A stretch of 58,759 nucleotides of DNA from Gemmatimonadota bacterium (GTDB taxonomy: Bacteria > Gemmatimonadota > Gemmatimonadetes > Longimicrobiales > Gaopeijiaceae), in contig QJYK01000304.1 in assembly GCA_003248075.1 (NCBI GenBank), positions 1 through 58,759 of the forward strand, given 5' to 3'. The translations under genes were made by a program, and so were the position numbers. Below the pieces are notes generated by a model. It was not told the origin of the DNA. It made no database searches and saw only the letters and a list, made by a program, of their open reading frames with translations. Shown piece after piece: positions 1 through 58,759 of the stretch (its first letter is position 1; each line of letters opens with the position of its first letter).

Positions 1-498
1 GTCAAGCCTGTGATCGGGTCGTGGGGCCGGTTGATCGGTCGTGTCAACGACGCCGACGCCCTCGAGAGCATCCTCGACCACAAGGAGGCCCTGGGCGGGG
101 CACCGCACGCCGTCATCTATCTCCAGCGCTTCGTGGACAAGAGGGGGCGTGACATCCGTTCGTTCGTGGTGGACGGCCGATGCGTCGCGGCGATCGAGCG
201 CACCTCGGCGCATTGGAAGACGAACACGGCGCTGGGGGCGACCGCCTCGGCCCGAATCGTCGACCCCGAGCTGGCGGCACTGTCCGAGGCGGCCGCGGCC
301 GCGGTGGGCGGAGGCGTCGTGGCCATCGATGTCTTCGAGACCGACCGGGGACTGCTGGTCAACGAGGTGAACGGGACCATGGAGTTCCGCAATTCCGTCC
401 ACACGACCGGCGTGGACATCCCGGGCCTCGTCGCGGACCACGTGGTGCGGAGGGCGACGGAGTCCCCGGGAGAAGGCGCAAGGGGCCGCGTGGCGTGA
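1..498 (+). CDS. lysX: LysX-like ATP-grasp ligase (C-terminal part)
   Basis: C-terminal 165 residues of an ATP-grasp ligase of the LysX/RimK group; the 5' end lies outside the window and the reading frame is open from base 1. LysX ligates alpha-aminoadipate (ArgX: glutamate) to the C-terminal Glu of the carrier protein LysW. The visible '[11 protein letters not shown]' and the C-terminal '[22 protein letters not shown]' region, with acidic and Asn metal-binding residues, resemble Thermus LysX. The stop codon overlaps the GTG start of lysY (GTGA), as expected in a translationally coupled operon. Whether the enzyme acts on aminoadipate, glutamate or both cannot be told from this part. The lysW carrier gene is not in the window and is presumably upstream. 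Confidence 0.88.
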
Positions 499-1532
499 TC
501 CGGGTCTCCATCCTGGGAGGCTCGGGATACGGTGGTGGCGAGCTGCTCCGCATCCTCCTGGGGCACCCTGCCGTCGAGGTCTCACAGGTGACGTCGCGAA
601 GCCTGGCCGGCAAGCCTGTGTCGCGCGCGCATCCCAACCTGCGCGGGGCGACGCCGCTTCGCTTCACGGACCCGGACGATCTCGGGCAGTGCGACCTGCT
701 GTTCGCCGCGCTGCCCCACGGCGAGGCCGCCCGCCGATGGGACGACCTGGCGCCCCTCGCGGAGCGGTTCATCGACCTCAGCGCGGACTTCAGGCTCGAT
801 GACCCCGCAATCCATGCGCGCCACTACGGAGAGCACCCACGCCCGGATCTGCTCGGACGATTCGCTTACGGCCTCGCCGAGGTCAATCGCGATGCCATTC
901 GGGACGCCACCCACGTGGCTGCCGGAGGCTGCAACGCCACCGTCTCGATTCTCGCCCTCGCGCCGCTGTATGAGGCGGGCGTGGTCCACCGTGACCGCAC
1001 GGTGGTGGACGTGAAGGTCGGATCCAGCGAAGGCGGGGCACAGCCCAACGAGGGCTCGCACCACCCGATCCGGTCCGGCGTCGTACGCCCCTACAAGGCC
1101 GTCGGTCACCGGCACACGGCCGAGGTCGAAGCCGTGCTCTCCAGGACCGGCGACGCCCGGGTCCATCTGAGCGTCACCGCGGTCGACGTGGTGCGTGGGG
1201 CCGCCGCCCTGGCCCATGTCTTCCTCACCGAGCCGCTGGCGGAGAAAGACGTCTGGGGCATTCTCCGTAGCCGCTACGGTGCCGAGCCGTTCGTGCGCTT
1301 GGTGGCCGAGCGCTCGGGAGCGTTCAAGCTCCCGGACCCGAAGCTTCTCGCGGGGACGAACTACTGCGATGTCGGATTCGAGCTCGACCCGCTCTCCGAT
1401 CGTCTGGTGGTGATCGCCGCCATCGACAACCTGGTGAAGGGCTCGGCGGGACAGGCCGTTCAGGCGATGAACATCATGATGGGCTGGGACGAGCGCGCGG
1501 GGCTGGCGTTTCCCGGCCTGCACCCGGTGTGA
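495..1532 (+). CDS. lysY: LysW-aminoadipyl/glutamyl phosphate reductase (ArgC/LysY family)
   Basis: 345-aa NADPH-dependent semialdehyde dehydrogenase of the ArgC/LysY family. It reduces the LysW-bound acyl phosphate to the semialdehyde, the third LysW-carrier step. N-terminal Rossmann motif '[14 protein letters not shown]'; catalytic Cys in 'AAGGCNATV'; conserved '[16 protein letters not shown]' and His in 'GHRHTAEVE'. Length is normal for the family. The GTG start at 495 overlaps the lysX stop and places the Rossmann motif at residue 8; the longer upstream extension is only antisense-like low-complexity Arg/Gly sequence. It is followed after 2 bases by the amidotransferase gene. Family assignment is firm; lysine versus arginine use is inferred from the lysX and lysZJ neighbours. 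Confidence 0.9.
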
Positions 1533-1534
1533 CC

Positions 1535-2221
1535 ATGTGTCGAATTCTGGCCGTCCAGGCCGACGAGCCCGTCGACCCGGTGCCGTGGATCGAGGCGTTC
1601 GCCGAGCGTTGTCGCGCGAGCCGCGAGTACCAGGGCGACGGCTGGGGCGTGGCCTGGCGGGAGCGCGATGCCTGGCTGCGGCACCGATCCGTACGACCGA
1701 TCTGGGACGACCTCCCCGACGTGTTGCCGGGGTCGCGCCTCTTCGTCGTGCACGCGCGCAGCGCGTTTCGAAACGAGGGCGTCGCCGTCGAGAACAACAT
1801 GCCCTTCCTGGAGCAGGACCTGGCCTTCGCGTTCAACGGCGAGCTTCGCGGCGTGCGCCTTGCCGCACCCGGCGACACGGGCGCAGCGCGACTGCTCCAC
1901 CTCTTCACGCGCTTCCGAGCGTCGGCGGCAGGCGACGGACTGGCCGCGCTGGCTCGCCTGGATGGGGTGATCGCCTCGCGCACCGACTACGTCCGCGCGC
2001 TGAACCTGGTGATCAGCGACGGCCGGTCGATCTGGGTCAACGCCCACCACTCCGAAGATCCGGACTACTTCACGATGCACCACGCGTGGGTCGATCTCGG
2101 CCACGGTGCCGTCGCGCGCGCGGTCACGTCCGAAAGGCTTTCGCTCCCCGGTGTGGAGCCCCGTTGGGAGGCGATTCCCAACCACACGACACAGATCCTC
2201 GGGGAGGTCGCGACGTGCTGA
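1535..2221 (+). CDS. Class II glutamine amidotransferase (YafJ/EgtC-like)
   Basis: 228-aa N-terminal-nucleophile glutaminase domain. I chose the ATG at 1535 over the in-frame GTG at 1529 because it yields Met-Cys-Arg: Cys2 is the class II catalytic nucleophile exposed after Met removal. Other family signatures are 'GDGWGVAW', 'RSAFRNEGVAVENNMPF' (the His-Ala-Arg/Asn region) and 'FAFNGEL' (oxyanion Asn-Gly). It contains no synthase domain, so it is a stand-alone glutaminase or hydrolase of the YafJ/EgtC type. It sits inside the lysine operon, 2 bases after lysY and overlapping the lysZJ start by 7 bases, so it is very likely co-translated. Its role there is unknown. Possibilities are ammonia supply, or deamidation or hydrolysis of a gamma-glutamyl-type intermediate, since carrier-bound intermediates are gamma-linked to a Glu. 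That last idea is speculation. Confidence 0.8.
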   Translation: MCRILAVQADEPVDPVPWIEAFAERCRASREYQGDGWGVAWRERDAWLRHRSVRPIWDDLPDVLPGSRLFVVHARSAFRNEGVAVENNMPFLEQDLAFAFNGELRGVRLAAPGDTGAARLLHLFTRFRASAAGDGLAALARLDGVIASRTDYVRALNLVISDGRSIWVNAHHSEDPDYFTMHHAWVDLGHGAVARAVTSERLSLPGVEPRWEAIPNHTTQILGEVATC

Positions 2222-4353
2222 TCGTCAAAGTGGGCGGCGGTGACATCGACCTGGACGCGATCGCGGTGGACCTGGCGTCGCTGGCGAGACCGTTCGTCTT
2301 GCTTCATGGCGCGAACAAGCTGCGCGACAACGTGGCTGTCGCGCTCGGACACCCGCCCACCGTGGTCGAGTCCGTGTCCGGCTACACCAGCGTGCTGACG
2401 GACGAGCACGCGATCGACGCGCTGATGGCGGCATACGCCGGCATCCGGAACAAGAGGCTGGTGGAAGCCCTGCGCAGGGCCGGGGTGAACGCGCTCGGCC
2501 TCACCGGGCTCGACGGAGGACTCGTCCAGGGTGTACGCGGGCCTGGAATCCGCACGATTCGAGACGGGCGCAAGCTCCTGCTCCGCGACCTGTCGGGAAA
2601 GCCCCGCCGGGTCGACGGGCGTCTGCTGCGCACCCTCCTGGGGGAGGGGTATGCCCCGGTCATCACGGTGCCGATCGTCGGCGAGGATGGCGGAGCCCTC
2701 AACACGGAGAACGACGATGTCCTCGCGCTCCTGGCCTCCGACCTGGGCGCCAGCGACGTGGTCTCTCTCATCGAGGCGCCTGGGCTGCTGTCCGACCGAC
2801 GAGACCCTTCGACCGTCGTGCGCGATCTGGAGAGCGCGGATCTCGAGGCGTGGGAGGGCCGGGTCGAGGGTCGGATGAGGCGGAAGATCCGTGCCCTGCG
2901 AACGCTCTTCGAGCTCGCCGCGCCTCCGGGGCCCGTGGTGCGCATCGCCGACGGCCGGACGCGGCAGCCCGTGAGCGAGGCCCTCGCCGGCGCGGGCACG
3001 AGGGTGACCCTTTCACCGGGGCGGCAGCTCGCCGTCCCCACCTCCGCCGACCAGGATCCGGGACACGCCCTCCATGCCACGTCCAGCGCCGGTTGGCTGG
3101 AGCGCCAGCGGGTCCATGAGCTGGATCCCTACGGAAAGAGGGGCCTCACCCTGGTCGACGGGACCGGCGCGACCGTGCGCGACATCGAGGGACGCGTGTA
3201 CGTCGATTGCATCGGCGGGCACGGGGCTCTCGCCCTCGGACACCGCCATCCGGCCCTGGCGGTGGCCCTGGCCGACCAGGCGGAGCGGGTCTGGTCCGTA
3301 CCCGGCTCCTACGGGTCCCCGGCGCGCGCCAGGCTGCTGGAGCGACTTCACGAGGCACTTCCCGCGGAGCTCGATCGGACCTTCCTGTCGAACTCGGGGA
3401 CCGAGGCCGTGGAGGCCGCGCTGAAGATCGCGCGCAGCCACACCGGACGCTCCGGCTTCGTCGCGGCCCTGCGCGGATTCCACGGCCGCACCATGGGGGC
3501 GCTGTCGGTCACGAGCGAGGCCCGTTATCGGGAACCCTTCGAGCCGCTCCTGGGCGGGGTGCGCCGGATTCCGTTCAACGACCGTGATGCGCTTCGGGAC
3601 GCCGTCGACGAAGAGGTGGCGGCGGTGGTCCTCGAGCCGGTGCAGGGCGAAGCGGGCGTGCACCCCGCCGACCCGGGGTTCCTGCAGGCGGCCCGCGAAG
3701 CGTGCGACGCGGCGGGTGCGCTCCTCGTTCTCGACGAAGTGCAAACGGGCTTCGGCCGTACCGGTCGAATGTTCGCCTTCGAGCGCGCCGGCGTAGTACC
3801 GGACGTGCTATGCCTGGCGAAGAGCATCGCCGGCGGGCTCCCACTGGGCGCGACGGCGGTGCGGCGCGGGATCGAGCTGCCCCTGGGCGCCCACGGGTCC
3901 ACGTTCGGCGGGAATCCCCTCGCCTGCGCGGTGGGCCGTGCCACCCTCGACGTTCTCCTCGACACCGAGTTGCTTTCGGAAGTCGAGGAGAAGGGACACC
4001 GGCTCGAGGCCCTGCTCGTGCGTGCGTCGCTGCCGGTCGTGCGCGAAGTGCGCCGCGTCGGACTCATGGTGGGGATTCAGCTACGCCTGCCGGTGCGGCC
4101 GTACCTCGCGCGTCTGCAGGAGGAGGGCGTCCTCGCGCTCGCGGCAGGATCGACGGTGCTCCGCTTGCTGCCGCCTCTCATCATCACCGGTGAGCAGATC
4201 GAGCTCGTGGCTCGCGCGCTCGTGCGCGTGCTCGGCGAGGCCCCCGAGGCGTCGTCGGATGCGGCCCGCGATCGGTCTCTGGAGTCGCGCGGGGACCCGT
4301 ATGCGCCGGGCCAGGGCTCCGAGCCGGGACCCGCCCTGCTCAGCCGGCCCTAG
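2215..4353 (+). CDS. LysZ-LysJ fusion: LysW-aminoadipate kinase + LysW-semialdehyde aminotransferase
   Basis: A single open frame of 712 aa with two complete enzymes. Residues about 1-265 are an amino-acid kinase of the ArgB/LysZ family: 'LIVKVGGGDIDLDA', 'LLHGANKLRDNVA', 'GLTGLDGGLV', 'NTENDDVLALLASDL' and 'GRMRRKI' closely follow Thermus LysZ. From about residue 285 to 680 it is a class III PLP aminotransferase of the ArgD/LysJ family: 'NSGTEAVEAALKIAR', 'GFHGRTMGALSVT', 'LVLDEVQTGFGRTG', PLP Lys in 'CLAKSIAGGLPLGA' and 'GSTFGGNPLACAV'. The roughly 20-residue linker has no Met or stop, so the halves are not separate genes. The GTG start at 2215 overlaps the amidotransferase stop. The last 30 residues are a low-complexity tail. 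The kinase and the aminotransferase catalyse steps 2 and 4 of the LysW pathway, with LysY between them. Confidence 0.88.
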   Translation: MLIVKVGGGDIDLDAIAVDLASLARPFVLLHGANKLRDNVAVALGHPPTVVESVSGYTSVLTDEHAIDALMAAYAGIRNKRLVEALRRAGVNALGLTGLDGGLVQGVRGPGIRTIRDGRKLLLRDLSGKPRRVDGRLLRTLLGEGYAPVITVPIVGEDGGALNTENDDVLALLASDLGASDVVSLIEAPGLLSDRRDPSTVVRDLESADLEAWEGRVEGRMRRKIRALRTLFELAAPPGPVVRIADGRTRQPVSEALAGAGTRVTLSPGRQLAVPTSADQDPGHALHATSSAGWLERQRVHELDPYGKRGLTLVDGTGATVRDIEGRVYVDCIGGHGALALGHRHPALAVALADQAERVWSVPGSYGSPARARLLERLHEALPAELDRTFLSNSGTEAVEAALKIARSHTGRSGFVAALRGFHGRTMGALSVTSEARYREPFEPLLGGVRRIPFNDRDALRDAVDEEVAAVVLEPVQGEAGVHPADPGFLQAAREACDAAGALLVLDEVQTGFGRTGRMFAFERAGVVPDVLCLAKSIAGGLPLGATAVRRGIELPLGAHGSTFGGNPLACAVGRATLDVLLDTELLSEVEEKGHRLEALLVRASLPVVREVRRVGLMVGIQLRLPVRPYLARLQEEGVLALAAGSTVLRLLPPLIITGEQIELVARALVRVLGEAPEASSDAARDRSLESRGDPYAPGQGSEPGPALLSRP

Positions 4354-4693
4354 TCCCGTCCGGAACGGGTGACTCAGGGACGGCCAGCACGGGCGTGATC
4401 CCGTCCGGGTACCCGAGATCGAAGAGCATCCCCTCCGAGACGTGGCCCATCATCCGGCGCGGCTCCATGTTCACGACGAAGAGGGCCTGACGGCCGACGA
4501 TCTCGGCGGGGTTCCGTCGCTCGGCCTTGATCCCGGCCAGGATGGTCCGCTCGTGGTCACCGAACGAGACCCTCATGCGCACGAGCTTGCGGGAGCCCTC
4601 CACGTCATGGACTTCCCGAACGGTCCCGACACGGACGTCGAGGGCGCTGAGGGCGTCGATGCCCACCGATGGCTTCACGGGAGCCGGTTCCAT
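4340..4693 (-). CDS. CsaA-like tRNA-binding (EMAP-II OB-fold) protein
   Basis: 117-aa stand-alone tRNA-binding domain of the CsaA / MetRS C-terminal type. 'IDALSALDVRVGTVREVHDVEGSRKLVRMRVSFGD' is the beta1-beta2 OB-fold signature, followed by 'RTILAGI', 'VVNMEPRRMMGHVSEGML' and a C-terminal 'GITPV'. CsaA proteins are reported as dimeric tRNA-binding chaperone-like proteins. The gene is convergent with lysZJ and their 3' ends overlap by 14 bases. Its start lies back to back with the PadR promoter region. No strong ribosome-binding site precedes the ATG. Confidence 0.75.
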   Translation of the reverse strand: MEPAPVKPSVGIDALSALDVRVGTVREVHDVEGSRKLVRMRVSFGDHERTILAGIKAERRNPAEIVGRQALFVVNMEPRRMMGHVSEGMLFDLGYPDGITPVLAVPESPVPDGTRAG

Positions 4694-4710
4694 GGCGACA
4701 GAATCGCCCC

Positions 4711-4756
4711 TTGCGCCCTCCCGGTCGACCCATAAGATTCTTCCATAAGCATCTTA
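4711..4756 (+). promoter_or_regulatory. Tandem TAAG-N3-CTTA operator and promoter of the PadR/ADOP unit
   Basis: Two near-identical 11-bp dyads lie 13 bp apart: TAAG-ATT-CTTC at 4733-4743 (one mismatch) and TAAG-CAT-CTTA at 4746-4756 (perfect). A weak -35 (TTGCGC, 4711-4716) and a 16-bp spacer put the first dyad on the -10 (TAAGAT, 4733-4738). This layout suggests autorepression by the PadR protein starting at 4775. Confidence 0.5.
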
Positions 4757-4774
4757 CTGGAGAGGCGGGTAGCC

Positions 4775-5110
4775 GTGAAAGACACTGCGAACAATCTCGT
4801 CCGGGGAACGGTGGACCTGGTGGTCCTGCGCACCCTCGTGCGCGGACCCATGCACGGGTTCGCCATAGCGCGCTGGATCCGGGAGGGAAGCGACGACGAG
4901 GTGCGCTTCGAGGATGCGGCCCTCTACCAGTCGCTCCATCGGATGGAGCGCCAGGGGCTCGTCTCGTCTTCCTGGGGACGATCGGAGAACAACCGTCGGG
5001 CGCGCTTCTACGCTCTGACCCCGAAGGGCAGGCGGCGCCTGGACGATGAGTCGGCGGCGTTCCGGAGCTATGCGGCGGCGGTCACGCGGCTGCTCGAGGG
5101 CGACGGCTGA
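4775..5110 (+). CDS. PadR-family transcriptional repressor
   Basis: 111-aa winged-helix repressor. The N-terminal 'RGTVDLVVLRTLVRGPMHGFAIARWIREGSDDEVRFEDAALYQSLHRMERQGLV' is the PadR core, and 'FYALTPKGRRRLDDE' is the wing followed by the dimerisation helix. The GTG start at 4775 is preceded by a GGAGAGGCGG ribosome-binding site. It lies 18 bases ahead of an ADOP-type permease gene. This PadR-ADOP pairing, common in Acidobacteriota and Gemmatimonadota, suggests the regulator controls its own operon through the tandem dyad just upstream. The ligand is unknown. Confidence 0.85.
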   Translation: MKDTANNLVRGTVDLVVLRTLVRGPMHGFAIARWIREGSDDEVRFEDAALYQSLHRMERQGLVSSSWGRSENNRRARFYALTPKGRRRLDDESAAFRSYAAAVTRLLEGDG

Positions 5111-5128
5111 CGCCGGGGGAGGTGGGGC

Positions 5129-7741
5129 ATGCGAAGGGAATCACGACTGATGCGAGAGAATCCGGAGCGCGACGTCGCCGAGGAGCTGGCCTTCCATGTG
5201 GCGCGCCGGGTGGACGAGCTCCGCCAGGAGGGGCTATCCCGAGCCGAGGCCGAGCGTCGGGCGCAGCACGAATTCGGGGATCTGGAGGCGACGCGACGCT
5301 ATTGCGCGGCGCAGGATCGACGGCGTCTCCGGGCCTCGGCGATCACCGCCGCCGCGGCCGCCGTCCGCGACGACTTCACGCAGGCGTGGCGCTCGCTGGT
5401 CCGGGCTCCACGCTCCGTTCTGGTTCCCCTTTTCATTCTGGCCGCGGGCATCACGTTGAACGCGCTCGTGTTCAGCGTGGTGCGGAGCGTCCTGCTGGCC
5501 CCCCTCCCCTTCCGCGAAGCGAGCCGGGTGGTCGTCGCTGCCGAGACGGGAACCGGTCTTGGTGGAGCCTCCTACCCCGTACTCACCTCCTGGCGCGAGC
5601 AGGCTGCGGGCGCGGACGGATTGGGAGCGTACCTCCGGAACGCGTCGATCCTGAACGAGTCTGGCGAGCCCCGCCACGTCTCGACGGCCCTGGTCACCGA
5701 GGGCTTTCTCTCCCTCCTGGACCGCCCCCTGCTCCTCGGTCGCGGCCTCGGCGCGGAGGAGCACGCACCGGGCGGCACCCCGGGTGTGCTGGTCTCCGAG
5801 GGGTTCTGGCGAGGTCCGCTCGGCGGCGATCCCGATGTCCTCGACGCCACCGTGTCGCTGGACGGCACCGAGCACCCCGTGAGGGGCGTGCTCCGCGCCG
5901 AGGCCGCCTTCCCGGACGATGTGGAGCTCTGGCTCCCCGTCGAGAGGGAGAACCCGGGGCTCACCGAGGTGGTCGGCGCTAAGATCTTCACGACCCTGGT
6001 GAGGATGCGGCCGGGCGTCCATCCCGCAGAGCTCGAGGCCCAGCTCGGCCCGTTGACCGCTTCGGTTCCAGGCGGTGCCGAAGCCGTCTCGGTCGTCACG
6101 GCGTCCGACCGTTTCCTGGGAGACGTACGCCGACCGCTCCTTCTCCTGCAGGCCGCGGTCCTCCTCGTGCTCCTCGCGGCGTGCGCCAACGCCGGGGGAT
6201 TGCTGCTCGCGCGCGCCACTTCCCGCCGCGCCGACCAGGCCGTGCGGACCTCTCTGGGGGCCGGATCGCTCCGAATGGCCCGAACGGTCGTCGCCGAGGG
6301 CGTCCTCGTCGGGCTCGGCGCCGGCCTCGCCGGCCTGACGTGCGCGAAGGCTCTGCTCGCTCCGGCGCTCACCCTGGTACCGCCGGGACTCCCGCGCTCC
6401 GACGATGTCACGCTCGACGCCACCGTGGTCGTGGCGGCCCTCCTCCTGGCCGTGGCCACCGGCGTGGTGACGGCGCTGGCCCCGGCTCTCTCGGGGATGC
6501 GCGTCGATCCCTCCGAGCTGCTGCGTGCCACGCGGGGCCAGACCGGTGCAGCGCCCTGGCTCAGGAGGCTTCTCGATGGGCTCGCGGTCGGTCAGGTCGG
6601 CCTGGCGATGCTGCTCACGGTCGGAGCGACGCTCCTCCTGCGCAGCTTCGTCGCGACCGTGCGAGAGGACGCCGGGTTCGAGCCCGGCGGAATCACGGTC
6701 CTCGACATCTCGCCGCCGGAGGCTCGCTACCCCGATCTCGCCAGCGTGCACGCGCTCCAGCGCTCCCTGCTGGAGCGGGCACGCGGCCTTCCAGGTGCGA
6801 GCGCGGCCGCGCTCGCCGTCAACCTCCCGATCTCCGGCTCCAACATGGTCTCGCCGCTGATGGTCGAGGGAGCGGCGCAACCCACCGCCGCGGCGCAGAT
6901 CTCCGCGGTCACGTCGGGCTTCTTCGAGGTGCTCCGCATTCCCGTCTCGGAAGGCGGCCCAGGCCCGGAGTGGGACATGGAGGGCGGGCGCCGGATGATC
7001 GTCACGGACGCGACCCTGCGCACGACGGAAGGTCGGCCTCTGGCCGTCGGCGACCGGGCACACTCGTTCTTCGACACGCCTGCGGACGGCTCGCCCGCGA
7101 TGCGCGACCTGGTCGGCATCGCCGGACCCGTCCGTCATCGCGGCTTGAGGGAAGCGCCCGCTGCGATCGCCTATGAGCCGTTCTTCCAGCGCATGGACGT
7201 GCGTGGGTTCTCCCTGCTCGTTCGCTCCAGCGCGCCGGAGGGGACGGTGGCGGAGGCTGCCCGCGCACTGGTTCGGGATGTGGACCCCACGCTCGCCACG
7301 GACCGGATCACGACCATGGACGCGATGGTGGGGCGCTCGGTGGCCGCGCCCCGCTTCTATGCTTTGGGACTCACGGTCTTCGGTGTCCTCGCTGTCCTCC
7401 TCGCATTGGCGGGTTGCCATGCGGGTCTCGCCTTCAGGGTGAGCACCCGTCGAAGAGAGTTGGGATTGCGCATGGCGCTCGGGGCCTCATCGCCGCGGCT
7501 GCGCACGATGGTCGTGCGTCGGGGCCTGACCCTGGCGACGGTCGGCGCGGCGCTGGGCCTGTCAGGTGCGGCCCTGGCGAGTCGCTTTCTGGAAAGCCAG
7601 CTCTACGACGTCAGTCGCACCGACCCGCTCACGTACATCGTCTTGGCGGCTTTCGTGCTGGCGGCCACAGCAGCGGCCGCGGACGGGCCGGCCCGACGCG
7701 CGGCGGCGATGGATCCGGCCACGGTGCTGAGAGAGGATTAG
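5129..7741 (+). CDS. ADOP-family orphan ABC permease (MacB/FtsX-like)
   Basis: 870-aa permease of the duplicated-orphan type. The soluble N-terminal helix-rich 'ERDVAEELAFHVARRVDELRQEGLSRAEAERRAQHEFGD' segment is typical of ADOP proteins. It is followed by two MacB-like periplasmic core + FtsX units, each with transmembrane segments: one at about residues 95-120, three at about 340-460, three more after about 490 and 750-870. No ATPase gene is adjacent, hence 'orphan'. Substrate and partner ATPase are unknown; the family is thought to take part in export or in envelope stress responses. It is co-transcribed with the upstream padR-type gene (18-base gap, GGGGGAGGTGGGG ribosome-binding site). 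Confidence 0.85.
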   Translation: MRRESRLMRENPERDVAEELAFHVARRVDELRQEGLSRAEAERRAQHEFGDLEATRRYCAAQDRRRLRASAITAAAAAVRDDFTQAWRSLVRAPRSVLVPLFILAAGITLNALVFSVVRSVLLAPLPFREASRVVVAAETGTGLGGASYPVLTSWREQAAGADGLGAYLRNASILNESGEPRHVSTALVTEGFLSLLDRPLLLGRGLGAEEHAPGGTPGVLVSEGFWRGPLGGDPDVLDATVSLDGTEHPVRGVLRAEAAFPDDVELWLPVERENPGLTEVVGAKIFTTLVRMRPGVHPAELEAQLGPLTASVPGGAEAVSVVTASDRFLGDVRRPLLLLQAAVLLVLLAACANAGGLLLARATSRRADQAVRTSLGAGSLRMARTVVAEGVLVGLGAGLAGLTCAKALLAPALTLVPPGLPRSDDVTLDATVVVAALLLAVATGVVTALAPALSGMRVDPSELLRATRGQTGAAPWLRRLLDGLAVGQVGLAMLLTVGATLLLRSFVATVREDAGFEPGGITVLDISPPEARYPDLASVHALQRSLLERARGLPGASAAALAVNLPISGSNMVSPLMVEGAAQPTAAAQISAVTSGFFEVLRIPVSEGGPGPEWDMEGGRRMIVTDATLRTTEGRPLAVGDRAHSFFDTPADGSPAMRDLVGIAGPVRHRGLREAPAAIAYEPFFQRMDVRGFSLLVRSSAPEGTVAEAARALVRDVDPTLATDRITTMDAMVGRSVAAPRFYALGLTVFGVLAVLLALAGCHAGLAFRVSTRRRELGLRMALGASSPRLRTMVVRRGLTLATVGAALGLSGAALASRFLESQLYDVSRTDPLTYIVLAAFVLAATAAAADGPARRAAAMDPATVLRED

Positions 7742-7840
7742 GCGCTCGCTCCACGAGACGGTGCCCCGGCTGCGGCCAGAGCCGTTCCCGGAGCGGGGAT
7801 CGCGCCGGCCAGTCCAGCGACGAAACCCCGACGTGTCAGC

Positions 7841-9481
7841 TCACGGCGTCATCACGCCTGCGTAGGGCACGCCGGTCAGCAGCGAGATGTCGCGGTCGTA
7901 GGTCGTGAGGTCGTCCATGCGGAAATCCTTCAGGTGGGCGTGCCCGCACGCACGAGCCAGGACCTTCATGAGCTCGACCGATGCAGACAGGAAATTCGCG
8001 AGGCGCCGCGCCGACTCGTCCACGACGAGGCGAGCCCGGAGTCCCTTCTTCTGAGTGGCGATTCCCACGGGGCAGTTGTTCGTGTGGCAGGCACGCATGC
8101 CCAGGCAGCCGATCGCCTGCAGTGCGGAATTCGCGATCGCGACGCCGTCGGCGCCCATGGCCAGCGCCTTCACGAAGTCCGATTCGGTGCGCAGGCCTCC
8201 GGTGATGATCAGGGTCACGTCCGTCGCGCCGCGGGCATCCAGATGTCGTCGGGCACGCGCGAGGGCCACCATGGTCGGAACGGTGATGTTGTTCTTGAAC
8301 AGCTCCGGAGCCGCGCCCGTCGCGCCTCCCCTCCCGTCCAGGATGACGTAGTCGGCACCGGCCTCGAGCACGAAGTCCAGGTCCTTCTCGATGTGCTGCG
8401 CGCTGATCTTGAAGCCCACCGGAATGCCGCCGCTCGCGGACCGGACCTCGTCCGCCAGCGCCGCGAAGTCGGATGGCGTGACCAGGTCCTCGAACCTGGA
8501 CGGACTGATGGCGGGGTGGCCTTCGGGAATGCCCCGCACCTCGGCGATCCTCCCGACCACCTTGGAGCCGGGAAGGTGTCCGCCGGTTCCTGTCTTCGCA
8601 CCCTGTCCGCCCTTGAAATGGAGTGCCTGGCAGCGCAGCACCTTGTCCAGGCTCCATCCGAATCGTGCGGACGCCAGCTCGTAGAAATAGCGTGAGCAGG
8701 CCTCCTGCTCCTGCGGTAGCATCCCACCCTCGCCGGAGCAGATCCCCGTCCCGGCGCGTTCGGCTCCCGCAGCGAGCGCGACCTTGGCCTCCTGGGACAG
8801 CGCGCCGAAGCTCATGTCGCTCACCAGCACGGGGATCTCGAGGCGCAGCGGCCTGGCCGCCCTCGGTCCGATCACCAGCTCGGTGCCGACCGGGGCCCCG
8901 TCCGCGAGCGGGCGGCGCGCCAGCTGGGCAGTGAGGAGCTGGACCGACTCCCAGCGCGGGAGCTCGGTGAGCGGGACCCCCATGGCCGAAACCCGGCCGT
9001 GAGCGCCCACCTTGGACAGGCCGTCGCGGGCCAGCGCCTGGATGTAGCCGTTAAACGGCTCCTCAGGGCCACCGTGAACGTCCTGATAGGTGCCCAGGTA
9101 CTCGTCGCGGCGGTAGGGCTGCGGATGATCGATCGCCCACGACGCGACCTCGTTCTCGTCGACGAGAACGGCGTCGAGCTCCTCGTCGACCCATGCCTGG
9201 AACCGGTGCAGCACCTCGTCGTTGTTGTACTCGCTGACACCGGTATCGTAGCGGTAATCCCAGCCGTGCACGCCGCAGATGAGGTTGCGTCCCTCGATGC
9301 GTCCGTCGGCGAGGAGCGCCCCGCGGTGATGACATCGACCGTACATCACGCTCACGCGACCGTCGTATCGGATCACCACGAGATCGACGTTCGCCACCAA
9401 CGCGTATGCGGGCTGCCGGTCGCCGAGCTCGCTCCAGGTCGCGACCTTGACCGTACTGGCCGGGATCGTGGGCAGATTCAT
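7841..9481 (-). CDS. Rieske-domain glutamate synthase-like FMN oxidoreductase
   Basis: 546-aa two-part protein. Residues about 10-110 are a Rieske [2Fe-2S] domain with C-H-H in 'YGRCHHRGALL' and C-x-x-H in 'LICGVHGWDYRY'. Residues about 150-540 match the FMN-binding central domain of glutamate synthase (GltB): 'SDMSFGALSQEAK', 'GICSGEGGMLPQE', 'GGQGAKTGTGGHLPG', 'ILDGRGGATGAAP' and the [3Fe-4S]-type cysteines in 'CLGMRACHTNNCPVGIAT'. The glutaminase domain is absent, so glutamine-dependent glutamate synthesis is unlikely unless a partner supplies ammonia. The true substrate is unknown. I chose the ATG at 9481 over one 51 bases upstream because AGAGG lies 8 bases before it. It is monocistronic by spacing. 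Confidence 0.82.
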   Translation of the reverse strand: MNLPTIPASTVKVATWSELGDRQPAYALVANVDLVVIRYDGRVSVMYGRCHHRGALLADGRIEGRNLICGVHGWDYRYDTGVSEYNNDEVLHRFQAWVDEELDAVLVDENEVASWAIDHPQPYRRDEYLGTYQDVHGGPEEPFNGYIQALARDGLSKVGAHGRVSAMGVPLTELPRWESVQLLTAQLARRPLADGAPVGTELVIGPRAARPLRLEIPVLVSDMSFGALSQEAKVALAAGAERAGTGICSGEGGMLPQEQEACSRYFYELASARFGWSLDKVLRCQALHFKGGQGAKTGTGGHLPGSKVVGRIAEVRGIPEGHPAISPSRFEDLVTPSDFAALADEVRSASGGIPVGFKISAQHIEKDLDFVLEAGADYVILDGRGGATGAAPELFKNNITVPTMVALARARRHLDARGATDVTLIITGGLRTESDFVKALAMGADGVAIANSALQAIGCLGMRACHTNNCPVGIATQKKGLRARLVVDESARRLANFLSASVELMKVLARACGHAHLKDFRMDDLTTYDRDISLLTGVPYAGVMTP

Positions 9482-9604
9482 GTGAGGATCCTCTGTGGGG
9501 TGCGGCGGACCCGCCATCTTGGGCACCTCCACGCCGAGGCGCTACCGGATCCGCGGAACGCGGCGCGAGCCCATCGTGGCACGGGCGGCGACGGCGCGAG
9601 CCGG

Positions 9605-10450
9605 TCAGGAGAGCACGGCTCGCTCCGCCGCCCGGATCGCGTCCTCCAGGAAGCGCCCCAGGGTGTCCGCCGGCTCTCCGCCGCTTCCCACCAGCTCCTC
9701 CCCGGTCAGGACCGCGCCGGTCCACCCTTCCGAGTGCCAATGACCCACGCGCAGCGGCGCGAGCCTCGCCAGGTCGGGCGGCGGCCACGCGTTGACGTAC
9801 CAATACCAGCCCTCGTAGCCACCCCCCATCGGCGCAAGGCCCACTCCGACGGTGCGCGCGGCCTCCCGTTCGTCCGCCGGACGAACGGTGATCAGCGTCG
9901 CGATGTCGAAGTGATGCGGCCAGCAGCGCACCTCGGACGCTGCCCGCTCCGCCGCCAGGGCCTCGAGCCGGGCCGCCGCACCGGAGTAGAGCGCGGACAG
10001 GACGCGACGCTCACGGCCGCGATCGGCGGAGAAAGCCTCTCCGCGTGCCGCGGGCCCCTCGGGGATCGTGAACTCGGGAAGCGACAGCGTCAGCTCGGCG
10101 AGGCCGAGCACGCCCGAGAGGATCTCTTCCAGCCAACCAAACCCCTCCGCGCGAGTGCGACCCCCGAGGGTGAAGGCGTGGCGCTCGGTCCCGCCCCCGT
10201 CGGTGACGAACAGCGTGAGATCCGCCGGGCGCACACCGACACGCGCCGCTTCGCCGGGTCCGAGCGGTTCCCCCACAAAGGCCTCGGCTCCCCGCCACCA
10301 CCTCATGCCGCGGTGGCTGTCGTCGTCCCTGGGCGTCGCGAGCGCCTGTCCGGCGGACGCGATGGCTTGTACCGCCTCGTGGAGCTCGAGGGTGGCGTCT
10401 CCCAGACTCCCGGGCGGCACCGCGCGGATCTCTCCCCATTCCTCGGACAC
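9605..10450 (-). CDS. Conserved protein of unknown function
   Basis: 281-aa soluble protein without signal peptide or membrane segment. I recognise no named family with confidence. Notable motifs that look conserved are 'CWPHHFDIATLITV', 'VGVGLAPMGGGYEGWYWYVNAWPPP' and 'GHWHSEGWTGAVLTGEELV', all rich in His, Trp and Tyr and clustered in the C-terminal half. This pattern suggests a cupin- or lipocalin-like cavity or a metal site. The N-terminal half is Ala/Glu-rich. An AAGGAGACC ribosome-binding site precedes the ATG at 10450. It is divergent from the SGNH lipoprotein gene. Nothing nearby indicates its role. Confidence 0.6.
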   Translation of the reverse strand: MSEEWGEIRAVPPGSLGDATLELHEAVQAIASAGQALATPRDDDSHRGMRWWRGAEAFVGEPLGPGEAARVGVRPADLTLFVTDGGGTERHAFTLGGRTRAEGFGWLEEILSGVLGLAELTLSLPEFTIPEGPAARGEAFSADRGRERRVLSALYSGAAARLEALAAERAASEVRCWPHHFDIATLITVRPADEREAARTVGVGLAPMGGGYEGWYWYVNAWPPPDLARLAPLRVGHWHSEGWTGAVLTGEELVGSGGEPADTLGRFLEDAIRAAERAVLS

Positions 10451-10566
10451 AGGTCTCCTTCCTCCGTCTCTGGTCCCCTTCGCCGCGTGGTCCGGTCCGT
10501 GCCGGCGTCACCCGGTAGCGTCCGCGTCGTATCCCGGGTATGCATCTACGGTTCCTGGAGAGGATG

Positions 10567-11322
10567 ATGGGCGGACGCCGTCGCCTCGCTGCGGTGTTGC
10601 TGTCGACCACCGTGGCGCCCCCGCTCGCCTGTTCCGCGCCGACGGGCCCCGAGGCGCGCGCCGACCTCACCGTGCTGTTCATCGGCAACAGCCTCACGTA
10701 TACCAATGACCTCCCCGACCTGGTGCGGTCCATCGCGGAGGCCGCGGGACACTCTTTGGCCGCCAGCCAGCTGGCGTATCCGAACTACAGCCTGGAGGAC
10801 CACTGGAACGCGGGTGTGGCCGCTGCCATCCGCGAAGCGCGTCCGGACGTGGTGGTCATGCAGCAGGGGCCCTCCTCACTGCCCGAAAACCAGATCTATC
10901 TCCGAGCGTGGGCCGACACGCTGGCCCAGGTAATCAGGGAAGTCGGAGCCCGCCCAGCGCTGCTCATGGTCTGGCCCGACCGGACCCGCATGGACTACTT
11001 CGCAGACGTGCGCGACGCCTACCGCCAGGCCGCCCTCGCGACCCGCGGGATCTTCGTCCCCGCCGGCCAGGCCTGGCTGGAAGCATGGGCGCTCGACCCC
11101 GATCTCGCCCTCTACGGTCCCGACGGATTCCACCCCTCGCGGCTGGGCTCGGAGGTGGCCGCTCTCACCCTCTTCCGGGCCCTCTTCGACCGGAGCGTCG
11201 CCGAGCTGCCGGACCGGATGGTGCCCGTCACCGGGGGCCTGCCCACGATCGACCTCGGGGATGCCGGAGAGGTTGTCAGGGCCGCCGTCGAGGCGGCCGT
11301 AGCGGGGTGGGCGCTGCACTGA
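10567..11322 (+). CDS. SGNH/GDSL-type hydrolase lipoprotein
   Basis: 251-aa secreted hydrolase. Signal peptide with lipobox (LACS, Cys at about residue 20), then block I 'VLFIGNSLTYTNDLP' with Ser in GNS, block III-like 'VVVMQQGPSSLP', and block V 'DGFHPSRLGSEVAAL' supplying catalytic Asp and His. These are the SGNH esterase/acetylhydrolase signatures; substrates are probably acyl or acetyl esters of cell-envelope or extracellular polymers. I preferred the ATG at 10567 (GGAG ends 6 bases upstream) over in-frame ATGs at 10564 and 10540, which lack proper spacing. It is divergent from the 281-aa gene. Confidence 0.8.
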   Translation: MGGRRRLAAVLLSTTVAPPLACSAPTGPEARADLTVLFIGNSLTYTNDLPDLVRSIAEAAGHSLAASQLAYPNYSLEDHWNAGVAAAIREARPDVVVMQQGPSSLPENQIYLRAWADTLAQVIREVGARPALLMVWPDRTRMDYFADVRDAYRQAALATRGIFVPAGQAWLEAWALDPDLALYGPDGFHPSRLGSEVAALTLFRALFDRSVAELPDRMVPVTGGLPTIDLGDAGEVVRAAVEAAVAGWALH

Positions 11323-11361
11323 GGCGAGCCGTCGGCGAAAACGTGGCCCTCGGCCGTCCGG

Positions 11362-12120
11362 TCAGTCCACCTCGCCGGCCACGACCCTTCGGAACACTTC
11401 TACCGCCCCCCGGACCCGGGTCGGGTCCAGCCCGACCCATTCGTCCCACGCGCTACCCATCCCCGCCTGTCGCTCCAGGAGCATCTCGACGACCCCGACC
11501 ACCGTCCTTCTGAGGTCCGGCGCCGCCAGGTTCATGCGGCGCCACATCGCCGCCAGCACGCGCAGCGAGCCACGGTCCTGCTCGAACAGCGTGTCCAGCT
11601 CCTCGTCCTTGAAGAACGGTCCCTCGGCGGCGGCCCGGAGACAGCGGTCCACGACCTCGGCCACGTGGTCGTCGAGCCGCCGGAGGAGCAGCTTCTGGGA
11701 ACGAAGCGCCAGGGCCTTCCCCAGGTAGGTCATCAGCGGATACACGGAATCACCGAGGCCGTCCAGCACCACGGTGCGGGCGTCCGTGAGGTAGATGTAG
11801 AGTCGATCGTAGTGCTGGTCCTTGAGCCGCACCTTTTCGGACAGGTCGGGATCGATCCAGTCATACCCGACCAGCTCCGAAAAGGGGACCAGGTCCGAGA
11901 TGCGATCTCCCACCTCTCTGGCGACCCGGCGCGGAGTGACCAGCAACGAGGCGCCGGACCGGGTGAGGATGCGTACGGCCGCGCCGCGCTCCCCGAGCAT
12001 GTCCTCGACGCCTTCAGGACTCTCCGGAAGCAGGGTCGCGTTCAAACCGCTCCGTCGACCGGCCGCGTCCATGAAGATGTCCACCAGCTGCTCGGATAGG
12101 AGGACGTCGAGGAGGGGCAT
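11362..12120 (-). CDS. Hypothetical protein
   Basis: 252-aa predicted cytoplasmic protein, unrecognised. It has neither signal peptide nor membrane helix. The sequence alternates short hydrophobic beta-like stretches ('AVRILTRSGASLLVTPRRVA', 'YDRLYIYLTDARTVVLDGL') in the N-terminal half with amphipathic helices in the C-terminal half ('ALALRSQKLLLRRLDDHVAEVVDRCLRAA'). An acidic aromatic segment 'LVGYDWIDPDLSEK' sits in the middle. Codon use and GC match the neighbours. It is convergent with the SGNH gene and divergent from the S9 peptidase gene. No function can be assigned. Confidence 0.6.
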   Translation of the reverse strand: MPLLDVLLSEQLVDIFMDAAGRRSGLNATLLPESPEGVEDMLGERGAAVRILTRSGASLLVTPRRVAREVGDRISDLVPFSELVGYDWIDPDLSEKVRLKDQHYDRLYIYLTDARTVVLDGLGDSVYPLMTYLGKALALRSQKLLLRRLDDHVAEVVDRCLRAAAEGPFFKDEELDTLFEQDRGSLRVLAAMWRRMNLAAPDLRRTVVGVVEMLLERQAGMGSAWDEWVGLDPTRVRGAVEVFRRVVAGEVD

Positions 12121-12252
12121 GGTGCGGTTGCAGCGCGTCTCGGAGGTGGTCGGCTCCAGGAACTACCCGTAAGGCCCGGCATCGTTGCCAGGCCGCAGGT
12201 CGGGGCTACGTTCAGGGGATCTCGTCCAGATCCACTCCGCTCGAGGTGGCCC

Positions 12253-15075
12253 GTGTCTCTCCCCCGACGGCTCTGTGCACGCAGCCTGCCTCACCTGGCC
12301 CTGCTCCTGCTCGTCTTCCTGTCCGCGCCCGTCACGGCACAACAGAAGCGGGCGCTCACGTTCACCGACCTCATGCAGATCCGTCAGATCGAGCAGCCGT
12401 CGATCTCGGCGGACGGCCGCTGGGTAGCGTTCACGGCCCGGCCCGACCGCGGTGACCCGGAGGTCATCGTACGATCCGCGGACGGTCGCCTCCGATACGC
12501 CATCGCGCTCGGTGCCAGGCCCCTGATCTCAGCCGATGGCGCGTGGGTGGCGGCTCGGCTCGAGCCGACTCTCGAGGCGCAGGAGACCGCCAAAGGCGAC
12601 ACCCCGCGGCGGGGCCTCGCCGTGCTCGCGACCTCGACCGGCGAGCTCGACCGTTTCGACGACGTCCAGGACTACGCGTTCTCGGAGGACGGTCGTTGGC
12701 TCGCGTGGCACCGCTTCGAGGTGCGAGCTGAGAAGGGGTCGGCGGATTCCACCTCTTCAGCGCGGGAGGAGCGCCCGCCGGTGTCTCCAGGCGACGGGAA
12801 GAGGAAGGCGGGCACGCCCCTGGTCATTCGGTCGCTCGCCGACGGGACGGAGGTCGAGGTGCTCGGAGTGCGCTCCTGGGCGTTTGCCCCCGGCGCACCC
12901 CGAATCGCCTATGCCGTGGCGTCGTCGGATAACGCGCGCGACGGCCTGTACGTGCGGGACCTCGTGTCGGGCTCGGAAGCCGTCGTGGACTCACGTCCCT
13001 TCGGGCACTATGCCGAGCTCTCGTGGAGCGAAGACGGCGGATCACTGGCTTTCGTCCGTGCCGAGGAGAACACCGACGGTGAGCCCGGACGAGGCACGCT
13101 CGTGGCCTGGAACGATTCCACCGCGGCCGATCTGGTCGACCCGGACGAGGCACCCGGCGGCTGGCTCATCCCGACCGTCAACGAGCTCCGATGGAGCGAG
13201 GACGGGCAGCGGCTCTTCTTCGGCTGGCGTCCACTCCGCGCGGACGAACAGGAGGCCGCGGTCGCCGTCCAGACCGTGGGGGACGGCGGAGCGGACACAG
13301 CCGCCTTCGACGCGTTCGACACCGACGCCATCCTCCAGGGACGCGGCGTCGACGTGTGGCACTGGCTCGACCCCCGCGTGAACCCCCAACAGAAGATCCT
13401 CTGGCCCCAGGAAAAGGACAGGACGTACCGGGCGGTGTACCACGTGGCCCAGGGCCGAGCGGTCGAGCTGGCGGACGTCGACCTGCCGGACGTCGAGGTG
13501 CCGTCCAACGCGCGGGTGGCGCTGGCCACGTCGGACGTGCCCTACCGCCGGCAAGCCACCTGGACCGGGGGAAGACGCGACCTCTACGCCGTCGACCTGG
13601 CGAACGGCACGCGGACACATGTGGCCGAACGGCTGGAGCGGGGCGGTCGCCTGTCGCCGGGAGGGCGGTTCGTGCTCTTCTGGCAAGACGGCCACTATCA
13701 CCTCACCGACGTCGCCAGCGGCGCGACGCGCAACCTCACCGAAGGCCTGGGCGTGTCCTTCGCGGACGAGGATCACGACACCCCCGACGACCCGGGCGGC
13801 TACGGTGACGGAGGGTGGATCGACGGTGACGCGGCCGTGCTGCTCTACGACAAGTTCGACATCTGGGTCGTGCCCACCGACGGTGCCCGGGCTCGCATGC
13901 TCACCGACGGAGCGGGGCGACGCCAACGTCGTCAGTTCCGGGTCGTGGACACGGACCCGGAGACCGAGAGCATCGGCGCCCGCGAACGATTGCTGCTCAC
14001 CTCCTACCACGACGTGAGGAAGAACTACGGGTTCTACGAGGCCCGTGTGGACCGGGGCGGAGTGACACGTCTCCTGGAGGAGGACCGGCGCTTCCGGTTC
14101 CTGGCCAAGGCCGAGGAAGCCGACACGTATCTCTTCACGCGCGAGGACTACGACGAGTTCCCGGACCTTTGGCTGGCACGTCCCGATTTCTCGGATGCAC
14201 GTCGACTCAGCGATGTGAATCCGGGGCTCGCGGACTTCGCGTGGGGATCGTCGGAGCTCGTGGAGTGGTCGAGCGCCGACGGCACACCGCTGCACGGTGT
14301 CGTCATCAAGCCCGGCAACTACGACCCCTCGAAGCGCTACCCGGTGCTCGTGTACTACTACGAGCTTTTCAGCCAGCGGCTCCACGAGTTCAACGAGCCG
14401 GCGGTCAACCATCGACCCAGCTTTCCCCTGTACGCGTCGAACGGGTACGTGGTCTTCCTCCCGGACGTACGCTTCGAGGTGGGACGACCCGGCTTCAGCG
14501 CCACCAAGGCGATCGTCCCCGGCGTTCAGCACCTCATCGACATGGGGCTCGCCGATCCGGATGCCATCGCGCTGCACGGTCACTCCTGGAGCGGCTATCA
14601 GACGGCCTTCGTGGTCACGCAGACCGACATCTTCAAGACCGCGATCGCCGGTGCCCCGGTGGGCAACATGACCAGCGCGTATTCCGGGATCCGATGGGGC
14701 TCGGGGCTCGCCCGGCAGTTCCAGTACGAGCAGGGGCAGAGCCGCCTCAGCGGGAGCTTGTGGGAAGCCCGCGACGAATACATCGACAACTCTCCCGTGT
14801 TCTTCGCAGACCGCATCCACACGCCACTGCTCATCCTGCACGGTGATCGGGACGACGCGGTGCCGTGGTATCAGTCGATCGAGCTGTACCTCGCGCTGCG
14901 TCGACTCGACCGCGAGGTCGTGTTCCTCCAATACCGCGATGAGCCCCATCATCCGCAGAAGTATGCGAACAAGCTCGATTGGGCGATCAAGATGAAGGAA
15001 TGGCTGGACCACTACCTGAAGGGCGAGCCCGCGGCCGACTGGATCGCGAACGGGGTCCCCTACCAGGGTCGCTGA
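12253..15075 (+). CDS. Secreted S9 family (prolyl oligopeptidase-like) serine peptidase
   Basis: 940-aa exported peptidase. The N-terminal signal peptide (about residues 1-34, ending in VTAQQ) is followed by a WD40/PD40-type beta-propeller ('QPSISADGRWVAFTARPDRG', 'LSWSEDGGSLAFV', 'LRWSEDGQRLFF') to about residue 650. A C-terminal alpha/beta hydrolase follows, with Ser778 in GHSWSG, Asp865 in HGDRDDAVP and His899/900 in DEPHHP, the catalytic triad of the S9 clan. Probably it degrades oligopeptides outside the inner membrane. An insertion 'EKGSADSTSSAREERPPVSPGDGKRK' (about residues 160-185) is a low-complexity loop. The GTG start at 12253 follows a GAGGTGG ribosome-binding site. Confidence 0.88.
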   Translation: MSLPRRLCARSLPHLALLLLVFLSAPVTAQQKRALTFTDLMQIRQIEQPSISADGRWVAFTARPDRGDPEVIVRSADGRLRYAIALGARPLISADGAWVAARLEPTLEAQETAKGDTPRRGLAVLATSTGELDRFDDVQDYAFSEDGRWLAWHRFEVRAEKGSADSTSSAREERPPVSPGDGKRKAGTPLVIRSLADGTEVEVLGVRSWAFAPGAPRIAYAVASSDNARDGLYVRDLVSGSEAVVDSRPFGHYAELSWSEDGGSLAFVRAEENTDGEPGRGTLVAWNDSTAADLVDPDEAPGGWLIPTVNELRWSEDGQRLFFGWRPLRADEQEAAVAVQTVGDGGADTAAFDAFDTDAILQGRGVDVWHWLDPRVNPQQKILWPQEKDRTYRAVYHVAQGRAVELADVDLPDVEVPSNARVALATSDVPYRRQATWTGGRRDLYAVDLANGTRTHVAERLERGGRLSPGGRFVLFWQDGHYHLTDVASGATRNLTEGLGVSFADEDHDTPDDPGGYGDGGWIDGDAAVLLYDKFDIWVVPTDGARARMLTDGAGRRQRRQFRVVDTDPETESIGARERLLLTSYHDVRKNYGFYEARVDRGGVTRLLEEDRRFRFLAKAEEADTYLFTREDYDEFPDLWLARPDFSDARRLSDVNPGLADFAWGSSELVEWSSADGTPLHGVVIKPGNYDPSKRYPVLVYYYELFSQRLHEFNEPAVNHRPSFPLYASNGYVVFLPDVRFEVGRPGFSATKAIVPGVQHLIDMGLADPDAIALHGHSWSGYQTAFVVTQTDIFKTAIAGAPVGNMTSAYSGIRWGSGLARQFQYEQGQSRLSGSLWEARDEYIDNSPVFFADRIHTPLLILHGDRDDAVPWYQSIELYLALRRLDREVVFLQYRDEPHHPQKYANKLDWAIKMKEWLDHYLKGEPAADWIANGVPYQGR

Positions 15076-15089
15076 GGCGAGATCGCCGG

Positions 15090-15572
15090 TCAGGAGCTCG
15101 TCGTCGGATGGGTCGATGGCCGCGGGGCACCTGGCCACGACTCGTGCTCGAGCGCGACGACCCAGCGCCCGCCCTCCAGCACCATGACGTCCGTCCAGAG
15201 GAGGTGCGCGGCGGATGCAGTGGAGCCCCGGATCGTCACGGTCGCCACCGTCGGGGACAGCACCTGGGTGTGCACGATGCCGTAGTCGAAGGTCTGGTCA
15301 CGGTGCAACGAGAACCAGGGCGCGCTCAGCACCCGGAAGTTGTCTGCCCCGACGATCACGTCGCTGACCCCGGCGTAGAGGAAGCCGTCGCCGTCCTGGT
15401 AGAAGGCGCCCACGGCTTCCGCGTCGTGCTGGTTCATGGCCTCGAAGCGCGCGTCCACCGCGGCATGCAGGGTCTGAATGATCTGAAGGCGCTCGGTGTC
15501 AGACATCTCGACCCGCCCGTGACAGGCGGCCAGGGCAAGGCAAGTGGCGGCGACCCGGCCCAGCTCACGCAT
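15090..15572 (-). CDS. SnoaL/DUF4440-like NTF2-fold lipoprotein
   Basis: 160-aa small secreted protein. The signal peptide has a lipobox (LAAC), then one NTF2-like domain: 'ERLQIIQTLHAAVDARFEAMNQHDAEAVGAFYQDGDGFLYAG' is the typical first helix-turn region of DUF4440/SnoaL-like proteins, and it ends with 'LLWTDVMVLEGGRWVVALEHESW'. Such folds bind small hydrophobic ligands or act as enzymes; no catalytic residues can be named. The start at 15572 is chosen because GAGGAGG lies 5 bases upstream and the signal peptide begins there. It is convergent with the S9 gene (14 bases apart) and 76 bases beyond the cytochrome gene on the same strand, so it may be co-transcribed with it. Confidence 0.75.
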   Translation of the reverse strand: MRELGRVAATCLALAACHGRVEMSDTERLQIIQTLHAAVDARFEAMNQHDAEAVGAFYQDGDGFLYAGVSDVIVGADNFRVLSAPWFSLHRDQTFDYGIVHTQVLSPTVATVTIRGSTASAAHLLWTDVMVLEGGRWVVALEHESWPGAPRPSTHPTTSS

Positions 15573-15648
15573 GCCGACCTCCTCGGTGGAGTGCGCCCGC
15601 ACCCCCGCGTGCGGGCGCCGCTGTCCGCTTCTCAGGATCCAGGCCGGC

Positions 15649-16743
15649 CTATGGGGCCAGGCCCTTCATCTTCTCGATGCTGTTGGCCAGCAGCCCGATC
15701 ACGTACGGCGGGTTGTGGATCCCCGTGCTCTTGTCCTCGTAGATCGTCTGCCAGTTGAGGAACGCGGCCGCGGCGTCGGCCGGCCAGGTTCCTCCCACGC
15801 TCGAGACACTTGGAGCCGCGGCCATGATCCCCACCTTGCGCAGTAGAACCGCCAGGCTGTCGAGCTTCGTCTGCACCTCGTCCTGAAGACCGAAGGCATC
15901 GAAGTCCTCGATGTTCGAGTGGCACTCCAGGCACCCCGTGACGTTGTCCTCGAGGGAACCGTGGTACTCGTAGGACATCTTCATGGTGTGGCCGCCGGAC
16001 TGCGAGCCGAAGCCGGGCGCCATGTGGCACATGGGGCATCCCTCGCCGATCGTGCCATGGTAGTGCGCGCCGCCCTCGATGGTCACCGGGCCGGTGAACT
16101 CGAACATGCCCACGCCCCCCAGGATCTGAGCCACCGGGCTGTGGTGTGTGCCGTAGCGGGACGTGGTGAACGTCACCGGATCGCCGCCGATCACGGGAAG
16201 CGGTGAGACGGGACGGGCCTGGTGGCACGAGGCGCACAGGTTCCCCTCGCCGAAGTCCACCGACTCCCCCGGACTCGCCCAGAGCGCGACCGCATCGGTG
16301 GTCGTGAGCGCGTAGTCCGCGTCGGTGAACGTCGTATGGATCTTATGGCACGTGCGGCAGTTCGGAGGCGACGGGTTCGCGAATCCGCCGGCGGTGGTCT
16401 GCTCGCCCGTCGCCAGCACCTCCATGAAACCCTCGTGCGCGTGACAGGGGGCGCAGCTCGCCGGTCCCGAGTACGCTAGGCTCGCGCGCTCGTAGTTCCC
16501 CCCGTTGAAGTGCTGCGACTTCTGGTACTGGATCTGTCGTACGTACAGGTTCGTGTCGTCGGTGTGGCACTGCGTGCAATTCTGGTTCACCTCGCCGGCG
16601 GTGCCCGCGGGTCCCTGCGGCCCGGACGGACCCGCGGGACCCACTGGACCCTGGGGTCCTTCCGGTCCCATGGGCCCTTCGCAGCCCGCGAGCGCGAAGG
16701 CGAGCAGGGCGGTCCCTGCCCAGAGTGGTATCGGCCTCTTCAT
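15649..16743 (-). CDS. Hexaheme c-type cytochrome lipoprotein with collagen-like stalk
   Basis: 364-aa exported cytochrome. Lipoprotein signal (LAGC), then immediately a collagen-like Gly-Pro-X run of about nine triplets (residues about 22-49, starting GPMGPEGPQGPVGPAG), then the heme domain. Six CXXCH motifs are visible: CTQCH, CAPCH, CRTCH, CASCH, CPMCH and CLECH. Extra His residues ('GTHHSPVA', 'HYHGTIGEG') could be distal ligands. The heme spacing resembles multiheme cytochromes of the NapC/cytochrome c554/doubled-CXXCH type. The likely role is electron transfer at the outer surface or in the periplasm. The ATG at 16743 has GGAG 6 bases upstream. No oxidase or reductase partner is adjacent. 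Confidence 0.85.
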   Translation of the reverse strand: MKRPIPLWAGTALLAFALAGCEGPMGPEGPQGPVGPAGPSGPQGPAGTAGEVNQNCTQCHTDDTNLYVRQIQYQKSQHFNGGNYERASLAYSGPASCAPCHAHEGFMEVLATGEQTTAGGFANPSPPNCRTCHKIHTTFTDADYALTTTDAVALWASPGESVDFGEGNLCASCHQARPVSPLPVIGGDPVTFTTSRYGTHHSPVAQILGGVGMFEFTGPVTIEGGAHYHGTIGEGCPMCHMAPGFGSQSGGHTMKMSYEYHGSLEDNVTGCLECHSNIEDFDAFGLQDEVQTKLDSLAVLLRKVGIMAAAPSVSSVGGTWPADAAAAFLNWQTIYEDKSTGIHNPPYVIGLLANSIEKMKGLAP

Positions 16744-17037
16744 CGGCGTCTCCAATCGTGTCACCCCTCGGCTCGGGGGCGGCGGGCGGAGGGCTTACGC
16801 TCCGTTCCGTAGCCGGCTCCGCGACGCGGCGTCGAGGGGCGGGAGATCGCCGCGGCGAGGCCGACAGGGCCCTCCGTAGTCTCCCGGATGTCGCCGCGCC
16901 GATCCATCGGCCATCCGTACCGGCCGGGGGGGTACTTTCGAACCCCTTGTGGAGCCATCTTTCTCCATAGGGCCCTCCCCGGACATGGCCGTCACCATGG
17001 GCGGACCGCGGCACCATCCGATCAGGAGGTGACCCGC

Positions 17038-17766
17038 ATGATCGACGTCCTCGTCGCGATACAGGAGCCGCTCGTCCGGCTTGGGCTTCTTGCGGCTCTG
17101 GAGGGAGCGGACGGCATCGGCCGGGTCGAAGCGGTCGAGGAACCGAAGGACATCCTCGACCGGCTGTCGGCTCGACCCGCGGGCGTCGTGATCGCCGACG
17201 TCGCCTGGCGCCGAGCCGATCCAACCCTGATCGAGCGCCTCACCGAGGCGCATCCAAGGGCTCGCGTCCTGGTCTACGTGGCGCATCGCGCCGAAGAGTG
17301 CATCTTGCGCGACCTGTTGACCCTTGGGAGCCGTGCCCTGCTCTCGGCGGAGGCCGCCTGCCGTGTCGACGAGTGCTGCCTAACATCGCTCCGGGGGCGC
17401 GCCCACGGATGTCTTCCCGCCGAGGCGACTCCGTCCCAGGTGAGGAGGGCGGTCATACAGGTCGCTGCCGGCGAGGTCGTCGCTGCGCCGTGGCTGACCG
17501 CGCTGGGGGCAAGCACCCTTCCCGGACCGGATGCACACCGGCCCCTGACGCCCCGCGAGCTGGAGGTGATGGCCCTCCTCGCCCGGGGCCACGGGAACAA
17601 GGGAATCGCTCGCAGGCTCGGCATCAAGGAACAGACCGTGAAGAACCACATGGCTCGGGTCATGTCCAAGATGGGGCTGGGCAACCGGATCCAGCTCGCC
17701 GTGCTGGCGGCCCGGTACGGGCTCGATCGACTCGAGCCAGAGGAAGCGCGTGGCGCTACGACGTAG
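17038..17766 (+). CDS. Atypical LuxR/NarL-type response regulator, Cys-rich
   Basis: 242-aa regulator. The C-terminal domain is a clear LuxR helix-turn-helix ('LTPRELEVMALLARGHGNKGIARRLGIKEQTVKNHMARVMSKMGL'). The N-terminal domain resembles a NarL receiver but is degenerate. The acidic pair after beta1 is Gln-Glu, the phosphoacceptor strand reads 'VVIADVAW', and the usual Thr and Lys appear replaced by Tyr and Ala. An insertion before 'GCLPAEATPSQVRRAV' carries a cysteine cluster (C-x4-CC-x9-C, plus one more upstream), suggesting metal or redox sensing rather than phosphorylation. A near-perfect ribosome-binding site (CAGGAGGTG) supports the ATG at 17038. No kinase is adjacent; it is divergent from the multiheme cytochrome gene. 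Confidence 0.8.
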   Translation: MIDVLVAIQEPLVRLGLLAALEGADGIGRVEAVEEPKDILDRLSARPAGVVIADVAWRRADPTLIERLTEAHPRARVLVYVAHRAEECILRDLLTLGSRALLSAEAACRVDECCLTSLRGRAHGCLPAEATPSQVRRAVIQVAAGEVVAAPWLTALGASTLPGPDAHRPLTPRELEVMALLARGHGNKGIARRLGIKEQTVKNHMARVMSKMGLGNRIQLAVLAARYGLDRLEPEEARGATT

Positions 17767-17783
17767 CGTGTCCTCTGCGTGAT

Positions 17784-17820
17784 GCGCCGGGGCCGTCCGG
17801 ACCCGAGACGAGCCCGGCGC
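17784..17820. terminator. Candidate bidirectional terminator hairpin
   Basis: Inverted repeat GCGCCGGG (17784-17791) and CCCGGCGC (17813-17820), with an inner GTCCGGAC palindrome in the loop, lies between two convergent genes (stops at 17766 and 17833). No T-run follows, so factor-independent termination is uncertain. Confidence 0.4.
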
Positions 17821-17832
17821 GTATAGACGGAC

Positions 17833-20800
17833 TCAGCGGATGGGGCGACCCGGGGTCCAGGGCACTCCGGCGTCGTCCAGAGCCCGGAAGAACGCCGGAA
17901 GGCGATCCGTCACGATGGCGTTGAGCCGGCCGACCTCCCTGTCCAGCGCGGCAGGTACCGCCTCCAGCGCCTCCCGCTCCTGCTCGGTGGGCATCGCGGT
18001 CGCGCGGTGCACGCCCGCTGCGATCGAGAGAAGCTGGCGGACGCTCCGGGGGCCGCCGTCGTCACCGCCACCGCCGCCGCCGGGGAAGCCGCCGCCCCCC
18101 GCGCCCAGCTTCGTCCGCATGTCCTGCAGGTCGCGCTCCAGCGCGTCGGCCTGCTCCCCGAGGGCAGAAGGCGCGTTGGCGTCGGCCAGTGCCGCCTTTG
18201 CCTGCGCGACGCGCTCGCGCACCTCGTCGGACTGACGGATCGCCATCGTCAGCCTGGCGTTCAGCTCCGACTGCCGCACCCGCACCCGGTACAGCTCCGC
18301 GAGCTGCGCGGAGGTCAGCGTCACCGCCGGATCCGGATGTACCTCGAGCGTCCGCTCCAGGGTCTGGCCCGCTGCCGTGAGGCGTGCGGTGTAGGTCCCG
18401 GGCACCACCGGCGGCCCACCGTCCGCGCCCCCGCCGAAGCCACCGAAGCCGCCCTGCTGCTGGCGCGGCTGAGCGGGCCCTGAGTAGGGGGCCTCTCCCC
18501 TCAGGTCCCAGGAAACGTGGTGAAGGCCGGCTCGGGTCTCGGCTTCCAGGGAGCGCACGACCGCACCGCCCGCCCCCAGCACCTCGAGCTTCGCCCCGGG
18601 TGCCGCGGCAGGCAGATAGTAGGAAATCGCGGTCCCGACGTCCGGATTCTCGCCGGCGTAGTCCCTCGCGCCGTGCGTTCCGCTCGTCGGCGACGGGTCG
18701 GTCGACATCTGCATGGCGGCCTTCACCGGAATCAGGAACGGTCCGCCAGCCGCCCGCGCCTCCGCCACGTGCTCGAGCGGTGACAGGTCGTCGATCAGGT
18801 AGAAGCCACGGCCGTGGGTCGCGATCACCAGCGTATTCTCCCGCTCCTGGATGGCGAGGTCGTCGACCCTGACGGGTGGCATGCCCTTGCGGATACGGGT
18901 CCAACTGCGGCCGCGGTCGACCGAGACGAACGGCGCGATCTCGGTGCCCACGAAGAGCAGGTCCGGGTTGCGCGGGTGCTCCACGAAGGCCCGTACGTTG
19001 CCGAGCTGGGGCAGATTCGCGGTGATGTTCGTCCAGGTCCTGCCACCGTCGGTGCTACGGATCACATACGGGCGGAAGTCGTTGCTGCGATGGTTGTCGA
19101 ACGTCGCATACATGACGGACGCGTCGTGACGGGACAGCCGCACCTTGCTGACGTAGGCAGTGTCCGGCACGCCGGGAAAGCGCGTCTGCTTGGTCCACGT
19201 GGCGCCGTCGTCGCCCGAGACGGCGATGGTGCCGTCGTCCGATCCCGTCATCAACAGACCCCGCTCCAGCGTCGAGACGTCGAGGTCCGAGATGTTGCTG
19301 AAGTCCGCGGTCCCCTGGTGGCGCGACACGGCACTGCGATCGGGAATCGCACCCATCATGGGGAGGCTGTCCCGGTCGATGGCACGCGTGAGGTCCTCGC
19401 CCAGCCGCGTCCACGAGTCGCCCCGGTCGGTGCTCTTGAAGACGTGGTTGGCCGCGAAGTAGACCGTGGCGTGGTCCCAGGGCGAGATCTTGATCGGCGC
19501 GCTCCAGTTGAAGCGATAGGGAGGGTCGCCCTCCGGAGGCTGCGGCCGGATCGGCTTGCGGTCTCCGGTGCGCCGGTCGAAGCGCAGGATGTTCCCGTTC
19601 TGTGACTCCACGTACGCGATGTCCGGGTCGGTCGGGTCGATCGCAGCATAGAAGCCGTCGCCACCGGCCATGCGATACCAGTCGGAGTTGAAGATGCCGT
19701 CGCTCGAGCGCGTCCGCGTGGGCCCTCCCCAGGTGCTGTTGTCCTGCAGCCCGCCCGCGATCCCGAAGAACGGCTCCGCGTTGTCCAGGCCCACTGCGTA
19801 GAACTGCGAGACGGGCAGGTTCGGAGAGAAGTCCCAGCTCGCACCGCGGTCACGCGACACATAGAGCCCGCCGTCGTTCCCCAGGATGAGCAGAGCGGGA
19901 TTCTCCGGACTGATCCAAAGCGCATGCTGGTCGGAATGGGGACCCGAGCCGGTGCGCGACCACGAGGAGCCCCCGTCCGTGGAGACCTGAAGCTGAACCC
20001 CGAGGTGGTACACCCGCTCCGGGTCGACCGGGTCGACCCGGATCTCGCCGAAGTACCATGGGATCGAAGCGATGTCGCTGGTCCGCCGCCAGGAGGCGCC
20101 GGCGTCGTCGGAGCGGTACACGCCCTGCTCGGAGCCCTCCACCACCGCGTACACCGTCGCCGGGTGCGACCACGAGACATCCAGCCCGATGCGCCCCATG
20201 TCGGACGTTGGCAGCCCCTCGCGCAGCCGCGTCCAGCTCTCGCCTCCGTCCGTGGACTTCCATATGCCGCTCCCGGGCCCGCCGCCGACGTAGCTGTAGG
20301 CGCGCCGTTCGCGCTGGAGGGTAGACACGTAGATCACGTCGGGATCCGAGGGATCCAGGACGATGTCGGCGGCCCCCGTATGCTCGTCCACCGAAAGCAC
20401 GTTCCGCCAGGTCACCCCGCCATCGGTGGTCTTGTAGACCCCACGCTCTCCCCCTGCGGCCCATAGCGGTCCGACCGCCGCCACGAGAACGGTATTCGGG
20501 TCCGTCGGATGAACGCGGATCTTGCCCACGTGCTGCGAGCCGCGGAGGCCCATGTTCCGGAACGTCCGGCCCCCGTCCGTCGACCGGTAGACCCCGTCCC
20601 CGAATGACGAGGAGCGCTGGTTGTTGTCCTCCCCCGTTCCCACCCAGACGATGTCCGAGTTGGAGGGGGCGACGGCGACGGCCCCGATGGATCCGACCGA
20701 TGCCTGGTCGAACACCGCCGACCAGCTCATGCCTCCGTTCGTGGTCTTCCAGACTCCCCCGCTGGCCGCGGCCACATAGAAGACCGTTCCCAGCTCGCCG

Positions 20801-21015
20801 CCCCTGGAGCCGTGCGAGGACGCGACGGCGATGTCCACGATTCGCCCGCTCATCACCGCAGGCCCGATGGAACGGACCGCGATCGTCCCCACGAGGGTCG
20901 AGTCCGAGAGGTCCGCGGACCCCTGTTGGCCGCCGCGACGCTGCGCCGCAGCCGGAGCCCCGGTCGTGAGCAGGAGGGCCAAGGCCAGCGGGGCACGGAG
21001 GCGCAGTCGTCGCAT
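17833..21015 (-). CDS. Secreted BNR/VPS10-like beta-propeller protein
   Basis: 1060-aa exported protein with a clean signal peptide (ends 'APAAAQ'). Residues about 40-760 contain many BNR/sortilin-type blades with Asp-box motifs: 'GVWKTTNGGMSW', 'GVYRSTDGGRTF', 'GVYKTTDGGVTW', 'GIWKSTDGGESW', 'GVYRSDDAGASW', 'RSTDGGRTW'. A Gly-rich linker 'QQQGGFGGFGGGADGG' and a C-terminal helical region (about residues 880-1060) follow, with another poly-Gly loop ('GAGGGGFPGGGGGGDDGG'). Large proteins of this type are multi-copy in Gemmatimonadota; the function is unknown, and glycan or protein binding outside the cell is likely. No sialidase catalytic set can be identified. Confidence 0.8.
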   Translation of the reverse strand: MRRLRLRAPLALALLLTTGAPAAAQRRGGQQGSADLSDSTLVGTIAVRSIGPAVMSGRIVDIAVASSHGSRGGELGTVFYVAAASGGVWKTTNGGMSWSAVFDQASVGSIGAVAVAPSNSDIVWVGTGEDNNQRSSSFGDGVYRSTDGGRTFRNMGLRGSQHVGKIRVHPTDPNTVLVAAVGPLWAAGGERGVYKTTDGGVTWRNVLSVDEHTGAADIVLDPSDPDVIYVSTLQRERRAYSYVGGGPGSGIWKSTDGGESWTRLREGLPTSDMGRIGLDVSWSHPATVYAVVEGSEQGVYRSDDAGASWRRTSDIASIPWYFGEIRVDPVDPERVYHLGVQLQVSTDGGSSWSRTGSGPHSDQHALWISPENPALLILGNDGGLYVSRDRGASWDFSPNLPVSQFYAVGLDNAEPFFGIAGGLQDNSTWGGPTRTRSSDGIFNSDWYRMAGGDGFYAAIDPTDPDIAYVESQNGNILRFDRRTGDRKPIRPQPPEGDPPYRFNWSAPIKISPWDHATVYFAANHVFKSTDRGDSWTRLGEDLTRAIDRDSLPMMGAIPDRSAVSRHQGTADFSNISDLDVSTLERGLLMTGSDDGTIAVSGDDGATWTKQTRFPGVPDTAYVSKVRLSRHDASVMYATFDNHRSNDFRPYVIRSTDGGRTWTNITANLPQLGNVRAFVEHPRNPDLLFVGTEIAPFVSVDRGRSWTRIRKGMPPVRVDDLAIQERENTLVIATHGRGFYLIDDLSPLEHVAEARAAGGPFLIPVKAAMQMSTDPSPTSGTHGARDYAGENPDVGTAISYYLPAAAPGAKLEVLGAGGAVVRSLEAETRAGLHHVSWDLRGEAPYSGPAQPRQQQGGFGGFGGGADGGPPVVPGTYTARLTAAGQTLERTLEVHPDPAVTLTSAQLAELYRVRVRQSELNARLTMAIRQSDEVRERVAQAKAALADANAPSALGEQADALERDLQDMRTKLGAGGGGFPGGGGGGDDGGPRSVRQLLSIAAGVHRATAMPTEQEREALEAVPAALDREVGRLNAIVTDRLPAFFRALDDAGVPWTPGRPIR

Positions 21016-21152
21016 GAGAGTCCCTCTTTCGTCGGAACGGTCCCGAAGGTGTCGCGCGTCAGGACCTCATGCTCGGACGGACGTCCCCTCCGTGCAAGTT
21101 GCGGTGGCGGGGGTCGCGGCTCGGAGCGTCCAAGCCATCGAGCGCCGCGGGG

Positions 21153-22055
21153 CTAGTCGTCCTCCTCGCCGCCGGGCCGCACGAGCAACACCGGCACGTC
21201 ACTGGTGCGCAGGACCTTGTCGGTCACGCTGCCCAGTGTGAGTCGCCGCAGGCGACTGCCGTGGGTCGCCATCGCGATCACGTCGCACCGGTGCGCGGCG
21301 GCGGTCGCGAGGATCCCACGGGCCACCTGCGGGGCCACGACCACGGAGTGATCCACCGACACGCCTTCAACTCCGAGTCGATCGTTCGCCTCGGTCAGGT
21401 ATTTGGCCGCCGCCTCCTCGGCGGCGCGAACGACCTCCTCATTGATCTCCGCGGCATCCGGGATGTACGAGCTCGTCGGTCCCACGGGGAAGTGCACGAT
21501 GCGCACCAGGTGATACGAAGCCCGATAGAGCCGCCCCAGCTCCAACGCCTGGACCATCGCGGCCTCCGCGAGCCCGCTACCGTCCAGCGGTACCAGGATA
21601 CGCCCGGCGCCCTGCCAAACGTCCGTCGTGGTCTCCTCGTCCGAGGGACGCACCAGGAGAACGGGACGGCGTGTGCGCCGCACGAAGGCGTCCGCGACGC
21701 TCCCCAGCCACGCACGCGACAGCGGACCCCGACCGTGTGTAGCCATGACCACCAGGTCGGCGTCGTTGCGCGCGGCCTCGTATTCCAGCTCCTCGGCGAC
21801 GTGACCGTCGGGCATCGCGGTCGTGATCTCCACGTCTGTCTCGTCGCGTAGCCTCTCGAGAAGTCGATCGAAATACTCGACGCGCCACTCGGCCATGGCC
21901 GCCGGTATCCCCGGATATACCCAGGCCGGCACTTCCTCCTGGGCGGACACGAGGTGCAGCCCGGCGCCGGCTCTGTGCGCCACGTCCAGCGCGGTCGTCA
22001 ACGCAGATTCCGCGAAGTCCGAGCCGTCCAGGGGAACCATGACACGCTTGATCAT
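21153..22055 (-). CDS. Tandem universal stress protein (two UspA domains)
   Basis: 300-aa protein with two UspA domains. Domain 1 (about residues 1-140) starts 'MIKRVMVPLDGSDFAESAL' and ends with an ATP-loop-like 'ATHGRGPLSRAWLGSVADAFVRR'. Domain 2 (about 150-300) starts 'RILVPLDGSGLAEAAM' and ends 'ATHGSRLRRLTLGSVTDKVLR', both matching G-x2-G-x9-G(S/T). It is the last gene of the putative hsp20 operon, 17 bases after the baeRF gene. The ATG at 22055 has AGGAGG 7 bases upstream. Likely a dormancy or energy-stress effector. Confidence 0.88.
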   Translation of the reverse strand: MIKRVMVPLDGSDFAESALTTALDVAHRAGAGLHLVSAQEEVPAWVYPGIPAAMAEWRVEYFDRLLERLRDETDVEITTAMPDGHVAEELEYEAARNDADLVVMATHGRGPLSRAWLGSVADAFVRRTRRPVLLVRPSDEETTTDVWQGAGRILVPLDGSGLAEAAMVQALELGRLYRASYHLVRIVHFPVGPTSSYIPDAAEINEEVVRAAEEAAAKYLTEANDRLGVEGVSVDHSVVVAPQVARGILATAAAHRCDVIAMATHGSRLRRLTLGSVTDKVLRTSDVPVLLVRPGGEEDD

Positions 22056-22072
22056 CGGGATGCCTCCTGGAC

Positions 22073-23164
22073 TCAAGTGACCGAGAACCGGAGACGCGCC
22101 GCGACGCCCGCACCGAAGTCGTCGAGCTCCGCGCCGATCTCCCCCCGTGCGAGGCGAACCCCGCCACCGCTCCGATACGTTGCGCCGAGGAGGGACTCCG
22201 TCACCCCCGGGTGCGCGCGTGCGTATCCGTCCGAGAGCAGGAGCGTGTCCACGGCTCCGCGATTCGCCGCGCGACGGACTCTCACGGTCCCGAAGGCACC
22301 GTGCCCGTTCCGGTGGGCGAGCTCGCGGGTATCCGAGAGGATGGCTCGGAGCTCTCGCGCCTCGATCGCGTCGAGACCGCTCCTGGTGGCCTCGACCAAC
22401 CTGGTCTCCCCGTGTCGCGACTCGATGCTCTCGACATGGACGCCTTGTCTCAGCGCTGGCGGCAACATCCTCGCGAGCTCCCCCGCGGCGCCCTGGGAGC
22501 CGACCAGCAGCAGATGGTCTCGCGGTCCCATTCGAGCCCCGAGCGACGCTTCGATCGCGGCGAGCATGCGGCGCCGGTCGTCCCTCATGGCCCGGTCCGC
22601 CTCATCCTGAGCGCTGGCCCCTCGAAAGCCGCTCGTACCCCTGACCCCCTTCATGACACCCACGCTCTGGACGGCCTCGTGGGTCGCCTCCACCGCGAAC
22701 CGAGTCAGGAGCGTCAGGCTTCGGCCGCCGTCGTACCGGTAGAGCGCGGCCTCGTCCCAGGACACGTCGACGACCATGACCGCCCCGTCCGGTTGAAGGA
22801 CCGGCAGGTACGACGCCGCGAACGGGCCGCGCTTCCAGGCGACGCGTGTCTGCAGCGACCCGTGCACCTCCTCGCGGTGGACCACCGAGGATTCCGAGGC
22901 GTACAGGACGAGCCCGTCGGTCGGGAGCCGCCCGGAGACGGGCGCGAGTGCCCCGCGCGTCACGGCCAGCGCCCGATCGAACGTTTCGACCTGGCGGGGC
23001 GCGCGTTTCGCGACGGCTCGGCGCTCCCGATCGGCGTCGGACGAGAGCTGCAACCTCCAGGCGCCGTTCATGGCCGGGTCGGGCGCTGCCCCGTCCAGAT
23101 ATACGCTGAGCAATGGTATATCCGCCAACCCGCAGTAGAGAGTCCTGAGCTCACCACGCTTCAT
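22073..23164 (-). CDS. baeRF-like protein (bacterial archaeo-eukaryotic release-factor family)
   Basis: 363-aa soluble protein that I match to the baeRF group, bacterial homologues of eRF1/Vms1-type release or tRNA-cleaving factors. The match rests on overall pattern: N-terminal 'PLLSVYLDGAAP', 'DGLVLYASESSVV', 'FAASYLPVLQPDGAVMVVDVSWDEAALYRYDGGR', then a release-factor-like helix, 'DHLLLVGSQGAAGELARMLP', and 'ANRGAVDTLLLSDGYA' near the C-terminus. I do not see the GGQ motif of eRF1. Family members are proposed to act on stalled or hibernating ribosomes. The ATG overlaps the stop of the PCMT/Ere gene (ATGA) and an AAAGGAGG ribosome-binding site lies inside that gene, so the pair is translationally coupled. 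A USP gene follows. Confidence 0.68.
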   Translation of the reverse strand: MKRGELRTLYCGLADIPLLSVYLDGAAPDPAMNGAWRLQLSSDADRERRAVAKRAPRQVETFDRALAVTRGALAPVSGRLPTDGLVLYASESSVVHREEVHGSLQTRVAWKRGPFAASYLPVLQPDGAVMVVDVSWDEAALYRYDGGRSLTLLTRFAVEATHEAVQSVGVMKGVRGTSGFRGASAQDEADRAMRDDRRRMLAAIEASLGARMGPRDHLLLVGSQGAAGELARMLPPALRQGVHVESIESRHGETRLVEATRSGLDAIEARELRAILSDTRELAHRNGHGAFGTVRVRRAANRGAVDTLLLSDGYARAHPGVTESLLGATYRSGGGVRLARGEIGAELDDFGAGVAARLRFSVT

Positions 23165-25206
23165 TCGATGCCTCCTTTCGCGAAGAAAGCCCCACGCACG
23201 TCCCCGGAGGGATGCGTGAGCGGGGTAACCGCCCGGGTCTCGTCGAACCAGATCCAGGCGTCCACCTGATGGGGCAGAGACGCCTGGAAGTAATGACTCT
23301 GCAGCTCCGTCTCCGGCCGGTACACGACGCCGACCGCCCTCTCGAGTCGGGGTGGCACCAGCTCGTCGAGCAGCCGGTCGTGCTCCGGCTCCCGAAGGTG
23401 GACCAGGAAGCCGGCGACGTCGGTCGCGTGGCAGATCGCCTCGTAGCTCCCGGGCCAGGAGGGCCGAAGGGTGCGGAACTCCAGGCGGCCGCCCCAATGG
23501 CGCGCCGCGGCCACCACGCCTCGGTCGGTTCCCTGCCCGATCAGGAAGGCGCGCTCGGCGAAGTGACCTCGCGCCAACTCCCCGATGGTCGTCTGACCCT
23601 GGCCACCCATCTCCGTCGCGGCGGCGTCGCCCACGTGACTGTTGTGCGCCCAGACCACGGCCCGCGCGTCCTCCCCGTGCCAGTCGAGCAGCGAGATCAG
23701 CGTCTCGAACATGTGTCGGTCGCGGAGATTCCAGGACGCGTGTCCTCCCTCGTACATGACCCGATAGTACGCCTCAGCGTCCGCGATCAGGCGGGCGTTG
23801 TGGAGCGCGTCCAGGAAGCGATCCCCGTCCCGGGTCATGTAGTCCACCCGGTTCGCAAGAAGCTCGCGCAGCATCGACACGACGTCTTCCTCGCACAGTC
23901 GGTAACGACGCGTGAGGACGGCCCGGCCGTACGTGGCCGGGTCCTGCTGCCAGGGCGTGAGGCACCCGTACCGCTCGCGCGCGACGTGCGCCGTGGCCGG
24001 ATCGACACGCTCCAGGTATCCCAGGACCGCCTCCATGGAGCGATGCATGCCATACAGGTCCAGGCCGTAGACGCCGCCGCGGTCCTCGGTCGCTCGGCCC
24101 TCGTTCCACCGGCGCAGCCACGAGACGAACGACTCCGTCTCCTGGTTCCGCCACATCCAACGCGGGAAGCGGGCGAATGGAGTCCACCCGTCACGATCCT
24201 CCTCGTGGCGGACCCAGCGGTGGACGCGTGCGACGTCGGGCCAGTCTCCCTCGATCCCCACGATGCGGAACCCGTGCTCCTCGATGAGCAAGCGTGTCAG
24301 ATGCGCCCTCATCCGGTAGAACTCGGACGTCCCGTGGGTCGACTCGCCGACGAGAACGACGCGAGCGTCTCCGATGCGCTCGACCAACGATCCCAGATCC
24401 GCCCTTTCGGGATTCTCGACCGGCACCACGGTCTCCCGCAGAGCCGTCACGGCACCCACGTCGCTTGCGCGGGAGGGGAGGATCGGGGGCGGTGCGGCGG
24501 CCGGCACTTCCCGTATGGGCACCCCCGTCACGATCGGCACGCCCGGCGGTGGAGCCCAGCCCTCTTCGCCGATGAGGGGCACGAAGCGCACGGCCCCCAG
24601 ATCCTCCTCGCGAATGCCACCGTCGCTCCGGATCCAACGGACCAGCCGCTGCGTGCGCGGCGCCTCTCCGACCGGGATGACCAGCCGTCCGAAGTGGGCG
24701 AGCTGATCGCGCAAGGCGCGGGGAACGTCCGGACCCGCCGCGGTGACCAGGATCGCGTCGAAGGGTGCTTCCTCCGGCCAGCCGCGCGTGCCGTCTCCAT
24801 GCCGAACATGGACGTTGGTGATCCCGAGCTCCGACAGCCGCTGGCGGGCCAGCTCGGTCAGCGCCCCGTGGCGCTCGATCGTATACACCTGCCCCGCCAG
24901 GCGAGAGAGAACAGCGGCGGCATACCCCGATCCGGTCCCGATCTCGAGCACCTTGTCCGTCGGCCCCACGCTCGCCGCGAGCGCCATCAGCGCGACGATG
25001 TACGGTTGGGAGATGGTCTGCCCCTCTTCGATGGGCAGCGGTGTGTCTTCGTAGGCGAACTCCGCCAGCTCGGGGGGCAGGAACGCCTCCCGGGGCACTT
25101 CGTCCATCGCACGAAGGACGGCACGGTCGCGGATCCCCCGCCGCGCGAGCAGCTCGACCAGGTGGTGTCGCGCGGCTTCCGCCCCGGCGCTCCCCCCCGG
25201 CCTCAC
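23161..25206 (-). CDS. Protein-L-isoaspartate methyltransferase fused to erythromycin-esterase domain
   Basis: 681-aa fusion. Residues about 10-215 are a PCMT SAM-dependent methyltransferase ('MDEVPREAFLPPE', 'EGQTISQPYIVALM', SAM motif LEIGTGSGY at 87-95), which would repair isoaspartyl damage. Residues about 255-670 are an erythromycin-esterase-like domain with the catalytic signature GESTHGTSE (287-295), 'GIEGDWPD' and 'VVWAHNSHVGD'. The Ere-like half need not confer macrolide resistance; stress-operon members of this family have unknown substrates. The GTG start at 25206 overlaps the preceding small gene's stop (GTGA), and the gene's own stop overlaps the baeRF start. A Pro-rich linker (about 217-250) separates the domains. 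It is predicted to be part of the hsp20 operon. Confidence 0.85.
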   Translation of the reverse strand: MRPGGSAGAEAARHHLVELLARRGIRDRAVLRAMDEVPREAFLPPELAEFAYEDTPLPIEEGQTISQPYIVALMALAASVGPTDKVLEIGTGSGYAAAVLSRLAGQVYTIERHGALTELARQRLSELGITNVHVRHGDGTRGWPEEAPFDAILVTAAGPDVPRALRDQLAHFGRLVIPVGEAPRTQRLVRWIRSDGGIREEDLGAVRFVPLIGEEGWAPPPGVPIVTGVPIREVPAAAPPPILPSRASDVGAVTALRETVVPVENPERADLGSLVERIGDARVVLVGESTHGTSEFYRMRAHLTRLLIEEHGFRIVGIEGDWPDVARVHRWVRHEEDRDGWTPFARFPRWMWRNQETESFVSWLRRWNEGRATEDRGGVYGLDLYGMHRSMEAVLGYLERVDPATAHVARERYGCLTPWQQDPATYGRAVLTRRYRLCEEDVVSMLRELLANRVDYMTRDGDRFLDALHNARLIADAEAYYRVMYEGGHASWNLRDRHMFETLISLLDWHGEDARAVVWAHNSHVGDAAATEMGGQGQTTIGELARGHFAERAFLIGQGTDRGVVAAARHWGGRLEFRTLRPSWPGSYEAICHATDVAGFLVHLREPEHDRLLDELVPPRLERAVGVVYRPETELQSHYFQASLPHQVDAWIWFDETRAVTPLTHPSGDVRGAFFAKGGIE

Positions 25207-25412
25207 CGGAGCTCTGCCAGCCCGCCCTCGACCGGCCGCCTCCGATTGGCCTGGCGCCGACGGCGGATCTGCATGAGGCTTTCCACAAGGATCGCCTCCC
25301 GTCCGCTCAGCTCCACCGTCCGCCGCTCGATGCTCACGGCCTGACCTCCCGGCTCCTCGACGACTTTGCAGATCGTCAGCAGCGTCGGGTGCCGATCCGC
25401 CAAGGTGCCCAT
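25203..25412 (-). CDS. Small protein of unknown function (69 aa)
   Basis: 69-aa frame locked between two genes. Its ATG follows the DUF4342 stop directly (TGAATG) and its stop overlaps the GTG of the PCMT/Ere gene. That precise packing argues for a real gene. The N-terminus 'MGTLADRHPTLLTICKVVEEPGGQAVSIERRTVELSGREAILVESLMQIRRRRQANRRR' is beta-rich, then strongly basic. I recognise no family. It could be a small regulatory or RNA-binding partner of the fusion enzyme. Confidence 0.6.
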   Translation of the reverse strand: MGTLADRHPTLLTICKVVEEPGGQAVSIERRTVELSGREAILVESLMQIRRRRQANRRRPVEGGLAELR

Positions 25413-25736
25413 TCAGTCCCCCTCTACCAGCGCCTCCAGTCGGTCGGAGGCATCGCGGTGCTCTGGCCTCTCCTCCTCGGGACCTTCGCGCTCCACATCG
25501 ATGGAGCACTTGGCGACGAGCGCGGCGATCGCGCCGATCGCGGCCCAAACGGGCGCGACCAAGGCCCCCACCACACCGATGGTGAGAGGCGCCTCGATCA
25601 GCACGTGACCTTCGTCGTCGCGGATCACGAGTCGGCGTACGTTCCCTTCGTGCACCAACTCCTTGACCTTCGCCACGAGCCGGTCGCCGTGGACCCTGTG
25701 TTGCTCCCACCTCCTCCCTTCATCCTGCGCCGACAT
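25413..25736 (-). CDS. DUF4342 membrane-associated protein
   Basis: 107-aa protein matching the DUF4342 pattern: N-terminal 'EQHRVHGDRLVAKVKELVHEGNVRRLVIRDDEGHVLIEAPLTIGVVGALVAPVWAAIGAIAALVAKCSIDVER'. The charged N-terminal half, thought to be a DNA- or ubiquitin-like-domain-related fold in this family, is followed by one hydrophobic segment (about residues 52-78) and an acidic tail. It lies 59 bases downstream of hsp20 and directly abuts the 69-aa gene. Function unknown. GGAGG lies ahead of the ATG at 25736. Confidence 0.75.
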   Translation of the reverse strand: MSAQDEGRRWEQHRVHGDRLVAKVKELVHEGNVRRLVIRDDEGHVLIEAPLTIGVVGALVAPVWAAIGAIAALVAKCSIDVEREGPEEERPEHRDASDRLEALVEGD

Positions 25737-25795
25737 CTCGACCTCCTGAGTCGGGCCCGACCCGGTGTGGCCGGGCCGGGGCGCGCGACACGTTC

Positions 25796-26251
25796 CTACT
25801 TCGCGGTGATCTGGATGTGCTGGGCCTTCGACTCCTTCTTCTTCGGCAGGTGGATCAACAGCAGACCCTTGTCGAACTCCGCCTTGATCTTGTCCGGCTG
25901 GACGTTGCGCGGCAGGGAGAACGAGCGATGGAAGGCTCCATAGGTCCGCTCGAACAGGTGCCAACGGCCGTCCTTGCCCTCCTCCTGCTTCGAGCTCTTC
26001 TTCTCGCCGCGCAGCGTGAGGATGTTGTCCTCGAGGTCGACCACCACGTCCTTGGATTCGAGACCAGGGAGCTCGGCAGTGAGGACGAACTCGTCGTCCA
26101 TCTCCTTGAGGTCGACCGCAGGGATCCACTGCATGGGCTCCTCCGCGAACACGCTGGGCATGGTCCCGAAGACCCGGTTCATCCGTTCCTGCATCCCTTC
26201 CAGCTCCGGCCAAAGGCCCATGCGTGACCGGAACGGCATCAGGGCGTTCAT
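25796..26251 (-). CDS. Hsp20 small heat-shock protein
   Basis: 151-aa alpha-crystallin-type chaperone. After a short N-terminal arm with 'MNRVFGTMPSVF' comes the ACD: 'WIPAVDLKEMDDEFVLTAELPGLESKDVVVDLEDNILTLRGEKK', then 'RTYGAFHRSFSLPRNVQPDKIKAEFDKGLLLIHLPKKK', the canonical A-x-x-x-n-G-L-L plus C-terminal L-x-h-x-x-P motif, and a short tail 'IQITAK' with the I-x-I motif that binds neighbouring dimers. First gene of the putative six-gene operon. The ATG at 26251 has GGAGG 8 bases upstream. Upstream lie a candidate sigma54 promoter and a 25-bp upstream element rather than a CIRCE or sigma32 site. Confidence 0.92.
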   Translation of the reverse strand: MNALMPFRSRMGLWPELEGMQERMNRVFGTMPSVFAEEPMQWIPAVDLKEMDDEFVLTAELPGLESKDVVVDLEDNILTLRGEKKSSKQEEGKDGRWHLFERTYGAFHRSFSLPRNVQPDKIKAEFDKGLLLIHLPKKKESKAQHIQITAK

Positions 26252-26322
26252 CTGCTCTACCTCCAAGCGATTGGGTGTGTGACTCGGCCGGCGGGTATCC
26301 CCCGCCCGGAGGCGTGACGGAC

Positions 26323-26336
26323 GCATCGGCCATGCC
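26323..26336 (-). promoter_or_regulatory. Candidate sigma54 promoter of the hsp20 operon
   Basis: On the minus strand the site reads GGCAT-GGCCG-ATGC, with GG and GC exactly 10 bases apart as in -24/-12 elements. The predicted start is near 26311, 60 bases before the hsp20 ATG. The last seven bases (CCGATGC) are identical to those of the candidate promoters of the BON and OMP genes. Confidence 0.55.
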
Positions 26337-26434
26337 TTCGCCGGGGCCCGCGCCGGTGGGTCGGGAAAGCCACCAGCGATGCCCACTTGCCCGACGCCGT
26401 CCCACGGGGTCACCGTATCCCGATCGTGCGAAAC

Positions 26435-26459
26435 GTCCCAACAGCGGACTAAGTGTCAC
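26435..26459 (-). promoter_or_regulatory. Shared upstream element, copy 2 (putative activator site)
   Basis: The minus strand reads GTGACAC, then TTA, then GTCC-GCTGTTG-GGAC. Twenty of 25 bases match the copy at 31959-31983, including the GTCC-N7-GGAC dyad. It ends 98 bases upstream of the -24 GG of the hsp20 promoter, a distance normal for a sigma54 activator site. Confidence 0.6.
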
Positions 26460-26475
26460 CCGCTCGGGATCGGCC

Positions 26476-27867
<1,392 letters not shown>

Positions 27868-28131
27868 GCCCTCCGTCCGTCTCGAGGGAGGGATTTCCAG
27901 ACCCATCGCCGAACCCACGTTCCATCCCCGATGGAGGGGTCGCAAGGGACGCGGGCCGAACCCGCGACCCACGGGAAAGATACGCCGAGCGGGAGCCCCT
28001 CGAACATCGGGCGATGGCGACCCTCTTGTGGGGAAAACCCCTACAGGAAAGGCGACGATTCGCACGACTGCCTTCTCGCGGCGATTCCGGTAGAGTGCAG
28101 GGGCCGTAGTCGGCCGGGCACGGGGGTTCGG
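27868..28131. other. Divergent promoter region between regulator and kinase
   Basis: 264 bases. They contain an imperfect dyad at 28028-28045 (TGTGGGG, AAAA, CCCCTACA) and a small dyad CCATC-CCC-GATGG near 27930. No convincing sigma54 site was found for the kinase. The closest, GGCGA-N5-TTGT, lacks the -12 GC. Confidence 0.4.
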
Positions 28132-30639
28132 ATGGTCTCGTATCCTGAGGGTCGGAGTGCGACCGTGCTCCGCGTGCTACAGGACGTATGCGCCGGGCAC
28201 GCGGTGCTCGCCATGGACCTGCAAGGCAGGATCGTGGCCGTGAGCGACGCCGCGCTCATCCTGACAGGATACGCGTCGGAGGAGCTGATCGGCCGCCCCC
28301 TCTCGGAGCTGTACACGGTCGAGGACGAACACGTCGGTCTGCCCGCTCAGATCCTCCGGGATGTGGCCCGGCAAGGCTCACGGCAGGTGGAGACGTGGAG
28401 GCGGCGCAAGGACGGGAGCCGCTACCCCGTTTCCCTGCTCCTGGTGCGCACGCTCGACGCCCACGGGGCTCCCGTGGGGATCGTAGAGTTCGCGCGCGAC
28501 CTCTCCGATCCCGACATGCCGCTCCTGCAGCTACGACGGGACGTCGCAGCCGCCGCGGTCCTCGAGCACATCGCCGAGGTCTGCCACGAGTCGACCACGC
28601 TCCGGCAGGCCCTGAGCGCGAGCCTACCGATCCTTTGCAGGCACCTGGGCTGGCCGGTGGGGCACGCGTATGCGGTCACGCGCGCGGCGACGGTCCATTC
28701 GCTGGACATCTGGCACCTGGAGAGCGAGGAGCGGTTCGGCTGGTTCAGGGAGACCACCGCGGCCACGCCGGGCTGCCCGCAGGGGTGCGTCGTCGCCGAC
28801 GCCGTGGGTGGTCGGCGTCCGATCTGGCTGGGCAGACCGGTCTCCGAGCCCCGCTTTCGTCGCGGGACTCGGGCACCGGGTTCGGTCAGCCTGACCAGCG
28901 GTTTCCTGTTTCCGGTGACGGCCGCTTCGGAGGTGGTGGCCGTGATCGAATGCTTCTCGGACGCTCCCACGGCCGGCGAGGAGCGGTCCTTGTCCCTGAT
29001 GTCCACGGTGGGCCATCAGATCGGTCTCGTGGCGCTGAGGGAGCGAGCAAACCGGGCGCTCAGGCGTTCGGAAGCCCGCTATGCGGGGATCGTGCGCATG
29101 TCCGCCGAGTGCATCGTATCGGTGGATGCCGACCTCCGGATCGTGATCTTCAACCCCTCCGCGGAGGCGACGTTCGGGTTCCGCGCCGACGAGGTCCTCG
29201 GACAACCGTTCTCGAGGCTGCTACCCGAAGGCGAGCCGACTCCGTTCCCGCGCGAGGCGTCCTCCGAGAGTCGAGGCCGGACGGGACCGGGTCCGCGGGC
29301 GCTCACCGCGCTCCGTTTTCGCAGAAAGGACGGGTCGGTCTTCCACGGTGAGGCCTCCGTCTCGGCATGGGAGGCGGACGGGGGCCCCATCTCCACGGTG
29401 GTGCTGCGTGACGTCACCAAGCGTTGGCGGGCGGAGCGTGACCTGCGGGCCCTTTCCGACACCGGGTCCGTCTTCGCCCACGCGATCGACCTTATCGAGA
29501 CCATGGAGGGCGTCGCCGGCGTGATCCGCGCCCACCTGGCCGACATCGGACTCGTGCTCCTCGTGGACGACATGGAGGGACGCACGCAGCTGTTCGTCGC
29601 CGAGGAGCCGGGCCACGTCGAGCTCACGGTCGTCGCTACGCCCGACGAGTTGGACGCGCTTCTGCGCAAGGTCCTCGCAACCGGAGAGGTGGCCATCGGT
29701 GGCACCGACGAGCAGACCCCGCTGCGCCTCCGGGTCGGCCTCGACGGCTCGCGCGGGAAGGACGTCATCACGGCTCACTCCTGGCTCTTCGCTCCCATAC
29801 GCGCGGCCGGTCGGAGCCACGGCGTCCTGGGGTTCGTCAGCCTGCTTCCCGAGCTGAGGTATGGCGCCGGGGACGTGACCGTGGCCGAGGAGCTCGCGAG
29901 GCGCACGGCGCTCGCGATCGAAGCCGTGGATCTGTATCGACGCTTCGAGCGATCTGCCCACATCCAGGACGAGGTCCTCGCCATGGTGGCCCACGATCTC
30001 GGGCGGCCAGCCAGCTCGGTCGCGATGGTCCTCGACCGTCTGCTCAGGTACCCCCGGGGAGACGACAGACGGCACCGGAGCCGCGGTTACCTGGAGGGCA
30101 TGCGCCGCTCGGCCTCGCAGATGAAGAGGTTGATCGACGACCTTCTGGACGTCCGTCGGATCGAGACCGGTCGGTTCACGGTCGAGCCCTCGCGCCAGGC
30201 GCTCTCACCGATCGTCGACGCCGCCGTGGAGCAGGTGCGCCTGGCCGAGGAGCGCTCCGACGTCACCATCGCCGTGGACGTGCCTCCGGAGCTGCAGGCC
30301 CGCTCCGACGCCCAGCGCATCATCCAGCTCCTTTCCAATCTGCTGGGCAACGCGCTGCGCTTCTCTCCCAGCGGAGGCACCGTCGCGATCCGGGCCCACC
30401 GTGACGCCGACACCGTCGTGTGCGCCGTGCGGGACGAGGGGCCGGGAATCGAGCCCGAGCGGCTGCCGACGCTCTTCGACCGCTTCGCCGCCCGGGGCGG
30501 CCCCAGAGCGCATGGAACGGGGCTCGGACTCACGATCGCGAGAGAGATCGCGGCCGCCCATGGCGGCCGCATCTGGGTCGATACGCAGGTCGGCCGGGGC
30601 AGCACCTTCTGCTTCAGCCTCCCCGATCGCGCACCCTGA
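28132..30639 (+). CDS. PAS-GAF-PAS-GAF sensor histidine kinase
   Basis: 835-aa cytoplasmic kinase with no membrane segment. Domains: PAS about 10-120 ('VLAMDLQGRIVAVSDAALILTGYASEELIGRPLSEL'), GAF about 135-295, PAS about 305-440 ('ECIVSVDADLRIVIFNPSAEATFGFRADEVLGQPFSRLLP'), GAF about 450-600. HisKA follows, with phosphoacceptor His621 in 'MVAHDLGRPASS', then HATPase with N-box 'LLGNALRFSPSGG', G1 'DEGPGIEP' and G2 'GTGLGLTIAREIAAAHGG'. The soluble sensor suggests an internal cue such as redox, light, gas or a nucleotide. It is divergent from the NtrC-type regulator and presumably its partner, although NtrC-type EBPs more often sit in an operon with their kinase. The ATG start at 28132 has only a weak ribosome-binding site. 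Confidence 0.88.
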   Translation: MVSYPEGRSATVLRVLQDVCAGHAVLAMDLQGRIVAVSDAALILTGYASEELIGRPLSELYTVEDEHVGLPAQILRDVARQGSRQVETWRRRKDGSRYPVSLLLVRTLDAHGAPVGIVEFARDLSDPDMPLLQLRRDVAAAAVLEHIAEVCHESTTLRQALSASLPILCRHLGWPVGHAYAVTRAATVHSLDIWHLESEERFGWFRETTAATPGCPQGCVVADAVGGRRPIWLGRPVSEPRFRRGTRAPGSVSLTSGFLFPVTAASEVVAVIECFSDAPTAGEERSLSLMSTVGHQIGLVALRERANRALRRSEARYAGIVRMSAECIVSVDADLRIVIFNPSAEATFGFRADEVLGQPFSRLLPEGEPTPFPREASSESRGRTGPGPRALTALRFRRKDGSVFHGEASVSAWEADGGPISTVVLRDVTKRWRAERDLRALSDTGSVFAHAIDLIETMEGVAGVIRAHLADIGLVLLVDDMEGRTQLFVAEEPGHVELTVVATPDELDALLRKVLATGEVAIGGTDEQTPLRLRVGLDGSRGKDVITAHSWLFAPIRAAGRSHGVLGFVSLLPELRYGAGDVTVAEELARRTALAIEAVDLYRRFERSAHIQDEVLAMVAHDLGRPASSVAMVLDRLLRYPRGDDRRHRSRGYLEGMRRSASQMKRLIDDLLDVRRIETGRFTVEPSRQALSPIVDAAVEQVRLAEERSDVTIAVDVPPELQARSDAQRIIQLLSNLLGNALRFSPSGGTVAIRAHRDADTVVCAVRDEGPGIEPERLPTLFDRFAARGGPRAHGTGLGLTIAREIAAAHGGRIWVDTQVGRGSTFCFSLPDRAP

Positions 30640-30651
30640 GACCGGCTCCCC

Positions 30652-31074
30652 TCATACGGGCTGCCGACGATCCAGGAGCCTTCCGATGTCGCCGCTCTCG
30701 TCGGCGAAGAAGTCGAGGACGTCGTCGAGCGACAAAACGCCTACGAGTCCCCCCGTCTCGTCCTTGACGATCAGCCGGCGCACCTCGCGGTCCGCCATCA
30801 TCTGGAGCCCAACCTCCACCGGCTCCTCCTCGTACACCGTCTCCAACGGCTCGCTCATGATCTCCGTGACGAGCATCTCGTCCGGATCGTAGTCGCGTGC
30901 CAGGCAACGGATCACGATGTCCCTGTCGGTCACGAACCCCGTGGGCTTCCCTTCCTCGCCCACCACGACCAACGCGCCGACGTGATGGGTCAGCATCTCG
31001 GTCGCGGCGTTGCGCACGGTCACATCCCCCTTCGCCGTGCGCGCGGGGCGTGAGCAGATCCTCCCGATCTTCAT
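30652..31074 (-). CDS. CBS-domain pair protein
   Basis: 140-aa protein of two CBS motifs: 'VRNAATEMLTHHVGALVVVGEEGKPTGFVTDRDIVIRCLA' and 'EEEPVEVGLQMMADREVRRLIVKDETGGLVGVLSLDDVLDFFADE'. Such a Bateman module binds adenine nucleotides and senses energy charge; similar stand-alone proteins (for example Hrp1 in mycobacteria) belong to dormancy regulons. It lies 63 bases downstream of the BON gene and is probably co-transcribed. It is convergent with the kinase gene (12 bases between stops). Confidence 0.87.
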   Translation of the reverse strand: MKIGRICSRPARTAKGDVTVRNAATEMLTHHVGALVVVGEEGKPTGFVTDRDIVIRCLARDYDPDEMLVTEIMSEPLETVYEEEPVEVGLQMMADREVRRLIVKDETGGLVGVLSLDDVLDFFADESGDIGRLLDRRQPV

Positions 31075-31137
31075 GTTCGACCTCCGGGAGGGGTCGCGCG
31101 GCCCCGAAGACGAGCCCCGCGCCCCTCGGTTCCCTGG

Positions 31138-31806
31138 CTAGTAGGCGAAGACCTTCGACTCGATTCCGATCCGGTTCGTAACCGCGGTCACCCCCGGAGC
31201 CGCCCAGGCCGCCCGCTCCGCCTCGCGCTTCTCCGCCCAGGACGAAACCGTCCCGGTCAACGTCACCCGTCCCCCACTCACGTCGACGGTCACGTGGTCC
31301 GCGTCGATCTGCGCGTTGCGGGTGAACGCCGCCCGGATGTGCTTCTCCACGTCACGCTGCGTGGCTCTCGGCTCCAGCTGGATCTCGTTCACCACGCCTC
31401 GGACACCGATGATCTCACGAGCGAGCCGCGCCGCCGTCTGCCGCTGGAAGTCCCAGACCAACGTCCCCTTGAGGGTGACGAGCCCGTTGGTGACCACGAC
31501 CGAGATCTTGTCGTTCGGCACCGACACGTTGCTCTCGAACGCATTGAGCACGGCCTCCGCGATATCGGCGTCCGTCTTCTTGTCGATCGAGGGCATGGCG
31601 ACGGTGACGTCGTTCGCGACGGCCCGAACTCCACGGACCTTCGCGGCCGCGACCTCGGCGCGGTGCTTCTGCGCAAACGTGGAAACCTGCCCCGTGAGCG
31701 TCACGATCCCCTCATGCACGGCGACGCCGACCTCGGCGGCGTCGATGCTCGGCTCCCAGGCCAGCTCTTCCTGGACCCTCTTCTGAATGCCACGGTCGAC
31801 GTCCAT
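31138..31806 (-). CDS. Triple BON-domain protein
   Basis: 222-aa protein made of three BON domains (about residues 1-72, 75-150 and 152-222), each with the h-x-G-x-V-T-L-x-G pattern: '[14 protein letters not shown]', '[14 protein letters not shown]' and '[14 protein letters not shown]'. No signal peptide, so it is cytoplasmic, unlike OsmY. BON modules are thought to bind phospholipid or other membrane surfaces. First gene of the BON-CBS unit; GGAGGGGGG ribosome-binding site ahead of the ATG at 31806. A candidate sigma54 promoter lies 53 bases upstream. Confidence 0.88.
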
Positions 31807-31858
31807 CGGATCCCCCCTCCTACGACGAGTTACACACCAGTGACGGCTCCCTGCAGAG

Positions 31859-31872
31859 GCATCGGACGTGCC
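31859..31872 (-). promoter_or_regulatory. Candidate sigma54 promoter of the BON-CBS unit
   Basis: The minus strand reads GGCAC-GTCCG-ATGC, with a perfect -24 half and one change from TTGC at -12. The predicted start is near 31847, giving a 40-base leader to the BON ATG. Confidence 0.6.
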
Positions 31873-31958
31873 GCTGGCACACGGTGACTGGCGGGGCCTC
31901 GTCGACCCGCGTTCCGGACCGGATCGCCGGGGCGTCCGCCACAGGAGCCGTCGGCTCC

Positions 31959-31983
31959 GTGACACGCTGTCCTCGGTTGGGAC
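31959..31983 (+). promoter_or_regulatory. Shared upstream element, copy 1 (putative activator site)
   Basis: Reads GTGACAC, then GCT, then GTCC-TCGGTTG-GGAC. It contains dyads GACA-CGC-TGTC and TGTCC-N7-GGACA. Twenty of 25 bases equal the copy upstream of hsp20. It ends 96 bases before the -24 GG of the USP promoter and begins 86 bases from the -24 of the divergent BON promoter. Confidence 0.6.
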
Positions 31984-32079
31984 ATAACGTCGTGAGGTTC
32001 CGCAGCGGCGCCGGCCCCCCATGCGTTTGGAGCGGCACGGACCCGTGACTCCATCGCATGGGCTCGTCCGCGTCGGTCA

Positions 32080-32093
32080 GGCACCGCGCTTGC
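32080..32093 (+). promoter_or_regulatory. Candidate sigma54 promoter of the USP-glucan synthase-ATPase unit
   Basis: Reads GGCAC-CGCGC-TTGC, a full match to the core -24/-12 consensus. The predicted start is near 32105, giving a 26-base leader with AAGGAGG before the ATG at 32131. Confidence 0.65.
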
Positions 32094-32130
32094 CCTCCCA
32101 GCGAGGCACGACGCCGCAAGGAGGCTCCGC

Positions 32131-33096
32131 ATGGTCAAGCGCATCCTGCTCCCGTTGGACGGTTCGCAGCGAGCCGAGAACGCCATCCCCCTGACGATCA
32201 AGCTCGCCTCGCTGTACGAGGCGGAAGTGATCGTCCTGCGGGTCGTTGAGAGTCGATCCCATCCCGGTGCCGGTTGGGTGGACCCCGTGGCATGGCGTCT
32301 GGAGCGCGGCGAGGCCCTGCTCTACCTGGCCGGGGTCAAGAAGCGCTTCTCCGACGCCGGCGTCTCGGTCGACCTCGACGTGACCATGGGCGATCCGTCG
32401 GACGAGATCATCGAGTCGGCGCGGATAAGGCAGGCGGATCTGGTCGTCATCACGAATCCGGCCCCCGAGGACACGAAGCAGGCGTGGCTCACGGGGACGG
32501 CGCACCGCGTGGTGGTCGGGGTCGACGCTTCGGTTCTCGTGCTGCCTCCGGGGACCGTCCCCGACGGCCCCGAGGTTACGGACACCATCCTGATTCCGCT
32601 CGACGGATCGCACCGCAGCGAGTGGGCGCTCCGCCTCGGTCTCAACCTCGCCGCCGCCGCCGGGACATCCGCCACGTGTCTCTACGTGGTCCCCGAGCCG
32701 GATGTCCTCGAGGAGGCCGCCTCCGAAGAGCTGCGCAAGCACGCAGCGGCGTACGTCCGTGTGGGTCGCGAGGTGGCGCTCCGCTATCTGCGCGGACTGC
32801 TGGACAAGCTGGAGACCCCGGGAGTCACCACATGCGTCCGCGTGGAATCCGGAACCAGCGTCCCCCGGGCGATCACGGAGGTCGCCCGGGAGCTGAAGGC
32901 CTCGCTGATCCTCGCGAGTGCGCACGGACGAACGGGCTCCCGGGGATGCCGCTTCGGGGCCGTGACCATGGGGCTCCTGCAGCAGGTGAATCGCCCGCTG
33001 CTCATCCTCCAGGACACAGCGGACGTCGCCCGGCGCGGTGCCCGTGAGCGGCGGGCTCGCACCGCGGCAGCGAAAGCGGCCACCGGTTCGCGGTGA
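32131..33096 (+). CDS. Tandem universal stress protein (two UspA domains)
   Basis: 321-aa double UspA protein. Domain 1 begins 'MVKRILLPLDGSQRAENAI' but lacks the ATP-loop glycines ('VVITNPAPEDTKQAW...'). Domain 2 begins 'DTILIPLDGSHRSEWAL' and keeps a loop in 'ASAHGRTGSRGCRFGAVTMGLLQQ'. Only the second domain is therefore likely to bind ATP. The basic C-terminal tail 'RRGARERRARTAAAKAATGSR' is unusual. First gene of a three-gene unit; its stop overlaps the GTG start of the glucan synthase gene (GTGA). Strong ribosome-binding site AAGGAGG. Confidence 0.88.
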   Translation: MVKRILLPLDGSQRAENAIPLTIKLASLYEAEVIVLRVVESRSHPGAGWVDPVAWRLERGEALLYLAGVKKRFSDAGVSVDLDVTMGDPSDEIIESARIRQADLVVITNPAPEDTKQAWLTGTAHRVVVGVDASVLVLPPGTVPDGPEVTDTILIPLDGSHRSEWALRLGLNLAAAAGTSATCLYVVPEPDVLEEAASEELRKHAAAYVRVGREVALRYLRGLLDKLETPGVTTCVRVESGTSVPRAITEVARELKASLILASAHGRTGSRGCRFGAVTMGLLQQVNRPLLILQDTADVARRGARERRARTAAAKAATGSR

Positions 33097-36000
33097 CCTC
33101 CGCGAACGACGTCGGTCGCCCGGCCATCGAAGAGCGGGCCGCCGACCTGGCGCGCGCCCTGGGAGCCGTTCGTGCCGTCGGGCAGCCGCGAAGGTTCCGG
33201 CGCCGCCTCGCGGACCTGGCCGAGCGGACCGAGTCCGTGCTGCGACGCGTCGAGTCCTGTGCCGCCTGCACGTCGCTCGCCGCCGAGTGGCTCCTGGACA
33301 ACCGGCACATCGTGCTGGGCGCCGTCCTCCAGGTAGAGGAGGACCTCACCACCGACTTCTACGAGGTCCTGCCCAAGACCGATGCCCTCGGAGAGCCCCG
33401 CATCCAGAGGGTCGCCGACGAGATCGTGGCGGCGGGAAACGGATACGTCGACCTGGGCGCGATCCGCGCCTTCCTCGGCTCGTTCCAGCGCTGGGCGCCG
33501 CTGCACATGTCCGAGCTGTGGGCGCTCCCCTCGTACCTTCGCTTGACCTTGCTGGGCCGCACCTTCGACGCAGCCTGCGAGCTCGCCTCGGAGATCGACG
33601 GGACCGGGGTGGCCGCGGACCGCATATCGACGGGCATCGCGTGCCTCCGAGCGATCGACGAGCAGGACTGGAGGAACGCTTTTGAAGAGCTGAGTCTGGT
33701 CGACGCGACCCTGCGACAGGACCCTGCGGCCATCTACCCGCGTCAGGATTTCCCGACGCGCGACCGCTATCGAAAGGCGGTGGAGGAGCTCTCCAGATGG
33801 TCCACCAAGGATGAGTGGGTCGTGGCCGAGGAAGTCGTCGCCCGTTGCGGCGAGGCGACCGGAGACGAGCGCCACGTGGGCCATCACCTGTTGGGACCAG
33901 GCCGGCTTCCCCTCGAAGCGCTGCTCGGCTGTCACCGCCCGCTGTCGGCCCGACTGCGGCGCATGGGCTTCGGGGTCGCAGGCCCGCTCTACTTCGGAAG
34001 CATCATCGCGATCACCCTGGCGCTTGCCGCCACCGTCGTCGCTCCGTCGAAGGAAGCTGACGCGCCCTGGCTCGCGCTCCTGGCCCTCCTGGCCCTGGCC
34101 ACGGTACCGACGAGCACGGTCGCGGTCGCGATGGTCAACCTCCTGGTGGCGCGCCTGGTCCCCCCCCGACCACTCCCCAGGCTCGACCTGTCCCAGGGTG
34201 TGCCGGCGGAGTTCCGCACATGCGTCGTGGTACCCGCGCTCCTTGCGGACGAGGTCGAGGTGGACGCCCTGCTGGCTCAGCTGGAGATGGCGTACATCGG
34301 CAACCGGGACGACAACGTAGCCTTTGCGCTCCTCGCCGATCCCCCCGATGCCTCTCACGAGCGGGAGCCGGAGGACGCGCGTCTCCTTGCGGCCGCGAGG
34401 ACCGGCATCCGCCGGCTCAACGAGCGCCATCGCGACCCGTCGGGAGATCCTTTCGCCCTCTTCTACCGACGTCGAACGTGGAACGAGAAGGAAGGCCGCT
34501 GGATGGCGTGGGAGAGGAAACGGGGGAAGCTGCGCGAGTTCAACCAGTTCGTCCTCGGCTCGAAGCAGACGGGCCTCGAGCTCGTGGAGGGCGACGTGGA
34601 CGCGCTGCGCTCCTCGCGCTTCGCGCTGACGTTGGACGCGGACACGCTCCTGCCCCGCGACGCCGCACTCCGTCTGATCGGCACTCTGGCGCACCCGCTC
34701 AACCGGCCCCGCTTCGGGCCGGACGGTCGGGTCACCGGCGGCTACACCGTCCTGCAGCCGCGTGTGGAAACCCTTCTCGAGGAGCACCCCTCCTGGTTCG
34801 CGCGCATCCTGGCCGCCGACGAGGGTCTGGACCTGTACTCCCACGCGGTATCCGACGTCTATCAGGACCTGTTCGGTGAGGGCATCTACGCGGGCAAGGG
34901 CCTCTACGAGATCGGAGCGTTCGAGCGCGCTCTCGAGGGGCGCGCGCCGGAGAACGCCCTGCTCAGTCACGATCTCTTCGAGGGGGTCCATGGCAGGGCG
35001 GGCCTCGTGTCCGACGTCGCCGTCCTCGAGGACTTTCCCGTTCATCCGCTGGCATGGCTGAGCCGCGCGCACCGCTGGATCCGGGGCGACTGGCAGCTGT
35101 TGCCGTGGCTCCTTCCGACGGTGCCCACCGCCGATGGCGCCCGGCGACGCAACCGGCTGAGCTGGACCGCACGCTGGAAGATCGCGGACAACCTGCGGCG
35201 GAGCCTGTTGGCCCCTTCCCTGGTGGCGTTCGCCGTGCTCGGCTGGACCGTCCTGCCGAGGAGCGACGCATGGTGGACGGCATTCATGGCCGCGGTGCTC
35301 GCGTCGCCGGTCCTCCTGGCATCCCTGGACCGAGCGCACCGCCTCGTTCGCTCACGAGGCGACCGCCTACGCCCGCTGCGCGGTCGACGCCTCTTCCGGC
35401 CCGTGGCACGATGGGCTCTGGCCGTCCTCTTCCTCGCCTGGGAGGCCGTACTGGCGGTCGATGCCATCGTCCGGACGCTGTTCCGACTCACGGTCACGCG
35501 CCGTCATCTGCTGGAGTGGACGTCCGCCGCCGTGACGAGCCGCAGACTCGCCGCCGACCGGTCGCCGCTGGGACAGCTGGGCGCGTTGGCGCCGAGCCCG
35601 ACGTTGGCTCTGGTGGCGCTCGCGGCACTGGCGTCCACCGGAGCCGACACCGGCATGCCCGTGCTCCTCCCCCTGAGCGCCTGGCTGCTTGCGCCGTTCC
35701 TGGTGACGCCCCTCTCCCACGCGCCTTCCCGGCCGGAGGCGGGCCTGCCACCCGGACTGATGAAGCGCCGCCTGAGGCTGCACGCGCGCAGGACCTGGGC
35801 GTTCTTCGAGCACTTCATGGGTCCCGGGGACCATTGGCTCCCTCCCGACCACGTGCAGATCGATCCACCAGGTGGCACAGCCCACCGCACCTCGCCCACG
35901 AACATCGGGCTCGGGCTCCTCTCGGCTCAGCTCGCCCACGACCTGGGGCACGTCACCCTCGGGAGGCTCATCGCGCACGTCTCGAACGCCCTCGATGCCC

Positions 36001-39000
36001 TGGATCGGTTGGAGCGCCATCGAGGTCACTTCCTCAACTGGTACGACACGCAACGGTTGGCGACGCTCAGCCCCCGCTACGTCTCGACGGTGGACAGCGG
36101 CAACCTCGCCGCCGCGCTCCTCGTGCTGAGGGAGTCGCTGAAGGAGCTGGACGAGGAGCCGGATCCGCGCGAGGCGGACGTGGCGGGCCTGGCCGACGGG
36201 CTCGAGGTGCTCGCGGGTGCGATGGGCGACTCCGCCGGAGCCCCGTCGGGCTCGCTGCGCGCGACGGCGCAGGACCTCGTCACGGCCGCCGCGCGCGCGC
36301 GCGCCGAAGCGGCTCGGCCGGCCAACCTCCTGCCGGCGGTGCGCGAGGTCGAAGCCGCGTTGAGACGGGCCGAGTCCCGTGTGGCGGACGCACTCCCGGA
36401 GCTCCCCCTCGACGCGGCCGGCCTGGCGGACGTGCGTTGGTGGGTGCAGACGCTGGCCGCCCAGGCGCATCTGGAGCGAGAGGATATCGAGGAGCTTCAC
36501 CCGTGGCTCGCGGCTCGCGCCGCTCCCCCGACGGCGTATCGCTCCCCGGAGGCGGGGTGGGAGCTCGGTCGGGCGTGGAAGCGATTCCGAGCCTCGGTTC
36601 CCGACACGAGCTCGCTCCGAGAGGTCCCGGGAGTGTGCGCGCGTCTCTCCGACCAACTGGACGCCCTGGATGCGCTCGTAGAGAAGCAGGCCAGCCGTGA
36701 CGCGCTGAGGGCCACGTGGTGGCAGGAGGCGGCGTCCTGGAACGGCGCCCTGCGAGCGCGCCTCCGGGCGGCGGCGGCTCGCGCCACCACGACCCTGGAC
36801 GAGCTGACGGGTCTTCGCCGACGCATCGAGGGCATCCTGGGCGGCATGGACTTCGGGTTCCTCTACGACCGTCGGCGCCGCCTTCTGCACGTGGGCTACG
36901 ACGTCGACTCGGCCACCCTCGACCGGAGCCACTACGACCTCTACGCGTCCGAGTCGCGCCTGGCCAGCTACGTGGCGATCGCCAAGGGCGACGTCCCCGT
37001 GGAGCACTGGCTCATGCTGGCCCGCCCCTTCGGGCGCCGGAGGGGTGCAGCCGTGCTGCTCTCCTGGGGGGGATCGATGTTCGAGTACCTCCTGCCCAGC
37101 CTGTTCCTGCGGACTCCCGAGAATTCGCTCGCTGCCATGGCGTGTCGATCGGCAGTGGCCGCCCAGATCGCGTTCGGACGTGAGCACGCCATCCCATGGG
37201 GCGTCTCCGAGTCGGCGTACGCCGAGACCGACACGAGCCGCCGCTATCGGTACCGTGCGTTCGGGGTTCCGGAGCTCGCCCTCCACCGGGACTCCACGCC
37301 CCGACGTGTAGTCGCGCCCTACGCCTCGGCGCTCGCGCTCACGGTGAGGGCCAAGGACGCGGCGCGTAACCTGTGTGTCCAGGAACGCATGGGCTCCCTC
37401 GGCCCCGTAGGCTTCTATGACGCGCTCGACTTCGGAGCGGCTTCGCGCCCTCCCACTTCCCCCACGATCGTGGGGACGGTCATGGCGCACCATCAGGGGA
37501 TGCTGCTGGCCGCGGTCCACCACGTGCTGACGGACGGTGCCACGGTTCGGCGCTTCCACGCGGCCCCGCGGGTCGCGGCCCTCGAGTACCTGCTGCACGA
37601 GCGGCCACCTGCGCTGGTCCGTCCCTTGCGCCGCGCGACGAGGCCGTCGCCCCCGGTAGCCCGAGCCCCCGAGGTCCCGTCGATCGCACCCTGGACGGTG
37701 GCTCCGGACGCGTTCCCTCCGGAGGCGAACGTGCTCTCCAACGGGCGCCTGAGCACCATCCTCACCGGCGCCGGGGCAGGAGGCATGCGCTGGCACGGAT
37801 ACGACGTCACCCGTTGGCGCCCCGACCCCACCCGCTCGTGTTGGGGAAGCTGGGTTTACGTCCTGGACCGCGACGCCGACAGACTCGCGTCCGCCACGCT
37901 CGCCCCGACCTGGACTCCGGCGGAGCGCGAGGAGGTGGTCTTCTCCGAGGAGTCCGCCGAGTTCCACCGCGACCTCCACGATCTGCGGCTACGCATGCTG
38001 GTCACCATTGCGCCGGGCTTCGATGTCGAGATCCGACGCGTCGGCATCGTGAACGAGTCGAAGCGGGCCAAGAGGATCGACCTCACGTCGTTCTCGGAGG
38101 GAGCGTTGTCCCGGCCGTCCGAAGACCGGCGACACCCCGCGTTCGCGAAGCTCTTCGTCGAGGCCGATTTCGATCCTTCGACGAACACGTTGGGACTCGG
38201 CAGGAGGTCGGCCGGGCTGGACGAGCATCCCCTGTGCGTGGCACACCGGGTCCTGACTCAGGAAGGACACGGACACCTCGTCGGATGGTGCGCGGACCGG
38301 GAAGACTTCCTCGGACGACTCGGAGACCTGCGCAGGCCGCGGGGAGCTACGGACCCTTCGCTGGATCTGCGCCGCCGTGGACCCTGGGCGCCGCTGGATC
38401 CCATCCTCAGCCTCACCGCCCGCGTGTCCGTCCCGGCCGGCGGTTCGGTCACCGTGACGTTCCTGACCGCGGTGGGCGCGACACGCCAGGCAGCGATGGC
38501 CGCACTGGACGCTTACCGATCGGACGGAAGCGTGACCCTGGCCGTCGAGCAGGCAAAGGACCACGAGCGCAACCTCAGGCAACGACTGGGCATCTCGGCG
38601 GGGGAGCCCCGGGAGTACCAACGGCTCGTGTCGAGGCTCGCCTACCCCTACCACCGGGCTGGAGAGTCCGTCGGGTCGGCGTCGCCCTCCGCGTCCCGTC
38701 AGAGCGTCCTCTGGTCCCTGGGAGTGTCCGGCGATCGGCCGGTCGTCACAGCCCGGGACGCCCGTCCCGGCGAAGGGGACGCGCTGCGCCAGCTGCTGCG
38801 GGCACACCAGTATCTGCGCGCACACGGCGTCGAGTTCGACGTCGTCGTCGTGGGGCGGGAGCCCGATGGCTATGGCGAGCCGATGCGGACCTGGGTCGAG
38901 AGCGTGCTCTCTGACTACGGGCGCACGGATCTTCTGAACGCGCCCGGCGGAGTCCACTACGTGTCCTCGACGAGGTTGGGCGTCGAGGCGCGCAGCACGC

Positions 39001-41630
39001 TCGAGGAGGCCTCCTGCCTGGTCGTGGAAGGGAGCGCCCCCGATCTGACCGGGGCGCTCGAGCCGACTCCCCAGCGACCCGCCGAGCTTCCCGCGTTCAT
39101 CCCGGTGCCTTCGGGCCCGCCGACCGCGCGCACCCCGGTGTCCCTGGAGCGGATGACGGGGTTGAGGTTCTTCAACGGTTGGGGCGGATTCACGCCCTCG
39201 GGGAGGGAGTACGTCATCCAGCTGGACGAGTCCCCCACGCCGGCGCCATGGTCGAACGTCCTGGCGAATCCCCGCTTCGGTACCCTGGTGACCGAGTCGG
39301 GCGGAGGGTTCACCTGGGACGGCAATTCGGGCGAGTCGCGCCTGACTCCCTGGTCGAACGACCCCGTTCTCGACCCTCCGGGGGAGGTCGTGTACCTGCG
39401 GGACGAGGAAACCGGTGAGATCTGGACCCCCACGCCGGAGCCCGCCGGCGAAGAAGGGCACCAGGTGGTCCACCGCTGCGACCAGACCACCTTCGAATGC
39501 GGCGGCCACGGGCTCGCGCAGCGCTTGCGGATCTTCGTGCCCATCGAGGGACGCGTGAAGGTCAGCGAACTGGAGATCGAGAATCGCTGGGCGCGTCCCC
39601 GTCGCCTCACGGTCACATGCTACGTGGAATGGGTCCTCGGATCCCACCGCTGGATCACGGCGCCCCACGTGGTGACCGGTTTCCTGGAGGCGGAGGGAGC
39701 CATCATCGCCGAGAACCGTTTCTCTTGGTCGTCGGGAGCGCGTTATGCGTTCCTCGCCAGTGACAGTCCGGTCCACGGCTTCACCTGCGATCGCGCCGAG
39801 TTCCTCGGTCCGTCGGGAGACCTCCGCAGGCCGACGGGCCTGGTCCGTGTCGGCCTCGCCCGCACCTGTGGTGCGCGCCTGGATCCCTGTGGCGCCCTCC
39901 AGGTCCACGTCGACCTCAGCCCGCGCGAGACGCGCACGATCCGCTTCTTCCTCGGCGCCGCGGACGACCCCGTTCAAGTGCGCGAAGCGCTCGTGCCGCT
40001 GCGCGCGCCCGGGGGCGCCGAGCAGGCGCTGCGGGTCACGCGCGACGCCTGGGAGCGGCTCCTGGATACCACGACGGTGGAGACTCCCGAGCCCGCGCTC
40101 GACCTGCTGGTCAACGGCTGGGCGCTGCACCAGACGGTCGCCTCCCGGCTCTGGGGACGCACGGGATTCTACCAGTCGAGCGGCGCGTTCGGCTTCCGTG
40201 ACCAGCTTCAGGACGTGTTGGCGCTGGTCGGGTCCGCCCCCGATCTGTGCCGCGAGAGGGTGGTGGACGCCGCGCGCCACCAGTTCCGTGAGGGTGACGT
40301 CATGCACTGGTGGCACCCCCCCGCGGATCGCGGCGTGCGTACGCGCTGCTCCGACGATCGTCTTTGGCTCCCCTACGTGGCGGCCCGGTGTGCGCAGGCA
40401 CTGGGTCCGGAGGGTCTCCTGGATCCACTCGTGCCGTTCCTCGAGGCACCACCGCTGGCGCCGGACGAGCCCGAGCGGTACGACGCCTTCGACTCGACGG
40501 GCGCACCGGCTACCGTCTTCGACCACTGTCTGCGTGCCCTCGACGTTCCCGACATCCTGTCGCCGCGCGGCGTCCCGCTCATCCGCCAGGGCGACTGGAA
40601 CGACGGCCTGAACCGCGTGGGCGTGCTGGGACGTGGAGAGAGCTTCTGGCTGGCCTGGTTCTTCTACGCGACGCTGCACGACTTTTCGCGCGTCTGCGAC
40701 GATGTGGGCCAGGTATCCAAGGCGGCCGACTATCGCAGGCGCGCCGAAGCCGTCCGTCAGGCTGTCGAAGCCCACGGATGGGACGGTGCCTGGTACCGCA
40801 GGGGGACGTACGACGACGGCGCCCTTTTGGGGTCGGCCAGCTGTGACGAGGGGACCATCGACTCGCTGCCGCAGACCTGGGCCGTGCTTTCGGGCGGAGC
40901 GGACCCCGGGCGGGCGCGCAGGGCGCTCGACTCCGCGTGGGAGAGGCTCGTGGATCGTGAGCAGATGATCATCCGGCTTCTCGCGCCCCCGTTCCACCGC
41001 ACCCGGCGGGAGCCGGGATACATCAAGAGCTATCCCCCAGGCGTCCGCGAGAACGGCGGCCAGTACACGCATGCCGCGGTATGGATGGGGTGGGCGTACT
41101 CGATGCTGGGCGACGGAGACCGGGCCGCGGAGGTGCTGCGGCTGCTGAGCCCGATCCTGCGAACGGCCACGGAGGCCGGGGCGAAGCGCTACAGGGTCGA
41201 GCCGTACGTTCTGGCCGGAGACGTCTACGGCGGTCCGCTGCACGGCGGCCGGGGGGGATGGAGCTGGTATACCGGCTCGGCGTCGTGGCTCTACCGACTC
41301 GCGACCGAGGCGATCCTGGGGATCGAGCTCCGGCCCGGGGGCCTGCTGCTGCAGCCCTGCATCCCTCGATCGTGGAAACGCTATCGCATCGTCCACCGAC
41401 ACGGCGGCGCGACGTACACGATCGACGTCGAGAACCCGTCCTCGCTCGGAAGCGGACAGGTGTCGCTCACGCTGGACGGAGTCCCCCTTGCCGACGCCTT
41501 CATTCCCCTGGTGGACGACGGCCTGCAACATCGCGTACGCGCCCTCTTGAGCGTGCCCGGCGAAGGGGAGCCGGGTGCCACGCCCGTCGCGGGCCTGTCG
41601 GGGGAGCGCGGGGCCAGCCGACGTCGATGA
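33093..41630 (+). CDS. Cyclic beta-1,2-glucan synthase-like protein (NdvB/ChvB: GT84-GH94)
   Basis: 2845-aa giant membrane enzyme, the usual size of NdvB/ChvB. The N-terminal soluble region (about 1-280) precedes two transmembrane segments (about 300-355). A glycosyltransferase domain follows with 'DADTLLPRDAALRLIG' (DxD, about residue 515) and 'RAHRWIRGDWQLLPW' (about 660, equivalent to QxxRW). More transmembrane segments lie at about 700-900. Next is the glucoamylase-like domain (about 930-1480, with 'HFMGPGDHWLPPDHVQ' and 'TSPTNIGL'), and then two GH94 carbohydrate-binding and phosphorylase modules to the end ('GRTGFYQSSGAFGFRDQLQDVLAL', 'IRQGDWNDGLNRVG', 'NGGQYTHAAVW'). The product would be a cyclic or linear beta-1,2-glucan in the periplasm. 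The start overlaps the USP stop and the stop overlaps the ATPase start, placing the gene in a stress unit. Confidence 0.9.
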   Translation: MTSANDVGRPAIEERAADLARALGAVRAVGQPRRFRRRLADLAERTESVLRRVESCAACTSLAAEWLLDNRHIVLGAVLQVEEDLTTDFYEVLPKTDALGEPRIQRVADEIVAAGNGYVDLGAIRAFLGSFQRWAPLHMSELWALPSYLRLTLLGRTFDAACELASEIDGTGVAADRISTGIACLRAIDEQDWRNAFEELSLVDATLRQDPAAIYPRQDFPTRDRYRKAVEELSRWSTKDEWVVAEEVVARCGEATGDERHVGHHLLGPGRLPLEALLGCHRPLSARLRRMGFGVAGPLYFGSIIAITLALAATVVAPSKEADAPWLALLALLALATVPTSTVAVAMVNLLVARLVPPRPLPRLDLSQGVPAEFRTCVVVPALLADEVEVDALLAQLEMAYIGNRDDNVAFALLADPPDASHEREPEDARLLAAARTGIRRLNERHRDPSGDPFALFYRRRTWNEKEGRWMAWERKRGKLREFNQFVLGSKQTGLELVEGDVDALRSSRFALTLDADTLLPRDAALRLIGTLAHPLNRPRFGPDGRVTGGYTVLQPRVETLLEEHPSWFARILAADEGLDLYSHAVSDVYQDLFGEGIYAGKGLYEIGAFERALEGRAPENALLSHDLFEGVHGRAGLVSDVAVLEDFPVHPLAWLSRAHRWIRGDWQLLPWLLPTVPTADGARRRNRLSWTARWKIADNLRRSLLAPSLVAFAVLGWTVLPRSDAWWTAFMAAVLASPVLLASLDRAHRLVRSRGDRLRPLRGRRLFRPVARWALAVLFLAWEAVLAVDAIVRTLFRLTVTRRHLLEWTSAAVTSRRLAADRSPLGQLGALAPSPTLALVALAALASTGADTGMPVLLPLSAWLLAPFLVTPLSHAPSRPEAGLPPGLMKRRLRLHARRTWAFFEHFMGPGDHWLPPDHVQIDPPGGTAHRTSPTNIGLGLLSAQLAHDLGHVTLGRLIAHVSNALDALDRLERHRGHFLNWYDTQRLATLSPRYVSTVDSGNLAAALLVLRESLKELDEEPDPREADVAGLADGLEVLAGAMGDSAGAPSGSLRATAQDLVTAAARARAEAARPANLLPAVREVEAALRRAESRVADALPELPLDAAGLADVRWWVQTLAAQAHLEREDIEELHPWLAARAAPPTAYRSPEAGWELGRAWKRFRASVPDTSSLREVPGVCARLSDQLDALDALVEKQASRDALRATWWQEAASWNGALRARLRAAAARATTTLDELTGLRRRIEGILGGMDFGFLYDRRRRLLHVGYDVDSATLDRSHYDLYASESRLASYVAIAKGDVPVEHWLMLARPFGRRRGAAVLLSWGGSMFEYLLPSLFLRTPENSLAAMACRSAVAAQIAFGREHAIPWGVSESAYAETDTSRRYRYRAFGVPELALHRDSTPRRVVAPYASALALTVRAKDAARNLCVQERMGSLGPVGFYDALDFGAASRPPTSPTIVGTVMAHHQGMLLAAVHHVLTDGATVRRFHAAPRVAALEYLLHERPPALVRPLRRATRPSPPVARAPEVPSIAPWTVAPDAFPPEANVLSNGRLSTILTGAGAGGMRWHGYDVTRWRPDPTRSCWGSWVYVLDRDADRLASATLAPTWTPAEREEVVFSEESAEFHRDLHDLRLRMLVTIAPGFDVEIRRVGIVNESKRAKRIDLTSFSEGALSRPSEDRRHPAFAKLFVEADFDPSTNTLGLGRRSAGLDEHPLCVAHRVLTQEGHGHLVGWCADREDFLGRLGDLRRPRGATDPSLDLRRRGPWAPLDPILSLTARVSVPAGGSVTVTFLTAVGATRQAAMAALDAYRSDGSVTLAVEQAKDHERNLRQRLGISAGEPREYQRLVSRLAYPYHRAGESVGSASPSASRQSVLWSLGVSGDRPVVTARDARPGEGDALRQLLRAHQYLRAHGVEFDVVVVGREPDGYGEPMRTWVESVLSDYGRTDLLNAPGGVHYVSSTRLGVEARSTLEEASCLVVEGSAPDLTGALEPTPQRPAELPAFIPVPSGPPTARTPVSLERMTGLRFFNGWGGFTPSGREYVIQLDESPTPAPWSNVLANPRFGTLVTESGGGFTWDGNSGESRLTPWSNDPVLDPPGEVVYLRDEETGEIWTPTPEPAGEEGHQVVHRCDQTTFECGGHGLAQRLRIFVPIEGRVKVSELEIENRWARPRRLTVTCYVEWVLGSHRWITAPHVVTGFLEAEGAIIAENRFSWSSGARYAFLASDSPVHGFTCDRAEFLGPSGDLRRPTGLVRVGLARTCGARLDPCGALQVHVDLSPRETRTIRFFLGAADDPVQVREALVPLRAPGGAEQALRVTRDAWERLLDTTTVETPEPALDLLVNGWALHQTVASRLWGRTGFYQSSGAFGFRDQLQDVLALVGSAPDLCRERVVDAARHQFREGDVMHWWHPPADRGVRTRCSDDRLWLPYVAARCAQALGPEGLLDPLVPFLEAPPLAPDEPERYDAFDSTGAPATVFDHCLRALDVPDILSPRGVPLIRQGDWNDGLNRVGVLGRGESFWLAWFFYATLHDFSRVCDDVGQVSKAADYRRRAEAVRQAVEAHGWDGAWYRRGTYDDGALLGSASCDEGTIDSLPQTWAVLSGGADPGRARRALDSAWERLVDREQMIIRLLAPPFHRTRREPGYIKSYPPGVRENGGQYTHAAVWMGWAYSMLGDGDRAAEVLRLLSPILRTATEAGAKRYRVEPYVLAGDVYGGPLHGGRGGWSWYTGSASWLYRLATEAILGIELRPGGLLLQPCIPRSWKRYRIVHRHGGATYTIDVENPSSLGSGQVSLTLDGVPLADAFIPLVDDGLQHRVRALLSVPGEGEPGATPVAGLSGERGASRRR

Positions 41631-44362
41631 GGCGCGCGGCGGCCCTCCCCTCCGGGGCGGAGCCCGGGTCCGTCCTCGACCCGGCCCCCGCCTGGCACGC
41701 GCTGCACCCGGACCGCGTCCTTCAACGCCTGGCCTCCAGGCCGGACGGGCTGACACCCCGTGAAGCCGTGGAGCGGCTGGCCCGCTGCGGACCGAACAGC
41801 CTCGCTCCACCGAAGCCCGTCCCCGCATGGCGGATCCTCGCGGACCAGTTCGCCAGCGTCGTGGTCGGCCTGCTCGTGGTCGCCGCGCTGATCGCGACCG
41901 TCGTCGGCGACCGTCTGGAGGCGGGCGCCATCGGTGTGGTGCTCCTCATCAACACCGTGGTCGGCTTCACGGTCGAGCTCCGGGCCCGCAGGGCCATGGA
42001 GGGTCTTCTCCGGTTCCAGGCCCCCAGCGCCCGCGTCGTGCGATCGGGCGCGGTGACGCAGCTCTCCGCTACCGAGCTGGTCCCGGGCGACGTCATCGAG
42101 CTCGAGACCGGCGACGCCGTGCCCGCCGACGCCCGGGTGCTCTACGGGACGGATCTCCACACCGACGAGGCGGCCCTGACCGGCGAGTCTACGCCGGTGC
42201 CGAAGGCTGTGCGTTCCGTGACCGAGCGGACTTCGCTGCCCGAGCGCTCGTCCCTGCTGCATGCCGGCACCACGGTCGCGGCGGGACGCGGCCGTGCGGT
42301 CGTGGTAGCCACCGGAAGGGGGACCGAGCTGGGCCGCGTCGGAGCGCTGCTCGAACAGATCCGCGAAGGTCCCACTCCGCTGGAGCGTCGACTCGACGCC
42401 CTCGGGCGGCGACTCGTCGGACTCGCCCTGGCGGTGACGGTGGTCGTCGTCGCGGTAGGGGTGATCCAGGGATCCGCCCTGCGCGCCATGATCGAGACCG
42501 GGATCGCGCTCGCGATCGCGGCGATCCCCGAGGGGCTACCGGCCGTCGCGACCATCGCGCTCGCGGTGGGCATGCACAGGATGGCGCGCCGGCGGGCCCT
42601 CGTGCGTGAGCTGGATGCCGTCGAGGCGCTCGGCTCCGCGACGGTGGTGTGCGCGGACAAGACGGGCACGCTGACCGCCAACGAGATGACCGTCACGCGC
42701 GTGGTGGGCGTCGACTTCGACGTCGAGGTGTCCGGAGTCGGATACTTCGGTGCAGGCACTTTGCACCGCCACGGGAGACCCGTCGACCTTTCTCGCGAGC
42801 CGCTCCTCGAGCGGCTCCTCCAGGCCGCTGCCCTCACCAGCCGCGCCACCGTGGACGCGGCGGCCGCGCGCGTCACCGGCGACCGCACCGACGCCGCCCT
42901 TTCGGTGTTGGCGCACAAGGGCGGCCAGGACACGGTGGCCCTCCAGGCCCGGATGCCGCGGCAGGCCGAGGTCCCGTTCTCCAGCTCGACCCGCCTGAGC
43001 GTCTCCGTGCACCGGGACGGTCCGACGGTGCGATGCATGGTCAAGGGCGCCCCCTCCTCGGTCCTGGATCGCTGCGACCGCGTCGGGCGCGCGTCGGGCC
43101 ATTCTCCCGCGGTGCTGGACCCCGCCACCCGGAGCGCCCTCGAGGACTGCAATCGCCTCCTGGCGGCCGGCGGCCACCGGGTCATCGCCCTCGCGGAAGG
43201 GGAGGGACAGTCTGTCGGGGGAGACACCATCCGCGGCTTGGTCTTCCTGGGGTTCGCGGCCATCATCGACCCACCCGCCGACGGCGTGCGCGAGACCGTG
43301 CGGGCGCTGCGCGGCGCCGGCATCCGCACGGTGATGATCACCGGTGATCAGGCCCCCACGGCGCGCGCGATCGCGCTGGACCTCGGACTCATGGACGAGG
43401 GTGACCGGCTCGTGGACGGCGAGGAGCTCGCCACCATCGACGACCGGGGCCTGAGGGAGGCGGTCCAGCGTGTCCGCGCATACAGCAGGGTGTCCCCCGC
43501 GCAGAAGGTCCGGATCGTCGCCACGCTGCAGGAGCTCGGCGAAACCGTCGCGATGCTGGGTGACGGCGTGAACGACGCGGCGGCGCTCAAGCAGTCCGAT
43601 GTTGGCGTGGTCATGGGGGTCCGCGGTACAGACGTCGCGAAGGAGACGGCCGCCGTGGTGCTCCAGGACGATCGGTTCGGCACCATCGCCGCGGCTGTCG
43701 AGGAAGGGAGGATCATCCACGACAACATCCGGAAGTTCGTCTTCTATCTGTTCAGCTGTAACCTCGCGGAGGTTCTGGTCCTGATGGTGAGCGCGGTTCT
43801 CGCGCTCCCGCTCCCGCTCCTTCCCCTCCAGATCCTCTGGCTCAACCTGGTGACCGACACCTTTCCCGCGCTCGCGCTCGCCCTCGAGCCGGGAGAGCCG
43901 CGCGTCATGAGCCGTCCACCGCGCGAGCCCGAGGCCTCGATCCTGTCGCCACCGTTCCTGCGGGCACTGCTCTTCTACGCCGGTCTGATCACGGTCGTCA
44001 CCCTTCTCGGATACGTCACGGCGCTGAGGTCGGACCGGCCGGAAACCGCCGTCACCGTCGGCTTCATGACGCTGGCGTTGGCACAGCTCTTCCACCTGGG
44101 GAACGCGCGCGGACGGCGACCCGTGCTCCGCCTTCGCGAGGTGGTCGCGAATCGGTGGGCCCTCGCTGCGGTCGCGGCGGTCGTCGCGCTCCAGCTGCTC
44201 TCGATCCGCTGGGGCCGCTTGGCACACGTGCTCGGCACTGTCCCGTTGGGAGTGAGGGACCTGCTGTGGATCGTCGGCCTCGCCGCGATCCCCGGGGTCG
44301 TCGGACAGGCGCTCGAGTTGGCTCAGGCGCGGACCGCCACACGCGCTGCCGGGGCGCCCTGA
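41627..44362 (+). CDS. P-type cation-transporting ATPase (P2A-like, Ca2+ type)
   Basis: 911-aa P2-type ATPase. N-terminal cation-ATPase domain 'WHALHPDRVLQRLASRPDGLTPREAVERL', actuator 'DEAALTGEST', M4 'AIAAIPEGLPAVATIALAVG' (the PEGLP of SERCA/PMR1-like pumps), phosphorylation site 'VCADKTGTLT' (Asp near residue 343), nucleotide site 'MVKGAPSSVLDRC', 'MITGDQAPTA', hinge 'MLGDGVNDAAALKQSDVGV', M6 'NLVTDTFPALALALEPGE'. Length and motifs fit a Ca2+ or other divalent/monovalent cation pump in the inner membrane; ion selectivity cannot be decided from sequence. The ATG overlaps the glucan synthase stop (ATGA). DosR regulons contain a comparable pump (CtpF). The 3' end overlaps the convergent PPDK-like gene by 40 bases. 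Confidence 0.9.
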   Translation: MRRAAALPSGAEPGSVLDPAPAWHALHPDRVLQRLASRPDGLTPREAVERLARCGPNSLAPPKPVPAWRILADQFASVVVGLLVVAALIATVVGDRLEAGAIGVVLLINTVVGFTVELRARRAMEGLLRFQAPSARVVRSGAVTQLSATELVPGDVIELETGDAVPADARVLYGTDLHTDEAALTGESTPVPKAVRSVTERTSLPERSSLLHAGTTVAAGRGRAVVVATGRGTELGRVGALLEQIREGPTPLERRLDALGRRLVGLALAVTVVVVAVGVIQGSALRAMIETGIALAIAAIPEGLPAVATIALAVGMHRMARRRALVRELDAVEALGSATVVCADKTGTLTANEMTVTRVVGVDFDVEVSGVGYFGAGTLHRHGRPVDLSREPLLERLLQAAALTSRATVDAAAARVTGDRTDAALSVLAHKGGQDTVALQARMPRQAEVPFSSSTRLSVSVHRDGPTVRCMVKGAPSSVLDRCDRVGRASGHSPAVLDPATRSALEDCNRLLAAGGHRVIALAEGEGQSVGGDTIRGLVFLGFAAIIDPPADGVRETVRALRGAGIRTVMITGDQAPTARAIALDLGLMDEGDRLVDGEELATIDDRGLREAVQRVRAYSRVSPAQKVRIVATLQELGETVAMLGDGVNDAAALKQSDVGVVMGVRGTDVAKETAAVVLQDDRFGTIAAAVEEGRIIHDNIRKFVFYLFSCNLAEVLVLMVSAVLALPLPLLPLQILWLNLVTDTFPALALALEPGEPRVMSRPPREPEASILSPPFLRALLFYAGLITVVTLLGYVTALRSDRPETAVTVGFMTLALAQLFHLGNARGRRPVLRLREVVANRWALAAVAAVVALQLLSIRWGRLAHVLGTVPLGVRDLLWIVGLAAIPGVVGQALELAQARTATRAAGAP

Positions 44363-46653
44363 CGCTCACGCCGAGGGGACACGGCGACGGGCGATGGGGG
44401 GAGACCGGATCGTATCGCGCTCTGTGCCGCCGCGAGGCGCGCCGTAGGCACCCGGAAGGGTGCGCACGACACGTGGTCCACCCCGGCGTCATGGAAGAAG
44501 GCCATGGAAACCGGATCCCCGCCGTGCTCTCCGCACACACCCACCAACAGCCTCGGATTGCCCTTCCGCCCCTCCACGGTCGCCATCGAAACCAGTCGGC
44601 CCACCCCCTGCACATCGAGGGATCGGAAGGGATCGTCCTTCAGGATGCCCTGTTCCAGATAGAGAGGCAGGAACGTGCCCAGATCGTCCCTCGACAGCCC
44701 GAGCGTCGTCCGGGTCAGATCGTCCGTGCCGATGGAAAAGAAGTCCGCGTGACGGGCGATCTGCCTGGCAGTCAGCGCCGCCCGGGGCACCTCGATCATG
44801 GCCCCGAGCGCGTACGGAATGCCTCGCCCGGCCTGCTCGAAGACGTCCCTCGCCACGCGTTCGACCACCCTTCTTTGAGTCTCGAGCTCCTGTGCAGACC
44901 GCACGAACGGGATCACGATCTCCGGGTGCACGACGAGGCCCTCGGCCGTGACCGCCAGCGCGGCCTGGAACAGCGCCCGGGCCTGCATGGCGGTCACCTC
45001 CGGGAAACAAATGCCGACGCGCGCACCGCGGCGCCCCGGCATGGGGTTCGACTCGCGCATGCGTAGGATGGCAGTCGTGAGCTCGAGCGGGTCCCGCCCC
45101 GTGCGCTCCGCCAGCTCCCTGATGCCGTCCCGGTCCGTGGGGAGGAGCTCATGGAGCGGAGAATCGAGCATCCGGATGGCCACCGGCAGGCCGGCCATAG
45201 CGCGGAAGATCCCCTCGAAGTCCGCGCGTTGCATCGGCGACAGAAGCTCCAGGGCGCGGGCGCGGTCGCGATCGGAGCGCGCGACGATCAGCTCCCTCAC
45301 GACGCCCAGTCGGTCCTCCCCGACCAACATGTGCTCGGTTCGGCACAGCCCGATCCCCTCGGCCCCCAGCTCCCGCGCCCGTGCCGCCTCGGCGGGACCG
45401 TCCGCATTCGCACGAACCGCGAGGGTACGCACATCGTCCGCCCACCCCAGAAGGCGCCCCAGCTCGGGTGGGGAGGCCGCCAGCTCCTCGACCCCGGCGG
45501 AGGGATCGACGGACGAGTGGAGGACCTCCTCGATCCGCTCGGGGTCGATACGGAGCAGCGCGGTCCGCCGATCGATCAGACCTTCGTCCGCCATGTCCAC
45601 CGCGATCTTCACTGCGGCGCGGGCAGAGCGCTCGCCGGCCCGCGTCTGAAGTATGTACAGCTCCCCGCGCTCCACGATGAAGTCGAGGTCCTGCATGTCG
45701 CGATAGTGCGACTCCAGAAGCCGCCGGACCTGCTCCAGCTCTCCCAGCGCGACACCGAAGCGCCCCTGAAGCTCCACGATCGGCTTGGGGTCACGGACCC
45801 CCGCGACCCCGTCTTCGCGCTGTTCGTTCGAAAGGAACTCACCGAAGAGGCGGGCCTCCCCGGACGAGGGGTCGCGGGTGAACGCGACCCCGCTGGCCGA
45901 GTCGTCACCACGGTTGCCGTACACCATCGCCATGACGTTGACCGCGGTCCCCAGGTCGGTGCGGATGCCACGCACCCGTCGATCGTCTCGCGCGCGCCGC
46001 GTGTCCCAGGAGCCGAAGACGGCGAGCACCGCCTCGCGGAGCTGAGCCCACGGGTCCGCCGGAATGTCCCGTCCCGACGCCTCGCGTACGCAACCTCGAA
46101 ACCTCGTCACGAGGGTCCGTAGGCTCGAGAGATCGAGCTCCGCATCATGCGCCACTCGCGACGACCGCCGGGCCTCCGCGAGCGCGCGCTCGAAGACCGC
46201 ACCGCCGACGCCGAGAACCACCTGCCCGTAGAGCTGCACGAAGCGGCGGTGACAGTCCAGCGCGAAGCGCTCTCCTGCCGCGCGGCCAAGAGCCCGGATC
46301 GAGTCCTCGGTCGACCCCACATCAAGAATCGTGTCCATCGTCCCGGGCATCGACACGGCACTCCCGCGGCCGACCGAGACCAGCAGGGGTTCGGCCCGGT
46401 CGTCTCCGAATGCCCTCCCGGTGCGCACCGTCAGCATGCGCATCGCCTCCTGGATTTCCTTCCAAAGGCCGGATGGAGGCTCGCCGGTCCTCAGGAACAC
46501 CCTACACGCTTCGGTGGTGACGGTGAAGCCGGGGGGAACATTGAGCCCGATACGGCTCATCTCGCCCAGCTGCGCCCCGATGCTCCCGAGGATCGCCTGG
46601 TCGTCGCGCCCACCGTCCGCCTCGCCACCACCGAAGGAGTAGACCCAACGCAT
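44323..46653 (-). CDS. PPDK-like protein lacking the phosphohistidine domain
   Basis: 776-aa homologue of pyruvate phosphate dikinase (usually about 880-900 aa). The N-terminal ATP-grasp part (about 1-345) and C-terminal PEP/pyruvate barrel (about 402-745) are both recognisable. The swivel domain with GGMTSHAAVVAR is absent: 'RIDPERIEEVLHSSVDPSAG' (369-387) is followed after about 14 residues by 'LGWADDVRTLAVRANADG' (402-419). Compared with Clostridium symbiosum PPDK, the nucleotide-site Lys22 appears as Ile25 (GSIGA), Arg92 as Gly95 and Glu323 as Asp. In the barrel, Arg561, Arg617, Glu745 and Cys831 counterparts are kept ('IRMLDSPLHELLP', 'RRGARVG', 'AMIEVPRAAL', 'CGEHGGDP'), but Asn768 is Asp ('IGTDDLTR'). 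It cannot run the normal dikinase cycle alone. It lies 24 bases downstream of the OMP gene and is probably co-transcribed. Confidence 0.82.
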   Translation of the reverse strand: MRWVYSFGGGEADGGRDDQAILGSIGAQLGEMSRIGLNVPPGFTVTTEACRVFLRTGEPPSGLWKEIQEAMRMLTVRTGRAFGDDRAEPLLVSVGRGSAVSMPGTMDTILDVGSTEDSIRALGRAAGERFALDCHRRFVQLYGQVVLGVGGAVFERALAEARRSSRVAHDAELDLSSLRTLVTRFRGCVREASGRDIPADPWAQLREAVLAVFGSWDTRRARDDRRVRGIRTDLGTAVNVMAMVYGNRGDDSASGVAFTRDPSSGEARLFGEFLSNEQREDGVAGVRDPKPIVELQGRFGVALGELEQVRRLLESHYRDMQDLDFIVERGELYILQTRAGERSARAAVKIAVDMADEGLIDRRTALLRIDPERIEEVLHSSVDPSAGVEELAASPPELGRLLGWADDVRTLAVRANADGPAEAARARELGAEGIGLCRTEHMLVGEDRLGVVRELIVARSDRDRARALELLSPMQRADFEGIFRAMAGLPVAIRMLDSPLHELLPTDRDGIRELAERTGRDPLELTTAILRMRESNPMPGRRGARVGICFPEVTAMQARALFQAALAVTAEGLVVHPEIVIPFVRSAQELETQRRVVERVARDVFEQAGRGIPYALGAMIEVPRAALTARQIARHADFFSIGTDDLTRTTLGLSRDDLGTFLPLYLEQGILKDDPFRSLDVQGVGRLVSMATVEGRKGNPRLLVGVCGEHGGDPVSMAFFHDAGVDHVSCAPFRVPTARLAAAQSAIRSGLPPSPVAVSPRRERQGAPAARVAVRA

Positions 46654-46677
46654 GTGCGTGGCCCCGTATTCCGGACG

Positions 46678-47313
46678 CTAGCGATTGCCCGAGATGCTGA
46701 ACGTCACCCCCGCGCTGAGCATGAGATCGTTCTGCGTCACGTTGTCGACGCTGGCCACGCGCGACTCGAACCAGGTGAGGCAATCGCGCACCTCGAGTCG
46801 CAGGGCCGCCAACGACGTCACGGGGATCGTCAGGCCGGCCGCGATATTCCCCATCCACTCGGTATGGTTGTACCACGTCGAGACCTGGTAGTCGTATGTC
46901 TCACCTCCGACTCCCAGCCCGAAGAACGGACGGACCGCGCCGTCCATCGGGAGATGGAAGACGAAGTTCAGGCTGTACATGTAGGAGTTCGCGTCGACGG
47001 AGTTGCTGAACCCCGAGCTGGCCTGCAGGCCCGTCGAGACCCAGGAGAACATGCCTTCGATCGCGTACCGGTCCTCGAGCCGTAGCCCGAGCAGCACTCC
47101 CAGCGTGGGCCCGTCGTCGAATTTGGCCCCGCCCACCTCCAGGTCGGTGCCGTTCGTACGCCCAATGCGGAAGCGTTGAGGTGGTGAGTTCAGGAAGAAG
47201 GTCCCCCCCGCGAACGGGGTGATCTCGAGGCCCACCTGGGCCGCGACCGGCTTCGGCGCCCCCAGGGCACCGAACGCCAGCAGGCTCAGGAGGACGAACC
47301 GTAGAGGTTTCAT
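46678..47313 (-). CDS. Outer-membrane beta-barrel protein
   Basis: 211-aa protein with a signal peptide ('LSLLAFGALGAPKPVAAQ') and an alternating beta-barrel pattern ('GLEITPFAGGTFFL', 'TLGVLLGLRLEDRYAIEGMFSWVS', 'YMYSLNFVFHLPMDGAVRPFFGLGVGGETYDYQ', 'GNIAAGLTIPVTSLAALRLEVRD', 'NDLMLSAGVTFSISGNR'), about eight strands, of the OmpA/OprF N-terminal type. The ATG at 47313 has GGAGG 5 bases upstream, better than the ATG 12 bases earlier. First gene of the OMP-PPDK-like unit, with a candidate sigma54 promoter 65 bases upstream. Confidence 0.75.
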   Translation of the reverse strand: MKPLRFVLLSLLAFGALGAPKPVAAQVGLEITPFAGGTFFLNSPPQRFRIGRTNGTDLEVGGAKFDDGPTLGVLLGLRLEDRYAIEGMFSWVSTGLQASSGFSNSVDANSYMYSLNFVFHLPMDGAVRPFFGLGVGGETYDYQVSTWYNHTEWMGNIAAGLTIPVTSLAALRLEVRDCLTWFESRVASVDNVTQNDLMLSAGVTFSISGNR

Positions 47314-47345
47314 GATGGCCTCCATGATTGGAAAGGACTCGATAC

Positions 47346-47362
47346 GGGACCCCTGGGGTCCC
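47346..47362. repeat. Perfect 17-bp palindrome in the OMP leader
   Basis: GGGACCCC-T-GGGGTCCC. It lies at about +5 to +21 of the transcript expected from the neighbouring sigma54 site, 32 bases before the OMP ATG. It may be a repressor operator or a 5' RNA hairpin. Confidence 0.5.
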
Positions 47363-47377
47363 GGCCCGGTGGAGGAT

Positions 47378-47391
47378 GCATCGGAGGTACC
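47378..47391 (-). promoter_or_regulatory. Candidate sigma54 promoter of the OMP-PPDK-like unit
   Basis: The minus strand reads GGTAC-CTCCG-ATGC, preceded by T and followed by A as in TGGYAY-N5-WTGCA. It shares CCGATGC with the hsp20 and BON sites. The predicted start is near 47366. Confidence 0.55.
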
Positions 47392-47614
47392 ACGGGTCCC
47401 GACGCGGGGGGTGGCCCCGCGAAAAGCATTGTGGCAGTGGCGGTTCGCCCGATGGATCACCCGATGACCGCCCCTCCACGCCGCTCGGCGCGGGGACATC
47501 TTGTCCCAGGCCAGGCGGGCACCGCGGGCACCTCGGGGGCGCATGGGCACACGGCGACGGGTCTGCCCGCCCCTTCCCCGGAAACCCCGGCGCGGCGCGT
47601 CCGTACGTGACGCC

Positions 47615-48388
47615 ATGAACCCTGAGAATCTCACCCGGCGGCGTTTCCTGGCGAGCGGGCTCGCTTCGCTGGCCGCACCCTCCCTGATGGCCTGCGGCCT
47701 GGAGCGTGGCGGCATCGAGCCCTACGAGGGAAACCCACGCCTCGAGGCCCGACCGGCCGCGCCCAGCGGGACCATCGAGCCGGGCGCCACCCAGTTGGGA
47801 ATCGAGATCGGTCGCGACGCCATCCTATGGGTACCCCGGGGCTACACGCCCGACGCCGCCGTCCCGCTGATGGTGGCGCTCCATGGGGCGGGCGGCTCAG
47901 CGGAAAACTGGTCCGGCTTCCAGACCCACTGCGACGGGCGGGGCATGCTCCTTCTGGCCGTGGACTCCCGGGGCTCGACGTGGGACCGCGTGCGCGGTCC
48001 CTTCGGTCCGGACGTCTTCTTCATCGACCAGGCTCTCGCCTACACGTTCGAGCGCTGCAATGTGGACTCCGGTCGCCTCTGTCTCGGCGGCTTCTCGGAC
48101 GGTGCATCGTACGCGCTGTCTCTGGGCGTCTCCAACGGGGACCTGTTCACGCATCTGATCGCGTTCTCTCCGGGCTTCTTCTGGCCCGCCGATCCCATCG
48201 TGGGGAAGCCCCGCGTTTTCGTGTCGCACGGGAACTCGGACCCGGTGCTCAACGTCGCCGCGAGTCGGGACAACATCGTGCCCATGTTCCGCTCCGACGG
48301 CTACGAGGTCACCTACCACGAGTTCCAGGGAGGGCACGAGGTGCCGGCCTCGATCGCGGACGACGCCCTGGACTGGGTGCTCGTCTGA
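47615..48388 (+). CDS. Secreted esterase/phospholipase-like alpha/beta hydrolase
   Basis: 257-aa exported hydrolase. The N-terminus 'MNPENLTRRRFLASGLASLAAPSLMACG' combines a Tat-like RRRF motif with a lipobox (LMAC), so a folded Tat-exported lipoprotein is likely. Catalytic parts: 'LMVALHGAGGSAENW' (oxyanion), nucleophile Ser in GGFSDGAS, Asp in 'HGNSDPVLN', His in 'QGGHEVPAS'. This arrangement is typical of carboxylesterase/phospholipase and PHB-depolymerase-like enzymes (200-260 aa). The ATG at 47615 begins directly with the Tat signal. Its stop is 10 bases from the convergent ADOP gene. Confidence 0.82.
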   Translation: MNPENLTRRRFLASGLASLAAPSLMACGLERGGIEPYEGNPRLEARPAAPSGTIEPGATQLGIEIGRDAILWVPRGYTPDAAVPLMVALHGAGGSAENWSGFQTHCDGRGMLLLAVDSRGSTWDRVRGPFGPDVFFIDQALAYTFERCNVDSGRLCLGGFSDGASYALSLGVSNGDLFTHLIAFSPGFFWPADPIVGKPRVFVSHGNSDPVLNVAASRDNIVPMFRSDGYEVTYHEFQGGHEVPASIADDALDWVLV

Positions 48389-48397
48389 ACCGACCCG

Positions 48398-51091
48398 TCA
48401 CTCCGCGCCGAGTACGTCCGCCGGCGCCTTCCTGGAGGCTCGCCACGCGGGCACGGCAGCGGCGGCGATCGCGACCACCAGCATGGCCGTCGACACCACC
48501 GTGAAGGTCGCCACGTCCGTGGCCTCCACCTCGAAGAGCAGGCTGCGCAGGACTCGTCCACCCAGGAGCGCGGCTCCGCCGCCGACCAGCATCCCGGCTG
48601 TCGCGAGGCGGACCCCGTCGAAGACGACGGAGCGTGCTACGTCCCCGGCCCGGGCCCCGAGGGCGCGTCGGAGCGCGATCTCGGGACCTCGCTGGCCGAC
48701 CGTGAACGCCAGGACACCGTAGATGCCCACGCAGGCCAGCGAGAGCGCCAGCACGCTGAACAGGCCCATGAGGAACGCCGCGAGGCGCGGTGTCGCCGTC
48801 TGGGCGCGGTACAGCTCGCGGAGGGACGCCAACGAGAACAGCGGCACGCCTGGATCGAGCGCGCGCACGGTCTCGCGCAGCGCGGTCGCGACCGCGGGGG
48901 CGGCGCCGGCGACCCGGAACGAGACCTCCAGGTTCCTGGAGGGGATCTGCCGGATGGAGAAGAATACGTCCGGGCTGTTCTGCTCCTCCAGCATCGACTG
49001 GGTGAGGTTCCGGTAACGCACGTTCTCCACGACTCCCACGATCTCGGCGAGGTTGTCGGGGTCGGCCGGATTTCCGACCCAGATCGACCGACCCACACCA
49101 CCGGAGCCCTCGGGAAACACCCGATCGACGAATGCCTGCGTGACGATCGCGACACCGCGCGAGGTCTCGTCGTCGCTGTCCTCGAGGAAGCGCCCGTCCA
49201 GGAGCTCGACGCCCAGATTGCGGAAGTAGCCCGGGCTGACCGAATGCCGGTGGTAGCGGATGCGGGTCTGCGGGTCGTCCTCCCGCGCGATGTAGGCCCC
49301 ACTGCTCCCACCGCGGAAGGGGAAGTCCGACGACACCGCCACCGAACCGACGCCTGGTAGCGCTCCGACCCGGGCAATCAGCTCCTCTGTGAGCCGGCGC
49401 AGCGACGCGGCGTCCGGGTAGCGCTCACGCGGCGGCTGGAGTCGGAATGCCCAGACTCCGTCCATCTCGAGCCCGGGGTCCACAGTCAGCTGTGCGCGGA
49501 AGCTGCGCGTGAGGAGGCCGGCGCCCACCAGGAGGAGCAGCGCCAGACCGACCTGGGTGACCACGAACACCTGCTGGGCGCGACCGCGGCCCCCGCGCAC
49601 GGCACGGTTGCCGGCTCGGAGCGCCGTGGCGACGTCACGGCGTGCGGAGGCCACGGCGGGTACCAGGCCGGCGAAGAGACCCACGGCGGTGAGTACCAGG
49701 AGCGTGAAGCCGAAGGCCCGCGGTGACATCGCGACCTCCGCGTACCCAGGCAGCACGCTCGGCGGGATGAGGGGCGCCAGCGCACGTAGCCCCAAAGTGG
49801 CGAGCACCAGGCCGACCGCGCCACCCAGGCCGGCCAGCACGAGACTCTCGGTGAGGAGCTGCGTCGCCACCCGGCCGCTCTGGGCCCCGACGGCGCGCCT
49901 CACCACGAGCTCGAGTGTGCGGGCGTTCGCCCGGACCAGAAGCAGGTTCGCCACATTCGCCGAGGCGATCACCAGCAAGAGCGCCCCGGCGCCGAAGAGC
50001 ACCCACAGAAGACTTCCCGTCGTGCCCAGGAAGCCTTCCCGGAAGCTCTGCACCTGAGCGAAGCGGTCCTGGTTCTCGTCCGGGTGGAGCGCCTGCAGGT
50101 CGGTCGCGATGGCGTCCATCTCGGCCTGGGCCCGTTCGAGGTCGACGCCCGGGGCCAGCCGTCCGACGACCGGCAGGAATCGGGAGCCGCGCGATTCGAG
50201 CAGTTGGACCGGGGCCACCAGGGAGATCATCCCCATCGGGAACCACAGGTCCACATCCAGGTTGACGCCAACGAAGTCCGCGGACATCACGCCGATCACG
50301 CCGACGGTGTGCTCGTTCAGGTCGAGCGTTCGACCGATCACGGACGGGTCGCCTCCGAAGGATCTTTGCCAGAGCGCGTGCGAGAGCACCACGACCGGGT
50401 AGCCGTCCGGGGTTGCGTACTCCTCCTGGGTGAACGTCCGGCCGATCAGGGCGGTGCCGCCGAGCAGGGCGAAGTACCCTTCGCCGACCATCTCCGCGCT
50501 CAGTCGTTCCGCCTGGCCCCCGGCGGCGAGCGTGACGCCGCTGAGGTCCACCGCCACCATCGGGTCGATCGCGCGCGAACGCTCCTTCCAGTCCCGGAAC
50601 TCCGGGATGGAAGCCATGCGCACGGCCTGCTGCCCATCCTGCAGCTGGTAGCCGTTGACGAACACGAGACGATCGGCGTCAGGGAACGGCAGCGCGCGCA
50701 GCACCGCCGAGTCGAGGACGCTGAAGATCGCCGTGTTGCCGGCCAGCGCGATCGCGAGCGTCAACACCGCCATCGCGGTGAAGCCCGGATTCCTGCGGAA
50801 CGTTCTCAGCGCGTAGCGCAGATCCTGCACGAGCTGCCCCATATTCAGCCACCTCCCCCCGTCGTCTCGTGTCGTCCGTCCTGTTTCCCGGCGCGTGCGT
50901 CGCGCCACGTCACGCGGGTCGCCGAACCGTGCCAGCGCCTCCCGGCGGGCCTCCTCCGGCGACCATCCCTCACCCACGAGCTCCTCGGTACGAAGCTCGA
51001 GGTACAGCTGGAGCTCCTCGCGGATGTCGTCGTCCGTGCTCCCACGCAGCGCGCCGGGAGGCGGCGTCCTCCGGAACGGCCACCCCGCCAT
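48398..51091 (-). CDS. ADOP-family orphan ABC permease (second copy)
   Basis: 897-aa permease with the same plan as the one at 5129-7741. N-terminal helix-rich 'DIREELQLYLELRTEELVGEGWSPEEARREALARFGDPRDVARR', then 'DLRYALRTFRRNPGFTAMAVLTLAIALAGNTAIFSVLDSAVLRALPFP', the classical ADOP opening with its first transmembrane segment. A MacB-like periplasmic domain, three membrane segments (about 395-520), a second periplasmic domain, and three final segments (about 775-890) ending 'WRASRKAPADVLGAE' follow. The start overlaps the PadR stop (TGATG). No ATPase gene is adjacent. Confidence 0.87.
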   Translation of the reverse strand: MAGWPFRRTPPPGALRGSTDDDIREELQLYLELRTEELVGEGWSPEEARREALARFGDPRDVARRTRRETGRTTRDDGGRWLNMGQLVQDLRYALRTFRRNPGFTAMAVLTLAIALAGNTAIFSVLDSAVLRALPFPDADRLVFVNGYQLQDGQQAVRMASIPEFRDWKERSRAIDPMVAVDLSGVTLAAGGQAERLSAEMVGEGYFALLGGTALIGRTFTQEEYATPDGYPVVVLSHALWQRSFGGDPSVIGRTLDLNEHTVGVIGVMSADFVGVNLDVDLWFPMGMISLVAPVQLLESRGSRFLPVVGRLAPGVDLERAQAEMDAIATDLQALHPDENQDRFAQVQSFREGFLGTTGSLLWVLFGAGALLLVIASANVANLLLVRANARTLELVVRRAVGAQSGRVATQLLTESLVLAGLGGAVGLVLATLGLRALAPLIPPSVLPGYAEVAMSPRAFGFTLLVLTAVGLFAGLVPAVASARRDVATALRAGNRAVRGGRGRAQQVFVVTQVGLALLLLVGAGLLTRSFRAQLTVDPGLEMDGVWAFRLQPPRERYPDAASLRRLTEELIARVGALPGVGSVAVSSDFPFRGGSSGAYIAREDDPQTRIRYHRHSVSPGYFRNLGVELLDGRFLEDSDDETSRGVAIVTQAFVDRVFPEGSGGVGRSIWVGNPADPDNLAEIVGVVENVRYRNLTQSMLEEQNSPDVFFSIRQIPSRNLEVSFRVAGAAPAVATALRETVRALDPGVPLFSLASLRELYRAQTATPRLAAFLMGLFSVLALSLACVGIYGVLAFTVGQRGPEIALRRALGARAGDVARSVVFDGVRLATAGMLVGGGAALLGGRVLRSLLFEVEATDVATFTVVSTAMLVVAIAAAAVPAWRASRKAPADVLGAE

Positions 51092-51423
51092 CAGGACCCC
51101 AGGCCTTCCAGGACCGCCGAGACGGCTCCGGAGAACTCGCTCCAACGGGCCGACTCCGACTCGAGGTGGGCCGAGCCGGCCTGGGTGACACGGTAGAACT
51201 TCGCACGTCGACCCGTATCGGTTTGGCCCCACGCCGACTCCAGCAGTCCCTTTCGCTCCAGGCGGTGCAGGGCGGGGTACAGGGCGCCCTCGTCCACGGT
51301 GAGCACCCCCTCGCTCGCGTCCCGGATCGCCTTGCCGATGGCGTAGCCGTGAAGCGGCGTCCCCTGCGCCGTGCGCAGGATGAGGATGTCCAGCGTGCCG
51401 GTGAAGAGATCGCTTCCGCTCAT
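51091..51423 (-). CDS. PadR-family transcriptional repressor (second copy)
   Basis: 110-aa PadR winged-helix regulator: 'LFTGTLDILILRTAQGTPLHGYAIGKAIRDASEGVLTVDEGALYPALHRLERKGLLESAW' and 'YRVTQAGSAHLESE'. It is translationally coupled to the ADOP permease. The ATG at 51423 is chosen because the conserved core starts 8 residues later; upstream in-frame sequence is Arg-rich and untypical. The 44-bp palindrome 48 bases upstream overlaps its predicted promoter, implying autorepression. Confidence 0.85.
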   Translation of the reverse strand: MSGSDLFTGTLDILILRTAQGTPLHGYAIGKAIRDASEGVLTVDEGALYPALHRLERKGLLESAWGQTDTGRRAKFYRVTQAGSAHLESESARWSEFSGAVSAVLEGLGS

Positions 51424-51470
51424 GACTCGGGGCCTTCGAGATCGACGGGTCCGCCGGCATCCTCGTGATA

Positions 51471-51514
51471 CCTTGTTCACTCAGGGATAGCACCGAACCC
51501 CTGAGTGGTCAAGG
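51471..51514 (-). promoter_or_regulatory. 44-bp palindromic operator/promoter of the second PadR unit
   Basis: On the minus strand, arms CCTTG-N2-CACTCAGGG and CCCTGAGTG-N2-CAAGG are perfect complements, separated by 12 bases. The same strand carries TTGACC (51507-51512), a 17-base spacer and TGC-TATCCC (TAT at 51487-51489), a sigma70-type extended -10 promoter inside the palindrome. The predicted start is near 51477. Confidence 0.6.
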
Positions 51515-51617
51515 GGTCCGCCCCCGACAGCCTGTGGCGGCACGCGAGCCGTGCGTTGACGCGTGGGGCCGGTCCCGAGATGGTACTCGGCGCCGATCCC
51601 GAGACACGCGAGGCGAC

Positions 51618-53045
51618 ATGCCTACAGCCGATGAACATCTGAGCCGCAACCTACCCGAGATCCTCGACGCCTTTGCGGAGCTCGTCGCCATCCCCAGCAT
51701 CTCGACGGATCCCGCGCATCGGGAGGACGTGCGCCGCGCTGCGGATTGGGTGCGGGCCAGAATGGAGCGGGCCGGACTCGACGCCCGCATCCATGAGACC
51801 ACGGGCCACCCCCTGGTCGTCGGCCGCCACCACGCGGGCGCCGAGGCACCGACGCTGGTCGTCTATGCCCACTACGACGTTCAGCCGCCGGACCCCTTGG
51901 AGGAGTGGCGCTCTCCGCCCTTCGAGCTCACCCGAACGGGGGACGACTTCGTGGCCCGCGGGGCCGCCGACGACAAGGCGCAGGTCGTGCTGCAGATCGC
52001 CGCGGCCGAGGCGGCCCTGGCTGCCGGGACCCTTCCGGTCAACCTCGTCCTCCTGTTCGAGGGGGAGGAGGAGATCGGGTCTCCCGGGCTGACTCCCTGG
52101 GTGCGAGAGCACGCCGGGGAGCTCGAAGCCGACCACGCGGTCATCGCCGACTCCATGATGTTCGGGGCACGACGCCCTTCCCTGATCTTCGGGATGCGGG
52201 GACTGGCATACGTCGAGATCGAGGTGCGGGTCGGCGACCACGATCTGCATTCGGGTCAGTACGGGGGGGCGGTCCCGAACCCCGCCCTGATCCTGGCCCG
52301 CATCCTGGCCTCGTTCCACGACGAGCGGGGTCGCGTCGCCATCGAGGGTTTCTACGACGACGTCCTCCCTCTCGACGACGAGCTGCGGCGAGTCTGGGGC
52401 AGCATCGGTTTCGACGATGGAGCGTTCGCACGATCCGCAGGGGGCGCTGCACTCTCGGGAGAGGAAGGGTTCGCGACGCACGAGCGTATCTGGGCACGCC
52501 CTTGCCTCGACGTGAACGGGATGGTCGCCGGGTACACGGGCCCGGGCAAGAAGACGGTCCTTCCCGCCGTCGCCCGCGCCAAGGTGAGCTGCCGGCTGGC
52601 TCCGGAGCAGGACCCGGAACGCATCGTGTCCCTGGTCGAGCGCCACGTTCGGAAGCGGACGCCGGACGGCGTCCGGGTTAACGTGCACGGACGCCAGGCC
52701 AACCGTCCCTTCCGCTCCGACCCCAGGGGGCCGCTGTTCGAGGCTGCAGCGCGCGCGCTCGGACACGTGTACGGGGTGGAGCCCGTCCGGATCGCCGGCG
52801 GCGGCACGCTTCCCATCGCGCGCGATCTCGCCGAGCTGCTCACGCCCAGCGTGGCCGTGCTGGGCTTCGCGCTGCCCGGCGCCAACATGCACGCCCCGAA
52901 CGAATGGATTCCCGTTGAGCAGATCGAGTTGGGCGCACGCTCGATGGTACGCCTCTACCAGGAGCTGGCCGGGGCGCAGGACCACGATCCGTCCCCGTCG
53001 GCGGCCCGATCAGTCCGGGATCCCGAGCGCCCCCACCCGGGGTAA
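51618..53045 (+). CDS. M20-family metallopeptidase (dipeptidase)
   Basis: 475-aa M20 peptidase (carnosinase/DapE-like dipeptidase group). Metal-binding motifs: 'LVVYAHYDVQPPDP' (His-x-Asp), 'GAADDKAQVV' (Asp), 'EGEEEIGSPG' (Glu-Glu), 'ADSMMF' (Asp) and C-terminal 'GANMHAPNEW' (His). The lid/dimer domain lies in the middle ('VGDHDLHSGQYGGAVPNP'). No signal peptide, so cytoplasmic dipeptide hydrolysis is likely. The ATG at 51618 follows GCGAGGCG. It is divergent from the PadR/ADOP unit. The C-terminal 20 residues (Pro/Arg/Asp-rich) are a non-conserved tail. Confidence 0.88.
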   Translation: MPTADEHLSRNLPEILDAFAELVAIPSISTDPAHREDVRRAADWVRARMERAGLDARIHETTGHPLVVGRHHAGAEAPTLVVYAHYDVQPPDPLEEWRSPPFELTRTGDDFVARGAADDKAQVVLQIAAAEAALAAGTLPVNLVLLFEGEEEIGSPGLTPWVREHAGELEADHAVIADSMMFGARRPSLIFGMRGLAYVEIEVRVGDHDLHSGQYGGAVPNPALILARILASFHDERGRVAIEGFYDDVLPLDDELRRVWGSIGFDDGAFARSAGGAALSGEEGFATHERIWARPCLDVNGMVAGYTGPGKKTVLPAVARAKVSCRLAPEQDPERIVSLVERHVRKRTPDGVRVNVHGRQANRPFRSDPRGPLFEAAARALGHVYGVEPVRIAGGGTLPIARDLAELLTPSVAVLGFALPGANMHAPNEWIPVEQIELGARSMVRLYQELAGAQDHDPSPSAARSVRDPERPHPG

Positions 53046-53098
53046 CAGCGACCGTATGGGGGTCGGCCCATCCGACACGGATCCGGAATGGAGCTGGG

Positions 53099-53584
53099 AT
53101 GCCGATGCGACTCAATCGTGTGATGATGCTGGCCGGCTTGTTCGCGGCCGGTTCCTGTTATCAGTACAGACCCTTCTCCCCCCAGGAGATCGCGCCCGGC
53201 CAGGTCGTGCGCCTTCGCTTGAGCCCCGAGGAGGCGGGCAAGTACACCGACCTCCGACTTCGGAACGCGAGGCTCCTGGACGGGACCGTCGTCGACCGCT
53301 CCGGGTCCGAGCTCATGGTCGACGCGTCCATGAGCGTCGGCGAGCCGGGGGCGGGCGTACGGGTCCTCACTCAGCGGGTCAACGTTCCCATGAGCGGGGT
53401 TCTGGAGGTCGAGCTGAAGCAGCTCGATCGAGCCCGGACCTCCTTTCTCGTCGGTGGAGCGGCCGTGGTCGCGGGCGCGATCATCGCCAACAGCATCAAC
53501 GGCTCGGGCAGTGACCAGGGCGGAGGTACGGAGAACCCGGAGGCTCGACGGGTCCCCTTCCTGCGGCTGCGACTTTCCTTCTGA
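53099..53584 (+). CDS. Small exported protein of unknown function
   Basis: 161-aa protein. The N-terminal signal 'MLAGLFAAGSCYQYRPF' ends in a lipobox-like AGSC, so a lipoprotein is possible. The central region is beta-rich with the pattern 'GQVVRLRLSPEEAGKYTDLRLRNARLLDGTVVDRSGSELMVDA'. A hydrophobic helix 'TSFLVGGAAVVAGAIIANSI' lies near residues 115-135, followed by a Gly/Ser/Asp loop and 'FLRLRLSF' ending in Phe. This resembles small outer-membrane-associated proteins common in Gemmatimonadota; no function is known to me. A strong GC hairpin follows the stop. Confidence 0.65.
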   Translation: MPMRLNRVMMLAGLFAAGSCYQYRPFSPQEIAPGQVVRLRLSPEEAGKYTDLRLRNARLLDGTVVDRSGSELMVDASMSVGEPGAGVRVLTQRVNVPMSGVLEVELKQLDRARTSFLVGGAAVVAGAIIANSINGSGSDQGGGTENPEARRVPFLRLRLSF

Positions 53585-53605
53585 CCGCCCGGCCGCCATG
53601 ACAGA

Positions 53606-53637
53606 CGGCCCCGCCCGGACGGATCCGGGCGGGGCCG
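53606..53637. terminator. Strong GC hairpin, probable bidirectional terminator
   Basis: Stem C-GGCCCCGCCCGG / CCGGGCGGGGCC-G (13 bp) with a 6-base loop (ACGGAT). It sits between the small exported protein gene and the convergent SusD gene. There is no poly-T, so it may pause rather than terminate on its own. Confidence 0.6.
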
Positions 53638-53661
53638 CCGACCCCTCTTCACCCGATGTCT

Positions 53662-54948
53662 CTACGGCTGCAGCGGAATGTTGGGGTTCGCCTCGCGCTC
53701 GGCCTTCGGGATGGGATAGCACAGCGTCTGACCCGCGTTCAGATACGACGTCGCACTGCCGGGCGCCTCGAGGGGATCGAGGCTGCCCGCCGTGTTCGTG
53801 TCCTTCCAGCGCTTCAGGTCCGCCAATCTCCGTCCCTCGAGCCACAGCTCGATGCCACGCTCGCGCTTGAAATTCGCCCACGCCTCGGCCAGCGTGGCGG
53901 GCGCCCACGGATCCAGCCCGAGCTCGGTCCGACGGGCGTTCAGGATCGCCATGGACCCGGCGATGTCCCCGTCCATCAGCTTCTTCTCGGCCTCGATGAG
54001 GCGCATCTCGTACCCGGATGAGAGCCGGATGTCCGAGCCACGCTCCGCGAACTTGAGCTGACGGTAGAACGGCACGCGGGTGTTGCCCACCAGCTGCACC
54101 GCGGCGTCGCCCAGGAGCCCGGTATCCGTCCACGGCGTACGCGGATCCTGGCTGGACGTGTAGTACCCCTGGTATACCGTATTCCAGACGGTCACCGCCC
54201 GGTACGGCTGGTCGGCGCCGGCGAAGTACGTCCGGTTGTACTGGCCCTGCTCCGCGTCCTCGTACCGGGCGTAGAACACGAAGGATGTGGGCACCTGGGC
54301 GGCGTCGCTGAGCGCCCCGGACCAGTTGCCCAGCTGCACGCGCACGGCGGCCCGACCCGCGATCGCCGCGGTCTTCTGGGTCGCGAGGGACGCGGTGCTC
54401 CCCGCCGCGTCGATGGCCGTCGTGAACCACTCCTCGGCGCGCTGGAGCATCGCCGTGCGGGTGATGATGGCCCCACCGTCCACGGCCGCCTCGCACCAGT
54501 TCTCGCCGATGAGCCGACTCGCATACGCCGCGTACAGCGCAGCCTCGACCCCCGGCCTGTATCCGGCGTTGCCACCCTCGTGCGTCTCGGCGAAGCGGAG
54601 GAAACCGCTCTCTCCGATGTAACGGCTTTGATGGCCGCTGTTCCAGCCACCGGCGATGTGCTCGTCGTCGTAGAGCAGGAGCCCCGCCTGCTGGTTGTTC
54701 GAGAACCCGAACGAGGACGTGGAGCCCGCCGGGAAGGTCTCGCGCGTCACCGCGGACGTCGTGTACGCGACCTCGTTGAGCGCGTCGAACAGCATGCGGG
54801 CCGCGCCGTTGGCGACGGCCTGGTGCGCCTCGGGCCGGTCCAGGAACGCATCGTCCGTCGGCCCGGGGTTGGTGACGTCGAAGTCACACGCGGCAAGGGC
54901 GCCGACCGCCAGGCCGGCGACGCCGAACCGCCTCATGTCTCTGAACAT
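53662..54948 (-). CDS. RagB/SusD-family nutrient-binding lipoprotein
   Basis: 428-aa SusD homologue. Signal peptide with lipobox (AAC), TPR-like helices ('AAYASRLIGENWCEAAV', 'AEEWFTTAIDAAG', 'AIAGRAAVRVQLGNWSGAL') and the C-terminal family hallmark 'ANFKRERGIELWLEGRRLADLKRWK'. It would sit on the outer membrane over the SusC channel and bind a substrate (glycan or peptide; not predictable). The ATG at 54948 has GGAG 8 bases upstream. It is the second gene of the susCD unit, 29 bases after susC. No hydrolase of a typical polysaccharide locus is nearby, though an M1 peptidase is divergent. Confidence 0.88.
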   Translation of the reverse strand: MFRDMRRFGVAGLAVGALAACDFDVTNPGPTDDAFLDRPEAHQAVANGAARMLFDALNEVAYTTSAVTRETFPAGSTSSFGFSNNQQAGLLLYDDEHIAGGWNSGHQSRYIGESGFLRFAETHEGGNAGYRPGVEAALYAAYASRLIGENWCEAAVDGGAIITRTAMLQRAEEWFTTAIDAAGSTASLATQKTAAIAGRAAVRVQLGNWSGALSDAAQVPTSFVFYARYEDAEQGQYNRTYFAGADQPYRAVTVWNTVYQGYYTSSQDPRTPWTDTGLLGDAAVQLVGNTRVPFYRQLKFAERGSDIRLSSGYEMRLIEAEKKLMDGDIAGSMAILNARRTELGLDPWAPATLAEAWANFKRERGIELWLEGRRLADLKRWKDTNTAGSLDPLEAPGSATSYLNAGQTLCYPIPKAEREANPNIPLQP

Positions 54949-54977
54949 GCTCGGTTCTCCTCTGTGCGCGGCGGACA

Positions 54978-57929
54978 TCAGAACACCACCCGGATCGACG
55001 CGACGAACGACGCCGGCGGAGGGATGTGCTCGGTGATGCTGGGCACCTGGTCCGCGAAGCCGCTGTTGCTGACCATCTCGGGGTCGAAGATCGGGAAGTC
55101 CGAGTTCCGCCAGCGATAGAAGTTCTGGGCCGACAGGGTCAGGGTGGAGTTCGACGTTCCGGGCACCAGCTCTCCCAACGGGATGCGCGCGGTCACGTCA
55201 CGCATCTTGAAGAAGTCCGCCTTGCGGATCATGGTCCCGCGGCGGTAGAACCGGGAGTCGCACCAGTAGCGGAGCGAGGCCGGCGCCTGCGCGCCGTTTC
55301 CGTTGTCGGTGTACTCGTAGTAGTCCGCGCAGGTCGGCCAGCGGATGTTCCGGTTCACGCCCTCGTTGCTGGGACCGTCGTAGATGTAGTGCCCGCCCTG
55401 GTATTCGCCCCGGGCCGACAGCTCGATCCCCTTGGGCATCCGCAGCGCGGCACTGAAGCCGAACACCTTGGTCGGCGCCTGCGGACCGATGGGCACGTCC
55501 AGGTTCACGCACGCGTCGCCGGGCTGCACCCTGCTGTCCGTGCACGAGTACCTCGGGTCCGTGAGGGACTCCGGGTTGTCGATGGTGACCCCCCGGATCA
55601 GCGTGACCGGGTGGCCCTCCTCGATCCACGAGCCGCCGCCGCTGAACGGCGGGGCGCCACCCAGGGAGAGGACCTTGGACTTGTTCGTGTAGACGCTCGA
55701 GCCCAGGTCGAGCCCCCAGTCCTCGCTGTCGTAGAGGGTGGCGCGCAGGTTCAGCTCGAGGCCCTTGTTCTCCAGCTCCCCGACGTTCTCCTGCTGGCCG
55801 AGCGCGAAGCCCTCGGAAGCCGGGTGCCGCACGTTGAACAGCGCGTCCGTCGTGTGCTGCCTGTAGTACGTGAAGTCCGCCGTCAGGCGGTTGTCGAAGC
55901 CCGCCCAGTCGAAGCCCACCTCGGTCTCCCCGGTGCGCTCGGGCCCGAGGTTCGGGTTCCCCAGGTTGTCCGGCAGATAGGTGGGCTGACCGCCGTACCC
56001 GATCGCGTTCCATGTCCGTACGGCGTCGAACGTCCCCGGCGCGCGCCCGGACTGGCCGTACGCCGCGCGCAGCTTCAGCGACCCCATCGACGCGCTCCAG
56101 AAGTCCTCGTCGGAGACGACGTACGAAAGCGAGACCTTGGGGTAGGCCTGGAGCCCCAGCGACTTGCCGAACGCGGAGTTGCCGTCCACCCGGATGCCGC
56201 CGGTGACGAAGTACTTGTCGCGGATGTTCAGGAGGGCCTGGCCGAAGAAGCCGGCGTTGACCTCGCGCACACGCGTCTCCCAGCTGAGCCGGTTGGCGCC
56301 CGCGTCCACGTCGGGATCGCCGGGCCCAGCGAAGTCGGTACCCTCGGCCTGCACCACGCGCGTGTCGGTGGTGATGCTCTGGCCGCCCGCCGACAGCGTG
56401 ACCGAGTTCTCACCCATGGCGACGCGGTAGTTTCCGACGATGTCGGCCGTCAGCGTCGAGTAATTCCGGCTGTCGGTATAGAGCTTCCCGGTGGGAAGCT
56501 GACGGTACCCGTACGGCCGCAGCTGCCGGTTGTCCTGGAGCGCCTCGTCGTAGCCGACCGTGAGGCGTGTGTTGAAGGCGCCGCCCGGGTCGTAGCTCAC
56601 CGTCGACCCCAGGACGAAGCGGTCGACACGGGTCCGGACGTCCTGGGTGAGGACGAGACTGATCGTGTCGACGTTGGCGTTCGCGAAGTAGTTCCGCTCC
56701 CGCCTGAACGCGTTCAGGATCAGCCCCTGGGCATTGTTGCCCGCTGGCGTGTTCTGGATGTCCGTGCGGTTGTAGGCGGTGTTCACCTGGACGGTAAGGG
56801 CGTTGAACGGCGTGAAGGTGAAGTTGCCCCGCACCCCCCGCTTCTCCTCGTCGTCGAGGGGCAGCACGCCCTGGTTGTCGTCCCAGTTGCCCGACAGGAA
56901 GTACTGGAGCGTCTGCGCGCCACCTGCCACGCTCAACGAATACTTCTGTCTGTAGCCGTTCCGCAGGAACGGATCCAGGTTCATGAGCTTATAGGAGTAG
57001 TCTCCGCGAGGCGTCTCGGTGAGGGTCGGGTCGTTGACGGGGCGAACGTCCACGTCCGGAGCGAAGGGCAGCAGCTTGTTGAAGCCCTGCTCCACCTGCA
57101 TCGTCCACCGCGGCGCTCCCTGGGTCCCCCGCTTGGTGAAGATCTGGATGACGCCCGCCGCCGCCTCGGTCCCGTACAACGTGGAGGCCGCGGATCCCTT
57201 GATGACCTCGATGCGGTCGATGTCGTTGGGGTTGATGTCGTTGAGCGGCGAAGCGGTCACGTTGCCGCCCCGACCGGCGCCCTCGGTGGGCGAGATGTTG
57301 CGGGCGTAGGGATCACTGCGCACCCGGACCCCGTCCACGTAGATGATCGGCTGGTTGGACTGGGAGACCGACACGGAGCCCCGCAGACGGATCTGGGCGC
57401 CCGACCCGGAGGAGCCATTCCCTGCCGAGACCATCAGCCCGGGCGACTTGGCCTGCAGCAGCTGGTCGACACTGGGCGAAGGCGCCGCGATGTCCGACGC
57501 CGAGATCTGGACGATGGAGTTCCCGACCTCGCGCCGACGGGCCGCGCCGGCCGTGCCCGTCACCACGATCTCGTCCAGGCCGAGGGCCTGGTCCGCGAGG
57601 GTGAAGTTCACGACGGCGGTCTGACCGGCGGCCACGGTCACGGACTGGGTGACCGTCTCGTAACCGATCCGGATCGCCCGGATCTCGTACGTTCCCGGAG
57701 CCACGTTCCGGATCAGGTAGCGGCCGTTGGCGGCCGTGAGGCCGCCCATCTGGCTCCCGATCAGGAACACCTGGACCTCCGAGAGCGGCGCCAACGAGGT
57801 CGCGGTGACCTCGCCGGTGATCGACCCGGTGTTCTGCGCGGCGATCGGCGCAGCGATGGCCGCCAGCAGCAGCGTCGCGCCCGCCCGGCGCCCGACGCGC
57901 AACAAGGGTTGTAGCAAAGTAGGCGACAT
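54978..57929 (-). CDS. SusC/RagA-family TonB-dependent outer-membrane transporter
   Basis: 983-aa TonB-linked receptor. Signal peptide (ends 'APIAAQ'), carboxypeptidase-regulatory-like domain ('GSITGEVTATSLAPLSEVQVFL...YLIRNVAPGTYEIRAIRIGYETV'), TonB-box-like 'LDEIVVTG', and plug domain with 'NDINPNDIDRIEVIKGSAASTLYGTEAAAGVIQIFTKRG'. A 22-strand barrel follows, ending in Phe ('VASIRVVF'). It imports oligomeric substrates with the SusD partner downstream. The ATG at 57929 has GGAGG 4 bases upstream. The whole domain order matches typical Gemmatimonadota/Bacteroidota SusC proteins; substrate unknown. Confidence 0.93.
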   Translation of the reverse strand: MSPTLLQPLLRVGRRAGATLLLAAIAAPIAAQNTGSITGEVTATSLAPLSEVQVFLIGSQMGGLTAANGRYLIRNVAPGTYEIRAIRIGYETVTQSVTVAAGQTAVVNFTLADQALGLDEIVVTGTAGAARRREVGNSIVQISASDIAAPSPSVDQLLQAKSPGLMVSAGNGSSGSGAQIRLRGSVSVSQSNQPIIYVDGVRVRSDPYARNISPTEGAGRGGNVTASPLNDINPNDIDRIEVIKGSAASTLYGTEAAAGVIQIFTKRGTQGAPRWTMQVEQGFNKLLPFAPDVDVRPVNDPTLTETPRGDYSYKLMNLDPFLRNGYRQKYSLSVAGGAQTLQYFLSGNWDDNQGVLPLDDEEKRGVRGNFTFTPFNALTVQVNTAYNRTDIQNTPAGNNAQGLILNAFRRERNYFANANVDTISLVLTQDVRTRVDRFVLGSTVSYDPGGAFNTRLTVGYDEALQDNRQLRPYGYRQLPTGKLYTDSRNYSTLTADIVGNYRVAMGENSVTLSAGGQSITTDTRVVQAEGTDFAGPGDPDVDAGANRLSWETRVREVNAGFFGQALLNIRDKYFVTGGIRVDGNSAFGKSLGLQAYPKVSLSYVVSDEDFWSASMGSLKLRAAYGQSGRAPGTFDAVRTWNAIGYGGQPTYLPDNLGNPNLGPERTGETEVGFDWAGFDNRLTADFTYYRQHTTDALFNVRHPASEGFALGQQENVGELENKGLELNLRATLYDSEDWGLDLGSSVYTNKSKVLSLGGAPPFSGGGSWIEEGHPVTLIRGVTIDNPESLTDPRYSCTDSRVQPGDACVNLDVPIGPQAPTKVFGFSAALRMPKGIELSARGEYQGGHYIYDGPSNEGVNRNIRWPTCADYYEYTDNGNGAQAPASLRYWCDSRFYRRGTMIRKADFFKMRDVTARIPLGELVPGTSNSTLTLSAQNFYRWRNSDFPIFDPEMVSNSGFADQVPSITEHIPPPASFVASIRVVF

Positions 57930-58270
57930 GTGTCCTCCGCGTGGGGTTTGTCCACCACGGACACGGAGGTGCGTCACGGGGATGACGGGCGCCCCGGCCG
58001 TGGCAGAGAACTCGAATGAACCCTCAACACCTCAGCCGGGCGCCCGAGGGGATACGCCGTCACGGCGTGGCTCTGGGGCCAACGAGTCGGGGTGTGGGAG
58101 CACCCTGGGCTGTCTCGTCGACGCCAAGAATTGGTCCGCTGTCGGACCCCGTCAAGTGGCTCGTCGTGTCGGCCTTCCCGCCGCCCGGAGCGATGGTGAT
58201 CGGTTGACCCTATCTTCAGGAATCCCGGCGCGTCCGCTCGCGCCGATCCATGCTCTCGCAGGGGATTCCC
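57930..58270. other. Divergent intergenic region, susC / M1 peptidase
   Basis: 341 bases without a gene. Three short perfect dyads are visible: TGTCC-ACCAC-GGACA at 57949-57963 (close to the susC start), ACGCCGT-C-ACGGCGT at 58054-58068, and GGTCCG-N4-CGGACC at 58133-58148. A possible -35 TTGACC at about 58205 faces the peptidase gene, but no convincing -10 follows. Nothing else is supported. Confidence 0.4.
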
Positions 58271-58759
58271 ATGCATTCGCGCACGGCCGGAATTCTCGGC
58301 CTCACCCTGGCCATCTCGCTGCCACTCGGCGTACACGCCCAGACCCTTCCCGAGCGCGCCGTCCGGCGCGACGTCCCCATGACCGACGCGATCCGTCGCG
58401 CCTGGGATGCCGGGACCCGTGACCGGACCGGGAGGCCGGGACGCGGTTACTGGCAGCTCCGTACCGACTACACGATCCGCGCTCGCCTGGACCCCTCGAC
58501 ACAGACCATCACGGGGACCGAGACCATCCTGCTCCACAACCGGAGCCCCCAGGAGCTGGGAGAGATCCTCCTGCGTCTGGACCACAACATCTTCCGCGCA
58601 ACCGTTCCGCGCGGCTTCTCCGTGCCCGCGGAGACCACCGACGGGATGATCGTGACCCGTCTCGCGGTGAACGGGCGACAGGTGGACCTCGACGCGCCCC
58701 CGACCCCGGGCCGCGGCCGCCAGGGCACCGCGCCGCAGCTCGGGACCGCCGGCATGGAC
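58271..58759 (+). CDS. M1-family-like metallopeptidase, N-terminal part
   Basis: 163 codons, cut by the window end. The signal peptide 'MHSRTAGILGLTLAISLPLGVHAQ' is followed by 'GYWQLRTDYTIRARLDPSTQTITGTETILLHNRSPQELGEILLRLDHNIF', the opening of the N-terminal beta-domain of exported M1-type aminopeptidases. The zinc site HExxH would lie beyond the window. The frame is open to the last base. AGGGG lies upstream of the ATG at 58271. It is divergent from susC. Confidence 0.75.
   Translation, partial: MHSRTAGILGLTLAISLPLGVHAQTLPERAVRRDVPMTDAIRRAWDAGTRDRTGRPGRGYWQLRTDYTIRARLDPSTQTITGTETILLHNRSPQELGEILLRLDHNIFRATVPRGFSVPAETTDGMIVTRLAVNGRQVDLDAPPTPGRGRQGTAPQLGTAGMD

Follow-up and report, generated by a model that had tools for sequence, protein, structure and literature searches.

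Does one ORF in a Gemmatimonadota contig encode both the kinase LysZ and the aminotransferase LysJ of the LysW carrier-protein pathway, and if so, what does its operon make and how is the product set free? The pathway is a rare form of primary metabolism that works on a protein-bound substrate. The whole contig (QJYK01000304.1, positions 1 to 58,759, assembly GCA_003248075.1; Gemmatimonadota bacterium, Gaopeijiaceae) is called the window here. With a probability of about 0.6, we read the locus as a genuine bifunctional LysZ-LysJ protein in a lysW-lysX-lysY-amidohydrolase-lysZJ operon, which most likely makes ornithine and in which the amidohydrolase releases the product.

The fusion protein and its operon

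The ORF (2215 to 4353, plus strand) has a GTG start, a TAG stop and 712 codons in a single open frame. The features of the operon are as follows.

1 to 498, plus strand: lysX, C-terminal part (RimK-type ATP-grasp ligase loading LysW), cut by the contig start; NCBIfam TIGR02144 (LysX_arch), 194 bits on the fragment.
495 to 1532, plus strand: lysY (LysW-gamma-acyl-phosphate reductase, ArgC family), GTG start; TIGR01850 (argC), 351.5 bits, cut-off 233.6.
1535 to 2221, plus strand: EgtC-like class-II amidohydrolase (Ntn hydrolase, Cys2 nucleophile), 228 residues, putative release enzyme; PF13230, 34.7 bits, and fold.
2215 to 3000, plus strand: kinase domain (LysZ) of the fusion protein, residues 1-262; NF010659, 225.0 bits (cut-off 223).
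3001 to 3129, plus strand: interdomain linker, residues 263-305 (43 residues), unconserved, disorder predicted at 271-287.
3130 to 4239, plus strand: LysJ aminotransferase domain, residues 306-675, PLP lysine K536; PF00202, 349.4 bits; NF042418 is the best NCBIfam model.
4240 to 4353, plus strand: C-terminal tail (disorder predicted by AlphaFold at residues 689-712) and TAG stop.

In the fusion protein, Pfam AA_kinase covers residues 2-230 and Aminotran_3 covers residues 313-673. The kinase part (residues 1-265) passes the NCBIfam model for [LysW]-aminoadipate kinase, and its closest solved structures are those of Thermus LysZ (3u6u, 3wwm). It carries the motifs KVGGGD (residue 5), NTENDD (163) and GRMRRK (219). 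The second half has SNSGTEA (residue 392), LDEVQTGFG (506) and, with the PLP lysine, LAKSIAGG (534); both this lysine and the class-III fold (PF00202) expected of a LysJ are present. Its best model is NF042418 (LysJ) with 412.6 bits, under the strict cut-off of 700, and the argD model is not reached either (390.9 bits, cut-off 410.05); the name LysJ-like is thus given by best model and operon context. The linker contains no ATG, no stop codon and one GTG (residue 264). The original prediction is confirmed on this point: positions 2215 to 4353 encode one polypeptide in which a LysZ-type kinase and a class-III aminotransferase of the LysJ type are both complete.

The genes of the operon are tightly packed. 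The GTG start of lysY overlaps the stop codon of lysX, 2 bases separate the lysY stop from the ATG of the hydrolase gene, and the lysZJ start falls within the last codons of the hydrolase gene. Relatives with longer contigs show the conserved order lysW-X-Y-hydrolase-Z-J. lysW accompanies the fused gene in L105, L106, L158 and L159; in the window it would precede the contig start. The C-terminus of LysW is EDWGE in the two sequences read (L105, L106), and the window LysX carries the GSWGR motif for binding it.

Divergent from lysW lies a gene that encodes about 213 residues and weakly matches an ACT domain, at L106:12844-13488, L105:12621-13268, L158:5851-6492, L159:11742-12383 and L033:1368-2021 (minus strand). 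It is conserved near fused and some unfused clusters and is possibly an amino-acid-sensing regulator.

AlphaFold modelled the fusion protein with a mean pLDDT of 89.7 (both domains high) and a pTM of 0.60. Linker residues 271-287 fall below pLDDT 50, and the tail (689-712) is predicted to be disordered. The two domains are predicted to be tethered by a flexible linker and not rigidly docked. The original prediction had suggested that the fusion may help to channel the carrier-bound substrate between the two sites. Two confident domains, a disordered linker and the pTM value support tethering; they do not support a fixed channel, and no fixed domain arrangement is predicted.

In the proposed reaction order, LysX would load LysW with an amino acid, joined to its C-terminal Glu at the gamma-carboxyl, the LysZ domain would phosphorylate the LysW-bound amino acid, the separate LysY would reduce the phosphorylated intermediate, and the LysJ domain, in the same chain as LysZ, would transaminate the LysW-bound intermediate. 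The EgtC-like hydrolase would then cleave the gamma-glutamyl amide and free the product, ornithine being likelier than lysine. Since LysZ is step 2 and LysJ is step 4, with LysY acting between them, as the original prediction also had it, the fusion by itself cannot provide channelling. A benefit, if there is one, would lie in having LysZ and LysJ near each other around the carrier and in equal quantity. One flexible chain holding the steps that flank LysY would let the LysW cargo visit fewer proteins, and LysZ and LysJ would be made 1:1.

Occurrence and origins of the fusion

In a survey of 395 Gemmatimonadota genomes, LysZ of this kind was found in 43. A search for the two-domain architecture, as proposed with the original prediction, recovered four more fused Gemmatimonadales proteins, in G013 (674 aa), G014 (CALFPJ010000095.1, 708 aa), G202 (682 aa) and G289 (675 aa), and one LysZ-LysJ fusion of 667 aa in a Heimdallarchaeota MAG (L026, WAKA01000190.1). 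The remaining clusters read have lysZ and lysJ as two neighbouring genes, the lysJ start often overlapping the lysZ stop. Linker lengths are 37 to 66 residues in the other Gemmatimonadales fusions and 31 in Heimdallarchaeota, and the sequences differ. The C-terminal tail of the window protein is missing or shorter in the other fused proteins.

An assembly error or a stop codon lost in one assembly was ruled out by the presence of the fused frame, with differing linkers, in six genomes. In close relatives the two genes are separate and adjacent. Separate translation of LysJ from an internal start is unlikely in the window, with no ATG in the linker and one GTG at the end of the kinase. A linker ATG is present in the G014 and Heimdallarchaeota fusions, and an internal LysJ start is possible there.

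The five Gemmatimonadales fusions form one clade (support 100/100 in the LysJ tree and 96/95 in the LysZ tree). The Heimdallarchaeota fusion falls outside it; of the bootstrap trees, 0% for LysJ and 11% for LysZ recover a single origin. One common origin for all fusions is not favoured by these trees. It was concluded that the fusion arose at least twice, in Gemmatimonadales and in Heimdallarchaeota. Like the original prediction, which named no described LysZ-LysJ fusion, we found none in the literature searched, mostly open-access papers.

Is the fused state of any use to the cell? The fusion may be real and selectively neutral: a stop codon was lost between adjoining, coupled genes, and the domains work independently without channelling. 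We rate this at slightly under an even chance. It agrees with the unconserved sequence and length of the linker, with its predicted disorder and the pTM of 0.60, and with the layout of the separate-gene relatives, in which the lysJ start is usually at, or a few bases from, the lysZ stop; in G026 and G103 the separate lysJ is already in the lysZ frame after a stop. Against neutrality, the fused state is retained over four genera with no reversion seen, and it has a second origin in archaea. A fusion of two non-adjacent steps with two origins offers a natural test of whether tethering helps a carrier pathway.

Pathway product and provenance of the contig

Lysine as the product, as the names LysZ and LysJ would have it, is probably a wrong or incomplete reading. 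Diaminopimelate decarboxylase (lysA) is over cut-off in all 12 Gemmatimonadota tested, and the window's bin carries lysA and dapB. Homocitrate synthase (TIGR02146) gave nothing over cut-off in seven genomes, the window's bin included, and lysine synthesis by the aminoadipate route was rejected on this ground; the best homocitrate synthase candidate in G026 turned out to be LeuA. Of the genomes searched, the window's bin and the same-genus genome G001 alone have a classical acetylglutamate kinase (TIGR00761) and an ArgJ (TIGR00120) that pass the cut-offs; G013, G014, G026, G023 and G027 have neither. Six of the seven genomes have an ornithine carbamoyltransferase over cut-off, and the seventh, G013 (77% complete), has weaker or partial matches only. 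In related genomes with the cluster, the combination of lysA and, mostly, ornithine carbamoyltransferase with no ArgB, no ArgJ and no recognisable homocitrate synthase favours LysW-dependent ornithine synthesis. The full pattern, a LysW cluster replacing ArgB/ArgJ plus ornithine carbamoyltransferase, is seen in G014, G026, G023 and G027 and not in the window's bin. In the survey, LysZ and ArgJ rarely coincide: ArgJ occurs in 3 of the 43 LysZ genomes vs 159 of the 352 others (Fisher p 3e-7, relatedness ignored). A LysW-glutamate route to ornithine has been reported for Gemmatimonadota from annotation (PMC11651109). The cluster product is most likely ornithine rather than lysine.

In our estimate, lysine synthesis from aminoadipate on the Thermus model, with the LysZ-LysJ name correct for the window organism, is unlikely. 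The LysX signature NSVHT of the window is identical to that of T. thermophilus LysX, the kinase domain passes the [LysW]-aminoadipate kinase model, the bin possesses its own argB and argJ, and a Bacteroidota locus (L033) has a homocitrate-synthase-like gene beside lysW (311 bits, below the cut-off of 413.55). These points are opposed by the lack of a homocitrate synthase over cut-off in the bin or its relatives, by lysA and dapB in the bin, and by the relatives, in which the sole ArgB-like kinase is LysZ though ornithine carbamoyltransferase is present. Every Gemmatimonadota LysX read has the N-S signature of T. thermophilus LysX, which differs from G-F (S. tokodaii ArgX) and A-L (haloarchaeal ArgX); this counts against ornithine. 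Motif swaps in a haloarchaeal ArgX left its specificity unchanged (PMC10433800), which makes substrate prediction from the LysX motif uncertain. The LysX of four Thermoplasmata loci (L034, L037, L041, L042) carries an A-L signature like haloarchaeal ArgX, which suggests glutamate as the substrate there.

With argB and argJ in the same bin, the LysW route to ornithine would be redundant in the window organism unless the contig was mis-binned. Mis-binning, with the fusion coming from another Gemmatimonadales population of the sample, is given close to even odds, on the lower side. The bin (G000) has 4.65% contamination and holds both arginine routes. Over 20 kb, the best matches of the window in G001 are near 65-67% identity, lower than for several genes on other contigs of the bin, which reach about 72-78%. 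Window positions 34300 to 41300 have a second copy, about 65% identical, in the same bin (G000:C65:12896-19439). The tetranucleotide composition points the other way and places the window among the other contigs of the bin. The fusion finding is unaffected even if the contig is mis-binned.

Two further observations were made in this bin. L110:5078-6388 (G000:C163) encodes an acetylglutamate kinase that matches PRK04531 with 656 bits and exceeds a plain ArgB in length. The starts of contigs C110 and C50 (L113, L114) carry an identical response-regulator sequence, probably an assembly-graph overlap.

The EgtC-like hydrolase, product release and known systems

The hydrolase gene at 1535 to 2221, which the original prediction did not mention, is the more novel part of the operon. 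It scores 34.4 bits against the EgtC model TIGR03442 (cut-off 218.65), far too low for a true EgtC. Its AlphaFold model (17-sequence alignment) has a pLDDT of 91, and the best PDB fold matches are the EgtC structures 4zfl, 4zfj and 4zfk (4zfl, E 4e-12). Alignment and predicted structure agree on an Ntn hydrolase fold with an N-terminal Cys. M1 C2 R3, H73-A-R75, N101-G102 and G116 are invariant in all alignment rows. In an alignment with EgtC, G116 takes the position of the Asp that follows the NG motif. In class-II amidotransferases of the GlmS type, glutamine is bound by this Asp through its free amino group and by an Arg through its carboxylate. The hydrolase retains the Cys nucleophile and the Arg for the carboxylate and lacks the Asp. 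In the C-terminal Glu of LysW the carboxylate is free and the nitrogen is in a peptide bond, which suits a pocket that has the Arg and lacks the Asp. Judged by these residues and by gene context, the hydrolase probably takes over from LysK the cleavage of the gamma-glutamyl bond to LysW.

Eighteen clusters have the hydrolase gene between those for LysY and LysZ: the window, 15 more from Gemmatimonadota (L105, L106, L107, L108, L158-L162 and L165-L170), one Bacteroidota MAG (L033) and one Heimdallarchaeota MAG (L026). LysK was found at none of these 18 loci. Fifteen clusters without the hydrolase have LysK downstream of lysJ (Herpetosiphon, Acidobacteria, Woeseiaceae, Thermoplasmata, G070, G232), and five of the six LysK proteins scanned pass the [LysW]-lysine hydrolase model NF003367, the sixth being a partial ORF. 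Hydrolase and LysK thus exclude each other at these loci. LysK was over cut-off in none of the seven genomes searched whole, six of which have LysZ. One locus, L109 in G027, has lysZ and lysJ alone, with no release enzyme seen there. The hydrolase/LysK distribution follows one deep split of the LysZ tree and may therefore reflect a single evolutionary event.

Taken together, the data tip the balance somewhat towards the following view. In many LysW operons (nearly all of the Gemmatimonadota ones read, and those of the Bacteroidota and Heimdallarchaeota MAGs) the enzyme of the last step would be an EgtC-like cysteine Ntn hydrolase instead of the metallopeptidase LysK. The enzyme would accept a C-terminal, peptide-linked glutamate, the residue of its pocket for the amino group being gone, and two such lineages would later have fused LysZ to LysJ. 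It is rather unlikely that the hydrolase is an ordinary glutaminase or an editor of mis-loaded LysW, with an ArgE/DapE-like M20 protein elsewhere releasing the product. Such M20 proteins do occur in G000 and G014 (about 218-222 bits to DapE-ArgE or ArgE models), and LysK is likewise an M20 enzyme. However, comparable M20 matches are found in G001, a genome without the LysW cluster, the hydrolase sits in the operon, and the LysK clusters lack it. A glutaminase role is opposed by the invariant Gly at the position of the Asp that would hold glutamine by its free amino group. No LysW-linked amidotransferase was described in the mostly open-access literature searched.

If the hydrolase replaces LysK, the pathway would be complete in genomes now recorded as without its final enzyme, a family so far missing could be added to annotation pipelines, and the same step of amino-acid synthesis would be solved in two unrelated ways, by a zinc peptidase and by a cysteine Ntn hydrolase. 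The fusion is a real and conserved variation on a known pathway; its neighbour is the more novel lead and is directly testable.

Compared with Thermus thermophilus, both halves of the window protein are homologous over their full length to LysZ (3u6u, 3wwm) and LysJ, the catalytic motifs are kept, and LysX and LysY are encoded in the same operon. In Thermus, LysZ and LysJ are separate genes, whereas the window has one polypeptide with a 43-residue linker and diverged sequence; the Thermus LysW-aminoadipate route makes lysine, and the product in the window is probably ornithine. The haloarchaeal ArgW/ArgX system and the dual LysW system of Sulfolobus and Thermococcus likewise use an EDWGE carrier and the same order of chemistry, with glutamate the likely substrate (PMC10433800). 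Their LysX-type signature is A-L or G-F (N-S in the window), and the release enzyme differs. EgtC of the ergothioneine pathway (4zfj, 4zfk, 4zfl) shares with the hydrolase the fold, the N-terminal Cys nucleophile and gamma-glutamyl amide chemistry. The two are about 20% identical, the EgtC Asp is an invariant Gly in the hydrolase, and the hydrolase is placed in LysW operons. An ArgB-ArgD ORF in a Thermaerobacter-like MAG (L052:4253-5866) joins a kinase and a class-III aminotransferase in one frame and skips the reductase step, as in the window; it lies on a single low-coverage contig and runs past the contig end. This fusion is a counterpart from the acetylated pathway, with a true acetylglutamate kinase (TIGR00761, 220.8 bits). 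Yeast ARG5,6 is a fusion of acetylglutamate kinase and reductase; it also joins arginine-pathway enzymes, but these catalyze consecutive steps and, unlike those of the window, use no carrier.
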